Shown here: in pieces, positions 1-64,000 of the stretch
How positions within the stretch are numbered: position 1 is the stretch's first letter
Layout of the letters: each line of letters begins with the position of its first letter
Assembly: GCA_028877215.1 (NCBI GenBank)
Contig: JAPPFJ010000027.1
Coordinates: 62,001 to 126,000, forward strand
Length of the DNA: 64,000 nt
Reading direction: 5' to 3'
DNA from: Gemmatimonadota bacterium
GTDB taxonomy: Bacteria > Latescibacterota > UBA2968 > GCA-2709665
Program-made: the position numbers and the translations under genes
The notes under the pieces: model-generated
Told to the model about the DNA's origin: nothing
Database searches by the model: none
Seen by the model: only the letters and a program-made list of their open reading frames with translations

Positions 1-603
1 GACAACCGTACCATCGGCCGGTTCCACCTGGACGGCATTCCGCCCGCGCCTCGCGGCACCCCTCAGATCGAGGTCAGCTTCGACATCGACGCCAACGGCA
101 TCATGAACGTGTCCGCCAAAGACATGGGCACGAACAAGGAACAGAGCATTCGCATCGAGGCGTCATCGGGCCTTTCCGACGCGGAAATCGACCGGATGGT
201 GAACGACGCCCAGGACAACGCCGCCGAAGACAAGAAACGGCGGGAGAGCATCGAAGCCCGCAACCAGGCGGACCAGCAGGTCTACCAGACCGAAAAACAG
301 CTCGAAGAGATGGGCGACAAAATCAGCGAAGACGCCAGGGCCAAGGTGCAGGCCGCGGTGGACCGCGTGAAGGAAACGCTGAAGGGTGAAAACGCGGACG
401 AAATCAAATCCGCCACCGAAGCGCTTACCCAGGAGTGGCACCAGGTCGCCAGCGAACTCTATGCGCAGGCCTCTCAGGCGGGACCCGAGGCAGGGGCTCC
501 GGGGGGTCCCGGAGAACCTGGGCAGGCCGCGGGCGAGCAGAAGCAGGACGACGGCGTGGTGGACGCGGAGTACGAAGTCGTGGATGACGACAAAAAGAAG
601 TGA
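1..603 (+). CDS. dnaK: Chaperone protein DnaK (Hsp70), C-terminal part
   Basis: The frame is open from base 1 and gives the last 200 residues of DnaK. It starts in the beta-sandwich substrate-binding domain ([13 protein letters not shown], about residues 29-41 of the fragment), continues through the helical lid (about 60-150), and ends in a Gly/Pro/Gln-rich linker with an acidic tail ([13 protein letters not shown]), as in bacterial Hsp70. DnaK is the ATP-driven cytosolic chaperone that works with DnaJ and GrpE. The nucleotide-binding domain lies upstream of the window. A strong hairpin terminator follows 20 bp after the stop, so dnaK is the last gene of its transcript. Confidence 0.97.
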
Positions 604-622
604 TCAGAATTGAAAAAGAACA

Positions 623-659
623 GCGGAGACGATTCACACAGAATCGTCTCCGCTTTTTT
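623..659 (+). terminator. Rho-independent terminator of dnaK
   Basis: A perfect 12-bp stem (623-634 with 642-653, gcggagacgatt and its complement) with a 7-nt loop is followed by six T residues (654-659). It begins 20 bp after the dnaK stop codon. Confidence 0.95.
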
Positions 660-721
660 GTGTTGGAAACACTCTCCCCCAACCCCCCAAACGTCCGCTA
701 TTCCATTGCCCTTTTTCGAGA

Positions 722-826
722 GGCGGTGAGAGGGTAGAGGGAAGCCGATAGAAAAAATGCGGGTAGACGGGAGACGTTAGACGGTAGAAGAAAGGCGGGT
801 AGAGGTGAGAGGGTAGACGGTAGATG
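722..826. repeat. Degenerate short tandem repeat (gggtagacgg-like)
   Basis: About 105 bp consist of diverged purine-rich units of the form gggtaga(c/g)gg/gagacgttagacgg, with no regular reading frame. With the 52-bp tandem repeat after it, this fills most of the gene-free stretch 660-1015. I see no gene or clear promoter between them. Confidence 0.6.
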
Positions 827-894
827 ATATCCTCGCCCGATATTTAATTCCTCGCTGCCTTCGGCACGAAAAGAATCCTCACGAGGCAGGACAT

Positions 895-998
895 CTCTAA
901 CCTCTCCCGGCTTACGTCTCACCAGGTGGTGGTGCGGGGTGTGGTTCTCTAACCTCTCCCGGCTTACGTCTCACCAGGTGGTGGGGCGGAGTGTGGTC
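895..998. repeat. Two tandem copies of a 52-bp unit
   Basis: Units at 895-946 and 947-998 both begin ctctaacctctcccggctta and differ at only a few bases. A partial, diverged third unit continues from 999. This is a direct repeat rather than a palindrome, and its function is unknown. Confidence 0.85.
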
Positions 999-1015
999 CT
1001 CTACCCTCTCCCGTC

Positions 1016-1222
1016 TCACGTCTTCCCGGTTTCAAGATTGCGCGTAGCGAAAAGCTCCCACGCGCGTTCGCGCGCGGTTGCCTCATCCCGCGGCGTGTTC
1101 AACTTGTACTCGAAACGAAGGCGCTGCTCACCGTCCACAATCTCAAAGACCTCGACAAGCCAGAAGTCGCCGTCATGCCTGGCAATCAGCCTGAATTCGC
1201 GGTCGTCGCGGCGAATAAACAT
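1016..1222 (-). CDS. Small hypothetical protein, 68 aa
   Basis: A short charged soluble protein beginning MFIRRDDREFRLIARHDG, predicted mostly beta strand then a helix rich in Ala, Arg and Glu. There is no signal peptide, membrane segment or recognisable motif. It lies 64 bp downstream of the phytanoyl-CoA dioxygenase-family gene on the same strand, so the two could be co-transcribed. The residue composition looks like real protein rather than a chance frame, but no family is recognised. Confidence 0.5.
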   Translation of the reverse strand: MFIRRDDREFRLIARHDGDFWLVEVFEIVDGEQRLRFEYKLNTPRDEATARERAWELFATRNLETGKT

Positions 1223-1286
1223 GGATCGCTCCGGTCCGGGAAATTGGTGACTATTCGTCCTCCGTTTGTCCCGTCTCGCTGCGTGG

Positions 1287-2117
1287 TTATTGCCCGTGCT
1301 GCCAGCGATCCAGGCCCAGCAGCTTTCGCCCGAGCGGAGTCAACCGCGCCGTTCCACCCTCCAAATGCTCCTTTTCCCTCTGGTTCTTCCCCAATCCCGT
1401 GAGGCGTTCGCGCCAGCCCTGGATCCGGCTCTCCCGAAGCGAATCGTCGTCTTCCTTCGCCGGACTCATCGTGATATACTGCACGATCCGCGGCCGTTCG
1501 GCCGAATTCGGACTGCTTCCGTGGGGCAGCAGGCTGTGCCAGATGACCAGATCGCCCTCCCTGCCGGCGATCGGTTTCGCCTGATGACCGAATTCCTCCT
1601 GCATGCATCGTTTGGGGTCGTCATCGTCTGACAGGGTCTCGAGCCACGCCCCAATTCGCCGGTGAAAGCCGGGGATGCACGTGAACGCGCCCTGGTTCGC
1701 CGCTGTATCGGACAGATAGAGCACGCCCTGAACCATGAAGCGCGACGGGTCCTCGAGCGAAATGTCCCAGTGCAGATAGGGTCCCTTGAAACTGAATCCA
1801 GGACGCTCAGGGGGATTCAGACTTGCCCTGTCGAAACTCACCCAGAGCTTTTCGGTCTCCCAGACATCCGCAAATGCCCCGTGTACCCGGGGGTGCTGGC
1901 GGTTGTTCCACAGCGCCTGGTTCTGGTACATCTCCACCATGATTCCGGGCCTCGGCGGATCCGGGTACCACGTCTCGGCATCTGCGGCGTCCATACCCAG
2001 AAACGCCCACACGGCCGCTTCGGCCTCACGGCAGTTTTCCGGCGGCACAGCCTCGGGCACCACAACGTATCCGTTCTCCTCCCAGAAATCCAGCGCCTCG
2101 GCGTCCAGAACAGCCAT
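1287..2117 (-). CDS. Phytanoyl-CoA dioxygenase (PhyH) family protein
   Basis: A 276-aa member of the non-haem Fe(II)/2-oxoglutarate dioxygenases. The HxD iron site is visible in LHWDIS, and the distal His and the 2-oxoglutarate-binding Arg in LPHGSSPNSAERPRIVQY. The family hydroxylates small organic substrates with O2 and 2-oxoglutarate; the substrate here cannot be told. The frame stays open about 300 bp further upstream, but GGGAGG six to seven bases before the ATG at 2117, followed by MAVLDAEALDFWEENGYVVV (a typical PhyH N-terminus), fixes the start. It is the first of three PhyH-family genes in the window, and the three are clearly paralogous rather than copies. Confidence 0.88.
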   Translation of the reverse strand: MAVLDAEALDFWEENGYVVVPEAVPPENCREAEAAVWAFLGMDAADAETWYPDPPRPGIMVEMYQNQALWNNRQHPRVHGAFADVWETEKLWVSFDRASLNPPERPGFSFKGPYLHWDISLEDPSRFMVQGVLYLSDTAANQGAFTCIPGFHRRIGAWLETLSDDDDPKRCMQEEFGHQAKPIAGREGDLVIWHSLLPHGSSPNSAERPRIVQYITMSPAKEDDDSLRESRIQGWRERLTGLGKNQREKEHLEGGTARLTPLGRKLLGLDRWQHGQ

Positions 2118-2682
2118 GTCGTCCTCCCTCATCCGATCGAAAGGAATGAAAAGCTCCCGGGAATGCCCGTCGGTACAGGACGGTCCCGAATATGGTTCCA
2201 GAACGGCTTCTGTCAAGCCATTTGGACCGTGATTGATCAGCAATATGCAGGATTTACTGCGATTAAGGCGCACAAAAACGGGACTGACCGGGACATGAAG
2301 AGATGAAACGAACATCGCTCGGCTGAATCCACGGATGAACGCGAGCAGCCTGAGCTTGCGGTCCCTGAGCCTGTCGAAGGGTCGAAGGGTCGGCGAATGG
2401 TAGCGAAGCGCGGGCATTTCGACGAAGTCTCACCGCTAGATGCCAATACGGGGAACCGGCCAGTCAACGCGCGGACCATAGCCCGGGTGCCGATAAACCG
2501 CGCAAACGCCTTTTTCATGTGGATAATGCGTCGTACTTCTTTATATTTCGTTGGCGGTCGCGCTTCGCCCTCGCAAGCTGTGCCGGCGTACCGAGCCGGT
2601 GCCAAACCCGGGACCGGACGCCGATATAAATGCGGCGCCGGGAGGGCTTCCTGAAGCAATATACTTTCCTGGAACTCCGATT
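2118..2682. other. Gene-free stretch between divergent genes
   Basis: About 565 bp separate the leftward dioxygenase gene from the rightward ccm operon. It contains one copy of a palindromic REP-like repeat (2362-2432). Both transcripts must start here, but I see no convincing -35/-10 pair and no open frame with protein-like composition. Confidence 0.6.
2362..2432 (+). repeat. REP-like palindromic repeat, copy 1
   Basis: The sequence tccctgagcctgtcgaaggg, followed by a middle part and cgcgggcatttcgac, matches the reverse complement of 26834-26903. The two are diverged copies of one about 70-bp palindromic intergenic repeat in opposite orientation. Copy 1 has an extra gtcgaagg duplication, and its right arm is degenerate. 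Confidence 0.7.
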
Positions 2683-3120
2683 ATGACGGTTCGAAAAGTC
2701 AAGTTCATATCGGGATTCGCGGTCATTATCGCGTGCCTTGTTCTGCTGGTCGTTACCAGTTCGCAGAAAATGGCGATGTATTACCTCACCGTTTCCGAAC
2801 TGCAAGCCCGGGAGGCCGAATTTGTGAATAAACGCATCAAGCTCGCGGGCAAGGTCGCACCCGGCACGATACGGAAACTTCCTGACCGCATTGTCGAGTT
2901 CCAGATCTGGGAGCCCCTTGAGGGCGAGGCCTTTTCGGCGAAACAACCCGTGGTCTATGCGGGCATTGTGCCCGACACGTTCAGGGATGAAGCAGACGTC
3001 GTCCTGGAAGGCCGGGTAGGCGCGAACGGCCACTTTCGCGCTGAGACCCTGTTGGCCAAGTGCCCCTCGAAATACGAGGGACAGTCCTACGAAGAAATCA
3101 AGGAATCCTACAGTAAGTAA
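2683..3120 (+). CDS. ccmE: Cytochrome c maturation protein CcmE, Cys variant
   Basis: A 145-aa haem chaperone with one N-terminal membrane anchor (about residues 8-25) and a periplasmic OB-fold beta barrel. CcmE accepts haem from CcmABC(D) and passes it to CcmF/H for attachment to apocytochrome c. In the classical protein haem is bound by His in an HxxxY motif. Here the codon is TGC, giving AKCPSKYEG: Cys127 and Tyr131, the CxxxY variant described from Desulfovibrio and archaea. The ATG at 2683 was chosen because the longer frame upstream lacks family similarity and the anchor begins just after it. It is the first gene of a ten-gene rightward operon. Confidence 0.93.
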   Translation: MTVRKVKFISGFAVIIACLVLLVVTSSQKMAMYYLTVSELQAREAEFVNKRIKLAGKVAPGTIRKLPDRIVEFQIWEPLEGEAFSAKQPVVYAGIVPDTFRDEADVVLEGRVGANGHFRAETLLAKCPSKYEGQSYEEIKESYSK

Positions 3121-3167
3121 TCTCCACTCAGGAAAGCCGGGTTATCCGATGACCCGCGGCTTCTACA

Positions 3168-5150
3168 ATGGCTGAAATCGGCAACTTCCTCATCTGGTTC
3201 TCGGTTGTCACTTCCCTCTATGCGGCGGTGTCCGGCGCTCTGGCAGGCCGGACCGGCAGGCTGAACCTCACACTCAGCACGGAACGCGCGGTAGCCGCCA
3301 CTTTTCTGATGGTTCTGGCGGCTTTCGGCCTGCTGGAGTCCTTTTTCCTCACCGACCGCTTCGACCTCCACTACGTGGCCGGCCATTCCAGCCGCGACCT
3401 GCCGATGCCCTATAAGTTCACCGCAGTCTGGTCGGGCATGGAAGGCTCGCTCCTGCTCTGGGCCTTTATTCTGGCCGGTTTCAATTTCTTCGCCACGCGC
3501 AATGCCCGCGGTTTCCGGGGTCCGCTCGCCTCCTACGCGACAGTTGTAATGTCGCTCACCCAGGTCTTCTTCCTCGTCCTCATCGGGTATTACGAGAATC
3601 CTTTCCGCGAACTCGGCTTTACGGCGGCCGACGGCCAGGGCATGAATCCGCTGCTCGTCCATCCGGCCATGGCCATTCACCCGCCCATGCTGTATCTCGG
3701 TTACGTGGGATTCATCGTGCCGTATGCGTTTGCAATGGCCGCGCTCCTGAGCAGGCAGGTGGACGAGGAGTGGATCCGCACCACCCGGCGCTGGACCATC
3801 TGGCCCTGGTTTTTCCTTGGGACCGGGCAGCTTCTGGGCGGCAACTGGGCCTACGTGGTCCTGGGATGGGGCGGGTACTGGGGTTGGGACCCGGTTGAAA
3901 ACGCCGCCCTGCTTCCCTGGCTCACGGGCACCGCATTTCTGCACTCGGTCATGATCCAGGAAAAGAAAGGGATGCTCAAAGTCTGGAACATGGCGCTCAT
4001 CATACTCACCTTTACGCTGTGCATCTACGGCACTTTCCTGACCCGTAGCGGCCTGGTTTCCTCCGTGCACGCATTCGCCCAGTCGCCGATCGGCAACGTA
4101 TTCCTCTACTTCCTGGCGGTAATCGTGGTCTTCTCCGCGGGCATCCTGTGGCGGAGGAGGGCATTGCTCGAGAGCAGGAACGAATACGAATCTCCGGTTT
4201 CCCGGGAAGGCGGATTTCTCCTCAACAATCTGCTTTTCCTCACCGCCGCTTTTGCGGTGTTCTGGGGCGTGATGTTTCCTGTACTCTCCGAAGCCGTCAC
4301 CGGCTCCAAAGTCACCGTTGGTCCTCCCTTTTTCAGCACGGTTATGACGCCCATCGGTCTGCTTCTTCTCCTGTTGACGGGCGTCGGACCGCTGCTGGCC
4401 TGGCGGAAGACATCGGCGCGCAGCCTGAAAAAGCACTTCGCCGGGCCGGGCGTCTTCGGTCTCATCTGCGGCGCCGCGGCATTCGCCCTTGGCGCGCGCG
4501 AACTGTACGCGCTGATCTCATTTACGCTTTGCGGCTTCGTGACGGGCGCCATTGCATCAGAATTTCACCGAGGCGCGAAGGCGCGGGGCAGCAGTTCAAA
4601 GGAGCCATATCTCAAAGCGCTCTGGTCGCTCACCGTCCGAAACCGCCGGCGTTACGGCGGATACATCGTCCACTTCGGTGTCGTCCTCCTCTTCTTCGGC
4701 TTCACCGGAAACGCGTTCAACAGGGAAATCGAAGCGGGACTGAAGCATGGAGAATCCGCGACCCTCGGCAAATACCGACTCGTGTACGAAGGCTCGTCCC
4801 AGACCCGGAATCCGCTCACCATCGTAATACAGACCCAACTGGGCGTGTACCAGGGGGACGAACGCCTGGGTACAATGTGGCCGGAGCAGCACGTCTACTA
4901 CAAGCGAAAGGACCAGCAGCGAACGACCGAAGTCGCCGTCCGCTCCAGCTTGAGAGAAGACCTCTATGTCCTGTATGAGGGCCGTGATCCCGACGGCGCC
5001 GCGCTGTTCAGAATCTACATCAATCCCCTCGTAATGTGGGTGTGGATAGGCGCATGGGTTCTTACGCTCGGGACGGTGATCGCCATCCTGCCCGACCGGC
5101 GGGAACGTCACAGGCGCGGACGTACCGTCCGGTTCCCTGCCGCATCGTGA
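3168..5150 (+). CDS. ccmF: Cytochrome c haem lyase subunit CcmF
   Basis: A 660-aa polytopic inner-membrane protein of normal CcmF length. The tryptophan-rich WWD haem-handling signature reads GWGGYWGWDPVENA at about residues 233-246, and HPPMLYLGY lies earlier. A periplasmic soluble loop occupies roughly 520-630 before the last membrane span. CcmF with CcmH forms the synthetase that joins haem vinyls to the CxxCH cysteines of apocytochrome c. It starts 47 bp after ccmE. A 442-codon open frame on the opposite strand is a GC-rich shadow of this gene. Confidence 0.96.
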   Translation: MAEIGNFLIWFSVVTSLYAAVSGALAGRTGRLNLTLSTERAVAATFLMVLAAFGLLESFFLTDRFDLHYVAGHSSRDLPMPYKFTAVWSGMEGSLLLWAFILAGFNFFATRNARGFRGPLASYATVVMSLTQVFFLVLIGYYENPFRELGFTAADGQGMNPLLVHPAMAIHPPMLYLGYVGFIVPYAFAMAALLSRQVDEEWIRTTRRWTIWPWFFLGTGQLLGGNWAYVVLGWGGYWGWDPVENAALLPWLTGTAFLHSVMIQEKKGMLKVWNMALIILTFTLCIYGTFLTRSGLVSSVHAFAQSPIGNVFLYFLAVIVVFSAGILWRRRALLESRNEYESPVSREGGFLLNNLLFLTAAFAVFWGVMFPVLSEAVTGSKVTVGPPFFSTVMTPIGLLLLLLTGVGPLLAWRKTSARSLKKHFAGPGVFGLICGAAAFALGARELYALISFTLCGFVTGAIASEFHRGAKARGSSSKEPYLKALWSLTVRNRRRYGGYIVHFGVVLLFFGFTGNAFNREIEAGLKHGESATLGKYRLVYEGSSQTRNPLTIVIQTQLGVYQGDERLGTMWPEQHVYYKRKDQQRTTEVAVRSSLREDLYVLYEGRDPDGAALFRIYINPLVMWVWIGAWVLTLGTVIAILPDRRERHRRGRTVRFPAAS

Positions 5151-5242
5151 AAGGTTTCAACCTGAAGAAGATCAAACAATCAATGGCATTCGGAACGCGG
5201 GTGACAACCGGCGCAGTCTTTCCCCGGCTCCACGTTTTCGCG

Positions 5243-5707
5243 ATGAGGTTGATCCTCCCCGCGCTCTTGCTTCTCCCGCTCACGGGTTCCGTAACCGCCG
5301 AAGTCACGCAGGAACGGGTGAGAGAGGTGGCAAAGGGCCTCGCCTGTCTCTGCGGCACATGTCCCCGGCGTCCGCTGGACGAGTGCGAATGCGGCTGGGC
5401 GGATCAGAAGAGAGCGCGTATTACCGCGGCCCTGGAAGCGGGTCAGGACAGGGAATCCATTATCGCTGGCTTTGTTGCGGAATTCGGGCAGGAAGCTTAC
5501 GTGACGCCCCCCGCCGAGGGCTTCAACCTTTCCGCCTGGATCATGCCCATTGTGGTTCTGCTGCTTGGCGCCGTAATGCTGGGGGTCGTGTTGCGTAACT
5601 GGTCGCGTCAACGGGCCGCTCCCGCCGCCGGCAGGGTTCCGGAGACAGACGCCGGCGATCCATACAGACAGAGGCTGGAGAAGGAACTCAGGGAGCGGGA
5701 ACTGTGA
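5243..5707 (+). CDS. ccmH: Cytochrome c-type biogenesis protein CcmH, atypical Cys motif
   Basis: About 154 aa: a signal peptide or anchor (MRLILPALLLLPLTGSVTA), a periplasmic three-helix domain, and a C-terminal membrane span (about residues 95-117). CcmH is the thiol reductant and apocytochrome-binding partner of CcmF. Instead of the classical LRCxxC it has a Cys-rich stretch, LACLCGTCPRRPLDECEC (Cys at about 35, 37, 40, 48, 50), resembling the variant found outside Proteobacteria. ATG 5243 is chosen for the signal peptide; ATG 5183 in frame is an alternative, and neither has a strong ribosome site. The stop overlaps the next start by 4 bp. Confidence 0.88.
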   Translation: MRLILPALLLLPLTGSVTAEVTQERVREVAKGLACLCGTCPRRPLDECECGWADQKRARITAALEAGQDRESIIAGFVAEFGQEAYVTPPAEGFNLSAWIMPIVVLLLGAVMLGVVLRNWSRQRAAPAAGRVPETDAGDPYRQRLEKELREREL

Positions 5708-6042
5708 GCGTCGCGGTCTGCATTGTCATCGTCGCGGCTGTCTGCATCTTCCTGTTCCGTCCGTTCCTTACCGCGAGGGGCCGGATTGGAGAGACGGATG
5801 CCGGACCCGGTGGTGGCAACCAGCTCATTGAGGAAAGGGAAGCCCTCTTTGACGCCATCCGCGAACTGGATTTCGACCATCGCATGGGGAAGGTGGAAGA
5901 GGACGACTATCGCGCAACCCGCTCACGTTACGAGAACAGGGCCGTGGAACTGATGCGGGCTATCGAGGAAACCGCCGGTCCCACGCAAAAAATCGAGGAC
6001 CGCATCGAAGAGCAAATCGCCGCACTCAGGAAAAAGACATGA
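5704..6042 (+). CDS. CcmI-like small membrane protein
   Basis: A 112-aa protein starting at GTG that overlaps the ccmH stop (GTGA). It has one N-terminal membrane span (about residues 2-20) and a charged helical tail containing IRELDFDHRMGKVEEDDYRA, which resembles the cytosolic helix motif at the start of CcmI proteins (ELDrDxxxGxxxxxEYxxxR). Classical CcmI carries a large TPR domain that holds apocytochrome c; that domain is absent here. The role is probably in the haem lyase complex, by motif and position only. The stop overlaps the next mini-gene by 4 bp (ATGA). Confidence 0.75.
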   Translation: MSVAVCIVIVAAVCIFLFRPFLTARGRIGETDAGPGGGNQLIEEREALFDAIRELDFDHRMGKVEEDDYRATRSRYENRAVELMRAIEETAGPTQKIEDRIEEQIAALRKKT

Positions 6043-6131
6043 TCAACTGCGCCCGGTGCGGGCGCGCAATGCCGGAGGGCGCTCGCTTCTGTCCTCAACG
6101 CGGAAAGGCCCTCGCGGAATCACACCCATGA
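6039..6131 (+). CDS. 30-aa zinc-ribbon-like mini-protein in the ccm operon
   Basis: This very short frame begins at ATG 6039, overlapping the previous stop as ATGA. It ends at TGA 6129-6131, which overlaps the next start codon (ATG 6128), again as ATGA. The peptide begins MINCARCGRAMPEGARFCPQ, a textbook start of a zinc ribbon (CxxC, then FCPxCG), but the fourth ligand is missing: FCPQRG instead of FCPxCG. The double overlap suggests translational coupling of three genes. It could be a functional mini-protein, a decayed zinc-ribbon gene, or only a coupling leader. Confidence 0.6.
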   Translation: MINCARCGRAMPEGARFCPQRGKALAESHP

Positions 6132-7222
6132 GCATACGTCTCCGCTGCTTCGCCTTTGTGCTGATCGGTCTTTCGCACGCCATCCCTGCGAATGGCCTGG
6201 TTGTTGGCCGCGTTATCAATGAGACGCTTTCCAGCCCTCAGAACGACTGCGTCGTATTGCTGGTTCGCCAGGCCGCCGAACCTGAAATCGTCGGTCAGGA
6301 CACCACCGATAGTCACGGCCGATTCTCGTTCCGGGACGCTGGAGGCGATGGCGCGCTCTGGTTTCTTTTCGCATCCTATGCGGGCGTAAATTACCACCAG
6401 CGTCTATCGGACGGCCCCAATGAAATCGCCGTCTACGAAACCACCGGCTCGGACACCGCTCTCTCCGTTGTCTCTCACCACATCATCGTCGACGCGGCCG
6501 AAAAGCGGATTGAACAGATCCTGATCGTAAAGAACAGTGGCAACCGAACGTTCAGGACCGGCGGGGGACATGGCCACGGCCTGGAGATTCTCCTGCCCGA
6601 CGGCGTGACGGAAGTGAGGGACGGCCCGCAGGGACTTCACACCCACGGCAAAATTCTCGTGAATCCGGATCCCGTTCGTCCGGGTCACAGCCAGTTGCTG
6701 TTTGCCTTCGACCTGCCCGCCTCGGGGCGTCTGGCGCAGACCGTGAGTTATCCCACGAAGTCCGTGGAAGTCTTTGTGCGTCCCGCGGACGTGGACGTAA
6801 CCGCGGGCGCGCTCCAGGACAGGGGTGAAGTCCCGGGCGAACAACACAGCTTTAGAAGGTTCTCGGGGGCCGGTTTCAACCGGGGCGACCGGATCGACCT
6901 GGAAATAAACACGTCGCCGTGGTCTTTTTCTACTTTGTCGAGCGATATCGGCATCAGGTGGGTGCTGATTGGGCTGGCGATCGCTTTCGCGCTGCTTGCC
7001 ATCTTCTTCCGGTCGGCCGGAAAGACGGGTTCCCCAGCGCGAGCGCCTGTCGATGGCGCGCCTGACCTCAGGGCGCGCAGAACCGCCCTGATGCACCAGA
7101 TCGCGGATTTGGATGACCGGCACGAGAAGGGCCGGATCCCGGAGGAAGAGTACCGAACCCGGCGAAATGCCCTTAAAGCGGAGCTTGTCGAAATGACGCG
7201 CGTCCTGGACGGCGAGGCTTAG
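6128..7222 (+). CDS. Ccm-operon membrane-anchored protein of unknown function
   Basis: 364 aa: signal peptide (about 1-22); a beta-sandwich domain like carboxypeptidase regulatory (CNA-B/DUF2012-like) repeats (about 23-110); a second beta-rich domain containing GGGHGHGLEILLPDG and GLHTHGK; a membrane span near 280-298; and a cytosolic helical tail with LDDRHEKGRIPEEEYRTRR. That tail repeats the CcmI-like motif seen in the gene at 5704. The bulk of the protein therefore faces the periplasm. The His-rich HGHG and HTHG motifs could bind metal or haem, but this is inference. It lies inside the operon with ATGA coupling, 5 bp before ccmA. Confidence 0.7.
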   Translation: MSIRLRCFAFVLIGLSHAIPANGLVVGRVINETLSSPQNDCVVLLVRQAAEPEIVGQDTTDSHGRFSFRDAGGDGALWFLFASYAGVNYHQRLSDGPNEIAVYETTGSDTALSVVSHHIIVDAAEKRIEQILIVKNSGNRTFRTGGGHGHGLEILLPDGVTEVRDGPQGLHTHGKILVNPDPVRPGHSQLLFAFDLPASGRLAQTVSYPTKSVEVFVRPADVDVTAGALQDRGEVPGEQHSFRRFSGAGFNRGDRIDLEINTSPWSFSTLSSDIGIRWVLIGLAIAFALLAIFFRSAGKTGSPARAPVDGAPDLRARRTALMHQIADLDDRHEKGRIPEEEYRTRRNALKAELVEMTRVLDGEA

Positions 7223-7227
7223 GCGTT

Positions 7228-7968
7228 GTGGCCTCGCCCGTTCCGGCCATCGTTCTGGAAAACGTGGAAAAACGGTTCGGCCGCATCGCCGCCCTGGACG
7301 GCATCGACCTCGAATTTCCGAGCGGCGCTCTTGCGCTTCTGGGTCCGAACGGGGCAGGCAAGTCGACCCTCCTGCGGGTTGTTGCGACCCTCACCAGACC
7401 CACGCGCGGCCGGATATTCATCCGGGGCGTGGACGCCGGCAACGAGCCGGAGCGCGTACGGGCGGACATCGGACTCATCTCGCACCAGACCCTTCTCTAC
7501 GAAGACCTGACCGCAGGTGAGAACCTGCGCTTCTACGGCCGTCTGTACGGTCTGGACGACCTGAAAGAACGCGTGCGTCAGGCGCTTGCGGAGGTGGGTC
7601 TTTCCGGCAGGGAACACGACCGGGTCCGCGGGTATTCGAGGGGCATGAAGCAGCGCCTCGCCGTTGCCAGGGCCACGCTGCACCAGCCCGCGATTCTTCT
7701 TCTCGACGAACCGTTCGCGGGGCTGGACGCGGCCGCGTGCGCCATGTTGAGCGAGCGGTTGCGCCGGCTTCGGCGGGAGGGCCGTACGGTCATCCTGGTG
7801 ACCCACGATCTGCAACGCTGTCTGGATCTTGCGGATCGTTTCGCGATCCTGAACCGTGGGCGTTTTGTCGCGACGGGAGAAACCGGCGGACAGTCGATCG
7901 AGAGCCTGCAACGTCGTTACGAAAATATGATCGTTCAACATCCTTCCGCAATCCTGGCATCAGAATAG
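7228..7968 (+). CDS. ccmA: Haem exporter ATP-binding subunit CcmA
   Basis: A 246-aa ABC ATPase: Walker A GPNGAGKST at about residues 38-46, signature YSRGMKQRL, Walker B LLLDEP, D-loop AGLD and switch His (VTHD). It powers release of holo-CcmE from the CcmCDE complex in the cytoplasmic membrane. It starts with GTG only 5 bp after the previous stop. CcmA is normally about 200 residues; the extra C-terminal tail is not unusual in this phylogenetic range. Confidence 0.93.
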   Translation: MASPVPAIVLENVEKRFGRIAALDGIDLEFPSGALALLGPNGAGKSTLLRVVATLTRPTRGRIFIRGVDAGNEPERVRADIGLISHQTLLYEDLTAGENLRFYGRLYGLDDLKERVRQALAEVGLSGREHDRVRGYSRGMKQRLAVARATLHQPAILLLDEPFAGLDAAACAMLSERLRRLRREGRTVILVTHDLQRCLDLADRFAILNRGRFVATGETGGQSIESLQRRYENMIVQHPSAILASE

Positions 7969-8028
7969 GCGCGGAACGGGGATCCGTCGATTTTCGATGC
8001 CCGGCGCAACGCGGGAACGGGAGCGCTT

Positions 8029-8709
8029 TTGCCCCTCTTCTTCCGTCAGGTTTCAGCAGTTTTCTGGAAAGACTTCAAGACCGAGGTCCGCACGAAAGAG
8101 CGTCTCAGCGCGATGTGCTTTTTCGCGTTTCTGGTGCTTCTGGTCTTTAATTTCGCCTTCACTCCGGACTCTGAGACGATCGGGAGCGCCGCGCCCGGCA
8201 TTTTCTGGATCGCCGTAACCTTTGCCGGATTCATGGGCCTGACGCGGTCCTTTGTATCGGAACGCGAAAACGACTGCCTGACGGGCCTTCTGCTTTCTCC
8301 CGCCGATCGGGGCGCGATCTACCTGGGCAAAATGCTGGCGAATCTGTGCGCAATGCTGTTTCTGGAAGCCCTGATCCTTCCGCTTATGGTCGTTTTTCTG
8401 AATATCGCCGTCTGGCAACACCTGCCCCGGCTGCTTCCCGGACTGCTGCTGGGGACCCTCGGATTCGCGGCCGTGGGCACCCTCTTCGCAGCGATGTCGA
8501 TCAAAACCCGCCTCCAGGAAGCCCTGCTGCCAATGCTCACCCTTCCCGTCCTGGTCCCGGCCCTGCTCGCGGCCGTCGAATCGTTCCGGGCCGTGCTGGC
8601 GGGCGATTCTTTATCCGATATTTCCGCCTGGATCATCATCGGCGGCGCGTTCGCCCTACTGTTCGTGGCCGCATGCGTGCTCCTGTTCGATTATGTGATC
8701 GAGGAATGA
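8029..8709 (+). CDS. ccmB: Haem exporter permease CcmB
   Basis: A 226-aa integral membrane protein with about six hydrophobic segments. The N-terminus WKDFKTEVRTKERLSAMCFF matches the conserved CcmB start (rD...E.Rt.e...). It is the membrane partner of CcmA. The TTG start at 8029 is preceded by a GGGAACGGGAG ribosome site; the next ATG would remove the conserved N-terminus. It follows ccmA by 60 bp and ends 1 bp before ccmC. Confidence 0.92.
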   Translation: MPLFFRQVSAVFWKDFKTEVRTKERLSAMCFFAFLVLLVFNFAFTPDSETIGSAAPGIFWIAVTFAGFMGLTRSFVSERENDCLTGLLLSPADRGAIYLGKMLANLCAMLFLEALILPLMVVFLNIAVWQHLPRLLPGLLLGTLGFAAVGTLFAAMSIKTRLQEALLPMLTLPVLVPALLAAVESFRAVLAGDSLSDISAWIIIGGAFALLFVAACVLLFDYVIEE

Positions 8710-8710
8710 C

Positions 8711-9409
8711 ATGGGGAAACAACTGTACCGGTGGTCCCGTATCCTGGGCGTACTGGCGCTGATCGGTATGCTGGTTGCGCCCTGGCTCGCGCTCGTGTAC
8801 GCGAGCGTGGAAAGGCAGATGGGCCTTGCCCAGAAAATCTTCTACTTTCACGTACCGTCGGCTTTTGCGATGTATGCCGCCTTTTTTCTTGTCTTCGTCT
8901 TCAGCATCCTGTACCTCGTTCGATCGGAAAGGCGGTGGGACATATGGGCTTCCTGCGCCGCGGAGGTCGGGCTGCTCTTCTGTACGCTCGTACTTCTTAC
9001 CGGTCCCATTTGGGCGAAACCCGTCTGGGGGGCCTGGTGGGTATGGGACGCTCAGTTGACCCTCACGCTGGTCCTCTGGCTGATTTTCGTCGCTTACATG
9101 ATGCTGAAGAGTTACAGTGAAGACCCGCTGCAGAGCGCCAGATTCCGGGCGGTTCTGGGTATCATCGGCTTTCTCGACGCGCCGCTCATCCACTACTCCA
9201 CGCGGCTGTGGCGCACCCAGCATCCCGAGGTGGTACGGGCGGAGAAAATCGGACTGCCGCCCGACATGCTGGTCGCGTTCGTCTTCTGCTCCATCGTGTT
9301 TCTTTTACTCGTCGCCGCTGTTCTGGCCAGGCGCGTCTCGCTCGAACTCGCCCGGGAAGAGCTTGAATCCCTCAAAGCCCGATTCCACGTTACGGAATCA
9401 CGGACGTAG
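8711..9409 (+). CDS. ccmC: Haem-binding permease CcmC
   Basis: A 232-aa protein with six membrane spans and the WWD signature VWGAWWVWDAQLT at about residues 98-110. It has periplasmic histidines in FYFHVPSA and LIHYSTRLW. CcmC delivers haem to CcmE. A GAGGA ribosome site lies within the end of ccmB, so translation is probably coupled. Confidence 0.95.
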   Translation: MGKQLYRWSRILGVLALIGMLVAPWLALVYASVERQMGLAQKIFYFHVPSAFAMYAAFFLVFVFSILYLVRSERRWDIWASCAAEVGLLFCTLVLLTGPIWAKPVWGAWWVWDAQLTLTLVLWLIFVAYMMLKSYSEDPLQSARFRAVLGIIGFLDAPLIHYSTRLWRTQHPEVVRAEKIGLPPDMLVAFVFCSIVFLLLVAAVLARRVSLELAREELESLKARFHVTESRT

Positions 9410-9450
9410 CAGACTTAGCCAGTCTATTTGGGAGATTCCGGAGGATGCCT

Positions 9451-9618
9451 ATGCAACACCTCGGTTACATGGCTGCCGCCTACGCGATTATATGGGCGGT
9501 GATTCTCATTTACTTTATCGGACTCCGACGCCGCGAACGAGAGATATGGACCGAACTTCAGGGGCTGCGTGAGTCCATACGCGAACGCAAAGCCGAGGCC
9601 GATTCCGGCGAACGCTAG
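9451..9618 (+). CDS. ccmD: CcmD-like small membrane protein, 55 aa
   Basis: This short gene reads MQHLGYMAAAYAIIWAVILI and continues with IYFIGLRRRE, that is, one membrane span followed by an Arg-rich cytosolic helix, the hallmark of CcmD. CcmD bridges CcmC and CcmE and is needed for release of holo-CcmE. GGAGG at 9440-9444 is 6 bp from the ATG at 9451, so I prefer that start over the in-frame ATG at 9445. It lies directly after ccmC, the normal position. It is too short for many gene finders. Confidence 0.85.
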   Translation: MQHLGYMAAAYAIIWAVILIYFIGLRRREREIWTELQGLRESIRERKAEADSGER

Positions 9619-9664
9619 TAGGCGTGAAGATCGGAAGCCGGTTGTCCGTCGTCTCAGAGTTCCT

Positions 9665-10441
9665 ATGCCTGTAAAAAACGCCCGCAAGATCCTCGCGCTT
9701 ATCAGGAATCGCAAGGCGCGGGAGCGCGAACGTCAGTTCGTTATCGAAGGCATTCGCCTCGTGGAAGAAGCGCTCCTTTCAGACGCGCCGGTGGAACAGC
9801 TCATCTTCGACCGGGAGATGCTCGATGCCGACAGTCGCCTGCAGCAGTTTCACCGCGAGGCCCTGCGCCGGGAAATAACCGTCCAGCAGACGGACCGCCG
9901 CGCGATCAGAAATATGGGCGAACATCAGAATCCCGAAGGTGTGCTGGGCGTGGTACGATTCCTTGCGCAGAACCGGGAACGGGCGCTGGATGCGTGCGGC
10001 CCTCTCCTGCTTTTCGACCGGTTGCGCGACCCCAACAACCTGGGGCTGGTTCTCCGTACCGCCGAGGCCGCCGGCGCGGCAGCCATTTTCCTCTCTCATG
10101 GATCCGTCGAACTCTATAATTCCAAGGTCGTGCGCGCATCCCGCGGTTCCATCTTTCGCCTGCCCGTGTTTAGAAATGAGGATCTTCACGCGCTGATCGA
10201 AGACCTTCGGCAGCGGGGTGTCCGCATACTGTCCACCGAACTGCAGGGAAAGCCGTTCTTTGAGATGGAAGGGAAGGGCCGCACCGCATTCCTGTTCGGC
10301 AACGAAACCTACGGTGTCGACGCTGATCTTCGCCGACAGGTCCACCAGGCCATCTCCATACCCATGGCAGAAGGTGTGAATTCTCTCAACGTGGCCGTCG
10401 CCGCGGGCATCCTGTTGTTCAAACACCTGGAGCCGGCCTGA
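9665..10441 (+). CDS. TrmH/SpoU family RNA 2'-O-methyltransferase
   Basis: A 258-aa SAM-dependent SPOUT enzyme. An N-terminal substrate-binding domain (about residues 10-90, including RERQFVIEGIRLVEEAL) precedes the knotted SPOUT domain with motif 1 DPNNLGLVLRTAEAAG, motif 2 LFGNETYGV and motif 3 IPMAEGVNSLNVAVAAGI. It methylates a ribose in 23S rRNA or tRNA; the exact nucleotide cannot be deduced. ATG 9665 is chosen because upstream sequence overlaps ccmD in another frame. It ends just before a small hairpin terminator. Confidence 0.92.
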   Translation: MPVKNARKILALIRNRKARERERQFVIEGIRLVEEALLSDAPVEQLIFDREMLDADSRLQQFHREALRREITVQQTDRRAIRNMGEHQNPEGVLGVVRFLAQNRERALDACGPLLLFDRLRDPNNLGLVLRTAEAAGAAAIFLSHGSVELYNSKVVRASRGSIFRLPVFRNEDLHALIEDLRQRGVRILSTELQGKPFFEMEGKGRTAFLFGNETYGVDADLRRQVHQAISIPMAEGVNSLNVAVAAGILLFKHLEPA

Positions 10442-10452
10442 TACAGGAACAA

Positions 10453-10473
10453 CCCGGCGGATATCCCGCCGGG
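10453..10473 (+). terminator. Probable terminator after the RNA methyltransferase gene
   Basis: An 8-bp GC stem (10453-10460 with 10466-10473) with a 5-nt loop is followed by cttta. The T-tract is short, so termination may be partial. It begins 12 bp after the stop codon. Confidence 0.65.
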
Positions 10474-10519
10474 CTTTATGACTTCATGCGCCGTTTCTTG
10501 TCGAGTATACGGGCGACAA

Positions 10520-10682
10520 GTGTTCTGTCCCGGAAATAAGTTGCCTAAATTCGACCGCCGAGTCGCCCTGCTCGCAAGGCGCCGGAGCGCAGGCGACCTG
10601 CGAATGGTCGGCGAGCGAGGGGAACGTAGCGAGACGGGATGAATCGGCGGTCGAATGGTGAGGAATTTTCGGGACAGGACAC
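10520..10682. repeat. 163-bp palindromic intergenic element
   Basis: The ends are inverted repeats, gtgttctgtcccggaaa against ttttcgggacaggacac. A second inverted pair lies inside (10549-10561 attcgaccgccga with 10644-10656), and the centre holds tgctcgcaaggcgccggagc-type GC palindromes. No frame is protein-like. It sits between convergent genes and looks like a MITE or REP-type element. A short tgttctgtcccgg fragment recurs at about 17680. Confidence 0.75.
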
Positions 10683-10694
10683 TAGGGTCAGTAC

Positions 10695-12029
10695 CTAATA
10701 CACCGCGCCTTTCAGCGACCCCAGGTTCGACTCGTCACTGTACGCCTCATAGAGATGCGGACGGCGCTGCATCCAGTTCACCTCCCGGAAGCAACCCCCG
10801 TTCCAGGTGCGAAATCCGTCCGCCAGATCCACCGTCCCCAGAATGTGATCCTCGTCTCCCTCGTTCCACGCCAGGATGTCGCCTTTTCTGTCCACCACAC
10901 AGCTGCCCTGCGTCGTATTCCGGGCAACCACCATGCAAACCTGGTTGTCCATCGCGCGGGTGCGCATAATGGCCTTCCAGCGGTCCTCACTGAAGATGGG
11001 CGCTCCCTGACTCCACCTGCTGGCGCGGTGATCGCCCATGATCGGCAGCAGGAGGAAATCCGCCCCGCTCAATCCCACCATCCGTGATGATTCCGCTGCC
11101 GAGCTGTCCATGCAGATATTGCATCCGATCCGCCCGATCACCGTATCGAACATCGGAAAGCCGTCGCCGGGAAGAATCCCTGACTCGCTCTCGCCGCCCA
11201 CCGCCAGATGCACCTTTCGATACCTGCCGTCCACCGCTCCGTCCGGACCGATCAGCGCCGCTGTATTGTGAACCGCGTCGCCGTCCCGCTCAATCAGGCC
11301 GAGCAGCAGGTACAGCCCGTGTTGGCGGGCGAGGTCCGCAAACGGCTCCGTTTCCGGGCCGGGAAGCGGTACCGCGAGGTCGATGGGACTCCCTGAAATC
11401 CCCCACTGAAGGGCGATTTCCGGCAAGACGATCAGATCCGGCCCCGAATTGCACGCGGCTTTGCATAGGTGCAGATAATAGTCGATATTTTCGGCAACGG
11501 CTGTATAGGGACCCTTCCGCGATCCCGCCTTGCCCGTTACCACCGCAACCCTTATCGAGGTGGGCGTCTCCGGGGCCTCGACAACCTTAACCTCGGGCAC
11601 ATGCCACTCGGACTCGCCCGCGGTTGCCCACCGGAACGTACACCGCAGCGTTAAACGGCTGGTACCTTCGGGCGCGGTCAGCGTACGGGAGAACCGGATC
11701 GTTTGCGTTCCGACGGCCGCCGGCAGCAGATAGTCCCATTCCTGTATTTCATGTATCGGCACCGCCGCGTCGTCGGGCGGCATCTCTCCCCAGTAGGATT
11801 TGCAACGCAGCGTGTCCCTGGGATGTTCGAGAGATCTGTAGTCCGCCTCCCAGGTCGCCCGGAGCGCCTGACCCGGTTCGACCCCCGAGAATATCGCCTG
11901 CCAGCCGCCCACGCATGTCCGTGTTCCATTGGCCGCCGCAGCGAACGTATTTCCGTCCTGTTCAGTCAGCGGCGCGGCAGAAGGATGCGGCGCCCAACGT
12001 TCGATCCTTTCCAGTTTCAAATCGGCCAT
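10695..12029 (-). CDS. Carbon-nitrogen hydrolase (nitrilase superfamily) with N-terminal beta domain
   Basis: 444 aa. The first about 160 residues form a beta-rich domain of unknown type. The C-terminal about 270 residues are a nitrilase-superfamily amidohydrolase with the catalytic triad visible as Glu in LIVLPEIAL, Lys in YRKVHLAV and Cys in GCNICMDSSAAE. Such enzymes hydrolyse amides, ureides or nitriles through a cysteine thioester; the substrate is not identifiable. The start at 12029 has GGAGGT five bases upstream; a longer open frame to 12158 is discarded. The beta domain plus nitrilase arrangement is uncommon but seen in Poribacteria/Latescibacteria-type genomes. Confidence 0.88.
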   Translation of the reverse strand: MADLKLERIERWAPHPSAAPLTEQDGNTFAAAANGTRTCVGGWQAIFSGVEPGQALRATWEADYRSLEHPRDTLRCKSYWGEMPPDDAAVPIHEIQEWDYLLPAAVGTQTIRFSRTLTAPEGTSRLTLRCTFRWATAGESEWHVPEVKVVEAPETPTSIRVAVVTGKAGSRKGPYTAVAENIDYYLHLCKAACNSGPDLIVLPEIALQWGISGSPIDLAVPLPGPETEPFADLARQHGLYLLLGLIERDGDAVHNTAALIGPDGAVDGRYRKVHLAVGGESESGILPGDGFPMFDTVIGRIGCNICMDSSAAESSRMVGLSGADFLLLPIMGDHRASRWSQGAPIFSEDRWKAIMRTRAMDNQVCMVVARNTTQGSCVVDRKGDILAWNEGDEDHILGTVDLADGFRTWNGGCFREVNWMQRRPHLYEAYSDESNLGSLKGAVY

Positions 12030-12069
12030 TCTCACCTCCCTGCCGTAAATTCCACAGGTGGCATCGGGT

Positions 12070-13176
12070 TCACTCCTTCCGGTCGCCGGCTCCCAGTGCG
12101 CCGTCGACAAACGCATAAGCCTGCTCGCGAATTTCCGGCGGAAACGCGTGTTCAGCATCGGGATGTACCGCCATCAGGCGGTCGGGGACGCCAAGTAACG
12201 CGTAAACCGGCGCTGCCGCCCGGACGCAGTCCTTCACGCCGGATACTTCAAAATTGGCGTCACGCAACGGTGCATTGATGAAGAATGCCCGCGGCGCGAG
12301 GGCGGCAACCACCTCCGTAAAGTCGAACGGCATCCGTTTCGGGTCTTTGCCGTAGCGATCGGATATACGTGGCATATACCCTGGATGGCTCCAGCCGGTG
12401 AGATCGCCACCATAATATTTGAAGAACGAATTGAACCCGCAACTGGACACCACGACCTTCAGCCGCCGATCGAACGCGGACAGATACATGGAATTGTGTC
12501 CGCCCAGGGAATGGCCGATACATCCGATCCGCCCGGCATCCACCTCCGGCAACGACTGTAGCAGGTCCACGGCCCGCAGATGGTTCCAGATCCCCTTCAT
12601 CGTGGCGCTGGCATAACCATTTTGATATGGATCGATTTCGTAGTCTCCGAAATTCACGTAGTCCGGCGCCAGCGTCACATAACCCCTCCGCGCAAGTTCC
12701 AGCGCATAGTGAAGATCAGGGATGCCGCCCACGCCCGCGGGTTCGCCTTTACCGATCTTCGTTGTCTGATGCAGGCACAGCATCGCCGGCGCCTTGCCGT
12801 TCAAGCCCTTCGGAACAAGCAGGTACGCGGGCACGCGGTCGTCCGGTTCCGACACGAACGTGACCTTCTTCCTGATCACGTCGCCCAGATCCTCGGTCCC
12901 CACAACCTCCATATCCAGCGCGGGCAGGCTGGAACGGTCGGGAAGCGGTCCCATCACTTTCTCCATATTCGCCAGAATGTGGGCCCGCCGCTTTTCCCAG
13001 TCCTTCGAATTCGATATCGCCTGCTCCTTCCCCTCTGCGTCCACGTAGACCAGCATCGCCATCTTATCCTCGTAGAACGGCGGCCCCTGCCCGGCAATGG
13101 GGACCCCGATCAACATCGTGATCCCCAGACCCAGGCTGACCGTCCATCGTGAAAACTTCGTCGGGAAATATTCCAT
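12070..13176 (-). CDS. Secreted alpha/beta-hydrolase (acetyl xylan esterase / dienelactone hydrolase-like)
   Basis: A 368-aa protein with an N-terminal signal peptide (about residues 1-29, ending GVPIAGQG). The alpha/beta-hydrolase fold shows oxyanion region CLHQTTKIGKGEP, nucleophile elbow GHSLGGHNS, a probable acid in VYALLGVPD and a catalytic His in HPDAEHAFP. Close families de-acetylate polysaccharides or act as glucuronoyl esterases. It lies 13 bp downstream of the SDR gene and is likely co-transcribed. A periplasmic esterase fits the uronate-polysaccharide theme, but the exact substrate is unknown. Confidence 0.85.
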   Translation of the reverse strand: MEYFPTKFSRWTVSLGLGITMLIGVPIAGQGPPFYEDKMAMLVYVDAEGKEQAISNSKDWEKRRAHILANMEKVMGPLPDRSSLPALDMEVVGTEDLGDVIRKKVTFVSEPDDRVPAYLLVPKGLNGKAPAMLCLHQTTKIGKGEPAGVGGIPDLHYALELARRGYVTLAPDYVNFGDYEIDPYQNGYASATMKGIWNHLRAVDLLQSLPEVDAGRIGCIGHSLGGHNSMYLSAFDRRLKVVVSSCGFNSFFKYYGGDLTGWSHPGYMPRISDRYGKDPKRMPFDFTEVVAALAPRAFFINAPLRDANFEVSGVKDCVRAAAPVYALLGVPDRLMAVHPDAEHAFPPEIREQAYAFVDGALGAGDRKE

Positions 13177-13189
13177 TGGACATTCCGTC

Positions 13190-13969
13190 TCAGTGAGCCG
13201 TCCATCCTCCGTCCACGAACAACGACGTTCCCGTCACGTAGGTCGACGCGTCGCTGGCCAGAAACAGCGCGGCGCCACGGATCTCGCGCATCTCGCCCCA
13301 GCGATTGAACGCCGTCTGGCTGAGCAGACTCTTCACCTTGTCGGGTGTCTTCAGAAGCGGCCTGTTGATCTCCGTCAGAAAGGGTCCCGGGCAAAGCGCG
13401 TTGCATCGAACTCCGAAGGGCGCCCACTCCAGCGCGAGCGCCCGGGTCATTCCGGCGACCCCCGCTTTGGACGAACAATATGCCGAGCGTTCCGCCAGAC
13501 CCACGGCGCTCAGCGTCGACCCCACGTTGATCACCGATCCACGCTTCCGGGACGTCATGATCGGCCCCGCGGCCCTGCAGCAGAGCCAGGACCCGGTCAG
13601 GTTGGTCTCTATGACCTGCCGGAATTCATCGACTGGAAAACGATCCAGCGGATGCCGGATGTTGATCCCCGCACAGTTGACCAGAACGTCCAGTCGCCCG
13701 AACCGGTCCGTGACCGCCTGCATCAGCCGGTTCACCTCCGCGTCCACCGTCACGTCGGCGGCGCGGCCCAGGCTCTCCTGACCCGCCTGTGCCGCGATCT
13801 CCGCCGCAACCGCTTCACAGTCCGCTCCGTTTCTCGAACAGACCACGGTAGCGGCGCCCGCCTCGGCCAGCGCCAGCGCCATTTCTTTTCCCAGTCCCTT
13901 AGATCCTCCGGTAATCAGCGCCACACGACCGTTCAGTCGAAACAGATCCAGCGTTGTCGGTTCGTCCAT
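13190..13969 (-). CDS. Short-chain dehydrogenase/reductase (KduD/gluconate 5-dehydrogenase-like)
   Basis: A 259-aa classical SDR with NAD(P) motif TGGSKGLG, NAG-type NCAGIN, catalytic Ser in NVGSTLS and the YxxxK pair in AYCSSKAG, ending FVDGGWTAH. Overall it resembles the gluconate 5-dehydrogenase/KduD group that reduces or oxidises keto-uronate sugars. Because KDG kinase and KDPG aldolase lie a few kilobases upstream on the same strand, reduction of a 4-deoxy-hexulose uronate is a plausible job, though unproven. GGAGG precedes the ATG by 7 bp. Confidence 0.9.
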   Translation of the reverse strand: MDEPTTLDLFRLNGRVALITGGSKGLGKEMALALAEAGAATVVCSRNGADCEAVAAEIAAQAGQESLGRAADVTVDAEVNRLMQAVTDRFGRLDVLVNCAGINIRHPLDRFPVDEFRQVIETNLTGSWLCCRAAGPIMTSRKRGSVINVGSTLSAVGLAERSAYCSSKAGVAGMTRALALEWAPFGVRCNALCPGPFLTEINRPLLKTPDKVKSLLSQTAFNRWGEMREIRGAALFLASDASTYVTGTSLFVDGGWTAH

Positions 13970-14056
13970 ATTCGCCTCCGCAATTTACCTGGTGCCGCGA
14001 ATTATCAATTCGCGGCACCGGAACAAGTACCTTCACGCGGCCACGCCGTGCCGCCT

Positions 14057-14084
14057 TGTAGGGGCGTCCCTTGTGGGCGCCCGG
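14057..14084 (+). repeat. Dispersed 27-bp intergenic repeat, copy A
   Basis: tgtaggggcgtcccttgtgg continuing gcgcccgg. It occurs four times in the window (here, 33175-33201, 53351-53376, 53430-53456), always between genes. The core ggcgtcccttgtgggcgcc is an imperfect palindrome. The bases after it (ccggccgaagcccggat) resemble the right part of the element at 17564-17679. Confidence 0.85.
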
Positions 14085-14118
14085 CCACGAGAGCCGGCCG
14101 AAGCCCGGATGAGCCTTA

Positions 14119-15222
14119 TCAAAGAGCTGCCAGGACCGTCCTCAATATCCCGGCGAACAACAGCCGCTCCTCCGGCGTCCCCACGGTCACCCTGAAAAAC
14201 CTGTCCAGAGGCGCCGCCGCAGGTTTGCGCACGAACGCGCCGTGTCTCTGAAGGGTATCCAGAATCGTATTCGCGCGATCCACGGTTCCGGCATCGAAGG
14301 CAACGAAGTTCGTGGCCGAAGGCAGCGTGGGCAAACCAAGCCCTTCTCCCAGAAGCGCATAATCCGTCCGTCCTTCCGCAACCGACCTGACCACGCTCGC
14401 CACGAATTCCGTATCCTCAAGCGATGCGAGCGCTCCGGCCTGTGCCACTCGATTCACTCCATAGTGGTGACGTACCTTCTCAAGGGCCTCCACAACGACC
14501 GCGTCCGCAACCGCGTATCCGATCCGGGCGCCGGCCATCCCGTGCGCCTTGGAAAACGTGCGCATACGAATGACGCGCGGCCTGATCGGCGCCATAGGCG
14601 GCGGCGCGTCCTGTGTTGCGAACTCCGAATATGCTTCATCCAGAATCAGCAGGCACCGATCCGGAAGCGTTCTCTCAAATGCCCGGATATTCGCCGCCGG
14701 GTGCCAGGTGCCCGTGGGGTTGTCCGGATTGGACAGGTACACCAGCCGGGCATCGGTTTTCGCGGCGGCTTCGGCCAGTCCCTCCAGATCGTTTCTATTA
14801 TCCCGGTAAGGCACGAAGTGCGGAAGGCCGCCAAACCCGTTTACGTGGTAGTTGAACGTCGGGTATGCGCCCAGGGATGTAACGACCCTCTCTCCGGGCT
14901 CGACAAAAACCCGCACGACAAGCCCCAGCAGGTCGTCGATTCCGCTTCCTACGCTGACGTTCTCGAACGGGACGCCGTGGAATCCGGCAATTGCGCTGCG
15001 GATCTCGTGGTTTTCGGGATCGTTGTACCAGCTCAGCCGCTCAACCGCACGGAACATGGCCTCGCGCGCCAGCGGCGAAATTCCAAAAGCGCTTTCGTTG
15101 GCCCCGACCCTCACCCTGAAGGGTTCTCCGCGCCTGCGCTCCAGCGCTTCGGGCCCTACGAACGGCACCGTTGCCGGCAGGCCGCGAACAATTCGGGTAA
15201 ATGGAAACCGGTTATCCATCAT
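14119..15222 (-). CDS. hisC: Histidinol-phosphate aminotransferase-like class I/II aminotransferase
   Basis: A 367-aa fold-type I PLP enzyme. It has the N-terminal NESAFGIS substrate motif, LSNPDNPTG and LDEAYSEF, Schiff-base Lys in TFSKAHGMAGARIGYA, and the Arg region FFRVTVGTPEE. All are typical of HisC, which transaminates histidinol phosphate, but related enzymes act on aromatic or phosphonate substrates. No other his gene is nearby. The second in-frame codon group offers ATG 15222 with GGAG five bases upstream; a GTG 15 bp earlier would bury that site. The stop lies inside a repeat fragment. Confidence 0.85.
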   Translation of the reverse strand: MMDNRFPFTRIVRGLPATVPFVGPEALERRRGEPFRVRVGANESAFGISPLAREAMFRAVERLSWYNDPENHEIRSAIAGFHGVPFENVSVGSGIDDLLGLVVRVFVEPGERVVTSLGAYPTFNYHVNGFGGLPHFVPYRDNRNDLEGLAEAAAKTDARLVYLSNPDNPTGTWHPAANIRAFERTLPDRCLLILDEAYSEFATQDAPPPMAPIRPRVIRMRTFSKAHGMAGARIGYAVADAVVVEALEKVRHHYGVNRVAQAGALASLEDTEFVASVVRSVAEGRTDYALLGEGLGLPTLPSATNFVAFDAGTVDRANTILDTLQRHGAFVRKPAAAPLDRFFRVTVGTPEERLLFAGILRTVLAAL

Positions 15223-15367
15223 CCGGACTCCGCGCACACAAAGATATCGTGGCGCCCGTTAACCTCAATTCGCCGAAAGATAACAGTCAAATTGGCCACA
15301 AAAAGCACAAAAAACACAGAACGGACCGGCGCCAAACTGGGTATTGAGGTCGTTCACAAGGAAGATA

Positions 15368-15474
15368 TTTCCGTTCACGTCCAGTGACCCGGTGTATCCT
15401 GGTAATCAGCAGTTTAATCGCCTTTATCAGCTTGCATATATTCGATTTAACGTCCCGGAAAAACGACGAATCCT
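15368..15474 (+). repeat. About 107-bp dispersed intergenic repeat, copy 1
   Basis: The stretch containing ttcacgtccagtgacccggt and gtatcctggtaatcagcagt is clearly homologous, over its full length, to the reverse complement of 45881-45986. It lies in the 254-bp gap between hisC and the DUF5683 gene, which otherwise shows nothing but an A-rich region at about 15290-15330. Confidence 0.85.
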
Positions 15475-15476
15475 GG

Positions 15477-15971
15477 TTAGAAGCGGATTCGGAACCGCAT
15501 ACGAAATTCCAGGCCTTCCTCACCGTGTCCGTGCGGCTCCTCCCAGTCGACCTGGTCCAGATGCGCATCCACGTACGCATCGCCCATACTGAACAGGACA
15601 AGGCCAATCGTCGTATACAGAAAGATATTCCGTTCCAGGGATGTATCGACCGACGGGCGATTGTTCAACTGGTTCCGGCGAACGAAAAACGCCACCGTGG
15701 AACCCACCTGCGCGGCGGCGATCAGGCTACCCTTTATGGGCCGGCGGTTATAAAACTGCCCCCATCCCGGCAACGCCAGCGACCGTAACATCGCTCCCCG
15801 CGGGGTCTGGCCCGCCTGGACACTGTCCACGGCCGTCGAATCCGGACTTTCCGCCGCCGCCGGAACGACCCATGTAAGAATAGCCATTCCCGCTGCGAAC
15901 GCGAGCGTCAATGCGGCTGAAATCACACCGCCGGAATTGCCGATTTTTCTGTTCCAGGCATTGCGCTTCAC
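15477..15971 (-). CDS. DUF5683-type membrane protein
   Basis: A 164-aa protein with a signal peptide or anchor (residues 15-40), then SLALPGWGQFYNRRPIKGSL, the hallmark of the DUF5683/TM2-like group common in Bacteroidetes and related phyla, followed by two membrane helices (about 82-95 and 112-130) and an Arg-rich C-terminus. Function is unknown. It starts with GTG four bases before the end of the upstream ROK gene context (gap 3 bp), so it is probably co-transcribed with eda and ROK. Confidence 0.75.
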   Translation of the reverse strand: MKRNAWNRKIGNSGGVISAALTLAFAAGMAILTWVVPAAAESPDSTAVDSVQAGQTPRGAMLRSLALPGWGQFYNRRPIKGSLIAAAQVGSTVAFFVRRNQLNNRPSVDTSLERNIFLYTTIGLVLFSMGDAYVDAHLDQVDWEEPHGHGEEGLEFRMRFRIRF

Positions 15972-15974
15972 GAT

Positions 15975-16913
15975 TCATGCCCCGATCGCCAGTCTTGCCG
16001 CGCCAAGAATCCCCGCGTCGTCCCCCAGCATGCCCGCCACAATCCGCACCCTTTCCTTGACCCCGACCGTACCACGTTCCTGAAAGGTCCTTCTGGCAGG
16101 CGCAAACAGCCGTTCCCCTGCACGCGCGAGCCCCCCGCACAGCGCCACCACCTCCACGTTCGTTACGCTCACCAGACTCACAAGCCCGACTCCCAGCAGC
16201 GTCCCGGTTTCTTCGAACATGGCGCGGGCAAACGCGTCTCCCGCCTCGGCCGCTTCGAAAATGGCCTGCGTCGTCAGACCCCTCGCGTTCAGCGCGGTTT
16301 CCGGTGCTTCCGTTTCCAGCCGCTCACGGGTCCGCCTTACCATCGCGGTCGCGGAGACGTAGAGCTCAAGGCAGCCATAATTCCCGCAGGGGCAACGGGG
16401 TCCGTTACAGTCGATAGTGATGTGGCCCACCTCCGCCGCATTGCCGTTGAACCCATGTATCAATTCGCCGTTGCACACCCAGCCGCCGCCCACGCCCGTG
16501 CCCAGCGTCACACACAAAAAATGAGGCGCCTTCCTGCCGGCGCCCTGCCATTGTTCGCCAAATGCCGCGAGATTCGCATCGTTGTCCACGACCACCGGCG
16601 TTTCGAGTGTTGCCTCAAGCCGGTCTTTCAGCCGTACGCCGTGCATGCACGGCATATTCTCGGGAGAAATAATGACGCCGTTGAAGGGGTCAAGCGGACC
16701 CGGCGCACCGACGCCCACGCCGCGCACTTCCGTTCCGCCCGCTCTCCGAAGCACCTGCCTGACGCACTTCGCGATTCCGGAAATCACATGATCGCTACCC
16801 AGGTCGGGCCGCGTGGGACATCGGAACCGGGACACGATCTCTCCCGCGTCCGTCACCAGGCCCGCGCGCGTATTGGTTCCGCCCAGGTCGACGCCAACCG
16901 CCAGTGCGCTCAC
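15975..16913 (-). CDS. ROK family sugar kinase (glucokinase-like)
   Basis: A 312-aa ROK protein with phosphate-binding DLGGTNTRAG at the N-terminus, catalytic Asp in VVDNDANLAAFGE, GTGVGGGWV, and the zinc site His/Cys signature EVGHITI...CPCGNYGCLE. These enzymes phosphorylate glucose, ManNAc or related sugars with ATP. No DNA-binding domain is present, so it is a kinase, not a repressor. It starts at GTG overlapping the eda stop by 4 bp (ATGTGA), implying translational coupling. Confidence 0.93.
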   Translation of the reverse strand: MSALAVGVDLGGTNTRAGLVTDAGEIVSRFRCPTRPDLGSDHVISGIAKCVRQVLRRAGGTEVRGVGVGAPGPLDPFNGVIISPENMPCMHGVRLKDRLEATLETPVVVDNDANLAAFGEQWQGAGRKAPHFLCVTLGTGVGGGWVCNGELIHGFNGNAAEVGHITIDCNGPRCPCGNYGCLELYVSATAMVRRTRERLETEAPETALNARGLTTQAIFEAAEAGDAFARAMFEETGTLLGVGLVSLVSVTNVEVVALCGGLARAGERLFAPARRTFQERGTVGVKERVRIVAGMLGDDAGILGAARLAIGA

Positions 16914-17551
16914 ATCTCGGCCCGCGCCTGTTTCACGGCATCCACAAAGGCCCGGGCGGTCGCCGTCAACGCGGCCCAGTCCTTCTCCGCCACCGCCCGT
17001 TTATCCACCATTGCGCTCCCGGCGCCCACCGCGCAGGCGCCCGCCTTGATGAACTCCGGCGTCGTCCTGGAGTCCACCCCGCCCGTCGGCATCAGTCGCA
17101 CCTGGGGCAGCGGCCCTTTTACATCCTTGAAATAGGAAGGACCGCCGACACCGGCAGGGAAAACCTTGACAACGTCCGCGCCAGCCTGCCATGCGGCAAG
17201 AATCTCCGTAGGCGTGAACCCGGCGGGCATCACCACTTTGCCGTAGCGCTTTGCCATCGTGATTACTTCCGGATTCAGCGTGGGTCCCACGACGTACTCC
17301 GCACCTGCCAGAATGGCCGCGCGCGCCGTCTCGGGATCCAGGACCGACCCGACGCCCACAATGGTGTCCTCCATTTTCGCGGACGCCTCCCCAATGACCT
17401 TGAGCGCCCCCGGCACGGTCATTGTCACCTCAATGGCAACCACGCCGCCTTCCCGAAGCGCCCGGGATACATCCATCAGTTCCGTGGGTGAGTCCGCCCT
17501 CAGAACCGCTACCACACCGCAGTCGATAATTCGATCCAGCACGCCGGGCAT
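16910..17551 (-). CDS. eda: KDPG / 4-hydroxy-2-oxoglutarate aldolase
   Basis: A 213-aa TIM-barrel class I aldolase. Glu in AIEVTMTVPGA, the Schiff-base Lys in VVKVFPAG, and phosphate-binding LMPTGGVDS match Eda, which splits 2-keto-3-deoxy-6-phosphogluconate into pyruvate and glyceraldehyde 3-phosphate. Its partner KDG kinase-like gene lies just upstream, giving the last two steps of uronate catabolism. AGGAG nine bases before the ATG partly overlaps the edge of the MITE-like element at 17564-17679. Confidence 0.94.
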   Translation of the reverse strand: MPGVLDRIIDCGVVAVLRADSPTELMDVSRALREGGVVAIEVTMTVPGALKVIGEASAKMEDTIVGVGSVLDPETARAAILAGAEYVVGPTLNPEVITMAKRYGKVVMPAGFTPTEILAAWQAGADVVKVFPAGVGGPSYFKDVKGPLPQVRLMPTGGVDSRTTPEFIKAGACAVGAGSAMVDKRAVAEKDWAALTATARAFVDAVKQARAEM

Positions 17552-17563
17552 ACGGTATTCTCC

Positions 17564-17679
17564 TATCAGTCCGTTGATAAAGTCGTTCTGCGGGCGAGGC
17601 CGAAGACAAGGCGCGCAACGCAGATTTTCGACCGCAAGGGCCGGCCGTAGCCCGGATAGGCTTTTTCAACGGGCTGCTA
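17564..17679. mobile_element. MITE-like element, 116 bp, with 19-bp terminal inverted repeats
   Basis: Left end tatcagtccgttgataaag (17564-17582) and right end ctttttcaacgggctgcta (17661-17679) are inverted repeats with three mismatches, each bounded by TA. The interior has no gene. It separates eda from the KDG kinase-like gene and supplies or abuts the eda ribosome site. Part of its right half recurs at about 14088-14130. The family of transposase that could move it is not in the window. Confidence 0.65.
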
Positions 17680-17698
17680 TTGTTCTGTCCCGGCAATC

Positions 17699-18742
17699 CT
17701 ACCGCCGGATTCTGGCCGCGGCGCCCTTCATGGCGGATTCCGCCTCCGCCCGCGTCGCCCAGTTTACGTCTCCCAGGAAGGTATGTGCAAGGGCTGAATA
17801 CGCGCCCGCGAAATCAACCGCCGACTGGGGATCCACCCCCTCGATCAGACTGGATATCAACCCCGCCGAGAAGCTGTCCCCGCCTCCGACGCGGTCGACC
17901 ATTTCCAGATCCTCGAAGATTCGAGACAGGTAGAACGCGTCGCCGTCGAACAGGAGCGTACGCCAGTCGTTCAGCAGTCCCGTCTTTGCAACCCGCAGCG
18001 TCGTGCCCACGTAATCCACATTGGGATAACGTTCGACCGCCCGCCGGGCCACGTCCTTGTAGCTTTCGGGGTCCAGTTGACTGTAGTCGTCTTCCGAGCC
18101 CTCCGCCTTCAACCCCAGGACCTTTTCAAAGTCCTCTTCGTTGCCAATCAGTACCTTGACCAGCGGAACAATCCTGCTGCTGGTCTCCTGGGCTCTCTCC
18201 GAACTCCAAAGCTTCGACCGGAAGTTCAAATCGTAACTCGTCGTCACCCCGGCCTCGCTGGCCGCCTCCAGGGCTTCAATCGTCGTATTTGCTGCACTGT
18301 CGGAAAGCGCAGGCGTGATGCCGCTCACGTGAAACCATTTCGCGCCCTCGAAAATGGACTTCCAGTCCACCATGCCGGGCTCGATGTTTGAAATCGCGGA
18401 ATTCGCGCGGTCGTACGTCACCGCGCTGGCACGCGGCCCGACGCCCAGTTCGACGTGGTAAAACCCGTTCCGTTCGAAACCGACACCGTCAAAATCCACC
18501 CAATCTATATTGGAAACGTCCACGCCGTGTTCCCGGCCCTTGTTCCGAATGATCCACCCTGTCCAGTTGTCCACCAGCCGGGATACCCACGCCGTATTCA
18601 GCCCCAGATGCGCGCAGGCAACCGCCACGTTGTACTCGCCTCCGCCTATCTCGACATCCAGACGGGTGGAATTCTCCAGCCGGCGGTATTCCGGCGACGA
18701 CAATCGAATCATCGCCTCCCCGAAGGTTACGACATCATACAT
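17699..18742 (-). CDS. kdgK: PfkB-family sugar kinase, probable 2-keto-3-deoxygluconate kinase
   Basis: A 347-aa ribokinase-fold protein with N-terminal FGEAMIRLSSPEYRRLENS and EIGGGEYNVAVACAHLG (sugar-binding GG) and the C-terminal anion hole and catalytic Asp in VGGGDSFSAGL. Together with the adjacent eda this indicates phosphorylation of KDG to KDPG. The start at 18742 has AGGAGG about seven bases upstream; the longer frame to 18823 overlaps the upstream gene and is discarded. The insertion LKAEGSEDDYSQLD is longer than in E. coli KdgK, so a different acid-sugar substrate is possible. Confidence 0.87.
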   Translation of the reverse strand: MYDVVTFGEAMIRLSSPEYRRLENSTRLDVEIGGGEYNVAVACAHLGLNTAWVSRLVDNWTGWIIRNKGREHGVDVSNIDWVDFDGVGFERNGFYHVELGVGPRASAVTYDRANSAISNIEPGMVDWKSIFEGAKWFHVSGITPALSDSAANTTIEALEAASEAGVTTSYDLNFRSKLWSSERAQETSSRIVPLVKVLIGNEEDFEKVLGLKAEGSEDDYSQLDPESYKDVARRAVERYPNVDYVGTTLRVAKTGLLNDWRTLLFDGDAFYLSRIFEDLEMVDRVGGGDSFSAGLISSLIEGVDPQSAVDFAGAYSALAHTFLGDVNWATRAEAESAMKGAAARIRR

Positions 18743-18803
18743 TGCTCCCCTCCTCACATAAGCCCGGGCGTTGAGGCTATCGCCTGGTTTCAGAGTCCGG
18801 ACT

Positions 18804-19499
18804 CTATTCGTCGCTTCCGCCAAGAAGGCCGGAAAGGATCAACATCCGGAACAGGGAAAGCACCGCTACCAGCGCCGAAGCGACGTAGGTCCAGGCCGCA
18901 GCATTCAATACCTTTCGGGCCGCGGGGATTTCTTCCCGGGTCAGGTATCCGCCGTCCTGGAGAATGGCAATGGCCCTGCTGCTGGCATTGAACTCCACCG
19001 GCAGCGTGACGAGTCCGAACAGGACGGCGAAGGAAAAGAATACGATGCCAAGTTGAAGCATAAATCCGGATTGAAATAAAAAACCGATAAAGAACAGGGG
19101 CATACCCACCCAGGAGCCGAAATTGGCCACCGGGACGATATTCGTCCGCAGGCTCAGGGGAAAGTATCCGTGCGCGTGCTGAAACGCGTGGCCGGCCTCA
19201 TGCGCCGCCACGCCGATGGCCGCCAGCGAACGCGATCCGAATGTGCTGTCCGACAGACGCAGCGTATGGTCCCGCGGATCGTAGTGATCGGTCAGTTTGC
19301 CGCCCACGTTCTCCACTTTCACTGAAACGCGGCCCCTCCGCAGAATATCACGGGCGACCTGGTCCGCGGTCCAACCGCTTCGGGAACCGAATTCATCATA
19401 TCTGGCGAATGTACGCTTGACCTTGAACTGCGCCCACAGCGCCAGGATGAACCCCGGAATCACAAGAATCAGTGTCGGGTCCCAGAAGAGTGGAAACAT
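18804..19499 (-). CDS. Zinc metallopeptidase, YugP family
   Basis: A 231-aa membrane protein with an N-terminal anchor (about 5-24), zinc motif AAHEAGHAFQHA at about residues 96-107 and three hydrophobic segments in the C-terminal half. It matches the Zn_protease_2 (YugP) family, whose substrates are mostly unknown. The start has an excellent GAAGGAGGTG ribosome site eight bases away. It is directly downstream of fmt, a frequent arrangement in bacteria (fmt-yugP-rsmB). Confidence 0.92.
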   Translation of the reverse strand: MFPLFWDPTLILVIPGFILALWAQFKVKRTFARYDEFGSRSGWTADQVARDILRRGRVSVKVENVGGKLTDHYDPRDHTLRLSDSTFGSRSLAAIGVAAHEAGHAFQHAHGYFPLSLRTNIVPVANFGSWVGMPLFFIGFLFQSGFMLQLGIVFFSFAVLFGLVTLPVEFNASSRAIAILQDGGYLTREEIPAARKVLNAAAWTYVASALVAVLSLFRMLILSGLLGGSDE

Positions 19500-19555
19500 A
19501 AACGCAACACCTCCTTCGAGAATGTGTACTGCCTGTTTTTTCGATGTGACGTCAA

Positions 19556-20500
19556 TTATTCGGAGTTCCGAGCAGCGTCTCCGAAGATCTCGCCGGCTTC
19601 AAGCCGGTACCCGCGCACCAGTTCGGCGCCGCTCATCCGCCCCTTGCCCGCCGGTTGCACTTCTTCAATCGCAAGGGTTCCTTCGCCGGCGGCTATCACA
19701 CATCCCTTCCTCCCGTCCGCCACGATCACCTCGCCGGGCAGCCCGGCTCCGTGGGCGGCCTCTGCCCGATGCACCTTCAGATATTCGCCTCTCCAGGTCG
19801 TAAACGCTCCCGGAAACGGGTTGGTTCCGCGAACCAGATTGCGGATCGACGCCGCGCAGCAGGTCCAGTCGATCCGGCCATCCTCCTTTTCCAGCCGCGG
19901 GGCCCGGGTGACCCCCTTGTCGGGCTGCGGCTTCGATGTCAGCTCGTCTCTTTCCAGCCCGTCGACGACGGCGGTAAGCGCATTGGCCCCCATTGTCCGT
20001 AACCGATCCGAGAGCTCTCCCGCCGTTTCGTCCTGTCCGATCCCCACGACCTGCTGAAACAGCAGATCCCCCGCGTCCACCCGCGTGGTCAGACGGAATA
20101 CGCTGATGCCGGTTTCGGTTTCTCCCCGGATAATCGCCCAGTTGATCGGCGCCGCTCCGCGATACTTCGGCAACAGGGAGGGATGCAGGTTTACCGAGCC
20201 GAACTTTGGAATCTTCAGCACAACACGCGGCAATATGACAAACGCGACCACGACGAAAAGTTCCGCGTCGAAGCGCCGAAGCCGATCCAGAAAGTCCGCG
20301 GCACCCAGAGAGTGCGGCTGCATAACCGGAATCCCCAACCGGCGGGCGGCCGTTTTTACGGGTGGCGGCGCCAGCTTCCGCCCTCGCCCCCGAGGCCGAT
20401 CCGGCCGGGTCACGACCGCGACGATTTCGTGGCCGCAAGCCGCCAGACGGTCCAGGGACGGCACGGCGAAGTCGGGCGTCCCCATGAATACCAGCTTCAC
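19556..20500 (-). CDS. fmt: Methionyl-tRNA formyltransferase
   Basis: A 314-aa enzyme that formylates initiator Met-tRNA using 10-formyl-THF. N-terminal formyltransferase domain: MKLVFMGTPDFAVPSL, the loop RPDRPRGRG and active-site NLHPSLLPKYRGAAPINWA with downstream D in TRVDAGDLL. The C-terminal OB domain contains IRNLVRGTNPFPGAFT. Starts with GTG, GGAG six bases upstream. Normal length. Confidence 0.97.
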   Translation of the reverse strand: MKLVFMGTPDFAVPSLDRLAACGHEIVAVVTRPDRPRGRGRKLAPPPVKTAARRLGIPVMQPHSLGAADFLDRLRRFDAELFVVVAFVILPRVVLKIPKFGSVNLHPSLLPKYRGAAPINWAIIRGETETGISVFRLTTRVDAGDLLFQQVVGIGQDETAGELSDRLRTMGANALTAVVDGLERDELTSKPQPDKGVTRAPRLEKEDGRIDWTCCAASIRNLVRGTNPFPGAFTTWRGEYLKVHRAEAAHGAGLPGEVIVADGRKGCVIAAGEGTLAIEEVQPAGKGRMSGAELVRGYRLEAGEIFGDAARNSE

Positions 20501-20566
20501 ATCCGTCTCCAGTCAGGGACCCGATTCCGCCGAAATCCCCGGTGCCATTCCCGGTCAGGTCCCCGA

Positions 20567-20893
20567 TCACTCTTCATCCAGAACCCGGGAGACCGATCCC
20601 CTGGCAACCTGAAGGCGGACTTCTTTGGCAACCTGTACGACCAGGATACCCTCCTCGTCCTTGATACCCACGATCGTCCCGTGAAGCCCCCCTGACGTTA
20701 CGATTTTATTACCCTTTTTCAGGCTGTCGATCATCGTCTGCTGCGCCTTCTGTTTTTTTATCTGCGGGCGAAAGATCAACAGGTAGACGACGATGACCAT
20801 TAACAGCAAAGGGAAAATCTGCACGAGGAATCCCGGCTGGGACCCATCTGTCGGCTGGCCGCCCATAGCGAACGCTTCGCTTACGCCAAACAA
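20567..20893 (-). CDS. yajC: Sec translocon accessory subunit YajC
   Basis: A 108-aa protein with one membrane span (about residues 22-42) followed by FRPQIKKQKAQQ and a small beta domain containing GNKIVTSGGLHGTIVGI, the YajC signature. YajC associates with SecDF-YidC. It starts at TTG with AAGGAGGG eight bases upstream. It lies downstream of tgt as in many bacteria, but secD and secF do not follow; fmt does. Confidence 0.95.
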   Translation of the reverse strand: MFGVSEAFAMGGQPTDGSQPGFLVQIFPLLLMVIVVYLLIFRPQIKKQKAQQTMIDSLKKGNKIVTSGGLHGTIVGIKDEEGILVVQVAKEVRLQVARGSVSRVLDEE

Positions 20894-20966
20894 AGGTAAC
20901 CCTCCTTGAAGGAATCAGAAATATGTATCGAACGGGAGTATCGCTTCGCTTACGGATATCGAAATG

Positions 20967-22151
<1,185 letters not shown>

Positions 22152-22291
22152 CTACGCGATTGCCGCAGTGCGATATGTCCCGGTTCTCAGCCCTGGCGCT
22201 GCCCAAATATACCAAGCGTTTCAGCGCAAGTCAACGGGTATTGAATTCTGAACAGGTTCCCGGACCCGCGGCAACAATCTTTGCCAATTGC

Positions 22292-23527
22292 TCATCTGAC
22301 GGCATCTCTGGCGCTGACGAATTCGATTCCCCGTTTTTCGAGTTTCGGAAGCATGCGTTCGAGCGCAGCGAGTGTGGCCGGCCTCGCGTTTCCAATGCCA
22401 ATCACCGTCCCGGTTATACCAGCCATTTCCGCCAGGGCCTCGACGGATTTTTCGACCGCTTCCTTTGTATCCTCTCGATCCAGAAACTTCGCGTTCCGGC
22501 CGGCCGGTATTCCCATTTCCTCCGCGACAGACCATGCCATCGAGCGCGGACTGGTGAAGCTGTCCACGAAGAAGAGACCATGGCGGTCTATTTCTTTCAA
22601 TACTCTGCCGATTGCCGTGGGATCCTCCGTCAGACGCGACCCCATATGGTTGTTCAATCCCGTTGCCTGAGGCAGGTTCGCGCGCGCCATTCGAATCAAC
22701 ATCCTGATTTTTTCCGGTGTGTGGTCCATCAACACCGCGTCTGGACCCGGGTCATGGCGAGGATAGCTCAGGGGTTCCATCGACAGATAGACCATAACGC
22801 CATGCCCGGCCGCGGCCGCCTGTTCTGCGATCCGGGCGGTTTTTTCCCGGCCGGGAAAGACAGAGAACGTAATCGTCTGCTTCAACGCGCAGAATCCACG
22901 AATCAAAGCCTCGTCCTGATTTCCGAAATCGACCACGATAATGGCCACCCGGCCCGACAATCGATCAAGCCCGGCGTTTCGTTTCAATATGATCTGATTC
23001 GTGGGGACGCCATCCATGCCGACGAACATCGACAGTCTGGCGCCGTTGCGGTCTTCCACGGCTTCAACGACGTCGCCGCCCAGACGCCGGGCAAGCCGGG
23101 TCAGTTGCAGGTTGCAGACCGCTAATGGCAGCCCGTCGGGTACGTCGGAGGTCATCACCCAGCGGGCGGTACTGCCGGTCTGCGCCTTCGACCGCCTGAT
23201 GGAAACGACCCCTTCCGGAACGCCGAGTCCTTTCAGAATAGCGGGCGCCTGTGATGCCACGGAGTCGGCAAACGCCAATGGATCTGCCGGAAGCGTCCGC
23301 CAGTGCTCCGGTTCAGTCAACGCGATATTCGGTTCGTAAGTTGGAGCAACGACCGTGCGCCACCGCATCCACCCGGCCAGACCGGCCGCCAACGCCAGCA
23401 CAAATGCCAGCGTCCAGAGGCGCAATGACATTCTTCGCCGTCTGCGGGCCATTCTCATTCGGCGAGAACGCCTGGTTTTTCCTTCCGCTCCCGCGGCGCC
23501 GGAGCGCTTTTTAGACGTCTTTGCCAT
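22292..23527 (-). CDS. Divergent polysaccharide deacetylase (YibQ family)
   Basis: 411 aa: a basic cytosolic N-terminus (KTSKKRSGAAG, RRSRRMRMARRRRR), one membrane span (about 32-52), a periplasmic linker domain and a C-terminal divergent polysaccharide deacetylase domain with IIVVDFGNQDEA, GVMVYLSMEP, GLNNHMGSRLTED and GLFFVDSFTS. YibQ-type proteins are NodB-fold and often lack known substrates. The ATG 23527 start places the basic stretch before the membrane span; a TTG 60 bp upstream is possible. It lies in a co-directional envelope block with the site-2 protease. Confidence 0.88.
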   Translation of the reverse strand: MAKTSKKRSGAAGAEGKTRRSRRMRMARRRRRMSLRLWTLAFVLALAAGLAGWMRWRTVVAPTYEPNIALTEPEHWRTLPADPLAFADSVASQAPAILKGLGVPEGVVSIRRSKAQTGSTARWVMTSDVPDGLPLAVCNLQLTRLARRLGGDVVEAVEDRNGARLSMFVGMDGVPTNQIILKRNAGLDRLSGRVAIIVVDFGNQDEALIRGFCALKQTITFSVFPGREKTARIAEQAAAAGHGVMVYLSMEPLSYPRHDPGPDAVLMDHTPEKIRMLIRMARANLPQATGLNNHMGSRLTEDPTAIGRVLKEIDRHGLFFVDSFTSPRSMAWSVAEEMGIPAGRNAKFLDREDTKEAVEKSVEALAEMAGITGTVIGIGNARPATLAALERMLPKLEKRGIEFVSARDAVR

Positions 23528-23668
23528 AGCAGCATGAAGAATCGCGAGACCGGGCTTACCGAACGAAATACGATTCGGCAGGGGCAATCCGGACCCGGTT
23601 CCCTTTGGGATTGACCGTAGCGGGGAGGATCGATGGATTCAACGGGGGGAGAGACGTCGGGCCCAAAT

Positions 23669-24664
23669 TCAGGGTACGGAAAAGCTAATGGGCCGCGGCA
23701 CAAAACAAAGCACGAAGATGATGAGTGAAAGATATGCAATCAGTTTCCGAAACGGATCGAGAACCAGATCGGGGTCGCCCGTCGGGGTATGCCGGCGCCC
23801 CAGCGCCAACGCGATGAGTATCCAGATGAGCCATCCCGGCCACCGGGTATCGAGCCAGGTTGAGACACCATCCTGGACGTACAGCCAGTCATACGGCGGC
23901 CCCAGCGCCCACAAGCCTCCAAGAACGAAAAGCGCCGCTTTCGAAACGAGCGCGTGGATGCGCGCCCCTCCGAATGCATAGACAATATGCCCGCCGTCGA
24001 ACTGTCCCACCGGCATGAGATTCAGTGCGGTCACGAAGAGGCCAAGCCAGCCTGCCACGAAGATCGGATGATCGTAGATCGCATATCCTTCGGGGAGGTC
24101 TCCGATAATCTGATTTGTCAGCCACCCGCCCAGAATGGAATTGCCGAGTGAAATCCCGCCTTCGGCAAAGGTTGAGACGGGCACCACTTCGGAAAGATGC
24201 AACCCGACGATCAGGGCAAGCAGGGCAACGACGAAACCGGCGAGCGGCCCGGAGGCTCCGATGTCCATCAGCGCGCGCGGATTCGGAATGCGGGATCTGA
24301 TCTTGATTACAGCACCCAGGGTACCGATGAATGACGGAAAGGGAATGAAATAAGGCAAGGTCGCGCGCACCATCCAGCGGCGGGAGGTGAGGTAGTGCCC
24401 CATCTCGTGGATGCCCAGAATCAATAGCAGGGTTCCGGAAAACGGAAGCCCCAGAACCAGATATTTCGGATTCCACAGCAGCTCCGGCGAGTACAGGTCC
24501 CGTGGAAGGGATTCCGGTGAAACCGCCACGTGCATGGCGACCGCCATCTGCACGCCCGCCGCGGTTGTCGTGTACGCAGTCAGAACGAACAACAAGACAT
24601 TGAGCCAGATGCGGTTACCCGTGTCCCGTCCGGGAAATACGTCACCATTCATCGGCCGATTCAT
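23669..24664 (-). CDS. Site-2 protease family membrane metallopeptidase (M50)
   Basis: A 331-aa integral membrane protein with about seven hydrophobic segments. Zinc ligands are in GIHEMGHYL (HExxH) and NLMPVGQFDGGH (NxxPxxxxDG). These enzymes cut transmembrane segments of regulatory or signal proteins. The arrangement, with a long N-terminal membrane region and no PDZ, resembles plant EGY-like and cyanobacterial S2P homologues. No anti-sigma factor or other candidate substrate is encoded near it. Confidence 0.93.
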   Translation of the reverse strand: MNRPMNGDVFPGRDTGNRIWLNVLLFVLTAYTTTAAGVQMAVAMHVAVSPESLPRDLYSPELLWNPKYLVLGLPFSGTLLLILGIHEMGHYLTSRRWMVRATLPYFIPFPSFIGTLGAVIKIRSRIPNPRALMDIGASGPLAGFVVALLALIVGLHLSEVVPVSTFAEGGISLGNSILGGWLTNQIIGDLPEGYAIYDHPIFVAGWLGLFVTALNLMPVGQFDGGHIVYAFGGARIHALVSKAALFVLGGLWALGPPYDWLYVQDGVSTWLDTRWPGWLIWILIALALGRRHTPTGDPDLVLDPFRKLIAYLSLIIFVLCFVPRPISFSVP

Positions 24665-24702
24665 CCCGCCTCGTCACGGCGCTGACGTGGACTCCATGCC
24701 GG

Positions 24703-25599
24703 CTACCTGATACCAAACTCCAGCCGATGCGAACCGTCGAGTCCCAATGCGGCCGGCACATAGGCATATTCCATCCGCCAACTGCCCGGCTGGATACCGA
24801 ATCCGAACGACCAGTCGCGGATATCGTGCCCGGTTCGGTAGCCGGCACGCAGACACAGCGCCCCCTTTACGCGCAGTTCCACGCCGGTATGCACGCCCAC
24901 GGAACCGTGTCTTGGCGCGCTCAGATCGAGAGAACCGGTCAACCACTTCGCCCGCCAGGCGATTCCGGCTCGAAACGTCCCCGGTAGCGGCGTCCGCTGC
25001 GTATCCATCACCTCCATCCGCCCCAGGTTCCGATAGCTGGCGCCGGCGATCAGACCCTTCATCCCGAAACGGTAAAGCAGACCGAGGTCCGCGCTGAAAC
25101 CCGATGCTTGCTCAGGGCCGATGGATTCGTGCAATGCGCGCACGGTTGCGCCGGCGTAGAATCCCGGCTTGATCCGCTTCGCGTACGTGAGCCCCGCGAT
25201 GATTTCGTAGATGCCGAATGTACCCTGAGGTTGCGCGGACGGCCCGGTCCGCGCTTCAATCCCGCCTACCGAATAGATGCCCAGGCTTAAAGCGACGCCG
25301 GACCGGCCATTGCCATAAGCCCAGCCGCCATAGATCTGCTGGATTTCCTGGAACGAGCTGTGATGCGTCACCAGAAAATCCTTGCCCGTCAGAGCGCCGA
25401 TGCCCGCCGGGTTCCACGCCGCCGCCGTCTGATCGCGCGCGACCGCCGTATAGGCGCCGCCCATCGCTTCCGCACGGGCGCCTACGCCCTCCCGAAGCAG
25501 CACGAATCCCGCGCCTTTTCCGGACGCGTCCGCACGGCCTGTCGATCCCAATACCAACAAGAGACTCAAGACCGGCGATATGTGTATTAGTGAACTCAC
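24703..25599 (-). CDS. PorV/PorQ-family outer membrane beta-barrel protein
   Basis: 298 aa with a signal peptide (HISPVLSLLLVLGSTGRADA) then the family signature GVGARAEAMGGAYTAVARDQ...WNPAGI and alternating aromatic beta strands to a C-terminal GIR. Members (PorV, PorQ, UPF0164) are FadL-like barrels; in Bacteroidetes some serve type IX secretion. No other T9SS gene or C-terminal sorting domain was seen in the window. GTG 25599 is preferred: AGGAG lies six bases upstream, and the signal peptide begins at once. Confidence 0.85.
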   Translation of the reverse strand: MSSLIHISPVLSLLLVLGSTGRADASGKGAGFVLLREGVGARAEAMGGAYTAVARDQTAAAWNPAGIGALTGKDFLVTHHSSFQEIQQIYGGWAYGNGRSGVALSLGIYSVGGIEARTGPSAQPQGTFGIYEIIAGLTYAKRIKPGFYAGATVRALHESIGPEQASGFSADLGLLYRFGMKGLIAGASYRNLGRMEVMDTQRTPLPGTFRAGIAWRAKWLTGSLDLSAPRHGSVGVHTGVELRVKGALCLRAGYRTGHDIRDWSFGFGIQPGSWRMEYAYVPAALGLDGSHRLEFGIR

Positions 25600-25706
25600 G
25601 ACATACTCCTGGCGTCCTTGCAGCCCGCGAAATCTGAATCCTTTCAAACTTTAAACAATGCCAGTGAAAGAGTCAATATCCAAAGGGGGCCGTTTGTGGG
25701 ATATGT

Positions 25707-26723
25707 CTAGCGCAACGCCACATCGTGTGCATTCTCATCCGCCGCTCTCTGAATCTTCAGCACCGTTCTTGCGGCGCGAATCACCGATTCAGCACACCGT
25801 TCGCCCTCCTCGGCTTCGCCCCGGATATCCTCCAGGAATGCCTGAAGATACCCACCGGACCGATCTTCGGGTATCGATCGCGACTCCACCCGCTCCGAAT
25901 CCTTCCACGCAACCTGAATGGTATCCTGCGTCGTGCCTGCCTCGAGCACGCCATCCCGACCCCAGAACGTGTACCGCCAGTAGAACGGCAGTGAATATCC
26001 CGCCTTGTCCGGCATGAAGTACGACACGTCTCCAAGGACACCGCATCCATTGTCCATTGACAACATCATCTGCGCACCGTCTCGAAAGTGCGGAAACTCC
26101 GGCGCAAAGGCGTTCCAGCACCGGGCGGCGTTGACCGTCTCGAATTCCAGACCGGTTATCCACGGAAGACAGTCAATCGCATGGATGGCAAGGTCGTTAA
26201 TGGTCCCACCGTGCTTCCCCTCTTCAAAATACCAACCCGGCCTTGACCCCAGCAGTAGCGGATGCTGTCCGCCGAATGAAATCGCGTGGACCTCCCCGAT
26301 CGTACCCTGCCGAATCATGTTCCTCGCGCCGATGGTCTGTCCGTGATCCCGCATGGACAGCATGCAACCGACCGTCAGATTCCGCTCGCTGGCAATCCGC
26401 TCGAGTTCGTCGAGTTCGTCGAGGCAGGTACACAATGGTTTATCGACGATGACATGCTTTCCCTCGTCTAAGGCATGAATGGCCGCGCTGCCACGCCGCG
26501 CGAAGTACTCTCCGATTGCCACCACGTCACAATCCACTTCGTCCAACATCCGCTCGGAATCCGAATGCGTGACGTTTACTCCTGCGGCGGCTGCCGCCGC
26601 CCGCGCGGCATCGTCGGATTCGCAGGCAGCCACAACCTCCACGTCTTCGCGCCCGTTCGCACGCTTGTAAAGGTCGAGAATATGCCCATGACGAAATCCA
26701 ACGAAAGCAAACCGAACCGACAT
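25707..26723 (-). CDS. Gfo/Idh/MocA family oxidoreductase
   Basis: A 338-aa NAD(P)-dependent dehydrogenase: Rossmann start FAFVGFRHGHILDLYKRAN, catalytic Lys in VIVDKPLCTC, and the His pair region GTINDLAIHAIDCLPWITG. These enzymes oxidise or reduce sugars, inositols and related polyols. All key residues are kept, in contrast to the paralogue at 39952. GGAGGCGAT precedes the ATG. Monocistronic, divergent from the PhyH gene at 27071. Confidence 0.93.
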   Translation of the reverse strand: MSVRFAFVGFRHGHILDLYKRANGREDVEVVAACESDDAARAAAAAAGVNVTHSDSERMLDEVDCDVVAIGEYFARRGSAAIHALDEGKHVIVDKPLCTCLDELDELERIASERNLTVGCMLSMRDHGQTIGARNMIRQGTIGEVHAISFGGQHPLLLGSRPGWYFEEGKHGGTINDLAIHAIDCLPWITGLEFETVNAARCWNAFAPEFPHFRDGAQMMLSMDNGCGVLGDVSYFMPDKAGYSLPFYWRYTFWGRDGVLEAGTTQDTIQVAWKDSERVESRSIPEDRSGGYLQAFLEDIRGEAEEGERCAESVIRAARTVLKIQRAADENAHDVALR

Positions 26724-26833
26724 ATCGCCTCCTCGGAAACTCTTTGGTTCAAATCAGAGATATTAGCGAGAGCAGCAAATAGTTGACATCGACTGTACCT
26801 GCTACGGTGCAATGGAACTTGTCCAAACGGGGA

Positions 26834-26903
26834 CGCTGAGCTTGTCGAAGCGCCCGCGTTTCGGCACCCTTCTCCCTTCGCCGACCCTTCGACAAGCTCA
26901 GGG
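26834..26903 (-). repeat. REP-like palindromic repeat, copy 2
   Basis: A 14-bp perfect inverted pair (26837-26850 tgagcttgtcgaag with 26887-26900) encloses a 36-bp middle part. It is homologous to 2362-2432 in reverse orientation. It lies in the 347-bp gap between divergent genes; the rest of that gap holds a candidate -10 element and an AT-rich stretch at 26980-27030. Confidence 0.8.
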
Positions 26904-27015
26904 AGCGGTTCAGGTTGGCCGATTAATGTCGTGGAAAAGGTAAACTATCGGGTGCTCCCCGTAGTAGCTGTACAAAATCCAATATCATTATATATGGGGT
27001 TTCGATAAAACTTCT

Positions 27016-27021
27016 TATAAT
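27016..27021 (+). promoter_or_regulatory. Candidate -10 element upstream of the second PhyH gene
   Basis: A consensus TATAAT in an AT-rich segment 50 bp upstream of the PhyH start at 27071. No good -35 hexamer is seen at 16-18 bp spacing, so the promoter is only tentative. Confidence 0.35.
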
Positions 27022-27070
27022 ATACCACAGCGGTGTTACGTTTCCATCTACATCCGACAGAGGTGCCGAT

Positions 27071-27910
27071 ATGCCAAATCTACTAACTCGCCAGCAGCTC
27101 GCGTTTTTCGACACGTTCGGATATCTGTGCCTGTCCGGTCTGATGTCCGACATTATTGAAGACATCATCAGCGCTTTCGAGCAGGTCTGGGCGAACCGCG
27201 GTGGCGGGCACCATGGAAGGCCGCACGACGGAGAACGGCGATCATGCATCGTGCCGTTTATCGACCAGCACGAACGACTCTGCGCCCTTCTGGACGATCC
27301 CCGCATCAACGGACTGCTCGTCGACCTGCTCGGCGCCGACTACAACTACGTCGGTTCGGACGGCAACTACTACGCGGGCGATACCGTCTGGCATTCCGAC
27401 GGCTGGGGCAAGACCGTTCGTTTTGTCAAAATCGCCTTCTACCTCGATCCCCTGACCCGGAACACCGGCTGCCTGCGCGTTATCCCCGGAAGCCATATGC
27501 TGGACGATCGCTTCGCCCGTGCGGTCCAGGACCAGATCCGGGAATCCGGGCGAAACTGGGGCGTTCAGGGCGAAGACCTGATTCCGGGCGTCGCTTTGGA
27601 AACCCGGCCCGGTGATATCGCCGTCTTCAACCACAACCTGAAACACGCCGCTTTCGGCGGCAGCCCCCGGAGACGGATGTTTACCATCAACTGTTCACAG
27701 CGCTTTCCCGAGGAGAGAATCGAGGACTTCAAGAATTACATTTCCGGTCACGCCCGATTCTGGATTGACCGTCTTTACAGCGAGACCATGGTCGCAACCG
27801 CCGGCCCCGAACGCAGAATCCATCTCGAGCAGGGCATGGCGCACGACGGCCACCTGGCGGAACTGGCCGACAGAGCTCGGAAAGAGATGCCAGAGCCGTC
27901 GCGCGGATGA
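27071..27910 (+). CDS. Phytanoyl-CoA dioxygenase (PhyH) family protein
   Basis: 279 aa. Fe(II) ligands HxD in TVWHSDGW (about residues 107-109) and the distal His and 2-oxoglutarate Arg in NHNLKHAAFGGSPRRRMF. It begins with the usual LTRQQLAFFDTFGYLCL helix. Substrate unknown. GAGGTGCCGAT precedes the ATG. It shares the family but little sequence with the other two copies in the window, so each probably acts on a different compound. Confidence 0.9.
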   Translation: MPNLLTRQQLAFFDTFGYLCLSGLMSDIIEDIISAFEQVWANRGGGHHGRPHDGERRSCIVPFIDQHERLCALLDDPRINGLLVDLLGADYNYVGSDGNYYAGDTVWHSDGWGKTVRFVKIAFYLDPLTRNTGCLRVIPGSHMLDDRFARAVQDQIRESGRNWGVQGEDLIPGVALETRPGDIAVFNHNLKHAAFGGSPRRRMFTINCSQRFPEERIEDFKNYISGHARFWIDRLYSETMVATAGPERRIHLEQGMAHDGHLAELADRARKEMPEPSRG

Positions 27911-28001
27911 GCAGCGCGGGCGGCGATGACGACGGTTTCAGTGGTCATTCTGGTTTCGCCAGGCAAGGGGTACCATTCCAGGACGGAACCGGTTTAGTGG
28001 C

Positions 28002-28205
28002 TCATTGAAGGAGGGATTTAAACAGCGGAACAACGACGCACGCCAGGACAACGCCAAGCGTCCATTTAATCAGCTTGATGTCGCTTTGCATAGCTGAAAG
28101 CTTCTGCTCGAAGTCGGCGATTTCTTCGGCAGCTTCGCTGGCGGCTTCCTCCGGTGCCCCGGCGGCGACCAGAGCGGCGTATGTCTTCGAAAGCATGATC
28201 GGCAT
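28002..28205 (-). CDS. Small coiled-coil membrane protein, 67 aa
   Basis: Begins MPIMLSKTYAALVAAGAPEE, continues with an acidic heptad-like coiled coil (EAAEEIADFEQKLSAMQSDI) and ends in one membrane span (about residues 46-63). This is the layout of DUF1640/CCDC90-like small proteins, which occur with mobile elements and chromosomal loci alike. GGAAAGGAAAAG just before the ATG is a strong ribosome site and supports a real gene. No function is known. Confidence 0.7.
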   Translation of the reverse strand: MPIMLSKTYAALVAAGAPEEAASEAAEEIADFEQKLSAMQSDIKLIKWTLGVVLACVVVPLFKSLLQ

Positions 28206-28395
28206 TTCTTTTCCTTTCCATTAAATGTCTGGAAATGATGCAATTTTCGTGACGTGCAGGTCATTAAGGCCACGTTCATTCGTCAGGTGCCAATACTAGA
28301 AGATACACACGTGTCTCCTGTTTGAAAAGATAGTTGATCGTTCACGCACGTCAGTTGTACGGGATTTTTTCGGACTTGACCTGTCGTAAGAAGTG

Positions 28396-29658
28396 TTATT
28401 CGATATACCCGAGATTTCTCAATCTTGCTGCCAGAATGTCGGCTTCGGCCTGCGTGGTTTCCTGCGCCTGGAGGTGCTTGTAATTGGATCCGCTCGTTAT
28501 CTCGTTTCGGGCATGTCTATAGGGTCCGGGATCTTCGCATTGCATCTCCGCACCGCTGAACACGTCACGCAGCACATAATCTCCAGCGTCAAGTCGTTCT
28601 CTGTAGAAGACCCTTCCGTCCGTGACGGACCACATGCGCAGGCCGTCCTCGTCCCGTTTCAGTTCCACGCCGTCCATCGCCACGCGTGACGTCACGCGAT
28701 TGCGGTCCGCTTGCAAATTGCCCGCGTTCAGGAATCCGACGCCGTAAAGGTTGTCGAGTTCCGAATACACCCATCGATCGCGATAAGAACCCCCGTTGTC
28801 GCGCAAGTCACGGCCATATCCTTTATAATCTACCGAAAGCCCGGCGAGGTTTACGATTGTGGGGAACAGATCGATCGTCGCAAGGGGCCCCCGCGGTAAT
28901 TTCAGTCCATCGTGTCCGGGAAGGGAAACCAGCAGCGGGACGTGGATCACATTCTCGTGCAACAGGTCCCCGTGCGCCAACCCCTCCTTGCAGAACCCCT
29001 CTCCGTGATCGCCCAGGATAAACACCGCCCATTCATCAAGATTCACGCGCTTCAGGATCTCCACGAGCAGGAACTCCTGCACGTGCGTCGCCGCGGCGTA
29101 GTAAAACCGGAGCGCCTCCTGCACCCGGCCGGCGTCAATCAGGGCCTTCAGATTCGGCGTTCCGGGAATCCCCCTCGCTCCATAGCCGCCATGCGTATAC
29201 CAGAAGTGCAAGAAACAGAACCGCGGCCGGTCTTCTCCTTCGAATGCCGAATGTAACAGGTCTTCCAACGAACCGAGATGCTGATCCGTCGCGTTGGGAT
29301 CCATGGGTCCGATATAACGCTCGTAGTCCAGAAAACGGAACACGTCCGTCCGCTCGGAGCGGCCATGGATTTCATACCCCGCATCCGAGAAAAGCTGAAA
29401 CAGATTCGGAATCCCGGCGAACATCTTCAGATAGGTCTGCCCGCACAGCCCATGCTCAAACGGGTACAACCCGGTAAACATGGATGTGTGAGACGGGCGC
29501 GTGGCAGGGGCCGTCACGAAAAAACGCTCGGCGAACGCATAATCCCTCGTCAACAGGTCGAATTTGGGCGTATTCAACCGGGGATTGACCCGGCTCACCG
29601 AATCGTACCGGAGGCAGTCGACGGATATGAGCAGGAATTTGTCAACCGGATGACTCAT
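28396..29658 (-). CDS. Sulfatase-fold hydrolase with Thr at the nucleophile site
   Basis: A 420-aa alkaline-phosphatase-superfamily protein. Metal-binding Asp in ISVDCLRYDS and ILGDHGEGF and the His in LAHGDLLHEN are present. The sulfatase consensus C/S-x-P-x-R, where Cys or Ser becomes formylglycine, reads T53-R-P-S-H57 (APATRPSHTSMFTG) instead, so formylglycine cannot form. It may be a phosphatase or phosphodiesterase-type member using Thr, or a sulfatase-like protein of unknown chemistry. No signal peptide, so probably cytosolic. ATG 29658 is chosen at the conserved N-terminus. Confidence 0.83.
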   Translation of the reverse strand: MSHPVDKFLLISVDCLRYDSVSRVNPRLNTPKFDLLTRDYAFAERFFVTAPATRPSHTSMFTGLYPFEHGLCGQTYLKMFAGIPNLFQLFSDAGYEIHGRSERTDVFRFLDYERYIGPMDPNATDQHLGSLEDLLHSAFEGEDRPRFCFLHFWYTHGGYGARGIPGTPNLKALIDAGRVQEALRFYYAAATHVQEFLLVEILKRVNLDEWAVFILGDHGEGFCKEGLAHGDLLHENVIHVPLLVSLPGHDGLKLPRGPLATIDLFPTIVNLAGLSVDYKGYGRDLRDNGGSYRDRWVYSELDNLYGVGFLNAGNLQADRNRVTSRVAMDGVELKRDEDGLRMWSVTDGRVFYRERLDAGDYVLRDVFSGAEMQCEDPGPYRHARNEITSGSNYKHLQAQETTQAEADILAARLRNLGYIE

Positions 29659-29685
29659 AGCCAATCGGGATTTGCATGGATGCAC

Positions 29686-29810
29686 AGGATCAAAACCGAT
29701 CAGGATTAACTGGATGAACAGGATTAAGCAGGATTAAAACCAGGAGCAAGATCAAAACCGATCAGGATTGACAGGATCAGAAACAATAGGCAAGATCAGA
29801 ATCTGGAAGA
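29686..29810. repeat. Caggattaa-type degenerate repeats
   Basis: A 20-bp perfect direct repeat gatcaaaaccgatcaggatt occurs at 29688-29707 and 29750-29769, within a run of (a)caggatta(a) units. A similar fragment (aaacaggattaacagg) lies at about 48087. With the MITE-like element after it, this fills the 426-bp gene-free interval. Confidence 0.8.
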
Positions 29811-29868
29811 CTCTAATTAAGTCCACAATTCGCCATTTGGCAAGTACATCGATTCCGATTTATTCATA

Positions 29869-30031
29869 GGAAGTTGTTTTAAAATTACCGGTGAGTTCCC
29901 GAGCGCGAGCGAAAAAGCGGCGGTCAAGGCGGGAAAACCCGCCCATATTTGTCTATACGGGCGGGTTTGACCAACGCCGACCTGCGCTTTTGCAGCCGTG
30001 CGAAGACCGCTGGGAATTTTAAGACAGCTTC
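29869..30031 (+). mobile_element. 163-bp MITE-like element, copy 1
   Basis: The termini ggaagttgttttaaaatt and aattttaagacagcttc are imperfect inverted repeats, and TA lies directly outside or within one base of each end. The same 163-bp sequence, about seven mismatches by my count, is found in opposite orientation at 39777-39939. It has no coding capacity and an internal gggcgggt-type hairpin. It ends 5 bp before a good promoter for the following gene cluster. Confidence 0.88.
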
Positions 30032-30035
30032 TAGG

Positions 30036-30063
30036 TTGACATCCGCCGGTTCGGGTTTATCAT
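30036..30063 (+). promoter_or_regulatory. Sigma-70-type promoter of the polysaccharide cluster
   Basis: TTGACA (30036-30041), 16 bp, TATCAT (30058-30063), 21 bp before the ATG at 30085. The spacing and -35 are near consensus. It directly abuts the right end of the MITE-like element, so insertion may have shaped the present promoter. The leader would be only about 15-25 nt. Confidence 0.65.
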
Positions 30064-30084
30064 GTTGCAGGCCCCTCATTCCTG

Positions 30085-31173
30085 ATGACCGATATGAACT
30101 CGACAGAGCGCGGCTTTGACCTGCGCGGCACCCTCGAGTGCGGATGGAACCTCTTTTTTCGAAAGGGGTACTCGAATCACGCCCGGGACATCTCCGTCAA
30201 CCGGGCCCACTTAGACCACCTCGCCGAGTCCGGCCTGAATCGGCTCGTGGTATTCTGGACCAACGCGCGGGGCTTCAACGACGCCTGGCATGAAGCGGTC
30301 GAATATGCCCATAACGCCGGTCTCAAGCTCATTCGCGCGATGTACGGATTCAGCGGAGGCGGATCCGAGTACACCATGGCCGAACCGGACGCACCGCCGC
30401 ACCTGCTAAAGCCCAGCGCCAGAGGACCGGATACGGCATTGTGCCCCCACGACGCCGAGGCTCGCGCCTGGATGGGCCGCATTGTCGCTGAACGCCTGGC
30501 GCCGGGCGTGGACGGCATCGATATTGAACCCGCGCGGGATATCGGCCGCAACTGTATCTGCGAGAAATGCCGGGCCCTCCGCCCCTTTCAGTGGGACGCG
30601 CTCGTGGTCGATATTCTCACGGAACGCATCAGGGCGCTCAAGCCGGACGCCGAAATCCTTCTGCACCTGAGTATGCCGCCCGACAAACCCGGAAAACTGC
30701 AGATGTCTCGCGACCTCCGGTGTCTGCCGGAATCCATCAGCCACATCTTCGCGTGGGGCGCGGACGACGAAACAAGCCTCGTCGACTGGCTGGACGCGGA
30801 TACAAGATTCGTACACTTCGCCAAACTCGGTCGTGTCCTCCTGTTTCCGGATGGCACGCCGGCAGGAATTCCCGTACACGAGCGTGTCGCCCGCACCTTT
30901 CGCTGGTGCAGACTCGCCGCACAGCGAGGCAAGACCGGCTATTTGTTCGACTACCGCATCTTCGGCGGCAGAGAATGGCAGGGGCACGAGACCGATGTTC
31001 CGCATACACGGTATACCGGCAAACGGCCCGCCTCCATAGCCCTCATGGGTGAGGCCATGAACCGTCCCTGTCTGGATGAGGACGAGCGGCGCGAACTCAT
31101 TGCCCGGCTAAAGGTCGAATGCGACTGGGACCTGGAAGATCCCGTGCGCTTTTACAAATCACCCACCGCATAG
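30085..31173 (+). CDS. Putative TIM-barrel glycoside hydrolase-like protein
   Basis: 362 aa with no signal peptide. The layout is that of a TIM barrel: LAESGLNRLVVFWTNARGF, AHNAGLKLIRAMYGF, then VDGIDIEPARDIGRNCICEKCRAL. That pattern, an acidic strand end followed by CxCxxC, is typical of alpha-glucuronidase/DUF4838-like barrels, and ILLHLSMPP and FAWGADDE follow. The acidic residues in DIEP are candidate catalytic or metal ligands. The substrate is unknown. It is the first gene after the promoter at 30036 and 18 bp before the membrane protein gene, so both belong to one operon. ATG 30094 is an alternative start. Confidence 0.6.
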   Translation: MTDMNSTERGFDLRGTLECGWNLFFRKGYSNHARDISVNRAHLDHLAESGLNRLVVFWTNARGFNDAWHEAVEYAHNAGLKLIRAMYGFSGGGSEYTMAEPDAPPHLLKPSARGPDTALCPHDAEARAWMGRIVAERLAPGVDGIDIEPARDIGRNCICEKCRALRPFQWDALVVDILTERIRALKPDAEILLHLSMPPDKPGKLQMSRDLRCLPESISHIFAWGADDETSLVDWLDADTRFVHFAKLGRVLLFPDGTPAGIPVHERVARTFRWCRLAAQRGKTGYLFDYRIFGGREWQGHETDVPHTRYTGKRPASIALMGEAMNRPCLDEDERRELIARLKVECDWDLEDPVRFYKSPTA

Positions 31174-31191
31174 CGTATTCCTTTTATCTCC

Positions 31192-33159
31192 ATGCCTCCT
31201 ACTTCCAATCCTCTCATTGCCTATCATTCCGCGTCCGCGTCAGAACCCGCCAGACGTGGCGTCACGCTCCGATCCATCCTTCTGGCCGTGCTCGTCTCCG
31301 TCGGGGCGTGCGTCTGGGTCAACTACATCGAGTACGTCATCCACGCTTCCCGCATGACCCTCAGCCACTTCCCGATGGGGTCGCTGATGACCTACCTCAC
31401 CCTTGCCCTGATCCTCAATCCGCTTTGCAGGAAACTCGCCGCGAGATATGCGCTCTCGCCCACCGAACTCAAGGTTACCCTGGCCGGCGGCTTGGTCGGC
31501 GGCGCCATCCCTTCGGTCGGACTGACAGGTTATTTCCTGGGTGCAATTGCCGCGCCGTACTATTTCGCAACGCCGGAAAACCAGTGGGGCGAGTTCTTCC
31601 ACCCCTACATTCCCCAATGGCTGGCGCCGCGCAACGTCAACCATGCCTTGGACCACCTTTTCGAAGGCGGCCCGCCCGGCATGGACATTCCCTGGGAGGT
31701 CTGGTACATTCCCCTGGCCGCGTGGATGGCGTTGATCACGGCCCTCTTTGTGGCCTCCACCAGCCTTTCCGTCATACTTCGACGCCAATGGGTGGAGAGC
31801 GAACGGCTGAGTTACCCGATCCTGCGCCCGGTCCTGGATCTCACCGACCGCGAGAAGCCCGGTTTTACAAGGCGTTTCTGGATCGGCTTCGCCATTGCGC
31901 TGGGGATCATCAGCTGGAACATGATCCACTACTTCGTACCCGGATTTCCGCAGATTCCCAATATTCGCTGGGGTCCCTGGGTGCATTTCGAACGATACTT
32001 CCCCGGTATCTGGACCCGCATCAACATGTTCACCATCTCCTTCGCCTACTTCGCAAACATCGACGTCCTCTTCAGCCTGTGGTTCTTCTGCGTTCTCTTC
32101 ATCCTGCGCAGCGGCATCCTCAATCGATACGGCTTTAACGCCAGCAGTACCTATACGACAACGGGCGAGTTTGCATGGCTTCAACTCGGCGGATTCGTCA
32201 CGCTGGTTGGCTGGGGATTGTGGATCGCGCGACACCACCTGAGATCCGTGATGAGGATCGCCATTGGCCGAAGCGCGCCTCTGGACGATGCCGACGAAAT
32301 GATGAAATACCGAACCGCTGTTCTGGGTTTCATCCTGAGTACGCTCTTCGTCATATTCTGGTTCTGGCGGGCCGGTATGGGGATTGGCGTTGCATGTCTG
32401 TCCGTTCTGGCGACTCTGATCATTTTTCTGGGCGTTTCCCGTATCGTGGCCGAAGTCGGCCTGGTCTTCGTCTGCACGCCGATTGGCCAGCAGGAAATCG
32501 TTACCCGGCTGATCGGGCCGAGGAATCTCTCCGGGCCGAGCCTCACTGTCCTGGCCTTTTCGAACGCGCTTACCTCGTTCGGAAAGGGCCTGTTCATGCC
32601 CTCCGTCGTTCACGCCACAAAAATCGCCGACCTCTGCCCTCGCGAGGACCGTCCCCGTGTGCTGACCGCGATATTCCTGGCGTTTGCCGCGGGCGTGGTT
32701 GCGTCCATCGCCTATACCCTCTACCTGGGATACACCCACGGCGCGTACAATTTCAACGACTTCCCGTTCACGCGATACAGCCGGAGCGGCTTTGCGAATG
32801 CGCTCTCGAAAATGAAGGACCCGGCGGTCGAGACAAGCATCCGACCCATATTGCTGGGCATCGGGGCAGCCGCGATGTCCATCCTCACGTTCCTCAAATA
32901 CCGCTTCCCCTGGTGGCCGCTTCATCCGGTAGGCTTCGCGATCGCCGGCATCTCGTACGTACACTTTTCCACTTTTTCGGTGTTTATCGCATGGTGCATC
33001 AAATTCATCATCCTGCGTATCGGCGGGGCGGCGCTGTACAGGCGCTATATCCCGTTTTTTCTGGGGATATTGACGGGTTATACGACCGGCGTGGGGCTTT
33101 CCCTTGTCGTGGATATCGTCTGGTTCCCCGGGGCGGGCCATTCGATTCATGGGTATTGA
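31192..33159 (+). CDS. Polytopic membrane protein, DUF6785/DUF6784-like
   Basis: 655 aa with a dozen or more hydrophobic segments across the whole length. Loop sequences WVESERLSYPILRPVLDL, NRYGFNASSTYTTTGEFAWLQLGG and FNDFPFTRYSRSGFA recall the DUF6785/DUF6784 proteins described in Poribacteria, Planctomycetes and Verrucomicrobia-type genomes, which resemble OPT-type transporters. It could import the oligosaccharides that the neighbouring hydrolases process, but that rests only on context. A 648-codon open frame on the other strand is a shadow. Confidence 0.72.
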   Translation: MPPTSNPLIAYHSASASEPARRGVTLRSILLAVLVSVGACVWVNYIEYVIHASRMTLSHFPMGSLMTYLTLALILNPLCRKLAARYALSPTELKVTLAGGLVGGAIPSVGLTGYFLGAIAAPYYFATPENQWGEFFHPYIPQWLAPRNVNHALDHLFEGGPPGMDIPWEVWYIPLAAWMALITALFVASTSLSVILRRQWVESERLSYPILRPVLDLTDREKPGFTRRFWIGFAIALGIISWNMIHYFVPGFPQIPNIRWGPWVHFERYFPGIWTRINMFTISFAYFANIDVLFSLWFFCVLFILRSGILNRYGFNASSTYTTTGEFAWLQLGGFVTLVGWGLWIARHHLRSVMRIAIGRSAPLDDADEMMKYRTAVLGFILSTLFVIFWFWRAGMGIGVACLSVLATLIIFLGVSRIVAEVGLVFVCTPIGQQEIVTRLIGPRNLSGPSLTVLAFSNALTSFGKGLFMPSVVHATKIADLCPREDRPRVLTAIFLAFAAGVVASIAYTLYLGYTHGAYNFNDFPFTRYSRSGFANALSKMKDPAVETSIRPILLGIGAAAMSILTFLKYRFPWWPLHPVGFAIAGISYVHFSTFSVFIAWCIKFIILRIGGAALYRRYIPFFLGILTGYTTGVGLSLVVDIVWFPGAGHSIHGY

Positions 33160-33174
33160 ACGTATGCGGGGGTT

Positions 33175-33201
33175 GGGCGCCCACAAGGGACGCCCCTACA
33201 A
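33175..33201 (-). repeat. Dispersed 27-bp intergenic repeat, copy B
   Basis: gggcgcccacaagggacgcc continuing cctacaa: the reverse complement of copy A at 14057. It lies 15 bp after the membrane protein stop. Confidence 0.85.
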
Positions 33202-33350
33202 GGTGAGGAGGAGTCGATCAGGGCGGAAGGTCCAGCGACCGTGCCACGAATCGCCAGTTTGCGATACCAGATCGAGCACCCTCAGTCGGCCACGCCGCAA
33301 GTTGGCAATTCGCGGTACATGTGACGACCCGGTATTCGGGAGATGCTGTT

Positions 33351-34589
33351 GTGGTTGACATCCGTCATACGTTCAACTGGCACGACGTCCACGGGAACCA
33401 GGACTATATTTTCGGCGAGGATGGATACCTTAAGATGGACGGGTCGAGGACGCCCGTTCAGTGTTTCCGTGAACTCAAAGAGAAGATCACCGACCGCGCC
33501 GGCTCGCTTGAACTGGCCATGCGGGTTGTACTCGACGAGCCGGAGTACCACACGCTCTACACCCTTCGGCTTTATGACAGCACGGACCGCCCTGCCATCG
33601 TATGTCATATCCGGAGGGACGGCTGCCTGCTGTTCCAGGGCGATAACGGGTTTCTTGACTCGGGCAGGGTACTCACGTTTCAGGGCAACGCTCCTTTCAA
33701 CGATCGGACCAGGCGTAAATGGTACGTCGTCGAATCCGACGAACACGTCTACACGTTCGAAGGCTTCGACTTCTCAAGCCAGACTGCCGTCTTTCTTCTG
33801 GACGGCGAACGACCTGTCACCGTACCCTTCCGCAACTGGGTACGGGACATCGCAAGATTGGAAATCGGGACGGGCGGCGTCGGTATCGGCCGGCGTATCC
33901 GCGTCAGGCACGTAAGGCAATCGGTCGGCGGCAACCAGATCGACCGGGAAGATCACCCGCTTTACTGGAAACCGATCCCGCCGCCACGGGACGGAGAACC
34001 GGACGACAATGTCTGCGAGAGCAGGCTCAGACCCGTTCAGAATCGATGGCTTGAACTCATCACACGGTACGGGTTCGTGACCACGACCTTTCCCGTTATT
34101 CCCAGGGGCACGCTGGAATTCGAAGTCAAGTCGCCGGACGTATCCGCTGAAGCCTGCATCCTGCTTGGCGAGTACGACGGATCCATCAAGTGTTTCCGAA
34201 AAATCCAGACGGGAATCCTGACAGACCGCATGACCGTTGCAACCGGCCATCCAACGCCCGGTTTCAACACGTTTGATAATTCAATCGTTCCCGAAAACGA
34301 CCGGGCATACCGGTTCAAAATCGCATGGGATGCGGAAACAAATAAGCAGAAGATCTGGATAGACGACGTGCCGCAGCGATACCAGGGCGAGACGGAAATC
34401 GAAATCGACGGCCTCTGGGGAAAAGAAAACCGCATGATCCGCGGCATCGACACGATCTCTCTACACCCCGGCCTGCTGGGGGCCGCGCGGCTCACTTCCA
34501 TCCAGAAAGCGGAAGGCAGAAAGCTGGAGAATCCGCCGGAGCCCCTCCGGACGTGGTGGGGAAACTTCAGGCTTCGCGCCCTGGACTGA
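33351..34589 (+). CDS. Hypothetical protein with two beta-sandwich-like halves
   Basis: 412 aa, mostly alternating beta strands. The N-terminal half (about 1-200) contains VRRKWYVVESDEHVYTFEGF-like strands (RKWYVVESDEH), and the C-terminal half (about 215-412) has FEVKSPDVSAEACILLGEYD and FKIAWDAETNKQKIWIDDV, a pattern typical of concanavalin/LamG-like jelly rolls. No signal peptide or catalytic motif is evident. A carbohydrate-binding or lyase role is suggested only by fold impression and by the heparinase gene 47 bp downstream. Start uncertain: GTG 33351 has GGGAG eight bases upstream; GTG 33321 is in frame. Confidence 0.55.
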   Translation: MVDIRHTFNWHDVHGNQDYIFGEDGYLKMDGSRTPVQCFRELKEKITDRAGSLELAMRVVLDEPEYHTLYTLRLYDSTDRPAIVCHIRRDGCLLFQGDNGFLDSGRVLTFQGNAPFNDRTRRKWYVVESDEHVYTFEGFDFSSQTAVFLLDGERPVTVPFRNWVRDIARLEIGTGGVGIGRRIRVRHVRQSVGGNQIDREDHPLYWKPIPPPRDGEPDDNVCESRLRPVQNRWLELITRYGFVTTTFPVIPRGTLEFEVKSPDVSAEACILLGEYDGSIKCFRKIQTGILTDRMTVATGHPTPGFNTFDNSIVPENDRAYRFKIAWDAETNKQKIWIDDVPQRYQGETEIEIDGLWGKENRMIRGIDTISLHPGLLGAARLTSIQKAEGRKLENPPEPLRTWWGNFRLRALD

Positions 34590-34636
34590 CGGCCGGCCTG
34601 CGGCACGCGGATGTTTGACGTCGACAAGAGGCCGAT

Positions 34637-36985
34637 ATGCAAACCCATCGAAATCCATGCACTATGTACAAACCCGACGACCTTGCGCGCGCCAGGGAAA
34701 ATATCAACCGACACGCGTGGGCCAGGGATCTCTACGGTCAGATCAAATCACAGGCCGGCTACTATATGACGATGGACCGTGGCCGGATGCGGTCTTTCAT
34801 CAGCGACCAGACGCCGCTCGTCACCGTCGTCTGTCCCGACTGCGGCTGCGGACCCTGGTATGCCTACATCCTGATCAACCAGGGCGACACGCTTCAATGC
34901 ACGGACTGCAAGGCGATGTGGGACTGGGACCCGGAGGACACTTCCGAAACATGGAACATCCAGGCGGTGGTCCGCACGTATCGCCTGAAGTACATCCTTG
35001 GCGGCCTGGAGAGCGCCGGAATTGTCTACGGTATCGAAGGCGACGTGCGATACGCCGAAAAAGCCGCCATTCTGGTCGAACGATTCGCTGAAGTCTTCAA
35101 GAGCTACCGGCTGAACCAGGTCAACAAGAACGTCTGGCACGATCAGAACGATCCGTATTACGGAAAAATCGACGGCTGGAAACAGAGGGATGCGTGGTGC
35201 GCCCGAACCGTGCTGATCGCGTATGACCTCATCCGCGACTCAGACGTATTTGAAGACGAACAGCGCCGGTCCATAGATGCCTTTGTCGAATACGTACGGG
35301 ACTATTTCGTCGAGTCCTTCAACAACCCGGGAACCTCGACGCTCGAGGGATATCAATATACCGATGACCTCTCACCGTATCTCTCCCACTATTCCATTCA
35401 GGACCACGGAGGCGCGTGGTGGTGCATCGCCGCTTCCGCCGCGCTGACGGGCGACCGGGAAATCCTGCGATCCGTTGTCAGGTTGTACGAAGACATGCTC
35501 AAACCCGAGGCCGGCGTGTTCTTCCAGGATGGCGCGTTTTACGAATGCACGGCCGACTACACCCTGGGGCTGCTCCAGACGACCATCGGCATCCCGGAAA
35601 TCATCCGTGGCAATCTGGACACCGACATGTACGCCAATCCCAGCTGCGCCCTACTGGAGAAGTGTTATACCTGGTTTCTGGACGCCGCCTTTCCGAACGA
35701 CACCAACCCGGCGATCAACGATTCGCACGTTGGCAGTCCGTTGCGCCCGTTTTGTTCGGAAATCGCCTATATCGTCTACAACAGTCAGAAGGCGCTGCGA
35801 CATCTCAAGACACTATGGGGCGGCGACCTGAACGGAGGAACAGAATATTCGCTCTTCTACCGGGATCCGGATGCCGCGGTCGAAGGCGACGGCGAACCCT
35901 ACGCCGCTGCGAGCGCCCACCTGCCCGATATCGGACTCATGATTCTTCGTCACGGCGAAGACAAGCCGTCTCGGACCATGGCCTTCATCGACTACGGACC
36001 CTATATTCCGGCCGCCCACAAGCAAAAAGACTATCTCAACTTCGTCCTCTGGTCGTGCGGACAGGAAATGGTGACGGAAATGGGATACAATTGGAATCCG
36101 GAGTGGGCTCGCCTGTGGGAACGCGGCCCGCTATCGCACAATACCGTCCTGGAATGCGCGGGACAGGGCGAGGGAGGAAAACCGCTTCTGTGGTGCGTGA
36201 CCCCGGGCCCGAAACTGGCCGAGGCGGGCCTGCCGCCGGGCAACGCCCGCCTTATCGCACTGCTGCCGCGAAGTTCGGGCGAACCCCTCATCGCCGACGT
36301 CTTCAGCGTCTCGGGAGACTACGATTCGTACACCTGGATGCTGCACGCAAAATCCGGAGACCTGGAGGTTGCGGGCCTCGACGCCCTCGTGCCTTCAGGC
36401 GTCCCCGAGCCCCTGCGTTCCGGCCGGTCGGCCAGCGCGATTGACGACGTCACCGCCACGTGGACGATGGATCGCGGCGGCTTGCGGACAATTATCCCGA
36501 ATATCTGCGACACGACGGTTACGGTCTCCGAATGTCCACCTGAGGAGGACGTGATCGAGGACCTGCACGCCGAGGGCGGCACGCTTAAACCCGGCGCCGT
36601 TCTCCCGTACCGCGGCCACCTCCAGGTCTCACGGCCCGGTCCGGATGCCGTGTTCGCCGCCGTACACGCGCCGTTCACGCACCACCCTCCCGCGATCGAA
36701 ATCGAATGCCGTACGCCGTCCGACGCCGCGTTGGCGCTCCGGATCCACACGGAAAATGAACGCTTTCTCATGTTGTATAACCCCTCGCGGGTGGAGGCGC
36801 ATTTCGACGGACTGTCCCTGAAGGGACGCGCGGCCGTCGTGACGGTCCAGGACGATGCCCTCCGTTCGCTCTGCCTCGCTTCGGGCACTTCGCTGGATTT
36901 CGGCGAGACCGGGCTTCACTTGAAAGAGACCGGCAACGCCTACGGAGTACGTTCCGGAGACGCGTTTAAAAGGGTGGAGCTGTAG
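34637..36985 (+). CDS. Heparinase II/III family protein (polysaccharide lyase-like)
   Basis: 782 aa, cytosolic by sequence. An alpha/alpha-toroid N-terminal part (about 90-400) includes a Cys4 patch (VVCPDCGCGP...LQCTDCKAMW) that may bind zinc, WKQRDAWCART and catalytic-site-like SHYSIQDHGGAWW. The C-terminal beta-sandwich (about 420-780) contains the family hallmark WERGPLSHNTVLECAGQ. Heparinase II/III-like lyases cleave uronic-acid polysaccharides by beta-elimination to unsaturated sugars. AGAGG precedes the ATG by about 5-7 bases. This is the strongest evidence that the cluster handles a uronate glycan. Confidence 0.85.
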   Translation: MQTHRNPCTMYKPDDLARARENINRHAWARDLYGQIKSQAGYYMTMDRGRMRSFISDQTPLVTVVCPDCGCGPWYAYILINQGDTLQCTDCKAMWDWDPEDTSETWNIQAVVRTYRLKYILGGLESAGIVYGIEGDVRYAEKAAILVERFAEVFKSYRLNQVNKNVWHDQNDPYYGKIDGWKQRDAWCARTVLIAYDLIRDSDVFEDEQRRSIDAFVEYVRDYFVESFNNPGTSTLEGYQYTDDLSPYLSHYSIQDHGGAWWCIAASAALTGDREILRSVVRLYEDMLKPEAGVFFQDGAFYECTADYTLGLLQTTIGIPEIIRGNLDTDMYANPSCALLEKCYTWFLDAAFPNDTNPAINDSHVGSPLRPFCSEIAYIVYNSQKALRHLKTLWGGDLNGGTEYSLFYRDPDAAVEGDGEPYAAASAHLPDIGLMILRHGEDKPSRTMAFIDYGPYIPAAHKQKDYLNFVLWSCGQEMVTEMGYNWNPEWARLWERGPLSHNTVLECAGQGEGGKPLLWCVTPGPKLAEAGLPPGNARLIALLPRSSGEPLIADVFSVSGDYDSYTWMLHAKSGDLEVAGLDALVPSGVPEPLRSGRSASAIDDVTATWTMDRGGLRTIIPNICDTTVTVSECPPEEDVIEDLHAEGGTLKPGAVLPYRGHLQVSRPGPDAVFAAVHAPFTHHPPAIEIECRTPSDAALALRIHTENERFLMLYNPSRVEAHFDGLSLKGRAAVVTVQDDALRSLCLASGTSLDFGETGLHLKETGNAYGVRSGDAFKRVEL

Positions 36986-37047
36986 GGTTCAGTCCGCTAT
37001 ATTGTGCCGTTCCGAAACGCAATCCTACTTAAATTCAGGAGACGTGC

Positions 37048-37992
37048 ATGCCGTCCGACTTTCTCAACCGGATCGCCGAAGGACCCCTGCTTTGCGATGG
37101 CGGCTATTATCTCGAATTCGAACGGCGCTGCCTTGGCAGCTACGCCTCCAAAATTCCGATGGGCGTACTCGACTTTCCCGAAGGCGTTCTCGAACTGCAC
37201 AAGGAATTCGCCCGCGCGGGCGCCGAAGTTCTGCAGGCCATGGTCTGGGGCGTACGGCCGATGGAACGCGAGGAGGAACTCCACAGCAAGGCCGTGGAAC
37301 TCGCACGGGAAGCAGCCGGACAGGACAGGTTCGTGGCGGGCACGCTCAGCCCGTTCGTCTATTCGGGCCGATCCAAATGGGAGCCCATGACCGAAGAAGA
37401 CAGGACCAATGCAAGTGAATTCTTCGAACGCCGCGTTACGCAGCAGACCTCTGCCGGCGTGGATCTCTTCATCGTCGAAACCTTCTATTCCGTGGATGAA
37501 ATCAGTCTGGCCATTCCCTTCGTCAAACAGGCCGGGATTCCCGCCGTCGTGACGATGACCTATCGCGACGCGGAGTTTACCAGGGAGGGTTACCGTCCGG
37601 GCGAAGCCGCCAAACGCCTCGTGGACGTGGGCGCCGACGTGGTGGGCATCAATTGCATGCGACCATGGTCCACCATGCGCCCCCTGATGTACGAAGTCAG
37701 GGAAGCCGTTTCGGTGCCTCTATGCGCGCAGCCCACCGGATACGAACTCGAACCCGGAGAGAATTTCAATCGCCCGTTGAGCGTCGCCAACCTCTGGACG
37801 CAGGTCGAGCCCCGCGTTGTCACGCGTTTTTCGATGGCGGAGTATACCACCGAAGCCGCACATATGGGCATCGGCCTCATCGGATCCTGCTGCGGCGCCC
37901 TGCCGTTCCACGTGCGCGCCATGGCCGAGGCGCTTGGCAAGGCCACCGACCTGCCCGACGTTAACCGTGGGTACCACGGGCTTGCGGGGTGA
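37048..37992 (+). CDS. Homocysteine S-methyltransferase-like protein
   Basis: A 314-aa TIM-barrel protein of the pfam S-methyl_trans family (BHMT/MmuM/MetH N-domain). Zinc Cys ligands are in VGINCMRPW and IGSCCGALP; the N-terminus LLCDGGYYLEFERR takes the place of the usual DGGxGTxL. The family moves a methyl group from betaine, S-methylmethionine or a corrinoid partner to homocysteine. Its place within a polysaccharide cluster is puzzling; methylated sugars or osmolytes such as DMSP are possible. AGGAG seven bases before the ATG. Confidence 0.85.
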   Translation: MPSDFLNRIAEGPLLCDGGYYLEFERRCLGSYASKIPMGVLDFPEGVLELHKEFARAGAEVLQAMVWGVRPMEREEELHSKAVELAREAAGQDRFVAGTLSPFVYSGRSKWEPMTEEDRTNASEFFERRVTQQTSAGVDLFIVETFYSVDEISLAIPFVKQAGIPAVVTMTYRDAEFTREGYRPGEAAKRLVDVGADVVGINCMRPWSTMRPLMYEVREAVSVPLCAQPTGYELEPGENFNRPLSVANLWTQVEPRVVTRFSMAEYTTEAAHMGIGLIGSCCGALPFHVRAMAEALGKATDLPDVNRGYHGLAG

Positions 37993-38078
37993 GACGCGAT
38001 CGTGGAATTCCGGGGACACGTTCCGTAGCCATTCACGCCGCTCACTGACCGCGCCGCGCAGAGGGGAGGAAGTCATCA

Positions 38079-39761
38079 ATGCTGAATGAAGTCACCGCGT
38101 GCCTCGAGAAGGGGTTCGAACTCGGCGTCCGGTGGACGGATGAAGACGGCGTCCTGAACGATGCCTATGAGAGCAACCGGCCGGAGAACTTCGCGCCGGC
38201 CTGCTGGGCCGTTATCGGCGCGTCGCTCTACCGGCTCTCCGGCGAGGACGTCTACCTCGAGTGGACGGACCGGTGGATGAAACGCACGGCCGAGATCATG
38301 GAAGGCGCCAGAAATTCGCCCGGTTTCAGGGAATACGTGATGGGGTACGGCGCGATGGTTTTTCCTATACTCTGCGATGTCGTGGACAGGGATATCCTGG
38401 AACGATGGGAAACCGCCTTTAGCGCTTCGTATACCGACGACGCGGAATTGTCCGATTGCCATGTCTCAGCCGCGTCTCTGCTGTGCGACCTGTTCCTGGA
38501 TGGCGGGCGGGAGGATAAAGCCGGTAAGCGATCCGGAGAATTCATCGCCGCGTTCAACAGGAGGTTGACATCGGGGGGTTTTCTCCGGGACGACGACGTG
38601 AACGGGCACTCCGTTGCGCACGTCTACCTAACCGGCACGTTCCTGGCCGCCGCCCTGCTCAATGGAGAATCAGATGGTTACAGGGTTTCCGAACACGACC
38701 GGCGTCAGGTCCGGCGGCTCCTCGAGACCATATGCGCGTGGTTCAAAAGGGCCAACGGACAATTCCATCTCCCGTTTCTGGCCAGTCGGAGCATCTACCA
38801 GATGTACGTCTACCCCATGGTCGCGCTTCTCTCGTTTATAGGCGAGGGTGAAAAGGCCAGGGAAAGAATCCTCGCCCTTCTCGACTTCTGCCGGTCCTTC
38901 AATCCTGACAAGGGCGTATTCTCCCATACGCCGAACCATCTGTCGCCATTTGCCGTCGCCGGCCTGGAATGGACCTACAACCGTCTGAACACCGACCTGG
39001 GTGCGGGTCTCGTTGCCTGGGCGCTGCTCGCGCTCCTGATCGACGAGGAATGGACGGGGTTCGGCCCGGTCGCCGCCGCCCCGGTGGAAGACGTGGTCGA
39101 TACGGAAGCGGGATACGCGATTCTGCACGGCGAGAAGTCTCGCCTTGCTCTGACCCTCTGCAACCACGACTGGGGGTACCACCTCCCGCTCCAGCCGCTT
39201 TCGGTCAAACTCGGCAATACCCCGATGATCGAACCCATCGCCGATGCCAAACGGGACGGTGTCAAACATACCTTCCACGAACAGATTACGGAGCCGGACA
39301 AGGCCGATCCGCTGCTTGAGCCCTACTTCGGCATTCTTGTCAACGAAGCCGGCGGCGCCTACCGCATCATGGAAGGCGACGCGGAGGTGATTGCCGCGGA
39401 CGAATTCAGACTTGACGGTCCGGTCCGGCTGAACCTCAAACTCGACCTCGAGGACGAACTCATCCGGCTCACGTACCGGGTCACAGACCTCAGGGACGAC
39501 GACCAGGTCGTTTTCTCCATACCAATCGTCCTCTGGGACGGCAAGGAGGAGCTGATCTACGATATCCACGGCGGTACGATCGTCCTGGGCTGGAAAGGCG
39601 CAGCCTACCGCATATCGATATCCGGCACCAGCGGCCCCTGGGATCTGCACATGGCGCGCTATCTACACGCTGGGTACGGCGTCACGGGGAACATGACCGC
39701 GCCCGTCGCTCACGAATCCTCACGACTCCAGGTCGCCGTCACCATCGAACGGACGGCGTGA
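38079..39761 (+). CDS. Putative alpha/alpha-toroid carbohydrate-active protein
   Basis: 560 aa. The N-terminal about 330 residues are helical with repeated aromatic turns (WAVIGASLYRLSGEDVYLEW, TPNHLSPFAVAGLEWTYNRL), as in (alpha/alpha) toroid lyases and glycoside hydrolases. The C-terminal about 220 residues are beta-rich (SRLALTLCNHDWGYHLPL, FSIPIVLWDGKEELIYDIHG), giving the toroid plus sandwich layout of polysaccharide lyases. No specific catalytic motif recognised. No signal peptide. GGGGAGGAAG precedes the ATG. It is the last gene before the second MITE-like copy. Confidence 0.6.
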   Translation: MLNEVTACLEKGFELGVRWTDEDGVLNDAYESNRPENFAPACWAVIGASLYRLSGEDVYLEWTDRWMKRTAEIMEGARNSPGFREYVMGYGAMVFPILCDVVDRDILERWETAFSASYTDDAELSDCHVSAASLLCDLFLDGGREDKAGKRSGEFIAAFNRRLTSGGFLRDDDVNGHSVAHVYLTGTFLAAALLNGESDGYRVSEHDRRQVRRLLETICAWFKRANGQFHLPFLASRSIYQMYVYPMVALLSFIGEGEKARERILALLDFCRSFNPDKGVFSHTPNHLSPFAVAGLEWTYNRLNTDLGAGLVAWALLALLIDEEWTGFGPVAAAPVEDVVDTEAGYAILHGEKSRLALTLCNHDWGYHLPLQPLSVKLGNTPMIEPIADAKRDGVKHTFHEQITEPDKADPLLEPYFGILVNEAGGAYRIMEGDAEVIAADEFRLDGPVRLNLKLDLEDELIRLTYRVTDLRDDDQVVFSIPIVLWDGKEELIYDIHGGTIVLGWKGAAYRISISGTSGPWDLHMARYLHAGYGVTGNMTAPVAHESSRLQVAVTIERTA

Positions 39762-39776
39762 CGCGCTTCCGTCTTA

Positions 39777-39939
39777 AGAAGCTGTCTTAAAATTCCCAGC
39801 GGTCTTCGCGCGGCTGCAAAAGCGCCGGTCGGCGTTGGTCAAATCCACCCGTATAGACAAATATGGGCGAATTTTCCCGCCTTGACCGCCACTTTTTCGC
39901 TCGCGCTCGGGAACTCACCGGTAATTTTAAAACAACTTC
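39777..39939 (-). mobile_element. 163-bp MITE-like element, copy 2
   Basis: Reverse complement of copy 1 (29869-30031), near-identical. Left end agaagctgtcttaaaatt, right end aattttaaaacaacttc, with TA at 39775-39776 and 39940-39941. It ends 12 bp before the ATG of the next gene, so that gene's leader and possible ribosome site lie in element DNA. Confidence 0.88.
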
Positions 39940-39951
39940 TATGGTCCGCTC

Positions 39952-40935
39952 ATGAACCTCGGATTCGTCGGTCTGGGCAACTACGCCATAAACCATCAGC
40001 GGGCCGTCCGGAAGCATCCGGAGCTGGCCCTGATATCCGTCTATGACATTGTGCCCGAGCGGGCTGAGGAGGTAGCCCGGGAGTTCGGCGCAAAACGGGC
40101 GCCCGCTATCGAAGCCCTGGCCGGCGACCCTGACGTGGACGGCGTGGTCATCACCACACCCAACCCGCGCCATTACGATGACTTCAAGGTCTGTACGGCC
40201 CACGGCAAACACGTCTTCGTCAACGTGCCAGTGACGACGAGCCGCGCTCAGGCCGTGGAGATGATGCGGCTCGCGGAGAAACATGACGTCACCTATATGG
40301 CCGGCCATAACCTCCGCAAGAACCCGGCCGTTTCCTATCTGAAGAGACGTCTCGACGCAGGGGATATAGGCACATTGCACTCGGTCGAAGCATCGGTCGG
40401 GGGCGCCGCCGCGTACGGTCTCACGCCGGACAACTGGCGGTACCACATCAGGAACGCGCCCCTACTGCCCTTCGCGCAGATGGCCGTTGTCTTCGTCGAC
40501 CTGATCCTGGACATCATGGGCGCCCCTGAAAGCATCGCCGCCTTCATGTCCAAGCGAGACGGCGCCGGAGAGTCTCCAGACCTGGGCGCCGTTATCGGAC
40601 AGTACGCCGACGGACGACTTTCCTATATCGGCGCGTCGTACGTCTCGCATCTGGGATACGAAATCACCTTCGCGGGCAGCGAGGCCAGGGTCACGTGGGA
40701 CAGCCACGACGAAAACGCCGTCACCCTGATCGGCCCGGAGAGTCGCCACAGGGAGACCTTCGACCGGATCGACGAACAGTACGAAGAACTTGCCGAATTC
40801 GCGCACTGCGCGCAGACCGGCGCCACGCCCACGGTGAACGGCTTGGACGCCTGCAACGTCGCCGCCTACTTCGAGGCTATCGAAGAATCCGTCAACACCG
40901 GTCGGGCCGTTCGCTTCAGGCCTTTCGACGAATAA
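39952..40935 (+). CDS. Gfo/Idh/MocA family protein, catalytic residues altered
   Basis: A 327-aa Gfo/Idh/MocA-fold protein: NAD-binding GFVGLGNYAINHQRAV at the N-terminus, and typical order of strands (VVITTPNPRHYDDF). The catalytic EKP motif is replaced by FVNVPVTTS, so the conserved Lys is absent. The His-containing segment (GG.L.D.G.H) reads LLPFAQMAVVFVDLILDIMG without His. It may have lost dehydrogenase activity or catalyse something different. The MITE-like copy ends 12 bp upstream and leaves no clear ribosome site. A hairpin terminator follows the stop. Confidence 0.8.
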   Translation: MNLGFVGLGNYAINHQRAVRKHPELALISVYDIVPERAEEVAREFGAKRAPAIEALAGDPDVDGVVITTPNPRHYDDFKVCTAHGKHVFVNVPVTTSRAQAVEMMRLAEKHDVTYMAGHNLRKNPAVSYLKRRLDAGDIGTLHSVEASVGGAAAYGLTPDNWRYHIRNAPLLPFAQMAVVFVDLILDIMGAPESIAAFMSKRDGAGESPDLGAVIGQYADGRLSYIGASYVSHLGYEITFAGSEARVTWDSHDENAVTLIGPESRHRETFDRIDEQYEELAEFAHCAQTGATPTVNGLDACNVAAYFEAIEESVNTGRAVRFRPFDE

Positions 40936-40937
40936 TA

Positions 40938-40966
40938 AAGCCCTGGAGATCGCGTCTCCAGGGCTT
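40938..40966. terminator. Bidirectional terminator between convergent genes
   Basis: A perfect 12-bp stem (aagccctggaga 40938-40949 with 40955-40966) and 5-nt loop. On the minus strand it is followed by tttattatt, on the plus strand by only a weak T pair. It serves the Gfo gene from the left and the proS-linked gene from the right. Confidence 0.85.
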
Positions 40967-40989
40967 CGACCAATTCAACCTCGCGACCG

Positions 40990-41220
40990 TCATTGTGGAA
41001 CACCGGCAGCAGGGTTTCGAATCTGCGCATGAGACATCTCCACCTCGTCTTCCGAGGCTTGTCGATATGAAATTTTCTGGTCATCCAGAATCGACAATGC
41101 CTGAACGGGCACGATGTATACGCCATCCGGCAAGCTCGTCACCGTGGCACGGGTCGCCAGTTCGTAATAGCCATTAACCTGATGTTTGCGACTATTGAAC
41201 TTAATATAAACGGTATTCAT
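40990..41220 (-). CDS. Small hypothetical protein coupled to proS, 76 aa
   Basis: Begins MNTVYIKFNSRKHQVNGYYE and contains LATRATVTSLPDGVYIVPVQ; soluble, with a compact beta-then-helix look. Its ATG overlaps the proS stop by four bases (ATGA), and it ends 24 bp before the terminator, so it is the last gene of the proS transcript. No family recognised. The overlap and protein-like composition argue for a real gene. Confidence 0.75.
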   Translation of the reverse strand: MNTVYIKFNSRKHQVNGYYELATRATVTSLPDGVYIVPVQALSILDDQKISYRQASEDEVEMSHAQIRNPAAGVPQ

Positions 41221-42947
41221 GCCTGGCCTCGTTGGACGATTTCTTTCACGTACCCTACCAACGCGTCGATTGCGACGTCTCTCCTGTCTCGCTCGTTTCT
41301 CATTTTCACTTCCACCTCCCCCTTCGCCAGCCCCCTGGAACCCACGGTAATCCGGACGGGGATGCCAATCAGGTCCGCATCGTTGAACTTTACGCCCGCC
41401 CGCTCGTCTCGGTCGTCCAACAGCACCTCGATGTCCTCTGCCTCCAGGTTCCGGCAGATCCGCTCCGCCGCCTCCAGCTCTCCCCGCGGCCGATTTCCCG
41501 ATAACACCACGATATGCACGTGGAAAGGAGCGACCGAAATCGGCCAGACGATGCCCTGATCGTCGTGGTGTTCCTCGATTACGCAGGCCAGCAGGCGCCC
41601 GACGCCGATCCCGTAGGAACCCATCACCAGTGGACGGGCTTTGCCGTTTTCATCCAGGAAATTCGCGCCCAGTTTCTCGCTGTATCTCGTGCCCAGCTTG
41701 AAGATATTCCCCACCTCCACCCCGCGCGCCGACCGCAGCGGGGCGCCGCAGGAAGCGCACGGCATCCCCGCCTCCACCGCCACCAGGTCGGTGACCAGGT
41801 CCGCTTCGAAGTCCCTGCCCACGTTTACGTTCAGGCAGTGATGGTCCACCTTGTTCGCTCCAGACACGAGATTGCCCGACGCCGCCACCAGGTCATCAAC
41901 GACAATCAACGCATCCCCCGCGATGCCGATGGGAGATCCGTATCCGGGCTCGGCGCCGATCGCACGGATTTCATCCTCGGTCGCCGGCCGCATATCGACG
42001 GCCCCGACCGCGTTGGCCAACTTCGTTTCGCTGAGTTCGTGGTCTCCCCTAACAAGCGCGAAGATAAACCGTTCTTCTCCCTGCACGGAACCTGTCATAA
42101 ACACCGCTTTGGCCGTTCGGCTTGCGGGAATATCCAGGAACTGCGCCAGATCTTCAATGGTGGTACACCCCGGCGTGGCCACTTCCCTGAGCGGCTCCGG
42201 CGTCTCAGTGACGGCCTCCTCTCTTTCGTACACGGCAATCTGCCGGTTCGCGCGGTATTCGCATCCGTCGCAAATCAGCAGCGTATCCTCACCCGCGGGA
42301 TTCAGATACATGAATTCGTGCGCCCCGGTTCCACCCATCATGCCGGTGTCGCTCTCCACCGAAACCACCTGATCCGCCAGGCCGGCCCGACGGAAGATAT
42401 TCTCATAGGCCCGGTACATATCCTGATAGACCGATTCCAGGCCGGCTTCATCCAGGTCGAAGCTGTACGCGTCTTTCATCGTAAATTCCCGCACGCGTAT
42501 CAGTCCGCCCCGGCTCCGGGGCTCGTCGCGGAATTTCGTCTGAATCTGAAACACGCTCATCGGCAACTGACGATAGCTCCTGATCAGATGCCTCGCCAGA
42601 TCCGTGACCGCCTCTTCGTGGGTCATTGCAAGGCACATGTTCCGCTCGGATCGATCCTGCATCCGGAGCATTTCAGGACCCACCTCGCTCCACCTCCCGC
42701 TTTCCTGCCAGAGCTCAGCCGGCTGCACGATGGGCATCAGCAGTTCCACGCAGTCAATTGCCGCCATCTCCTCCCGGAAGATCGCCTCGATCTTCCGGGC
42801 GACCCGGAGGCCCAGCGGCAGCGCGCTGAAGATGCCCGCGGCCAGCGGACGGATCAGCCCCGCCCGAAGCGCAAGTTGATGGCTGACCAGCTCCGCGTCG
42901 GCCGGCGCCTCACGAAGCGTCTGCGTAAAAAGGCTGCTATACCGCAT
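41217..42947 (-). CDS. proS: Proline--tRNA ligase, bacterial type
   Basis: A 576-aa class II aminoacyl-tRNA synthetase. Motif 2 (FQIQTKFRDEPRSRGGLIRVREF), the INS editing domain (about 225-385, with VRGDHELSETKLAN and zinc-like CASCGAPL just after), motif 3 (MGSYGIGVGRLLACVIEEHHDD) and the anticodon-binding domain are all present. Length is normal. The start at 42947 has GGAG seven bases upstream; the longer frame adds only five residues. Confidence 0.97.
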   Translation of the reverse strand: MRYSSLFTQTLREAPADAELVSHQLALRAGLIRPLAAGIFSALPLGLRVARKIEAIFREEMAAIDCVELLMPIVQPAELWQESGRWSEVGPEMLRMQDRSERNMCLAMTHEEAVTDLARHLIRSYRQLPMSVFQIQTKFRDEPRSRGGLIRVREFTMKDAYSFDLDEAGLESVYQDMYRAYENIFRRAGLADQVVSVESDTGMMGGTGAHEFMYLNPAGEDTLLICDGCEYRANRQIAVYEREEAVTETPEPLREVATPGCTTIEDLAQFLDIPASRTAKAVFMTGSVQGEERFIFALVRGDHELSETKLANAVGAVDMRPATEDEIRAIGAEPGYGSPIGIAGDALIVVDDLVAASGNLVSGANKVDHHCLNVNVGRDFEADLVTDLVAVEAGMPCASCGAPLRSARGVEVGNIFKLGTRYSEKLGANFLDENGKARPLVMGSYGIGVGRLLACVIEEHHDDQGIVWPISVAPFHVHIVVLSGNRPRGELEAAERICRNLEAEDIEVLLDDRDERAGVKFNDADLIGIPVRITVGSRGLAKGEVEVKMRNERDRRDVAIDALVGYVKEIVQRGQA

Positions 42948-43002
42948 CAAGACTCCTTTCAATATCTATCGAACCTCACCACCCGCGCACGCGGCGCGCT
43001 TT

Positions 43003-43752
43003 CTAGAAACTGAAAAGCCGCAGGGCGGTCCGGCCCATGATCCATTCGAGTTCGCTATCGGAAAGGAACGTCCAGCGGCGGGGCATGTCTACCGCCATCT
43101 CGCAGGTCTCATGAAGACTCACGGGCGGGAAATCGCTCCCCCACATCATCCGCTCGGCGCCGAACCGCTCCAGCGCCCGTTCGATGAAGGGCGTCGCTTC
43201 CTCGTAGGGAAATCCCTTTCCGAATCCATAGAATCCGGACAGCATGAAGACGGTGTTTTCGTACTTCGCGTATCCCATCAGGCGCTCATAGTCCGGCTCA
43301 TCCGGGGTCTTCTCCACGTCGGGGAACCAACCCATATGTTCGATGCGAAACATCGCGTGCGGATGCCGCCGGATGCGGTCTTCCATAATGGGGCGAAGCA
43401 TGCCTGCCATGCCTCCGCTCAGGCTGGCCATGATACCCAGTTCGCCAACCGTGTCCCAGACCGTCTCATTATCGACAGAGGCCGGAATCCGCAGTCCCGC
43501 CAGACTGAACTCGGCCACTTCGCGCCGGATCCGGTCGCTCGCGTCCGCGGCGTCGTAGTCCACCGCGCCCAGAGACGCGAATCGGCCCGGATAGCGGTCC
43601 ATACAGTCTTTCAAATAGGCGTTATCGTGACATCCGCCGTACTGTACCAGCAACGCCCGGTCAATTCCGGCCGATTCCATCTGCGCCAGAAGTACCTCAA
43701 CTGCGACGTACTTGGTCAGTCCTACGTGGACGTGGCCGTCGACAATGGTCAT
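43003..43752 (-). CDS. Amidohydrolase family protein (TIM-barrel, amidohydrolase_2)
   Basis: A 249-aa metal-dependent hydrolase: HxH in VDGHVHVGLT at the N-terminus, FRIEHMGWFP (third His region) and MMWGSDFPPVS with the catalytic Asp. Members decarboxylate or hydrolyse small aromatic or sugar-acid compounds; uronate lactonases are in the same family. Substrate unknown. GGAGGGAAG precedes the ATG. About 60 bp downstream of the MBL-fold gene, same strand. Confidence 0.85.
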   Translation of the reverse strand: MTIVDGHVHVGLTKYVAVEVLLAQMESAGIDRALLVQYGGCHDNAYLKDCMDRYPGRFASLGAVDYDAADASDRIRREVAEFSLAGLRIPASVDNETVWDTVGELGIMASLSGGMAGMLRPIMEDRIRRHPHAMFRIEHMGWFPDVEKTPDEPDYERLMGYAKYENTVFMLSGFYGFGKGFPYEEATPFIERALERFGAERMMWGSDFPPVSLHETCEMAVDMPRRWTFLSDSELEWIMGRTALRLFSF

Positions 43753-43818
43753 TCCTTCCCTCCAGGGATTGTATGGGATATCCTGTATCGGCCGTTCTCA
43801 TTTGCCAACTGGCGTCAA

Positions 43819-44640
43819 TCAGATCTCTACAACCAGCCCGTCTTCGGCCACGAGCACCTCGCCGTCGTATCCGCCCCTGATCTGTTCCGCCATCTGATAG
43901 GGAGAGGACCGGTCTCCCGTAATGTCTTCAATCACCAGGTGTTTGATCATAACGCGTTTCACTTCCGCCTTCCGCGCGATATCCGCAATGTCCGCTGGCG
44001 TAATATGCCATGCGCCCCATGGCTGCGTTTCCAGGAATTCCGGCGTTCCGGAACACTCGATGGCGAGGAGGTCCGCGCCTTTGCAGAACGCCGGAAAGTC
44101 TTGATCGGGGGTGCCGTCTCCAGTGATGATGAGTCGGCGGTCGCCCGCGTCCACGCGGTAGGCCAGGGTCGGAATATTCCCGTGGTCGGTGAACACGGCG
44201 GAAATCCGGTAGTCCTCCCGCTCCAGAAAACAGTGACTCCCGTCCACTTCGATCACGTCCGGATCGAGCGGCTGAATATCCTTTCCGTGGCTCAGCCGGC
44301 TGCTGATGTCCTGTTCAAAGGGCGGCCGGATAATCCTATCCACGAAATCCCGTGTGCCCGCGGGCCCGTAGATTTTCAGTCGACGATTTCGCACCTTTAC
44401 CCATCCCGCGAAAACCAGATAGGGCACATCCACGATATGATCGAAGTGCAGATGCGTCAGAAACAGCCGGTCCACTTCCTCGCACCCCACACCCGCGCGC
44501 GCCAGGTTCGTGCCGGCGCTGCGCCCGCAGTCGAACATCAACACCTCGTCTCCGATCCGGAGCATCTGGGCCGGGCCGCCGCGAACCGGGTTGTCCCGGA
44601 CGGCGCCGCTGCCCAGCATCACGAACGTCATTTCGGCCAT
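43819..44640 (-). CDS. MBL-fold metallo-hydrolase (RNase Z/phosphodiesterase-like)
   Basis: 273 aa with the metal site THLHFDHIVDVPYL (HxHxDH), GDGTPDQDF and a C-terminal His (MIKHLVIED). The layout, including LGSGAVRDNP at the start and TFT-like order of strands, is that of the RNase Z/PhnP branch of the metallo-beta-lactamase fold. The long RNase Z exosite arm is absent, so a small-molecule phosphodiesterase or lactonase is more likely than tRNA processing. AAGGA lies nine bases upstream of the ATG. Confidence 0.85.
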   Translation of the reverse strand: MAEMTFVMLGSGAVRDNPVRGGPAQMLRIGDEVLMFDCGRSAGTNLARAGVGCEEVDRLFLTHLHFDHIVDVPYLVFAGWVKVRNRRLKIYGPAGTRDFVDRIIRPPFEQDISSRLSHGKDIQPLDPDVIEVDGSHCFLEREDYRISAVFTDHGNIPTLAYRVDAGDRRLIITGDGTPDQDFPAFCKGADLLAIECSGTPEFLETQPWGAWHITPADIADIARKAEVKRVMIKHLVIEDITGDRSSPYQMAEQIRGGYDGEVLVAEDGLVVEI

Positions 44641-44740
44641 TGCCGATCCTTCTCAATATTGAACAGTCGCGTCTCTCGGTCCGGCGATTGCGCCGCGAAC
44701 TGCCGGTTCGCGTTACCGGATCAAGCTCCCGGCAATCATC

Positions 44741-45817
44741 CTAATCCGGCCCTTTGGGCCCATATTGATACGCCTCGAGCGTTTTTTCCGCAATCGGTCC
44801 CCAGGACAACGCCTTCGCTCGCTGAAACGCGCTTTCCGAGCAGGCCGGCATGTCGCGCTGCTGGATTTCCGTCATGGCACGCTCCAGCCCATTTCTGTCT
44901 TTTGCATCGTATATGATTCCGGAGATGTCGTCCAACAGTTCCGGGAGACAGCCGATGCCGGGCGCGATGACCGGCCGTGCGAAAGACATCGCCGTGATCG
45001 CCGATCCGGAAGTCAGCATATCCACGAAGGGAAGCACCATCACGTCTGCCGCGTTGAAGAAGAGCTGGAGCTCCTCGTCCGGGAAAAATTCGGCCGTTTG
45101 CATAAGAATCCTCGGATCGCCGGCCTGTGCCCGGGCGACGACCTCCGCGCTGTATTCACTGTTCACCTTGGCGGCGAGGAGCAATCTCAGATGTTCGCCC
45201 GGCAGCCGGGAGAAAACCTCGAGCAGCCGCTCGACGCCCTTATAGCGTTTCACGTTTCCGAAAAACAGATACACGAACCCGTCGGGGGCGATCCCCAATT
45301 CTCTCCTGGCTTCGGTGCGCGACAGCTTGTTCTCGTACACGTCTATGAAATGGCCGTGGGGTATTGTAAAGACGCCGCGTGTCCGGTGAAAGTGATCCAA
45401 CACCTGCGCCCGTCCGTACTCGCAATGCACGATCAGGGCTGTCGCAAGCTGCGTGATCGCGAGGCGCGCAAGACGGTCCAGGCCCGGATGCGGACGTTCG
45501 TGAGGATACAGGTTGTGGACGGTCCATACAACCCGGTATCCAAGGGACCGCGCGCGGGCCAGATGGCCGATAAGCGCCGCGCACTTTCTGACGCTCTCGC
45601 CGGCATCTTCCGTGTTGTACATATAGGAGGGCCAGTTCAGGTGCAAGACGTCCACCCTGCCCCGGTTTTCCATCAACCACGATTCGCTCAGATCCTCGTC
45701 GTACCCGGCTTCCAACGCTACCCCGATCCCGGACATCGCCCGGGCGAGCAAGGGGCCGTAAGGGTTGTTCTTTTCGAATCCGAGCCCGGCCTTGCCCCAG
45801 TAGAATACCGACCGCAT
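44741..45817 (-). CDS. Glycosyltransferase family 4-like protein
   Basis: 358 aa, GT-B fold. C-terminal nucleotide-sugar half with LFFGNVKRYKGVERLLEVF, EFFPDEELQLFFNAADVMVLP and the loop SGSAITAMSFARPVIA; N-terminal half with VLHLNWPSYMYN. It transfers a sugar from a nucleotide donor to an unknown acceptor. The usual second E of EX7E is replaced near APGIGCLPELLD. GGAGAAATGT precedes the ATG. Not part of an evident polysaccharide-synthesis locus. Confidence 0.88.
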   Translation of the reverse strand: MRSVFYWGKAGLGFEKNNPYGPLLARAMSGIGVALEAGYDEDLSESWLMENRGRVDVLHLNWPSYMYNTEDAGESVRKCAALIGHLARARSLGYRVVWTVHNLYPHERPHPGLDRLARLAITQLATALIVHCEYGRAQVLDHFHRTRGVFTIPHGHFIDVYENKLSRTEARRELGIAPDGFVYLFFGNVKRYKGVERLLEVFSRLPGEHLRLLLAAKVNSEYSAEVVARAQAGDPRILMQTAEFFPDEELQLFFNAADVMVLPFVDMLTSGSAITAMSFARPVIAPGIGCLPELLDDISGIIYDAKDRNGLERAMTEIQQRDMPACSESAFQRAKALSWGPIAEKTLEAYQYGPKGPD

Positions 45818-45880
45818 ACATTTCTCCGTGTGAGCCGATTTCGTTGCCGGCAGCGCCGCCGGGATTCCAGCTCTAACCTT

Positions 45881-45986
45881 GATTCGTAAGTCTTCGGGGA
45901 CGTCAATTCAAATATGTGCTTGTAAATAAAGGCGATTAAACGGCGGATTACCAGGATACACCAGGTCACTGGACGTGAAGGGAAAA
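45881..45986 (-). repeat. About 107-bp dispersed intergenic repeat, copy 2
   Basis: The reverse complement matches 15368-15474 along its length (shared blocks include cgtccagtgacc, ggtgtatcctggtaatc and gtttaatcgcctttat). It occupies the gap between the glycosyltransferase and CocE-type genes; nothing else is evident in the 258-bp interval. Confidence 0.85.
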
Positions 45987-46075
45987 AACGTCATTCTATA
46001 CGTCGATATTGCCCCGTTTCGGAGGGTTTTATCGCGTCGCCACGTTGCTGTTTTTTTCGGATTGAGGCTAATTCC

Positions 46076-48034
46076 CTACAACAACAGTCTCCTGACCGTC
46101 CGGCTCCACCGCTTCTGGAAGTACAGGTCTCCGTTCAAATATACGTTCAGTCCCAGGTTCATCACAAAACAATCCTGGTTGCTGGTCAGCGATCCGGTCG
46201 CCTCGGACCGCACGTCGCACCCCGGCCACGCGACCGTCGCCGTCTTTTTCGAACGGGTCCAGGCCTCCGCAGGCGTTCGGTTCGACACCCCCATCTCGCC
46301 TTCTCCGCCAAACAGAACCAGGCGGTACCGGTCTTCCAGCACGTCGTGCACGACCTGCCATGGCGCGTCGCCGGACCCCGTGGGCCTTGCGGGATGCGGC
46401 GACGGGAGGTAAGTGAATTCCGGATCGCTCCCGCCGCCCCAAACGGGCAACTGGATCTTCGAGGGGAATTCCGGTCCCCAGTGAACCGTGATCCGACCCG
46501 ACCGGGGCGTTGGCCATACGTTCGGGAAATCCGATCCGTTGATGCTGATACCGATCCGGTGTCCCTTCGTGAATCGCCACGCCGTCGCTTCCATATGAAA
46601 CGCGACCAGAGAAACCTTGCCCGGAACCATGGGAACGACCCGGTCCATTCCCTCACGCCGGGTCGCATTCAATATACCCCTGGTCACGAGCACGCTCGTC
46701 CCATCCGGCGCAATCTCCAACAGCCGGACGGCGACCGGTATCACCTCCGCATCGGAGCTGATATTCAGGCTGAACGTTGGTGTCCCCAGGATCGATATCG
46801 GCTCCGCAAGGGGCGGTAAAACAAAATTGATCGCCCGCGCCGAATCCTCCCGCTGGTCGCCCGGCAGCGTGAAAGGCGTCCCGCCGTCCCACAACCCGCC
46901 GTGCCGGCAGGCTGCCGGGAGATATGCTACCGACGCCGTCCCCACTTCCGCCGCCGGGCCGTCTGTCAGGCTTTCGCCGCGAAGGAAGAACGTCTCCGGC
47001 GCCTGCCGCGGAAGGTCTTCCGCCATCCGCCATCCGCCGGCTATCATGGTGCGATCCGTCACCGGTTCTTCATATTCCCGCCGGTAAATCTGCACCGGGG
47101 GCTCTTCCATAACGCCGTTGTCCATCTCCTTAAGCCAGCGGTCCCACCAGCGCAGCAACTCGTAGAAGATGTCGATTCGGGGTCCGCAGTGCGACTGGTC
47201 CCCGTACGAATGCGACCATGGGCCCATGAGCAAGCGCCTGGGCGACCGAAGCTCCCGGTACACGCGCAACGGCGGCGTGGGGTACCCGTCGTGCCAGCCG
47301 CCAATCAACAGGGCCGCCGCGGAAATGCGATCGTAATGCCCGGAAATCGATCCCACCGCCCAATAGTCGTCCTCCACCTGATGGGAAATCCACTTCAGCA
47401 GATAGGGCTCGTTCTCCTCGAGCCGCTGCTGCCAGAGTTCGCTCCATCGTTCGCCCACGGCTTCCCGGAACGGGGGCAGCCCGTTGCGGGCCACCATATT
47501 CAGGCCGTAGGTCAGCATGTCATAAAAGCCGCGAAGGCATCCGCCCTTGTAGTGACAGTCATCCGTGTACCTTCGGTCTGTAAAATAGGCCGGCGCGATC
47601 GCTTTTAGCGCGGGGGGCGCCATGGCCGCAACCTGCAGGGTCGTAAAACCGCTATAGGACGTACCCAACATCCCCACGCGGCCACTGCACCACGGCTGAT
47701 CCGCCAGCCATGCGATGGCGTCGCAGCCGTCCCGGGTTTCCTCCACCATATATTCGTCTTTGCTCACGCCTTCCGAGTTTCCCGTCCCGCGTGCGTTCAA
47801 ATAGACGAATGCATATCCCCGCTCGGCGAAATACCGCGCCATGGGCGACGTGGTTCCATCCGATCCCCCCCGGTACGGGTCGTACCACACCAGTGCCGGA
47901 AAAGCGCCTTCGGCCAACGGCCGGGTTATCGTCGCGCCCACGGTGATTCCGTCGCGGGTCGGGATGCGATATCGATTGCTCGTTTCAAATCCGTACTCAG
48001 CCGCCGAACAGACATTCCTCTTCGAGATGTCCAC
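46076..48034 (-). CDS. CocE/NonD family hydrolase (S15 peptidase-like)
   Basis: A 652-aa protein with the X-Pro dipeptidyl-peptidase alpha/beta-hydrolase domain: Tyr in VWYDPYRGG, nucleophile elbow LGTSYSGFTT, Asp in GGWHDGYPTP and His in GPWSHSYGD. Then a helical cap and a C-terminal jelly-roll domain with TPTFSLNISSDAEVIPVAVR and HRIGISINGSDFP. Such enzymes hydrolyse acyl esters, glutaryl-amides or Pro-peptides. GTG 48034 has AGGTGAGGG upstream, so the 30 extra codons of the longer frame are discarded. No signal peptide. Confidence 0.9.
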   Translation of the reverse strand: MDISKRNVCSAAEYGFETSNRYRIPTRDGITVGATITRPLAEGAFPALVWYDPYRGGSDGTTSPMARYFAERGYAFVYLNARGTGNSEGVSKDEYMVEETRDGCDAIAWLADQPWCSGRVGMLGTSYSGFTTLQVAAMAPPALKAIAPAYFTDRRYTDDCHYKGGCLRGFYDMLTYGLNMVARNGLPPFREAVGERWSELWQQRLEENEPYLLKWISHQVEDDYWAVGSISGHYDRISAAALLIGGWHDGYPTPPLRVYRELRSPRRLLMGPWSHSYGDQSHCGPRIDIFYELLRWWDRWLKEMDNGVMEEPPVQIYRREYEEPVTDRTMIAGGWRMAEDLPRQAPETFFLRGESLTDGPAAEVGTASVAYLPAACRHGGLWDGGTPFTLPGDQREDSARAINFVLPPLAEPISILGTPTFSLNISSDAEVIPVAVRLLEIAPDGTSVLVTRGILNATRREGMDRVVPMVPGKVSLVAFHMEATAWRFTKGHRIGISINGSDFPNVWPTPRSGRITVHWGPEFPSKIQLPVWGGGSDPEFTYLPSPHPARPTGSGDAPWQVVHDVLEDRYRLVLFGGEGEMGVSNRTPAEAWTRSKKTATVAWPGCDVRSEATGSLTSNQDCFVMNLGLNVYLNGDLYFQKRWSRTVRRLLL

Positions 48035-48135
48035 CGGTAATCCCTCACCTTTGTGTTGACAGTGTCTTCCGGATTGTTTACCTAAAAACAGGATTAACAG
48101 GTTTGCATCGGCAATGGTACTCAATCGGGGAAGAG

Positions 48136-49965
48136 ATGCGTTACAGGAGTATGCTACACTGCGTACGGGACCTGGAGAAAAACGGCCACCTCGTCCGTAT
48201 CATGGAAGAAGTCGATCCGGACCTTGAAATGGCCGAAATCCACCGCCGCGTCTACCAGGCCCGAGGGCCGGCCATTTATTATGAGAACGTCAGAGGCAGC
48301 GCTTTTCCGGCGGTGTCCAACCTGTTCGGCACCCTCGAACGATCTCGTTTCATCTTCCGCGCCACGCTGAAGTGGGTCAGACGTCTGATTGAAATCAAAG
48401 CCGACCCGCCAAAGTACCTGAAAGCGCCCTGGAAGGCCGCGGGTATTGCCAGCATCGCGCTGAACATCCCGCCGCGAAGGGTCCCGTCCGGTCCCGTCCT
48501 GAAGCACACGACCACGATCGCCCGGCTCCCGCAGATCAAGTGCTGGCCGGAAGACGGCGGCGCGTTCATCCTGCTGCCTCAGGTCTACACCGAAGATCCA
48601 CTGAATCCAGGTATCCTCAATTCCAACCTGGGGATGTACCGCATTCAATTATCGGGCAACCGATACGAGCCCGACAAAGCGGTCGGGCTGCATTACCAGA
48701 TCCGGCGGGACATCGGCATCCACCATACGAATGCCATTGAAAGTGGCCAACCCCTGCGGGTGAGCGTCTTCGTCGGCGGGCCGCCCGCGCACACGTTTGC
48801 CGCGGTCATGCCCCTTCCCGAAGGCCTGCCCGAAGTCGCTTTCGCGGGAGGGTTGGCCGGGCGTCGCTTCCGCTATGCACTAAAAAACGGCTTCACGATA
48901 TCCGCCGAAGCCGATTTCTGTATCACGGGGGAAGTCAACCCGGGCGAAACCCTGCCCGAAGGCCCATTCGGCGATCACCTGGGATATTACAGCCTGGCGC
49001 ACGAGTTTCCGGTGCTGCGCGTCGATTCCGTCTATCACCGCAAGGACGCCGTCTGGCCCTTCACCGTTGTGGGCCGCCCGCCCCAGGAAGACACCGCGTT
49101 CGGAGAACTCATTCACGAATTGACGGGCCCCATGGTCCCTGTCGAGCTTCCCGGCCTGAAGGCCATCAACGCCGTTGACGCCGCCGGCGTTCACCCCCTG
49201 CTCCTGGCCATCGGGAGCGAGCGCTACGTTCCCTATCGCGAACGTCAACCCCAGGAGATCCTCACCATTGCCAACGCGCTGCTGGGGTTCGGCGCGTGCT
49301 CGCTCGCCAAGTATCTGTTGATCGCCGCGGGCGAAGACAATCCGGAACTGGACATTCACGACATTGCCGGCTTTTTCCGCCACCTCCTCGAGCGCGTGGA
49401 CTGGACCCGCGACCTTCACTTTCAGACCCGCACAACCATCGATACGCTCGACTATTCCGGTACCGGCCTGAACGAGGGTTCGAAGGTTGTGATCGCCGCG
49501 GCGGGCGAAAAAAAGCGGGATCTGCCTGTCGAGATTCCCGGCGGTCTGCGTCTGCCCGGCGATCTGAAGAATCCGAAGGTCGCGCTTTCGGGCATCCTCG
49601 CGGTCGAGGCGCCCCCCTTCAGCTCTCCCGGCGACGGGGAAACGGCGCAAAGGCTGACCGACGTTCTGGAATCCGTGGAGCAGCTTCAGGGCTTTCCGTT
49701 GATCCTGCTCGTGGACGACGCTGACTTCACGGCGCGCACGCTGAACAATTTCCTGTGGGTTACGTTTACCCGGTCCAATCCGTCGCACGATATCTACGGT
49801 GTCGGGAGTTTCATCGAAAACAAACACTGGGGATGTCACGGCCCCTTGATCATCGACGCCCGCCTGAAGCCCCACCACGCGCCGCCTCTGGTTGAAGACC
49901 CCCGAATCACGCGGAAAGTCGATCGTCTGGGCGAGCGCAACCGCCCCCTGCACGGTATTATCTGA
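48136..49965 (+). CDS. UbiD family decarboxylase
   Basis: A 609-aa member of the prenylated-FMN-dependent UbiD family: AIYYENVRGSAFPAVSNLFG at the N-terminus, LNSNLGMYRIQL, HYQIRRDIGIHH and the hallmark CITGEVNPGETLPEGPFGDHLGYY. The conserved Arg and Glu residues of the active site are present. Members decarboxylate aromatic or unsaturated acids reversibly. The cofactor-making partner UbiX is not in the window. GGGGAAGAG directly precedes the ATG at 48136, against a TTG 33 bp earlier. Confidence 0.9.
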   Translation: MRYRSMLHCVRDLEKNGHLVRIMEEVDPDLEMAEIHRRVYQARGPAIYYENVRGSAFPAVSNLFGTLERSRFIFRATLKWVRRLIEIKADPPKYLKAPWKAAGIASIALNIPPRRVPSGPVLKHTTTIARLPQIKCWPEDGGAFILLPQVYTEDPLNPGILNSNLGMYRIQLSGNRYEPDKAVGLHYQIRRDIGIHHTNAIESGQPLRVSVFVGGPPAHTFAAVMPLPEGLPEVAFAGGLAGRRFRYALKNGFTISAEADFCITGEVNPGETLPEGPFGDHLGYYSLAHEFPVLRVDSVYHRKDAVWPFTVVGRPPQEDTAFGELIHELTGPMVPVELPGLKAINAVDAAGVHPLLLAIGSERYVPYRERQPQEILTIANALLGFGACSLAKYLLIAAGEDNPELDIHDIAGFFRHLLERVDWTRDLHFQTRTTIDTLDYSGTGLNEGSKVVIAAAGEKKRDLPVEIPGGLRLPGDLKNPKVALSGILAVEAPPFSSPGDGETAQRLTDVLESVEQLQGFPLILLVDDADFTARTLNNFLWVTFTRSNPSHDIYGVGSFIENKHWGCHGPLIIDARLKPHHAPPLVEDPRITRKVDRLGERNRPLHGII

Positions 49966-49972
49966 ATAACTT

Positions 49973-51409
49973 TCAATACTGGTCGTCGGCCGTCGTCACC
50001 GCACACCACCGCGCGGTAAACAGCTCGTCGATCAACGCCTTCCGGGCCCTGCGCGTGCCGATGCGCCTGAGCGCCAGCCCCGCATAAAACCGATTGTAAC
50101 GATTCTCATCGCCGAGACCATGGATCAGGTCGTCCACCGCCGGGTCGCCCGCCTCGCCGAGGTTGCAGAGCGCCAGCGCCGCGTTCCGCCGAACGCGGTA
50201 GTCGGGGTCCGTTACAGCCCGGAATACCGCGGGCAGCACTTCAACAGAATCCGCCCCGATGGAGCGCAACGCTTCCAGCGCGTTGCGGCGGACCCACCAG
50301 TGATCGTCTCCAACCTTCTCGGCAAGGCTGAACACCGCGGCGTGCGCGGCCGGGCCCATCCGGGCGAGCACGTCCGCCGCCATTGCGCGGACCCACCAGT
50401 GATCGTCTTCGAGCGCTTCCAGCAGAGCGTGGACTGCCGGCGCGCCCATGGTTGACAGTGCGCGCGCTGCCGCTCCCGGCGTGGGATTGGTCCCGTGCGC
50501 GTTGTCCGGCGTCGTTGCCGTCGTCTCCTCGATGGCCGCGAGCGTTTCTCTGCGCATCGCGTCGACGAGAATCGGTATCGACGTTCTGTCGCTGGCCAGC
50601 GCATACGCCGTATTGATGCGCACGCGCTCGTCCTCGTCGAACAGGCCCTCTTCCTTCACGTCTCCGGCCGCTTCCGAGCGTCCATTGACGGCCTCTCCAC
50701 GCATCCACTTCCAGACATCCGTGGAAACAGCCGGATTGGCATCGTCTTCAGGGGGCGTCCAGACCTCATCCCGGTGATTCCACGTGGGTCCCTCCGGTTC
50801 CCGCAATCGCGTAAACTGAAACTTCAGCATATATCTCTTGTTGTCGCTCACGTTCGGGTTCGCCCGGTGCCACGAGTCAAAATGCATCAGCGTCACGATC
50901 CCGGCATTGCCGCAGATGGCATACCCCGGCTCCCGGGTTTCTTCCGGATTGGGATCTGAAATGGTCTTGTAGTTCTGCATGCGCGGAATTACCCCTGACG
51001 GGCCCATGTCTACTGTGGTATCCTGCGGATAATAGAAAGCCAGCACCCACTGAAATCGGGGATGACGGATGTTGTGGTCGAAGACATAACAGTCCTTGTG
51101 CCAGCTCTGCCCGTTGCTGCCCGGTGGATTAAGATGGCAGTGCCGATGCGGATTCATGATGTAGTCGGGGCCGAGAAGACTCGTCAGGGCGCCACGCACG
51201 ACGGGCTGGTCGAACACCTGCTGAATCCTGGGCACGCGCGGGAGAATATTGTTGCCGACGTTGCCTTCGCTGTCGAAAACGGTTTCGATCTCGTCGTAGA
51301 TCCTGCCGTGTGTCTCGTGGATCGCATCCGTTTGTACGGAAATGAAGCCATCCAGAATAAAGCGCTGGATCTGCGCATCCGAAAGAAGATGATTACTCCG
51401 CGTGGTCAT
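49973..51409 (-). CDS. PhyH dioxygenase fused to HEAT repeats
   Basis: 478 aa. The N-terminal about 240 residues are a PhyH-type Fe(II)/2-oxoglutarate dioxygenase (HxD in SWHKDCYVFDH; distal His and Arg in MHFDSWHRANPN...NKRYMLKF). The C-terminal half (about 265-470) is a solenoid of HEAT/PBS-lyase-type repeats (LLEALEDDHWWVRAMAADVL, LAEKVGDDHWWVRRNALEAL, VTDPDYRVRRNAALAL). Two adjacent units share a 22-bp DNA identity 99 bp apart (50288 and 50387), a sign of recent repeat duplication. Its ATG overlaps the DsbD stop by four bases. Partner and substrate are unknown. Confidence 0.88.
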   Translation of the reverse strand: MTTRSNHLLSDAQIQRFILDGFISVQTDAIHETHGRIYDEIETVFDSEGNVGNNILPRVPRIQQVFDQPVVRGALTSLLGPDYIMNPHRHCHLNPPGSNGQSWHKDCYVFDHNIRHPRFQWVLAFYYPQDTTVDMGPSGVIPRMQNYKTISDPNPEETREPGYAICGNAGIVTLMHFDSWHRANPNVSDNKRYMLKFQFTRLREPEGPTWNHRDEVWTPPEDDANPAVSTDVWKWMRGEAVNGRSEAAGDVKEEGLFDEDERVRINTAYALASDRTSIPILVDAMRRETLAAIEETTATTPDNAHGTNPTPGAAARALSTMGAPAVHALLEALEDDHWWVRAMAADVLARMGPAAHAAVFSLAEKVGDDHWWVRRNALEALRSIGADSVEVLPAVFRAVTDPDYRVRRNAALALCNLGEAGDPAVDDLIHGLGDENRYNRFYAGLALRRIGTRRARKALIDELFTARWCAVTTADDQY

Positions 51410-53289
51410 TCGACCTCCTTGTACGAGGGCACGCCCCGCGCTGCGGCACGCCCGCTCGCATGCATACCCCGGGCCTGTCTGACGGCCGCCAGCACCTGAT
51501 CGACCGTGTAAAAGTCGCTTTTGAAAACCTCCTGTCCATCCGACGCATAGATAACGAGCAGCGGAATGGTCAACCGGCCGGTATCTCTAAGCTTCGCCTT
51601 GCCAACGGGGTTATTGCCCGTAATATCAACCTTCACAGCGGCAATGTCGGGCGCCGCCAGCAGATTCACGACTTCCGGACTTTGCAGCACGTTGTGCTCC
51701 AGAACTTTACAGTTCAGACACCACTCCGCCGTGAAGTCCATCACCACAACCTGGCCCTCCGCCAGCGCCTCTTCGAACCGCGAGGGCGTATAGTAAGTCC
51801 AATCAATCGGCCCTTTATCCGTAAACCGGACGGCGCCCACCGCGGAGAATACGACAAGCGCCGCGCCGAGAAGGCCGAAGACCGCACGCCGGCCGGTAAG
51901 GGCGGTGATCCGAAGCGTTCCATATGCCAGCCAGAATCCGGCGGCGGCGCCGAATGCCATCACGGCCCACCAGTATTCCGTGCCCGGCGGGTCGGGAGGT
52001 GTGACAACAAGCGCGCTAAGGCCCACGCCCACGAAATAGGCCGCCGCCGCCAGCATCAGCAGACCCATCACCTGCTTGATCAACTCGCTCGCCGGGCCCG
52101 TGCGGGGCATCCGCTCCACCAGCGCCGGAAAGATCGACAGCGCCACGTATGGCGCGGCCATCCCGGCGCCGATCGAGGCGAACGTCAGCAGCGTTGTTGC
52201 GGGAACTTGTGTGGCCGACCACGCTGCGGCAGCACCCATGAAGGGCGCCGTGCAGGGCGTGGAAAGCACGGCCGTCATAATCCCGAACCCGAATGACCCC
52301 GCGAGGCTGTCCTGCCCCGGATTGAACCGGTAGACCGCCTGCGGCAGCCGGATGTAGAACAGCCCGCACATGCCGACGGCCATGGCGGCGATGATGATGC
52401 CGACGAGGATCGTGAACACCGGATACTGAAACAGCTGATTGGTGGCCGTAAATCCACTGATGCCGGCAATCATTATACCCAGCGCCAGCCAGAAAGCGAC
52501 CACACCCAGCGACATCGAGCCCCCAAGTACGAGACGCCTCGTCCGATTCTCCGACGCCTGCGCCAGTCCGATAATCTTGATGGGGATCACCGGAAGCACG
52601 CAGGGCGTCAGATTCAGAAGCCCGCCGCCGAAGGCAGCCACGATCAGGAGCAGAATCAGCCCGCCGCCGGATGACGTATCGATCGAAAACGTCCAGCCGA
52701 ACAGATCGAAGTGCACACCGCCCGCCTCGGAAGCGGCGCCCGTCTCGCTATACCCTTCGAACAACGCTGAATTCAGGCTGTTTACGGGTTGACCGGCGTC
52801 CACGATCGGCAGGGACGCCTCCATGACGACCGTTTTCGGTATGAAACAGGTGTACTCATCGCAGGCCTGGTACTCCACCTCGAGTTTGATCCGCTGAGGT
52901 CCCGGTCCTACCTCTTTACCCACTTTCATCGGCAGGTAGAACACGGTTCTGCCCTCGAACACCATGAGATCGCCATCGGCATAGTCGGCCTGTATCGGGT
53001 GCGGCTTTGGGAAGCGTACGGCTTCGAGCGTCAGCCCGCCGGCAGCCTCGAGAATGCGGACGTCGGTCGGATACGGTTCGAAGTCGCCAACGACCACCAC
53101 CTGGGCCGGATCCGGATTGATGTGAAAACCGTCGTCGATATCTACCACGATGGCCAGCGCCACCAGGTCTCCCGGACGCGCCCCGTCCGCAGGCCAGGCC
53201 GTACTCACTCTGACCTTGTCCTGTGCGTGGGCCGTCGCCGCCACCACGACAATCGCGACCATCAGGGCGATCAAACCCGATCTGGGCAT
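51406..53289 (-). CDS. dsbD: Thiol:disulfide interchange protein DsbD
   Basis: 627 aa: signal peptide (about 1-21, ending AHA), periplasmic DsbD-alpha domain with paired Cys in YQACDEYTCFIP, an eight-helix CcdA-like membrane domain with NLTPCVLPVIPIK and LSTPCTAPFMGAAAA, and a C-terminal periplasmic thioredoxin domain with EWCLNCK. It carries electrons from cytosolic thioredoxin to periplasmic thiols, including those needed for cytochrome c maturation. The ATG at 53289 with GAGGAG upstream is preferred to a longer frame that reads through the 27-bp repeat. It is coupled to the PhyH-HEAT gene by an ATGA overlap. Confidence 0.94.
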   Translation of the reverse strand: MPRSGLIALMVAIVVVAATAHAQDKVRVSTAWPADGARPGDLVALAIVVDIDDGFHINPDPAQVVVVGDFEPYPTDVRILEAAGGLTLEAVRFPKPHPIQADYADGDLMVFEGRTVFYLPMKVGKEVGPGPQRIKLEVEYQACDEYTCFIPKTVVMEASLPIVDAGQPVNSLNSALFEGYSETGAASEAGGVHFDLFGWTFSIDTSSGGGLILLLIVAAFGGGLLNLTPCVLPVIPIKIIGLAQASENRTRRLVLGGSMSLGVVAFWLALGIMIAGISGFTATNQLFQYPVFTILVGIIIAAMAVGMCGLFYIRLPQAVYRFNPGQDSLAGSFGFGIMTAVLSTPCTAPFMGAAAAWSATQVPATTLLTFASIGAGMAAPYVALSIFPALVERMPRTGPASELIKQVMGLLMLAAAAYFVGVGLSALVVTPPDPPGTEYWWAVMAFGAAAGFWLAYGTLRITALTGRRAVFGLLGAALVVFSAVGAVRFTDKGPIDWTYYTPSRFEEALAEGQVVVMDFTAEWCLNCKVLEHNVLQSPEVVNLLAAPDIAAVKVDITGNNPVGKAKLRDTGRLTIPLLVIYASDGQEVFKSDFYTVDQVLAAVRQARGMHASGRAAARGVPSYKEVE

Positions 53290-53350
53290 ATTTGAGTACT
53301 CCTCAATAGCCGGTGAGAGGGAAGAAACGGTAGAGGTATCGCCGGTGGCA

Positions 53351-53376
53351 GGGCGCCCACAAGGGACGCCCCTACA
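53351..53376 (-). repeat. Dispersed 27-bp intergenic repeat, copy C
   Basis: gggcgcccacaagggacgcc continuing cctaca. Together with copy D, 54 bp away in the opposite orientation, it can form a large hairpin. The 360-bp interval 53290-53649 holds nothing else that I can identify apart from a short purine-rich fragment at 53310-53340 that recalls the tandem repeat at 722-826. Confidence 0.85.
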
Positions 53377-53429
53377 ATACCAAACATCCACGAATTGAAC
53401 TCATTGAGTTCCACACCGACCTTGCATCC

Positions 53430-53456
53430 GTAGGGGCGTCCCTTGTGGGCGCCCGG
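53430..53456 (+). repeat. Dispersed 27-bp intergenic repeat, copy D
   Basis: gtaggggcgtcccttgtggg continuing cgcccgg, in the same orientation as copy A at 14057 and opposite to copy C. Confidence 0.85.
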
Positions 53457-53649
53457 ATAATGGCCCAGGCAACCGTGGATTGATATCGCCAGGCCATATC
53501 GTAGCCGGGGTTTAGCCAACAGCTTTTTCCCTCCTTCACCACGTGTAAAAGAAGCGAAAAGACGTCGTGATGGCAATGCTTTTTTCTTTGCAAACAACCG
53601 GGCCCGTTCTTAATTTACGCCGCAAAATCAGCTTTCCGGCGGCCTCGCC

Positions 53650-54246
53650 GTGAAGCCCCGCTTCCCAGTTCCGAACCCCTGCCGGAGCAACCCATCCTTG
53701 CATTTCCTTCGCGCCTACGTCGGCCTTGCAGATCGACTGAATGAACGCATCGGCGTTGCCGTATCCTGGCTCACCACGGTGCTCGTGGCAGTCGTCTGTT
53801 ACGATGTGTTCACGCGCTACCTGCTGAAGAGCAGCCTGGTGGCGGTGCAGGAACTGCAATGGCATCTGTTCGCCGTCATTTTCCTCATAGGCGCTGCGTA
53901 TACCCTGAAACATGGAAAGCACGTGCGCGTGGACGTCTTCTACAATCGCTTCTCCGCGAAAACCAGGGCGTGGGTGGACTTCCTGGGAAGTCTGATTTTT
54001 CTGTTGCCATTCTGTCTGGTCGCGATCTGGTGTTCGCACACGTTCGTCATGAACGCCTTTACCATCGGGGAAGGTTCGCCCGATCCCGGAGGACTGCCCG
54101 CGCGGTTCATCCTGAAAGCCGCCATTCCGGCCGGCTTTCTTCTGCTGGCCATGCAGGGTTTGGCGCTGGCCTCTGGTTCGCTGCTCAGAATCGCAGGGAG
54201 CCACGCGATCGATCCTGAAACGAAACAACAGGGGACCGACGCATGA
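53650..54246 (+). CDS. dctQ: TRAP transporter small permease (DctQ)
   Basis: 198 aa with four membrane spans. The family motif is seen in VVCYDVFTRYLLKSS and QELQWHLFAVIFLIGAAYTLKHGKHVRVDVFY. It pairs with the DctM subunit to import organic acids by a sodium gradient. GTG start at 53650. The N-terminus is about 25 residues longer than usual. The stop overlaps the dctM start by four bases. Confidence 0.92.
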   Translation: MKPRFPVPNPCRSNPSLHFLRAYVGLADRLNERIGVAVSWLTTVLVAVVCYDVFTRYLLKSSLVAVQELQWHLFAVIFLIGAAYTLKHGKHVRVDVFYNRFSAKTRAWVDFLGSLIFLLPFCLVAIWCSHTFVMNAFTIGEGSPDPGGLPARFILKAAIPAGFLLLAMQGLALASGSLLRIAGSHAIDPETKQQGTDA

Positions 54247-55562
54247 TCGAAGCCATGCCGCTCATCCTGTTCGGGGTCCTGTTCGTGCTGCTCCTCTTCG
54301 GCTTCCCCGTCGCATTCACCCTCGGCGGTGTCTCCTTCATCCTGGGTTATCTCACGTTCGGCCTTGATTTCTTCAATCTGTTGCCTCTGCGTATCTGGGG
54401 TGTGATGACCAATTACGTACTCATCGCGGTCCCCTTGTTCGTCTATATGGGCGTCATGCTCGAAAAGTCAGGGCTCGCCGAGGAATTGCTGGAAACAATG
54501 GCCCTGTTGTTCGGCAAGTTGCGTGGCGGCCTTGCCGTTTCCGTAATCGTCGTAGGCGCTCTTCTGGGCGCTTCCACCGGTATCGTCGGGGCAACCGTCG
54601 TCACGATGGGTCTCCTGAGCCTCCCCACCATGCTCAGACGCGGCTACCGCACCGAACTGGCAACCGGCATTATCTCCGCCTCGGGCACGCTGGGTCAGAT
54701 TATTCCACCCAGCATCGTGCTTGTGCTTCTGGGGAGTATCCTGAATATATCCATTGGCGACATGTTCATTGCCGCCGTGATACCGGGCCTCTGCCTCGTG
54801 GGTCTCTATCTGACCTGGATCGTGATTGTCGCCCTGACAAGGCCGGACTCTGCTCCGGCCATGCCCAGGTCGGACCTGGACCGCTTCGTGGGCGCGGTCA
54901 GAATCAAACAGACCATCCATGCCTTCCTCCTGCCAGGCCTGCTGATAACGGCCGTTCTCGGGTCGATCTTTGCCGGTATCGCTTCCCCGACGGAGGCCGC
55001 GGCCGTGGGCGCCCTCGGCGCCACCGTCCTTACACTGTGCAAGCGCAAACTATCGCTGGCTACCCTCAGGTCCGTTATGGCCGAGACCACCCATCTCACC
55101 TGCATGGTCTTTATCATACTGGTCGGCGCCACCGCCTTCGGGCTTGTCTTCAGGGGACTTCATGGCGACGCTTACCTCACGCGACTCATCGTGGAAGCCG
55201 ACCCGGGCCCCCATGTCTTCCTCGCGCTGGTAATGGTCGTCATATTCATCGCCGGGTTTTTCATAGATTTCATCGAGATTACGTTTATTATCGTTCCCGT
55301 CGTCGCGCCGATATTCACGCATCTCGGCGTTGACCTTCTCTGGGTGGGCATCCTCATCGCGATGAACCTGCAGACGTCATTCCTGACTCCGCCGTTCGGT
55401 TTCTCCCTGTTCTATCTGAAAGGCGTCGCGCCACCCGAGGTGCGGACCGGCCACATCTACCGGGGCATCATACCCTTTATCGTCGTTCAGCTCATCGGCC
55501 TGACCCTGGTTATCGTTTTTCCTGAAGTGGCCACGTGGCTGCCGCGGTACCTGGCGTCGTGA
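54243..55562 (+). CDS. dctM: TRAP transporter large permease (DctM)
   Basis: A 439-aa polytopic permease: FGFPVAFTLGGVSFILGYLT, GASTGIVGATVVTMGLLSLP, SGTLGQIIPPSIVLVLLGSI and the C-terminal TPPFGFSLFYLKGV all match DctM. It forms the transport pathway and binds the small subunit. It is translationally coupled to dctQ. A hairpin terminator lies just after the stop. Confidence 0.96.
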   Translation: MIEAMPLILFGVLFVLLLFGFPVAFTLGGVSFILGYLTFGLDFFNLLPLRIWGVMTNYVLIAVPLFVYMGVMLEKSGLAEELLETMALLFGKLRGGLAVSVIVVGALLGASTGIVGATVVTMGLLSLPTMLRRGYRTELATGIISASGTLGQIIPPSIVLVLLGSILNISIGDMFIAAVIPGLCLVGLYLTWIVIVALTRPDSAPAMPRSDLDRFVGAVRIKQTIHAFLLPGLLITAVLGSIFAGIASPTEAAAVGALGATVLTLCKRKLSLATLRSVMAETTHLTCMVFIILVGATAFGLVFRGLHGDAYLTRLIVEADPGPHVFLALVMVVIFIAGFFIDFIEITFIIVPVVAPIFTHLGVDLLWVGILIAMNLQTSFLTPPFGFSLFYLKGVAPPEVRTGHIYRGIIPFIVVQLIGLTLVIVFPEVATWLPRYLAS

Positions 55563-55578
55563 TGGATCAGAAACAGAG

Positions 55579-55605
55579 AAGGGACGCGTATTGTACGCAT
55601 CCCTT
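55579..55605. terminator. Hairpin terminator between dctM and dctP
   Basis: A 12-bp stem with one mismatch (aagggacgcgta against tacgcatccctt) and a short loop. It lies between convergent genes and could serve both. Confidence 0.75.
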
Positions 55606-55634
55606 TGACCCACGACTTCTGTCGCAAGCAATCG

Positions 55635-56756
55635 TCATCCGCCAATTGCGGAATAATAGAGCTTTTCCGAAAGCGCCGCCCACGGATCGATATTCTTCCG
55701 AAACGCATCGAAAGAAGCATAGACCTTTTTGCTCATTGGATCGGCTTCAGCCACCTCGTTTTCTACTTCCACGGAGAAACCGCGCAGCGTCTTGAGGACC
55801 TCGTCTGAAAACCTTCGCAACTCGACGTTGTGTTCTTTGGTGAGTTTTTCCAGGTAGACGCTGTTCTTGGCTTCGAATTCCGACAGCATCCACGAGTTGG
55901 AACGCGCGGCGGCCGTCTTGACAACTTGCTTTAGTTCCGATGGCAGTTTTTCGAAAGCCGCTTTGTTGACGATCAACTCCAGAGCGGTGCCCGGCTCGTG
56001 CCAGCCAGGATAATAATAGTATTTCGCGGCCCTGAAGAATCCCATCAGGTAATCATGATAGGGTCCGATCCATTCGGTAGCATCGATGACACCGCGTTCC
56101 AGGTTGGTGTAGATTTCGCCTCCGGCTGAAAGCACGGCGGATCCGCCCGCCTTTGCGATTACCTTGCCGCCGAGCCCCGGGATCCGCATCTTGAGGCCGT
56201 GAAAATCGGCGATTCCGTTCATTTCGCGGTTATACCAGCCGCCCATCTGGACGCCGGTATTGCCCACCGGCATCGCGACCAGATTGAACGGATCGTATAG
56301 CTCCTGCCAGAGTTCCAGCCCGCCGCCGCTGTAGATCCAGGCGTTGAGCTGCTGTCCGTTCATGCCGAATGGAACCGCCGCGAAAAACTGTGTGGCCGGC
56401 GCTTTTCCGGCCCAGTAATACGCGGCGCCGTGGCACATCTCAACGGTACCCTGGCTGACGGCATCGAAACCTTCGAGCGGTGGAATCAGTTCGCCGCCGC
56501 CGTAAACCGTGATTTTCAGTTGTCCGCCGGACATTTCATCGATCCATCTGGCCAGCATGTCCGCGCCTTCGCCAAGAATGGGGAAATGCGGCGGCCAGGT
56601 GGTTACCATTTTCCATTCGATTTTCTTTCTCGTATGCGCCGCGGGAGCATCCGGTTTCTCGTTTGAGGCGGGACTGCAACCCGCCAGAGCCGCAACGCCG
56701 CCGGCGACTCCGGCCGAGGCTTTTTTGAGGAAATCGCGTCGTTCGAACTGCTCCAT
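55635..56756 (-). CDS. dctP: TRAP transporter substrate-binding protein (TakP-like DctP)
   Basis: 373 aa with a Tat signal (RRDFLKKASAGVAGG) overlapping a lipobox-like LAGC. The mature domain contains WKMVTTWPPHFPILGEGADM, MGGWYNREMNG, the family helix DATEWIGPYHDYLMGF and KYYYYPGWHEPGTALE. The ATEWIGPY and GWHEP segments are typical of the dimeric TakP/lactate-binding group, which bind 2-keto or 2-hydroxy acids with a metal. A keto-acid substrate would suit the uronate route, but this is inference. Good GGAGGCGTTAG ribosome site. The gene is convergent to the dctQM permeases. Confidence 0.9.
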   Translation of the reverse strand: MEQFERRDFLKKASAGVAGGVAALAGCSPASNEKPDAPAAHTRKKIEWKMVTTWPPHFPILGEGADMLARWIDEMSGGQLKITVYGGGELIPPLEGFDAVSQGTVEMCHGAAYYWAGKAPATQFFAAVPFGMNGQQLNAWIYSGGGLELWQELYDPFNLVAMPVGNTGVQMGGWYNREMNGIADFHGLKMRIPGLGGKVIAKAGGSAVLSAGGEIYTNLERGVIDATEWIGPYHDYLMGFFRAAKYYYYPGWHEPGTALELIVNKAAFEKLPSELKQVVKTAAARSNSWMLSEFEAKNSVYLEKLTKEHNVELRRFSDEVLKTLRGFSVEVENEVAEADPMSKKVYASFDAFRKNIDPWAALSEKLYYSAIGG

Positions 56757-56899
56757 CTAACGCCTCCACGCATAGTTCGGTTACAACATAGAGAGGTTGT
56801 CAATCAACGAGACAAGGTAGGCCGCACAGGTCTCTATCGCAAGGATTATGAGTACCCCCGTTCTCCTGCATTTAGGCTGGCGGGGGTCGGGAGCGTGCA

Positions 56900-59635
56900 A
56901 TGAGCGAAACAGACAGAAAGCTCTACCTGCTGGACGGAATGGCGCTGGTTTACCGGGCCCATTTTTCGATGATCCGCAACCCGCGCATGTCCTCCACCGG
57001 CCTGAATACCTCCACCGTATTCGTACTCACCAACACCCTGCTGGATATACTCTCCAACGCGGACCCCTCGCACATCGGCGTTGTCTTCGATACGCCCGAG
57101 CCGACCCACCGGCACAAGATGTTCCCGGAATACAAGGCCCAGCGCGAGTCCATGCCGGAGGATCTCAGCGCGGCGCTCCCCTTTGTCTTCCGCCTGTGCG
57201 AAGCGTTCAGCCTCCCGGTTGTCAGGGTCCCCGGATGGGAAGCCGACGATGTGATCGGAACCCTTGCCAAACAGGCGGAAGAGGCCGGCTTCATTACTTA
57301 CATGGTTACGCCCGACAAGGACTACGGTCAGCTCGTCTCGGACAGCACCTTTGTCTGCAAGCCGGGACGCACCGGTGACGTGGAGGTCCAGGGCGTCAAG
57401 GAGATTCTGGAAAAATGGCAGATCGAACGCGTGGACCAGGTGATCGACATTCTGGGATTGATGGGCGACAGTTCGGACAACGTGCCCGGCGTGCCCGGAG
57501 TCGGCGAAAAGACGGCGCAGAAACTGATTGGAAAGTACGGAAGCATCGAAGACCTGCTCGACCACGTGGAGGAACTCAAGGGAAAGCAGAAAGAACGCAT
57601 TGAAGAAAACCGCGAACAGGCGCTTCTTTCCAAAAAACTGGTCACCATAGAGCGCGACGTGGCGCTGGAGGTCAAGCCCGATGACCTGAAACGTGTCGAT
57701 TGGGACGAAGGGAAACTGAAGGCGTTGTTTGTCGAGCTCGAATTCAATACTCTCGGCCAGCGATTGTTCGGCGACTCGTTCAAGGCGGGTCCCACGGCCG
57801 CAACCGACGAGGTCGGAGGGGACGTCAGCACCATCGACGACGTGGAACATGACTATAAACTGGTGGACACCGAGGCATCCCGCCGGGAGCTCGTCTCCGC
57901 GTTGAGCGGGCAAAAAGCCTTCTGTTTCGACATCGAAACCACCGGTCTGAATCCCAAGACCTGCGACTTGATCGGCCTGGCCTTTTCGTTTAAGCCCCAC
58001 ACCGGATACTACGTGCCTCTCCCCGAAGTCCCGGACGAAGCCCTTGCAATCGTCGAAGCGTTTCGTCCAGTACTTGAGAATCCTGAAATCGAAAAAGTCG
58101 GCCACCACCTGAAATTCGATCTCAGCGTGTTGCGCTGGAAGGGGTTTCGAGTTGAAGGTCCGCTGTTCGATACCATGCTCGCCGCATATCTGGCGACACC
58201 GGACCTTCGGCGCACCATGGACTATCTCTCCGAAGCGCTTCTCGGATACCGGCCCATTCCAATTTCCGACCTCATCGGCGAAAAGGGCGAGGACCAGTTG
58301 AGCCTGACGGACGTCCCCCTCAATCGGGTAACCACGTACGCGGCGGAAGACGCGGACATTACACTTCAACTGAGCGAGATCTTGAGGTCCAGACTCGACG
58401 AGATGGGACAGGTGCGGGTGTTCAGGGACGTGGAATGTCCGCTCATTCCCGCCCTTGTCGAAATGGAATACGAGGGAATCCGGTGTGAAGCCGAAGTGCT
58501 TCGGGATTTATCGAAGGGGCTCGCCGTCGAAATCGAGCGCGCCAGGGAAAGTATCTTCCAACTCGCCGGAGAGAATTTCGATCTCAACTCTCCCAGGCAG
58601 TTGGGCGACATTCTCTTCGATAAACTGAAGCTGGATCCGAATGCCCGCCGCACGGCCAGGACCAAACAGTACCAGACCACGGAGCAGGTCCTGAGGCGGC
58701 TGGCGTATAAGCATGAAATTGTGGAACAGGTGATGTTTTACCGAATGTGTACGAAGTTGAAATCGACGTACGTCGACCAGTTGCCCGGGTCGATCTTCAA
58801 ACCCACGGGCCGGATACATACCAACTACGAAGCGGCGGTTGCCGCCACGGGTCGGTTGCAGTCCCACGGCCCCAACATGCAGAACATCCCCATCCGCACG
58901 GAAATGGGAAGGGAGATCCGCAAGGCCTTCGTGCCGCGTGACGAAGACCACGTGCTGCTTGCGGCCGATTACTCCCAGATCGAACTCCGCGTTGCCGCAG
59001 AAATCAGTGGAGACGAAGCACTGACGGAAGTCTTCCGGCGCGGCGGCGACATCCACACCGCGACCGCTGAGAAAATCTACGGCATCGAAGGCGCAACCGA
59101 GGAGATGCGGCGCCACGCGAAAACCGTCAATTTCGGCATCATCTACGGTATCTCGGCCTTCGGGCTGGCCGACCGCCTGGACATTACGCGAACGCAGGCC
59201 GCGGAACTCATCGACCACTACTTCGACCAGTTTCCGGGCATCCGGACCTATATGGACGAAACCATCGAATTCGCGCGGGAAAACGGTTACGTGGAAACGG
59301 TCACGGGCCGCCGACGCTATCTGCGGGATATCAACTCCAGAAACGCCACAACGCGAAGGGGCGAAGAGCGAAACGCCATCAACTCGCGCATCCAGGGCAC
59401 GGCCGCGGATATGATCAAGCTCGCGATGAGCCATATCCATCGCGAAATCCTGGAACGGGGCCTGAAATCGCGAATGCTCCTGCAGGTGCACGACGAACTG
59501 GTATTCGATATGCATAAAGACGAAGCGGACGTCCTTCCGGGCATCGTGGAACACGGGATGAAGACCGCCATTCCGATGCAGGTGCCCATCGTCGTCGAGA
59601 TGGGCACGGGGACGAACTGGCTGGATGCACACTGA
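56900..59635 (+). CDS. polA: DNA polymerase I
   Basis: A 911-aa protein of full length. Domain order: 5'-3' exonuclease (about 1-290; LYLLDGMALVYRAHF, MGDSSDNVPGVPGVGEKTAQ), a complete 3'-5' proofreading domain (about 310-500; FDIETTGLNP, HHLKFDLSVL, YAAEDADI) and family A polymerase (about 530-911; AADYSQIELRVAAEISGDE, RRHAKTVNFGIIYG, LLQVHDELVFD). Proofreading is intact, unlike many non-proteobacterial PolA proteins. It repairs DNA and removes RNA primers. CGGGAG precedes the ATG. It is the only gene between a divergent TRAP binding-protein gene and the phosphatase gene. Confidence 0.97.
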   Translation: MSETDRKLYLLDGMALVYRAHFSMIRNPRMSSTGLNTSTVFVLTNTLLDILSNADPSHIGVVFDTPEPTHRHKMFPEYKAQRESMPEDLSAALPFVFRLCEAFSLPVVRVPGWEADDVIGTLAKQAEEAGFITYMVTPDKDYGQLVSDSTFVCKPGRTGDVEVQGVKEILEKWQIERVDQVIDILGLMGDSSDNVPGVPGVGEKTAQKLIGKYGSIEDLLDHVEELKGKQKERIEENREQALLSKKLVTIERDVALEVKPDDLKRVDWDEGKLKALFVELEFNTLGQRLFGDSFKAGPTAATDEVGGDVSTIDDVEHDYKLVDTEASRRELVSALSGQKAFCFDIETTGLNPKTCDLIGLAFSFKPHTGYYVPLPEVPDEALAIVEAFRPVLENPEIEKVGHHLKFDLSVLRWKGFRVEGPLFDTMLAAYLATPDLRRTMDYLSEALLGYRPIPISDLIGEKGEDQLSLTDVPLNRVTTYAAEDADITLQLSEILRSRLDEMGQVRVFRDVECPLIPALVEMEYEGIRCEAEVLRDLSKGLAVEIERARESIFQLAGENFDLNSPRQLGDILFDKLKLDPNARRTARTKQYQTTEQVLRRLAYKHEIVEQVMFYRMCTKLKSTYVDQLPGSIFKPTGRIHTNYEAAVAATGRLQSHGPNMQNIPIRTEMGREIRKAFVPRDEDHVLLAADYSQIELRVAAEISGDEALTEVFRRGGDIHTATAEKIYGIEGATEEMRRHAKTVNFGIIYGISAFGLADRLDITRTQAAELIDHYFDQFPGIRTYMDETIEFARENGYVETVTGRRRYLRDINSRNATTRRGEERNAINSRIQGTAADMIKLAMSHIHREILERGLKSRMLLQVHDELVFDMHKDEADVLPGIVEHGMKTAIPMQVPIVVEMGTGTNWLDAH

Positions 59636-59645
59636 ATCAAACGAC

Positions 59646-60173
59646 ATGAAACCTCCGTTGCCCAACAGCTACTGGGTCCGTCCGGGCCGATTTGCAGCGG
59701 GAGAGTACCCCGGCGACCTGGACCCATGTCAGGCAGCAGTGAAGCTGAAGATGCTGCTTCACGCAGGAATCAACCATTTCATCGACCTTACGAACGCCGG
59801 CGAATTGCGCCCGTATATTGACATTGCGGAACGGGAAGCGCGCGCGCCTGGCGTGCGTGTGGGTTATGAACGGTTCCCGATTACCGATGTGGGGGTTCCC
59901 CGAAGCCGCGAGTGGATGGCCCAGATACTGGACGCGATAGACGCCGCTCTGGACGACCGCAGGACGGTCTACGTTCACTGCTGGGGCGGGGTTGGCCGGA
60001 CGGGTACCGTGGTTGGCTGCTGGCTGGTCCGCCATGGCGAGAGCGGAGCATCGGCCCTGGAGCAGGTCGCCATGTGGTGGCGCGGCGTGGAAAAGGTCTG
60101 CCGCATCCCCAGATCCCCGGAGACTTGCGACCAGGTGGAGTATGTCCGAAACTGGGTGGAACCCTCTGCGTAA
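59646..60173 (+). CDS. Dual-specificity/tyrosine phosphatase-like protein
   Basis: 175 aa. The CX5R phosphate-binding loop is HCWGGVGRTGTVVG at about residues 107-120, and the general-acid Asp is probably in the loop PITDVGVPRS. Layout and NSYWVRPGRFAAGEYPGD start resemble plant/bacterial PTP-like and atypical DSP proteins. It would dephosphorylate protein Tyr or inositol phosphates. ATG 59646 keeps the conserved start; ATG 59625 overlaps polA and is an alternative. Confidence 0.85.
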   Translation: MKPPLPNSYWVRPGRFAAGEYPGDLDPCQAAVKLKMLLHAGINHFIDLTNAGELRPYIDIAEREARAPGVRVGYERFPITDVGVPRSREWMAQILDAIDAALDDRRTVYVHCWGGVGRTGTVVGCWLVRHGESGASALEQVAMWWRGVEKVCRIPRSPETCDQVEYVRNWVEPSA

Positions 60174-60212
60174 ATTGATGTGAATCAGACACAGGGAAAC
60201 AAGGAAAACGCC

Positions 60213-63200
60213 ATGCAAAACGACAAAGCGACCGTTTTCATCGAATCGGCGATCAAGAAAACAGCAGAGATGAATCCACAGGAGACCGACGGCAAATGGC
60301 TAGAAGTCGTCACTGTGGAGTCCGGTCCATTCATCAAAGAGTGGGATCTCTCAAAGTGCTGGCATTGGGAGGACTGGCCGGAGAGAGAGACACGTTTCCC
60401 GAACACCACTAGGTTGGATGTGGGGATAGACGCCGTAGCCGTGCGTCGCGGCGACGGAAAGCACGTTGCAATCCAGTGCAAGTCGCGCCGGCTTGATGAC
60501 GAGGGGCACGGTTCTCCGATCCACAATAACGAGATCGCCAAGTTCGCCGCTGCGTCCGCAGCGGATTTCTGGGCCGAACGTTGGGTGGTCACCAACGGAG
60601 ACAATCCACTTGCCAGCGGAGCAATACAGTCGGCTTCAATGAGCGAGAAGCCGCTCAAACTGGTCAACATCACGAACGACTTGAACCAGCAGAGCCAGTC
60701 GAGCGCCGCATCCGAGGAGAACGAGTACGGTACGAGTCCTGAAAAGGATGATGCGATTCAGACGAAATCCTGCATGCAAGACGAAGCCGTCGCCAACAGC
60801 GTCCGCATACTCAAAGAGCAGGAACACTCGGAGAGCGGAGGATTGCCGCTCGGCGAGGCACGCGGAAGAATCATCCTGCCCTGCGGAACGGGAAAGACTC
60901 GCATATCGCTCCGGATCGTGGAAGAACTGACGCCACCGGGCGAACTGTCCATCGTGCTGTGTCCTTCCATAGCGCTCGTATCCCAGATAAGGCGCGAGTA
61001 TCTGGAAAACGCTGCAGTTCCCTTAGATGTGCTGGCGGTTTGCTCTGACGCTACGGCGGGATACGATCCCAAGAAAGAGGGGAGGCGCAACGCCACACTC
61101 GACCCTACGGTCGATAACAGCAATGTCAGCGCGTCCGAGGTGAAGGGCAGGGTTACTACCGACGCCGGAGAAATAGCCGAATGGATGCGCCAGGCCACTA
61201 TCGATAACGGAATCAAGGTTCTCATCGGTACATACCAGAGTAGCGGCACCGTATCGGAGGCTCTGCTGTGCGCCGGCGTCAGAGCGCGTGTTTTGATTGC
61301 TGACGAAGCGCACAGAACGGCGGGACTGAAGCGTAAGAACTCCAAATCCGCTGCCGCCAATGAGGAAGAAAAGCGTCTTCGTGACTTCACTGTGTGCCAT
61401 GACAGGGGCAGGTTTCCAGCAACCTATCGCGTCTATCAGACTGCTACACCGCGCATCTATGACGGCAAGCGCGCAACCGGCAATCCGAACTGGATCGTCC
61501 GCTCGATGGACGACGAGACCACATTCGGCGTCGAACTGTACCGCAAGAGCTACCTGGAAGCAGTCCGCAACCGTTGGCTGTCCGATTACCGCATCATCGC
61601 GATGGGCATCAACGACCCGGAGGCTTTCGAGACGGCGAATATTCTGGCAAAGAACACCAAGAGCAAAGGGCGCGGCAAGCTGACGACCACGGACTACATG
61701 CGCGGCCTGGCGTACGCTCTCACAATGGGCGGAGCGACCCAAGGCGAAAGTGTGGACATCAGGTCTTGCATCGCCTTCATGAACACGGTGGACAAGTCCA
61801 AAAACATGGCGGAAGACCTCCAGACCGGAAACGTGAAGGAATGGGTCTCACGGTGGCTCGAGGAGAACGCGGATGGCAGGGCTGTGTCTGATTACAGCCT
61901 CGAACACCTGGACGCTTCGAGCAACGCCGCGGCGCGCGAAACCGCGAAGGGACGGCTTGCCTCTGCCGACGCGAAAACCCCTCACGGCATCATCAACGTG
62001 GGAATCTTCGGAGAGGGCACCGATTCGCCGTCATTAAGCGCGGTGGCGTTTCTCGAAGCCCGGAAGAGTCCCATCGACGTCGTGCAGGCCGTGGGACGGG
62101 CGATGCGAACCGCCCCCGACAAAGAGCTGGGCTACATTGTATGCCCCATTCTGATTCCTCCCACTGCCGATCCGGAAAAATGGCTGAGCAACAGTGACTC
62201 CGAGGAAGGGTGGCAGGAGCTTGGGCAGATTCTCCTGGCGTTGCGAGCCCACGACCAGCGCATCGAGGAGAACCTTGAGGAACTTCTACAACTATATATC
62301 CCCAAGCCGCCGCCAGTGGAGCGCACTTTAGTGGCGGTTGCCACTGGCGAAGGCAATCGCATACAATACGGCGAAGTCGAGGGACCGCCCGGCGCGGCGC
62401 AGGAAGCCGTCGAACAGACATTGAAAGGCAAGACCCGCGCCGAGTCCGGTATACGACGCATAAGCGAAACGCAGGCCGATTTCCAGGCACAATACAGCGC
62501 CAAATCCACATCAGAATTACCACGTATAAACGAAAAGCCGGTCGATTACCGCGCAGTGGAGATAACGCAGGTCTTTACTGGAAAGAAGAACGACGATGGC
62601 AGCATCGAACTCCGCGCGGATTCCGTTGACCGGGACAAGCCTGACGCTGGCGAAGCGCGCGGCGTTGTGAACATACAGAAAACCAAAGCCAAGGCCCGGA
62701 AGATGATAAATTCCGGTGAGGGCGGCATTCGCGTTCAGCCGGGAAGCCATAAGAAGGCACCCAAGACCGCCAAAGAGCGAGCAGAGGAAAACGGGCAGGT
62801 GATGCTCAAGCTGAGCGGGTTGGAAGAGCACGGCAGCGCCATAAAGATGAATCTCCTTGCGAAGTCCGGGCTGAGCGACAATCGCGTGATACGCGACCTG
62901 AACATACTGGAAGGGAGCGTCAGCGAAGCAGCCCACCACATGCGCGCCGACGGACTGTTGCATGCGATGAACCAGCACTTCGGACTGGACAGGCTCAAGA
63001 AGACGGACAAGAAGCATGCGGACGGCTGCACAGTCGCCGCTCTTCTGATGATGAACGCCGCTATGTTGCACCAGCGCATCTCCAACGGCGGCTGGCTTTC
63101 GGGTATCAGCGACCTGTCGATCATCAAGAACGATGTGAATGTGGTTCGGAAGATGAGCCGCGAATGGGAGCGCATCATGCGCCACGACTTCCGTCCGGTG

Positions 63201-64000
63201 CTCGAACCCGCGCTGGAAGCCATCTACGCGGTGGAGACGACGGGTAAGACTGCGGGTCTGGAACGTGCCATGCATCACATCGCCGCCGAAGCCGAGCGCA
63301 TCGCCGAGACTTACGCGGATATGGGCGCAGACCACGCGGGACCGCTGTTTAACCGCGTCATGGGCAACCAGGCGTCAGATGGCGCGTTTTTCACCAGACC
63401 CGTCGCCGCGTCGCTCGCCGCACGTCTGACGCTGGACGTTTGCGGAGACCCGGACTGGTCAGACCCACGCGTTTGGCGGGAACACAGGACCGTTGATCTG
63501 GCATGCGGCAGCGGCACGCTGCTTGCCGCAATGCTGACCGACATGAAGCGCAGAGCGGCGGAGCGGGGCGCCGACCTGGAAACCCTGACCCAGCTTCAGA
63601 AGGTGGCAGTTGAGGATGTGATCAAAGGATTGGACATCAACCCCGTTTCTCTCCAACTCGCCGCGTCCCAACTGACAGCGGGCAACCATAGAGTCAGCTA
63701 CCGCAGAATGGGACTTCACCAAATGCCGTACGGTCCCGACAAGGACAATCCCCGCAGGATGTCCGTGGGTACGCTCGAACTGCTGGGGCAGAAGTCGATT
63801 GTTAACAGAGGAGGCGAACTGGACCTGGGTGACGACGCCATCGGCTCGCAGGCCACATGGGCGTCAGCCGACGACACAGAGCTTGAGGACGCGGTTGACG
63901 CGGCCAGGGATGCCCGAATCGTCATCATGAACCCGCCATTCACCAACCGTGCCAACCTGGGCGAGAAGTTTCCCCCTGAAACGCAGTCCGCTCTGCGCGA
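60213..64000 (+). CDS. Single-chain restriction-modification enzyme, type ISP-like (3'-truncated by the window)
   Basis: An unbroken frame of 1,262 codons runs off the window end. Residues 1-170: Mrr/PD-(D/E)XK-type nuclease with LDVGIDAVAV (D73) and IQCKSRR (Q88-x-K90). Residues about 180-720: SF2 helicase with Walker A PCGTGKTR (C224-T229), DEAH at 364-367 (LIADEAHRTAG), ATPRIY and QAVGRAMRT. Residues about 860-1262: N6-adenine methyltransferase with DLACGSGTLL (1095-1104), GLDINPVSL and NPPF (1240-1243). This order matches type ISP enzymes such as LlaGI, which would end in a target-recognition domain beyond the window. AAGGA is seven bases before the ATG. It probably marks the start of a defence island. 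Confidence 0.85.
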   Translation, partial: MQNDKATVFIESAIKKTAEMNPQETDGKWLEVVTVESGPFIKEWDLSKCWHWEDWPERETRFPNTTRLDVGIDAVAVRRGDGKHVAIQCKSRRLDDEGHGSPIHNNEIAKFAAASAADFWAERWVVTNGDNPLASGAIQSASMSEKPLKLVNITNDLNQQSQSSAASEENEYGTSPEKDDAIQTKSCMQDEAVANSVRILKEQEHSESGGLPLGEARGRIILPCGTGKTRISLRIVEELTPPGELSIVLCPSIALVSQIRREYLENAAVPLDVLAVCSDATAGYDPKKEGRRNATLDPTVDNSNVSASEVKGRVTTDAGEIAEWMRQATIDNGIKVLIGTYQSSGTVSEALLCAGVRARVLIADEAHRTAGLKRKNSKSAAANEEEKRLRDFTVCHDRGRFPATYRVYQTATPRIYDGKRATGNPNWIVRSMDDETTFGVELYRKSYLEAVRNRWLSDYRIIAMGINDPEAFETANILAKNTKSKGRGKLTTTDYMRGLAYALTMGGATQGESVDIRSCIAFMNTVDKSKNMAEDLQTGNVKEWVSRWLEENADGRAVSDYSLEHLDASSNAAARETAKGRLASADAKTPHGIINVGIFGEGTDSPSLSAVAFLEARKSPIDVVQAVGRAMRTAPDKELGYIVCPILIPPTADPEKWLSNSDSEEGWQELGQILLALRAHDQRIEENLEELLQLYIPKPPPVERTLVAVATGEGNRIQYGEVEGPPGAAQEAVEQTLKGKTRAESGIRRISETQADFQAQYSAKSTSELPRINEKPVDYRAVEITQVFTGKKNDDGSIELRADSVDRDKPDAGEARGVVNIQKTKAKARKMINSGEGGIRVQPGSHKKAPKTAKERAEENGQVMLKLSGLEEHGSAIKMNLLAKSGLSDNRVIRDLNILEGSVSEAAHHMRADGLLHAMNQHFGLDRLKKTDKKHADGCTVAALLMMNAAMLHQRISNGGWLSGISDLSIIKNDVNVVRKMSREWERIMRHDFRPVLEPALEAIYAVETTGKTAGLERAMHHIAAEAERIAETYADMGADHAGPLFNRVMGNQASDGAFFTRPVAASLAARLTLDVCGDPDWSDPRVWREHRTVDLACGSGTLLAAMLTDMKRRAAERGADLETLTQLQKVAVEDVIKGLDINPVSLQLAASQLTAGNHRVSYRRMGLHQMPYGPDKDNPRRMSVGTLELLGQKSIVNRGGELDLGDDAIGSQATWASADDTELEDAVDAARDARIVIMNPPFTNRANLGEKFPPETQSALR

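Follow-up and report, generated by a model that had tools for sequence, protein, structure and literature searches.

The 64,000-nt stretch analysed here (the window), G000:C29:62001-126000, raises the question of what two near-identical sequences, lying in opposite orientation on either side of a six-gene polysaccharide cluster, have to do with the genes between them. A preliminary description had read them as 163-bp non-autonomous elements with TA borders, mobilised by a transposase, which could invert the cluster by recombination or carry it as a unit on their outer ends. The answer given here, with high confidence, is that the copies are independent MITE insertions unrelated to the cluster; their mover would be IS1031-like, their body is a modular hairpin of about 160 nt, and an old core of this hairpin appears elsewhere between other IS5-type ends. 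The features concerned are as follows, by position in the window.

29867-29869, no strand: left target-site duplication (TSD) of the left copy, TAG; the empty site in G003 has TAA here
29870-30031, plus strand: left copy of the 162-bp hairpin element in canonical orientation, with ends GAAGTTGTTTTAAAATT and GAAGCTGTCTTAAAATT; covariance model 185.2 bits, E 1.8e-43
29887-30014, plus strand: internal hairpin core of 128 nt, lying between the 17-nt ends; the part with class-wide conservation
30032-30034, no strand: right TSD of the left copy, TAG
30085-39761, plus strand: six-gene cluster between the copies, outside the element and given for context; collinear in G003 without elements
39775-39777, no strand: left TSD of the right copy, TAA; site empty in G002 and G003
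39778-39939, minus strand: right copy of the element, whose canonical strand is the minus strand; covariance model 189.6 bits, E 1.6e-44; G002 and G003 lack it at the orthologous site
39940-39942, no strand: right TSD of the right copy, TAT, with one mismatch to TAA

Regarding the pair itself, it is confirmed as a real inverted repeat, far beyond chance: the element sequence has 41 BLAST places in its own genome, with E values down to 1e-80, and each copy folds as one long hairpin (single-strand folding z of -6.35, no shuffle being equally stable). The two arms (pair I1, 29870-30032 and 39777-39939) are 163 nt long, 96% complementary and spaced 9744 nt apart, and their alignment (A1) contains 7 mismatches, in agreement with the approximate count first reported; the element proper, GAAG...CTTC on the plus strand at the left and on the minus strand at the right, is 162 bp, which corrects the length of 163 bp. 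The TA borders turned out to be 3-bp duplications of the TNA type, which read TAG/TAG for the left copy and TAA/TAT for the right one. As for the neighbouring genes, the left copy does lie just before the first open reading frame (53 bp upstream of 30085) and the right copy does begin 16 bp past the stop of the sixth (39761), but the latter is also 12 bp upstream of the next gene, a Gfo/Idh/MocA oxidoreductase at 39952; since it borders two genes, whether it stands just after the cluster is a matter of how the cluster is delimited.

A search of the whole genome and of related bins for the repeat, which the preliminary description had proposed, found it in high copy in its own genome and also in related MAGs. 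The 17-nt end pattern, scanned with up to 3 mismatches, gave 105+109 = 214 matches genome-wide versus 5+3 = 8 for the reversed pattern used as control; four assembled contigs totalling 832,660 bp hold 23 intact copies, or about 28 per Mb, a density that scales from these 832 kb to roughly 100-160 copies per genome. The same pattern found 83 stretches among named genomes, in the MAGs RHO2_bin_5 and RHO3_bin_7 (Gemmatimonadota by their record titles) and Plut_88899 and 277c_44 (Candidatus Latescibacterota); plasmids, phages and viral contigs gave no match to the element. Copies are intergenic save three overlaps with genes predicted by a simple gene caller, and these are taken to be its wrong start calls. 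In a pooled set of 96 distinct elements with both flanks, from the own genome and the named relatives, the 3-bp duplication is perfect in 49, and in 45 of these it is TNA; the flank consensus is YTNA, the base before TNA being mostly C or T.

These elements thus have the features of MITEs: they are short (84-213 bp, mostly 162 bp) and non-coding, their 17-nt ends are paired as terminal inverted repeats, they duplicate their target, and precise empty sites exist in G003 and G002. A further empty site is indicated by an RHO2 copy that lacks a counterpart in the own genome (C5:319523). Two candidates for something larger were rejected: unpaired ends and contig ends, considered as a longer element, were solely truncated copies and assembly breaks; contigs of G004 that start exactly 76 bp before the element, considered as a larger repeat or as polymorphic insertions, all carry the identical 76-bp flank, which looks like an assembly artefact.

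The cluster between the window copies encodes, in order, a protein with no Pfam match, a DUF6785/6784 protein, a second protein with no Pfam match, a heparinase II/III-like protein, a homocysteine S-methyltransferase and a third protein with no Pfam match. In G003 (C37) the cluster and its flanks are collinear with the window and both element sites are empty; in G002 (C80) they are collinear as well, with the left copy shortened to 84 bp and the right site empty; G001 (C66) has a left copy of 212 bp and no longer has the cluster's first and last genes. The left insertion is therefore found in three of four species, and the right one is seen in the window's genome alone. At the left, the sequence is TTCATAAGTTGAC in the empty site of G003 and TTCATAG[element]TAGGTTGAC where the site is filled, with a duplication of TAG in G000 (the window's genome) and G002 and TAA/TAT in G001; at the right, it is CTTCTGAAGGTCC in the empty site of G002 and CGTCTTAA[element]TATGGTCC where the site is filled.

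It is extremely improbable that the copies work together, as the ends of a composite mobile unit or of an invertible segment, whether by transposition from the outer ends or by recombination between copies. Opposite orientation and 96% identity would permit such recombination in principle, but gene order and orientation are unchanged in the three relatives (G001-G003), among which no inversion of the cluster was seen. A composite transposon would show a single TSD round the unit and several sites; here the left copy is flanked by TAG/TAG, the right one by TAA/TAT, and the cluster keeps one genomic place with or without elements. Separate duplications, and none round the 10-kb unit, leave no sign of composite movement. 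The spacing, too, is as copy density predicts: of 19 pairs of neighbouring copies, 6 are at most 9.75 kb apart, the Poisson expectation per copy being 0.24, and an element at the observed distance is expected by chance with P of about 0.24. Inverted repeats bordering a gene cluster are weak evidence for a mobile unit where there are about 28 such copies per Mb. The proposed link of the element to the polysaccharide cluster is accordingly refuted, on the two grounds that its authors had themselves named, namely scores of unrelated intergenic positions and cluster synteny without elements; neither inversion by the copies nor movement on the outer ends has anything in its favour in these genomes.

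What did stand from that reading is a non-autonomous element mobilised by a transposase, for which inverted ends, 3-bp TSDs, precise empty sites and insertion sequences (IS) with matching ends in related genomes all speak. The autonomous IS with the same ends that the preliminary description suggested looking for was not found in the genus and had close matches further away. Profiles PF01609, PF13586, PF13359 and PF13340, together with the G037 transposase, recovered no IS5-type transposase with these ends in the window's genome and its five nearest relatives (G000-G005), all searched as MAGs, which may miss multi-copy IS; PF01609 matches in G002 and G003 were rejected as partners, having other ends. 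A 928-bp IS in G009, of the same order, has ends GAAGTTGTTTTAAAAAT/GAAGCTGTTTTAAAAAT, up to 16/17 of which match those of the element, and TSD TTA; a 930-bp IS in G037, of the same class, has ends GAAGCYGTCTGAAAAC with a match of 14/17, and its four copies have TSDs TGA, TAA, TTA and TTA. The transposase of the latter has 268 aa and matches NF033580 (IS5 family) with E 7.6e-70, with PF01609 and PF13340 above cut-off. An IS5-type DDE transposase of about 270 aa, a 3-bp TNA TSD and a length of about 850-950 bp place the partner IS in the IS1031 group, whose elements prefer TNA and make 3-bp repeats, and of which ISLrh has ends beginning with GAACCTGTCT (PMC12016507). Judging by these IS of related genomes, the mover of the element is likely to be an IS5-family, IS1031-like transposase.

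The interior of the element is modular. Besides the 162-bp form there are forms of 186-189 and 209-213 bp, their extra length coming from small hairpins, set at two fixed points, whose stems differ and whose loops read GAGGGGCGCGCA or GAGCAAGCGCA; of these, the central cassette is present in both orientations, and the loop motif has 30 exact occurrences in the own genome, many of them within elements. Internal modules differ at four of the eight sites filled in two species: the window's left copy (162/212/84 bp), L086/L119 (213/162), L090/L122 (162/188) and L093/L156 (186/162). In the last pair, RHO2 L093 (186 bp) and RHO3 L156:981 (162 bp), at the same site, have the uncommon arm variants AAAATTTCCGG and GGGAAAG in common and differ in the central cassette; their arms thus look orthologous, with the interior alone changed. 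AAAATTTCCGG is also present in the nearby copy L156:1641, by which local exchange could contribute. The simplest explanation of the cassette differences seems to be that interiors were swapped between dispersed copies.

That differing cassettes at one site reflect independent insertions into a preferred target, and not an exchange of interiors, is rather unlikely overall. It is possible for the differing sites other than L093/L156: the element does prefer TNA targets, some pairs (the window's left copy and RHO3 L144, for example) share merely common arm polymorphisms, and the left-site duplication is not the same in G001 as in G000 and G002. The uncommon variants that L093 and L156:981 share around different cassettes speak against it as a general account.

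As for the fold, Rfam gave no match at the gathering score, the best below it being a microRNA model (E 0.012, 23 bits versus 53 required). In 54 aligned 162-bp copies, two-sided changes occur at 10 of 65 pairs versus 2.0 in shuffles, and 98.3% of cells pair. Of 41 genomes of the class, 18 have the element according to the covariance model; in the resulting alignment, which was fitted to that model and holds both strands of some elements, two-sided changes occur at 48 of 60 pairs versus 31.6 in shuffles, and 88.7% of cells pair versus about 40% when slid. In every one of the 94 genus copies, and in almost every diverged one, the canonical strand is the more stably folded of the two (L266 is placed on the other strand by the covariance model than by the motif rule, and the sign of its stability then agrees); this energy difference is partly inherited through the conserved motif. 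Rare variants of standard pairs are G-U 25 times and A-C 7 times in the genus set, and nearly equal in the diverged families (G-U 53, A-C 43). With a G-U excess in the one and a near balance in the other, selection for a strand-specific RNA is not established.

Compensatory changes can also arise without function, and two explanations of the hairpin compete here with the view that its fold serves the element. The more serious, which deserves some credence while falling short of being the favoured account, is a long palindrome free of selection, its arms kept complementary by arm-to-arm gene conversion or by hairpin-templated copying; the nearly equal G-U and A-C counts of the diverged elements agree with it, showing no general strand preference. 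Against this, the genus counts point to a preferred strand, and the non-complementary segment CCCGAGCGCGAGCGAA opposite TTGCAGCCGCGCGAAG is kept across families, where conversion should erase such segments. The other explanation, for which the chances are small, makes the element a transcription terminator or other cis-acting RNA signal of the host, its positions kept by selection. It would account for the very stable hairpin, for the compensatory changes and for insertions that overlap the stop codon in 22 of 70 gene-end flanks (15.9 expected, P 0.024). However, orientation to genes is random (34 sense versus 30 antisense in tandem gaps) and convergent gaps, where terminators should be enriched, hold 3 of 90 copies while making up 13% of intergenic sequence, which together make a terminator role unlikely; insertion sites also vary among close relatives. 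Most likely, the element is a selfish one tolerated between genes, whose folded core would aid its own spread or persistence.

Across the class, conservation is stronger in the core than at the ends, which is not the case in ordinary MITEs. Eight of nine tested elements of other families are identical to the window copy at 82-90 of 128 core positions (z of 5.5-8.0 versus shuffles); L270 is recognised by the covariance model, but its core resembles that of the window copy no more closely than shuffles do (z 1.0). Ends on related cores differ, being GAGTCCGTACGG in G021, GGGCCTGTCTGAAAAG in G026, GAGGCCCTAACAAAAC in G037, AAGCCTATACGG in G030 and GAAGCTGTTTCATAAC in G039, and two end types occur within single genomes (G030, G036, G037 and G039). 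IS5-type elements with similar ends are found in G031 (GAGTCCCTAACAAAAT, TSD TTA) and in G037 (GAGCCTATACGAAAATT, 942 bp, TSDs TTA/TAA/TAA). On sequence comparison, then, related cores sit between ends resembling at least three IS5-type end types. The interior does not look like an internal-deletion derivative of the IS seen here: it is homologous to cores with other ends, and the IS compared by inspection show no matching core. A class-wide mobile structured core, a hairpin some 128 nt long that may act as single-stranded DNA or as a folded RNA, and which repeatedly takes different IS5-type ends and swaps cassettes, can be put forward only tentatively; gradual co-divergence of the ends with their own transposases is a possible alternative to an exchange of ends, though the two end types within single genomes speak against it.

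Several known repeats resemble the element in part. REPINs, which are mobilised by Y1 (RAYT) transposases, are likewise high-copy intergenic palindromes; the element here differs in having DDE IS ends and in making a 3-bp duplication, and the duplication argues against a REPIN/RAYT assignment. ERIC of Enterobacteriaceae, a palindromic intergenic repeat of about 127 bp with 30 to several hundred copies per genome (PMC10969869), is similar in these traits but differs in sequence and in host, and a TNA target with an IS5-type partner is specific to the present element. Bacterial MITEs in general share the intergenic location and high copy number (PMC10969869), and IS5/IS1031-derived MITEs further share a length below 250 bp, the lack of a gene, inverted ends matching an IS and the 3-bp TNA TSD of the IS1031 group (PMC12016507), whereas the interior here is a conserved core with several kinds of ends and not a leftover of the IS seen here. 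Alike in behaviour, with no descent claimed, is BOX of Streptococcus pneumoniae, a modular interspersed repeat with optional modules, a strong RNA fold, terminal inverted repeats and a TSD, whose size varies at the same locus between strains (PMC3049150); all these traits recur here, but BOX has tandem boxB arrays where the present element has single cassettes at fixed points, one of them in either orientation.

In conclusion, an IS5-family, IS1031-like DDE transposase would act on the GAAGCTGTYTTAAAATT ends and duplicate the TNA target, and the two window copies landed beside the cluster separately. Hairpin cassettes, present or absent at fixed points, would be swapped between copies, most simply by gene conversion; the old conserved core, which elsewhere in the class lies between different IS5-type ends, would be kept because its folded form helps the element. 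The notable result is this shared core with different ends, and not the bracketing of the cluster. MITEs are usually viewed as passive remnants of IS in which the ends alone matter; here the interior is the conserved part. If the proposed reading is true, the persistence of a non-autonomous element would be aided by its structured interior, and such an element could change its transposase; since cassettes are swapped at genomic sites that stay fixed, the question can be tested by comparing strains.

Besides the hairpin element, the 162-bp MITE with copies at 29870-30031 (+ strand) and 39778-39939 (- strand), the window contains two further interspersed repeats. The more abundant of the two, of ∼200 bp, is exemplified at 15334-15490 and 45863-46019; it has ∼21 copies in the 832 kb of its own genome used for counting (four contigs), and its consensus has the inverted ends TTTAACCT...AGGTTAAA. 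As for a possible partner, a PF01609 IS found in the related genome RHO2 (L057) has the ends TTAACCTTATTTCC / TTAACCTTGATTCATC. The other repeat, of ∼60 bp, lies at 10625-10682 and 24621-24678, with ∼11 matches in the same 832 kb. Tandem repeats occur as well: a CAGGATTAA-type minisatellite at 29685-29807 immediately precedes the left copy of the hairpin element, and this type is also carried by RHO2, while two 52-bp units with 96% identity stand in tandem at 894-997.

Regarding the six-gene cluster enclosed by the two hairpin copies (30085-39761, + strand), its DUF6785/6784 protein, encoded at 31192-33159, has more than 20 paralogues per genome within the genus of the window, and ∼35 paralogues in related genomes. 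In RHO3 (L215, 7438-14620), a deletion has removed most of the cluster's first gene, and ∼1.2 kb of unrelated DNA takes the place of the region's final two genes.

RHO3 also has two copies of the hairpin element separated by ∼500 bp (L156, 981-1826); the two share an uncommon arm variant and differ in their cassettes, the small internal hairpins, and RHO2 has a copy at just one of these two sites, where it carries the other cassette. A further copy lies in a contig, L089, whose bin (Plut_88898) is assigned to Gammaproteobacteria; this contig is probably mis-binned, since the apparently artefactual flank of the copy is identical to that in a Latescibacterota bin.

Finally, G009, a genome of the same order that has a 928-bp IS with ends resembling those of the hairpin element, contains several short matches to the final 36 residues of the transposase (L251 and L256), adjoining a matching end; these are possibly deletion remnants of that IS. 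In the complete genome G007:C1, also of this order, there are at least 150 DDE_Tnp_1 matches, many of them degraded, and this represents a large IS expansion.
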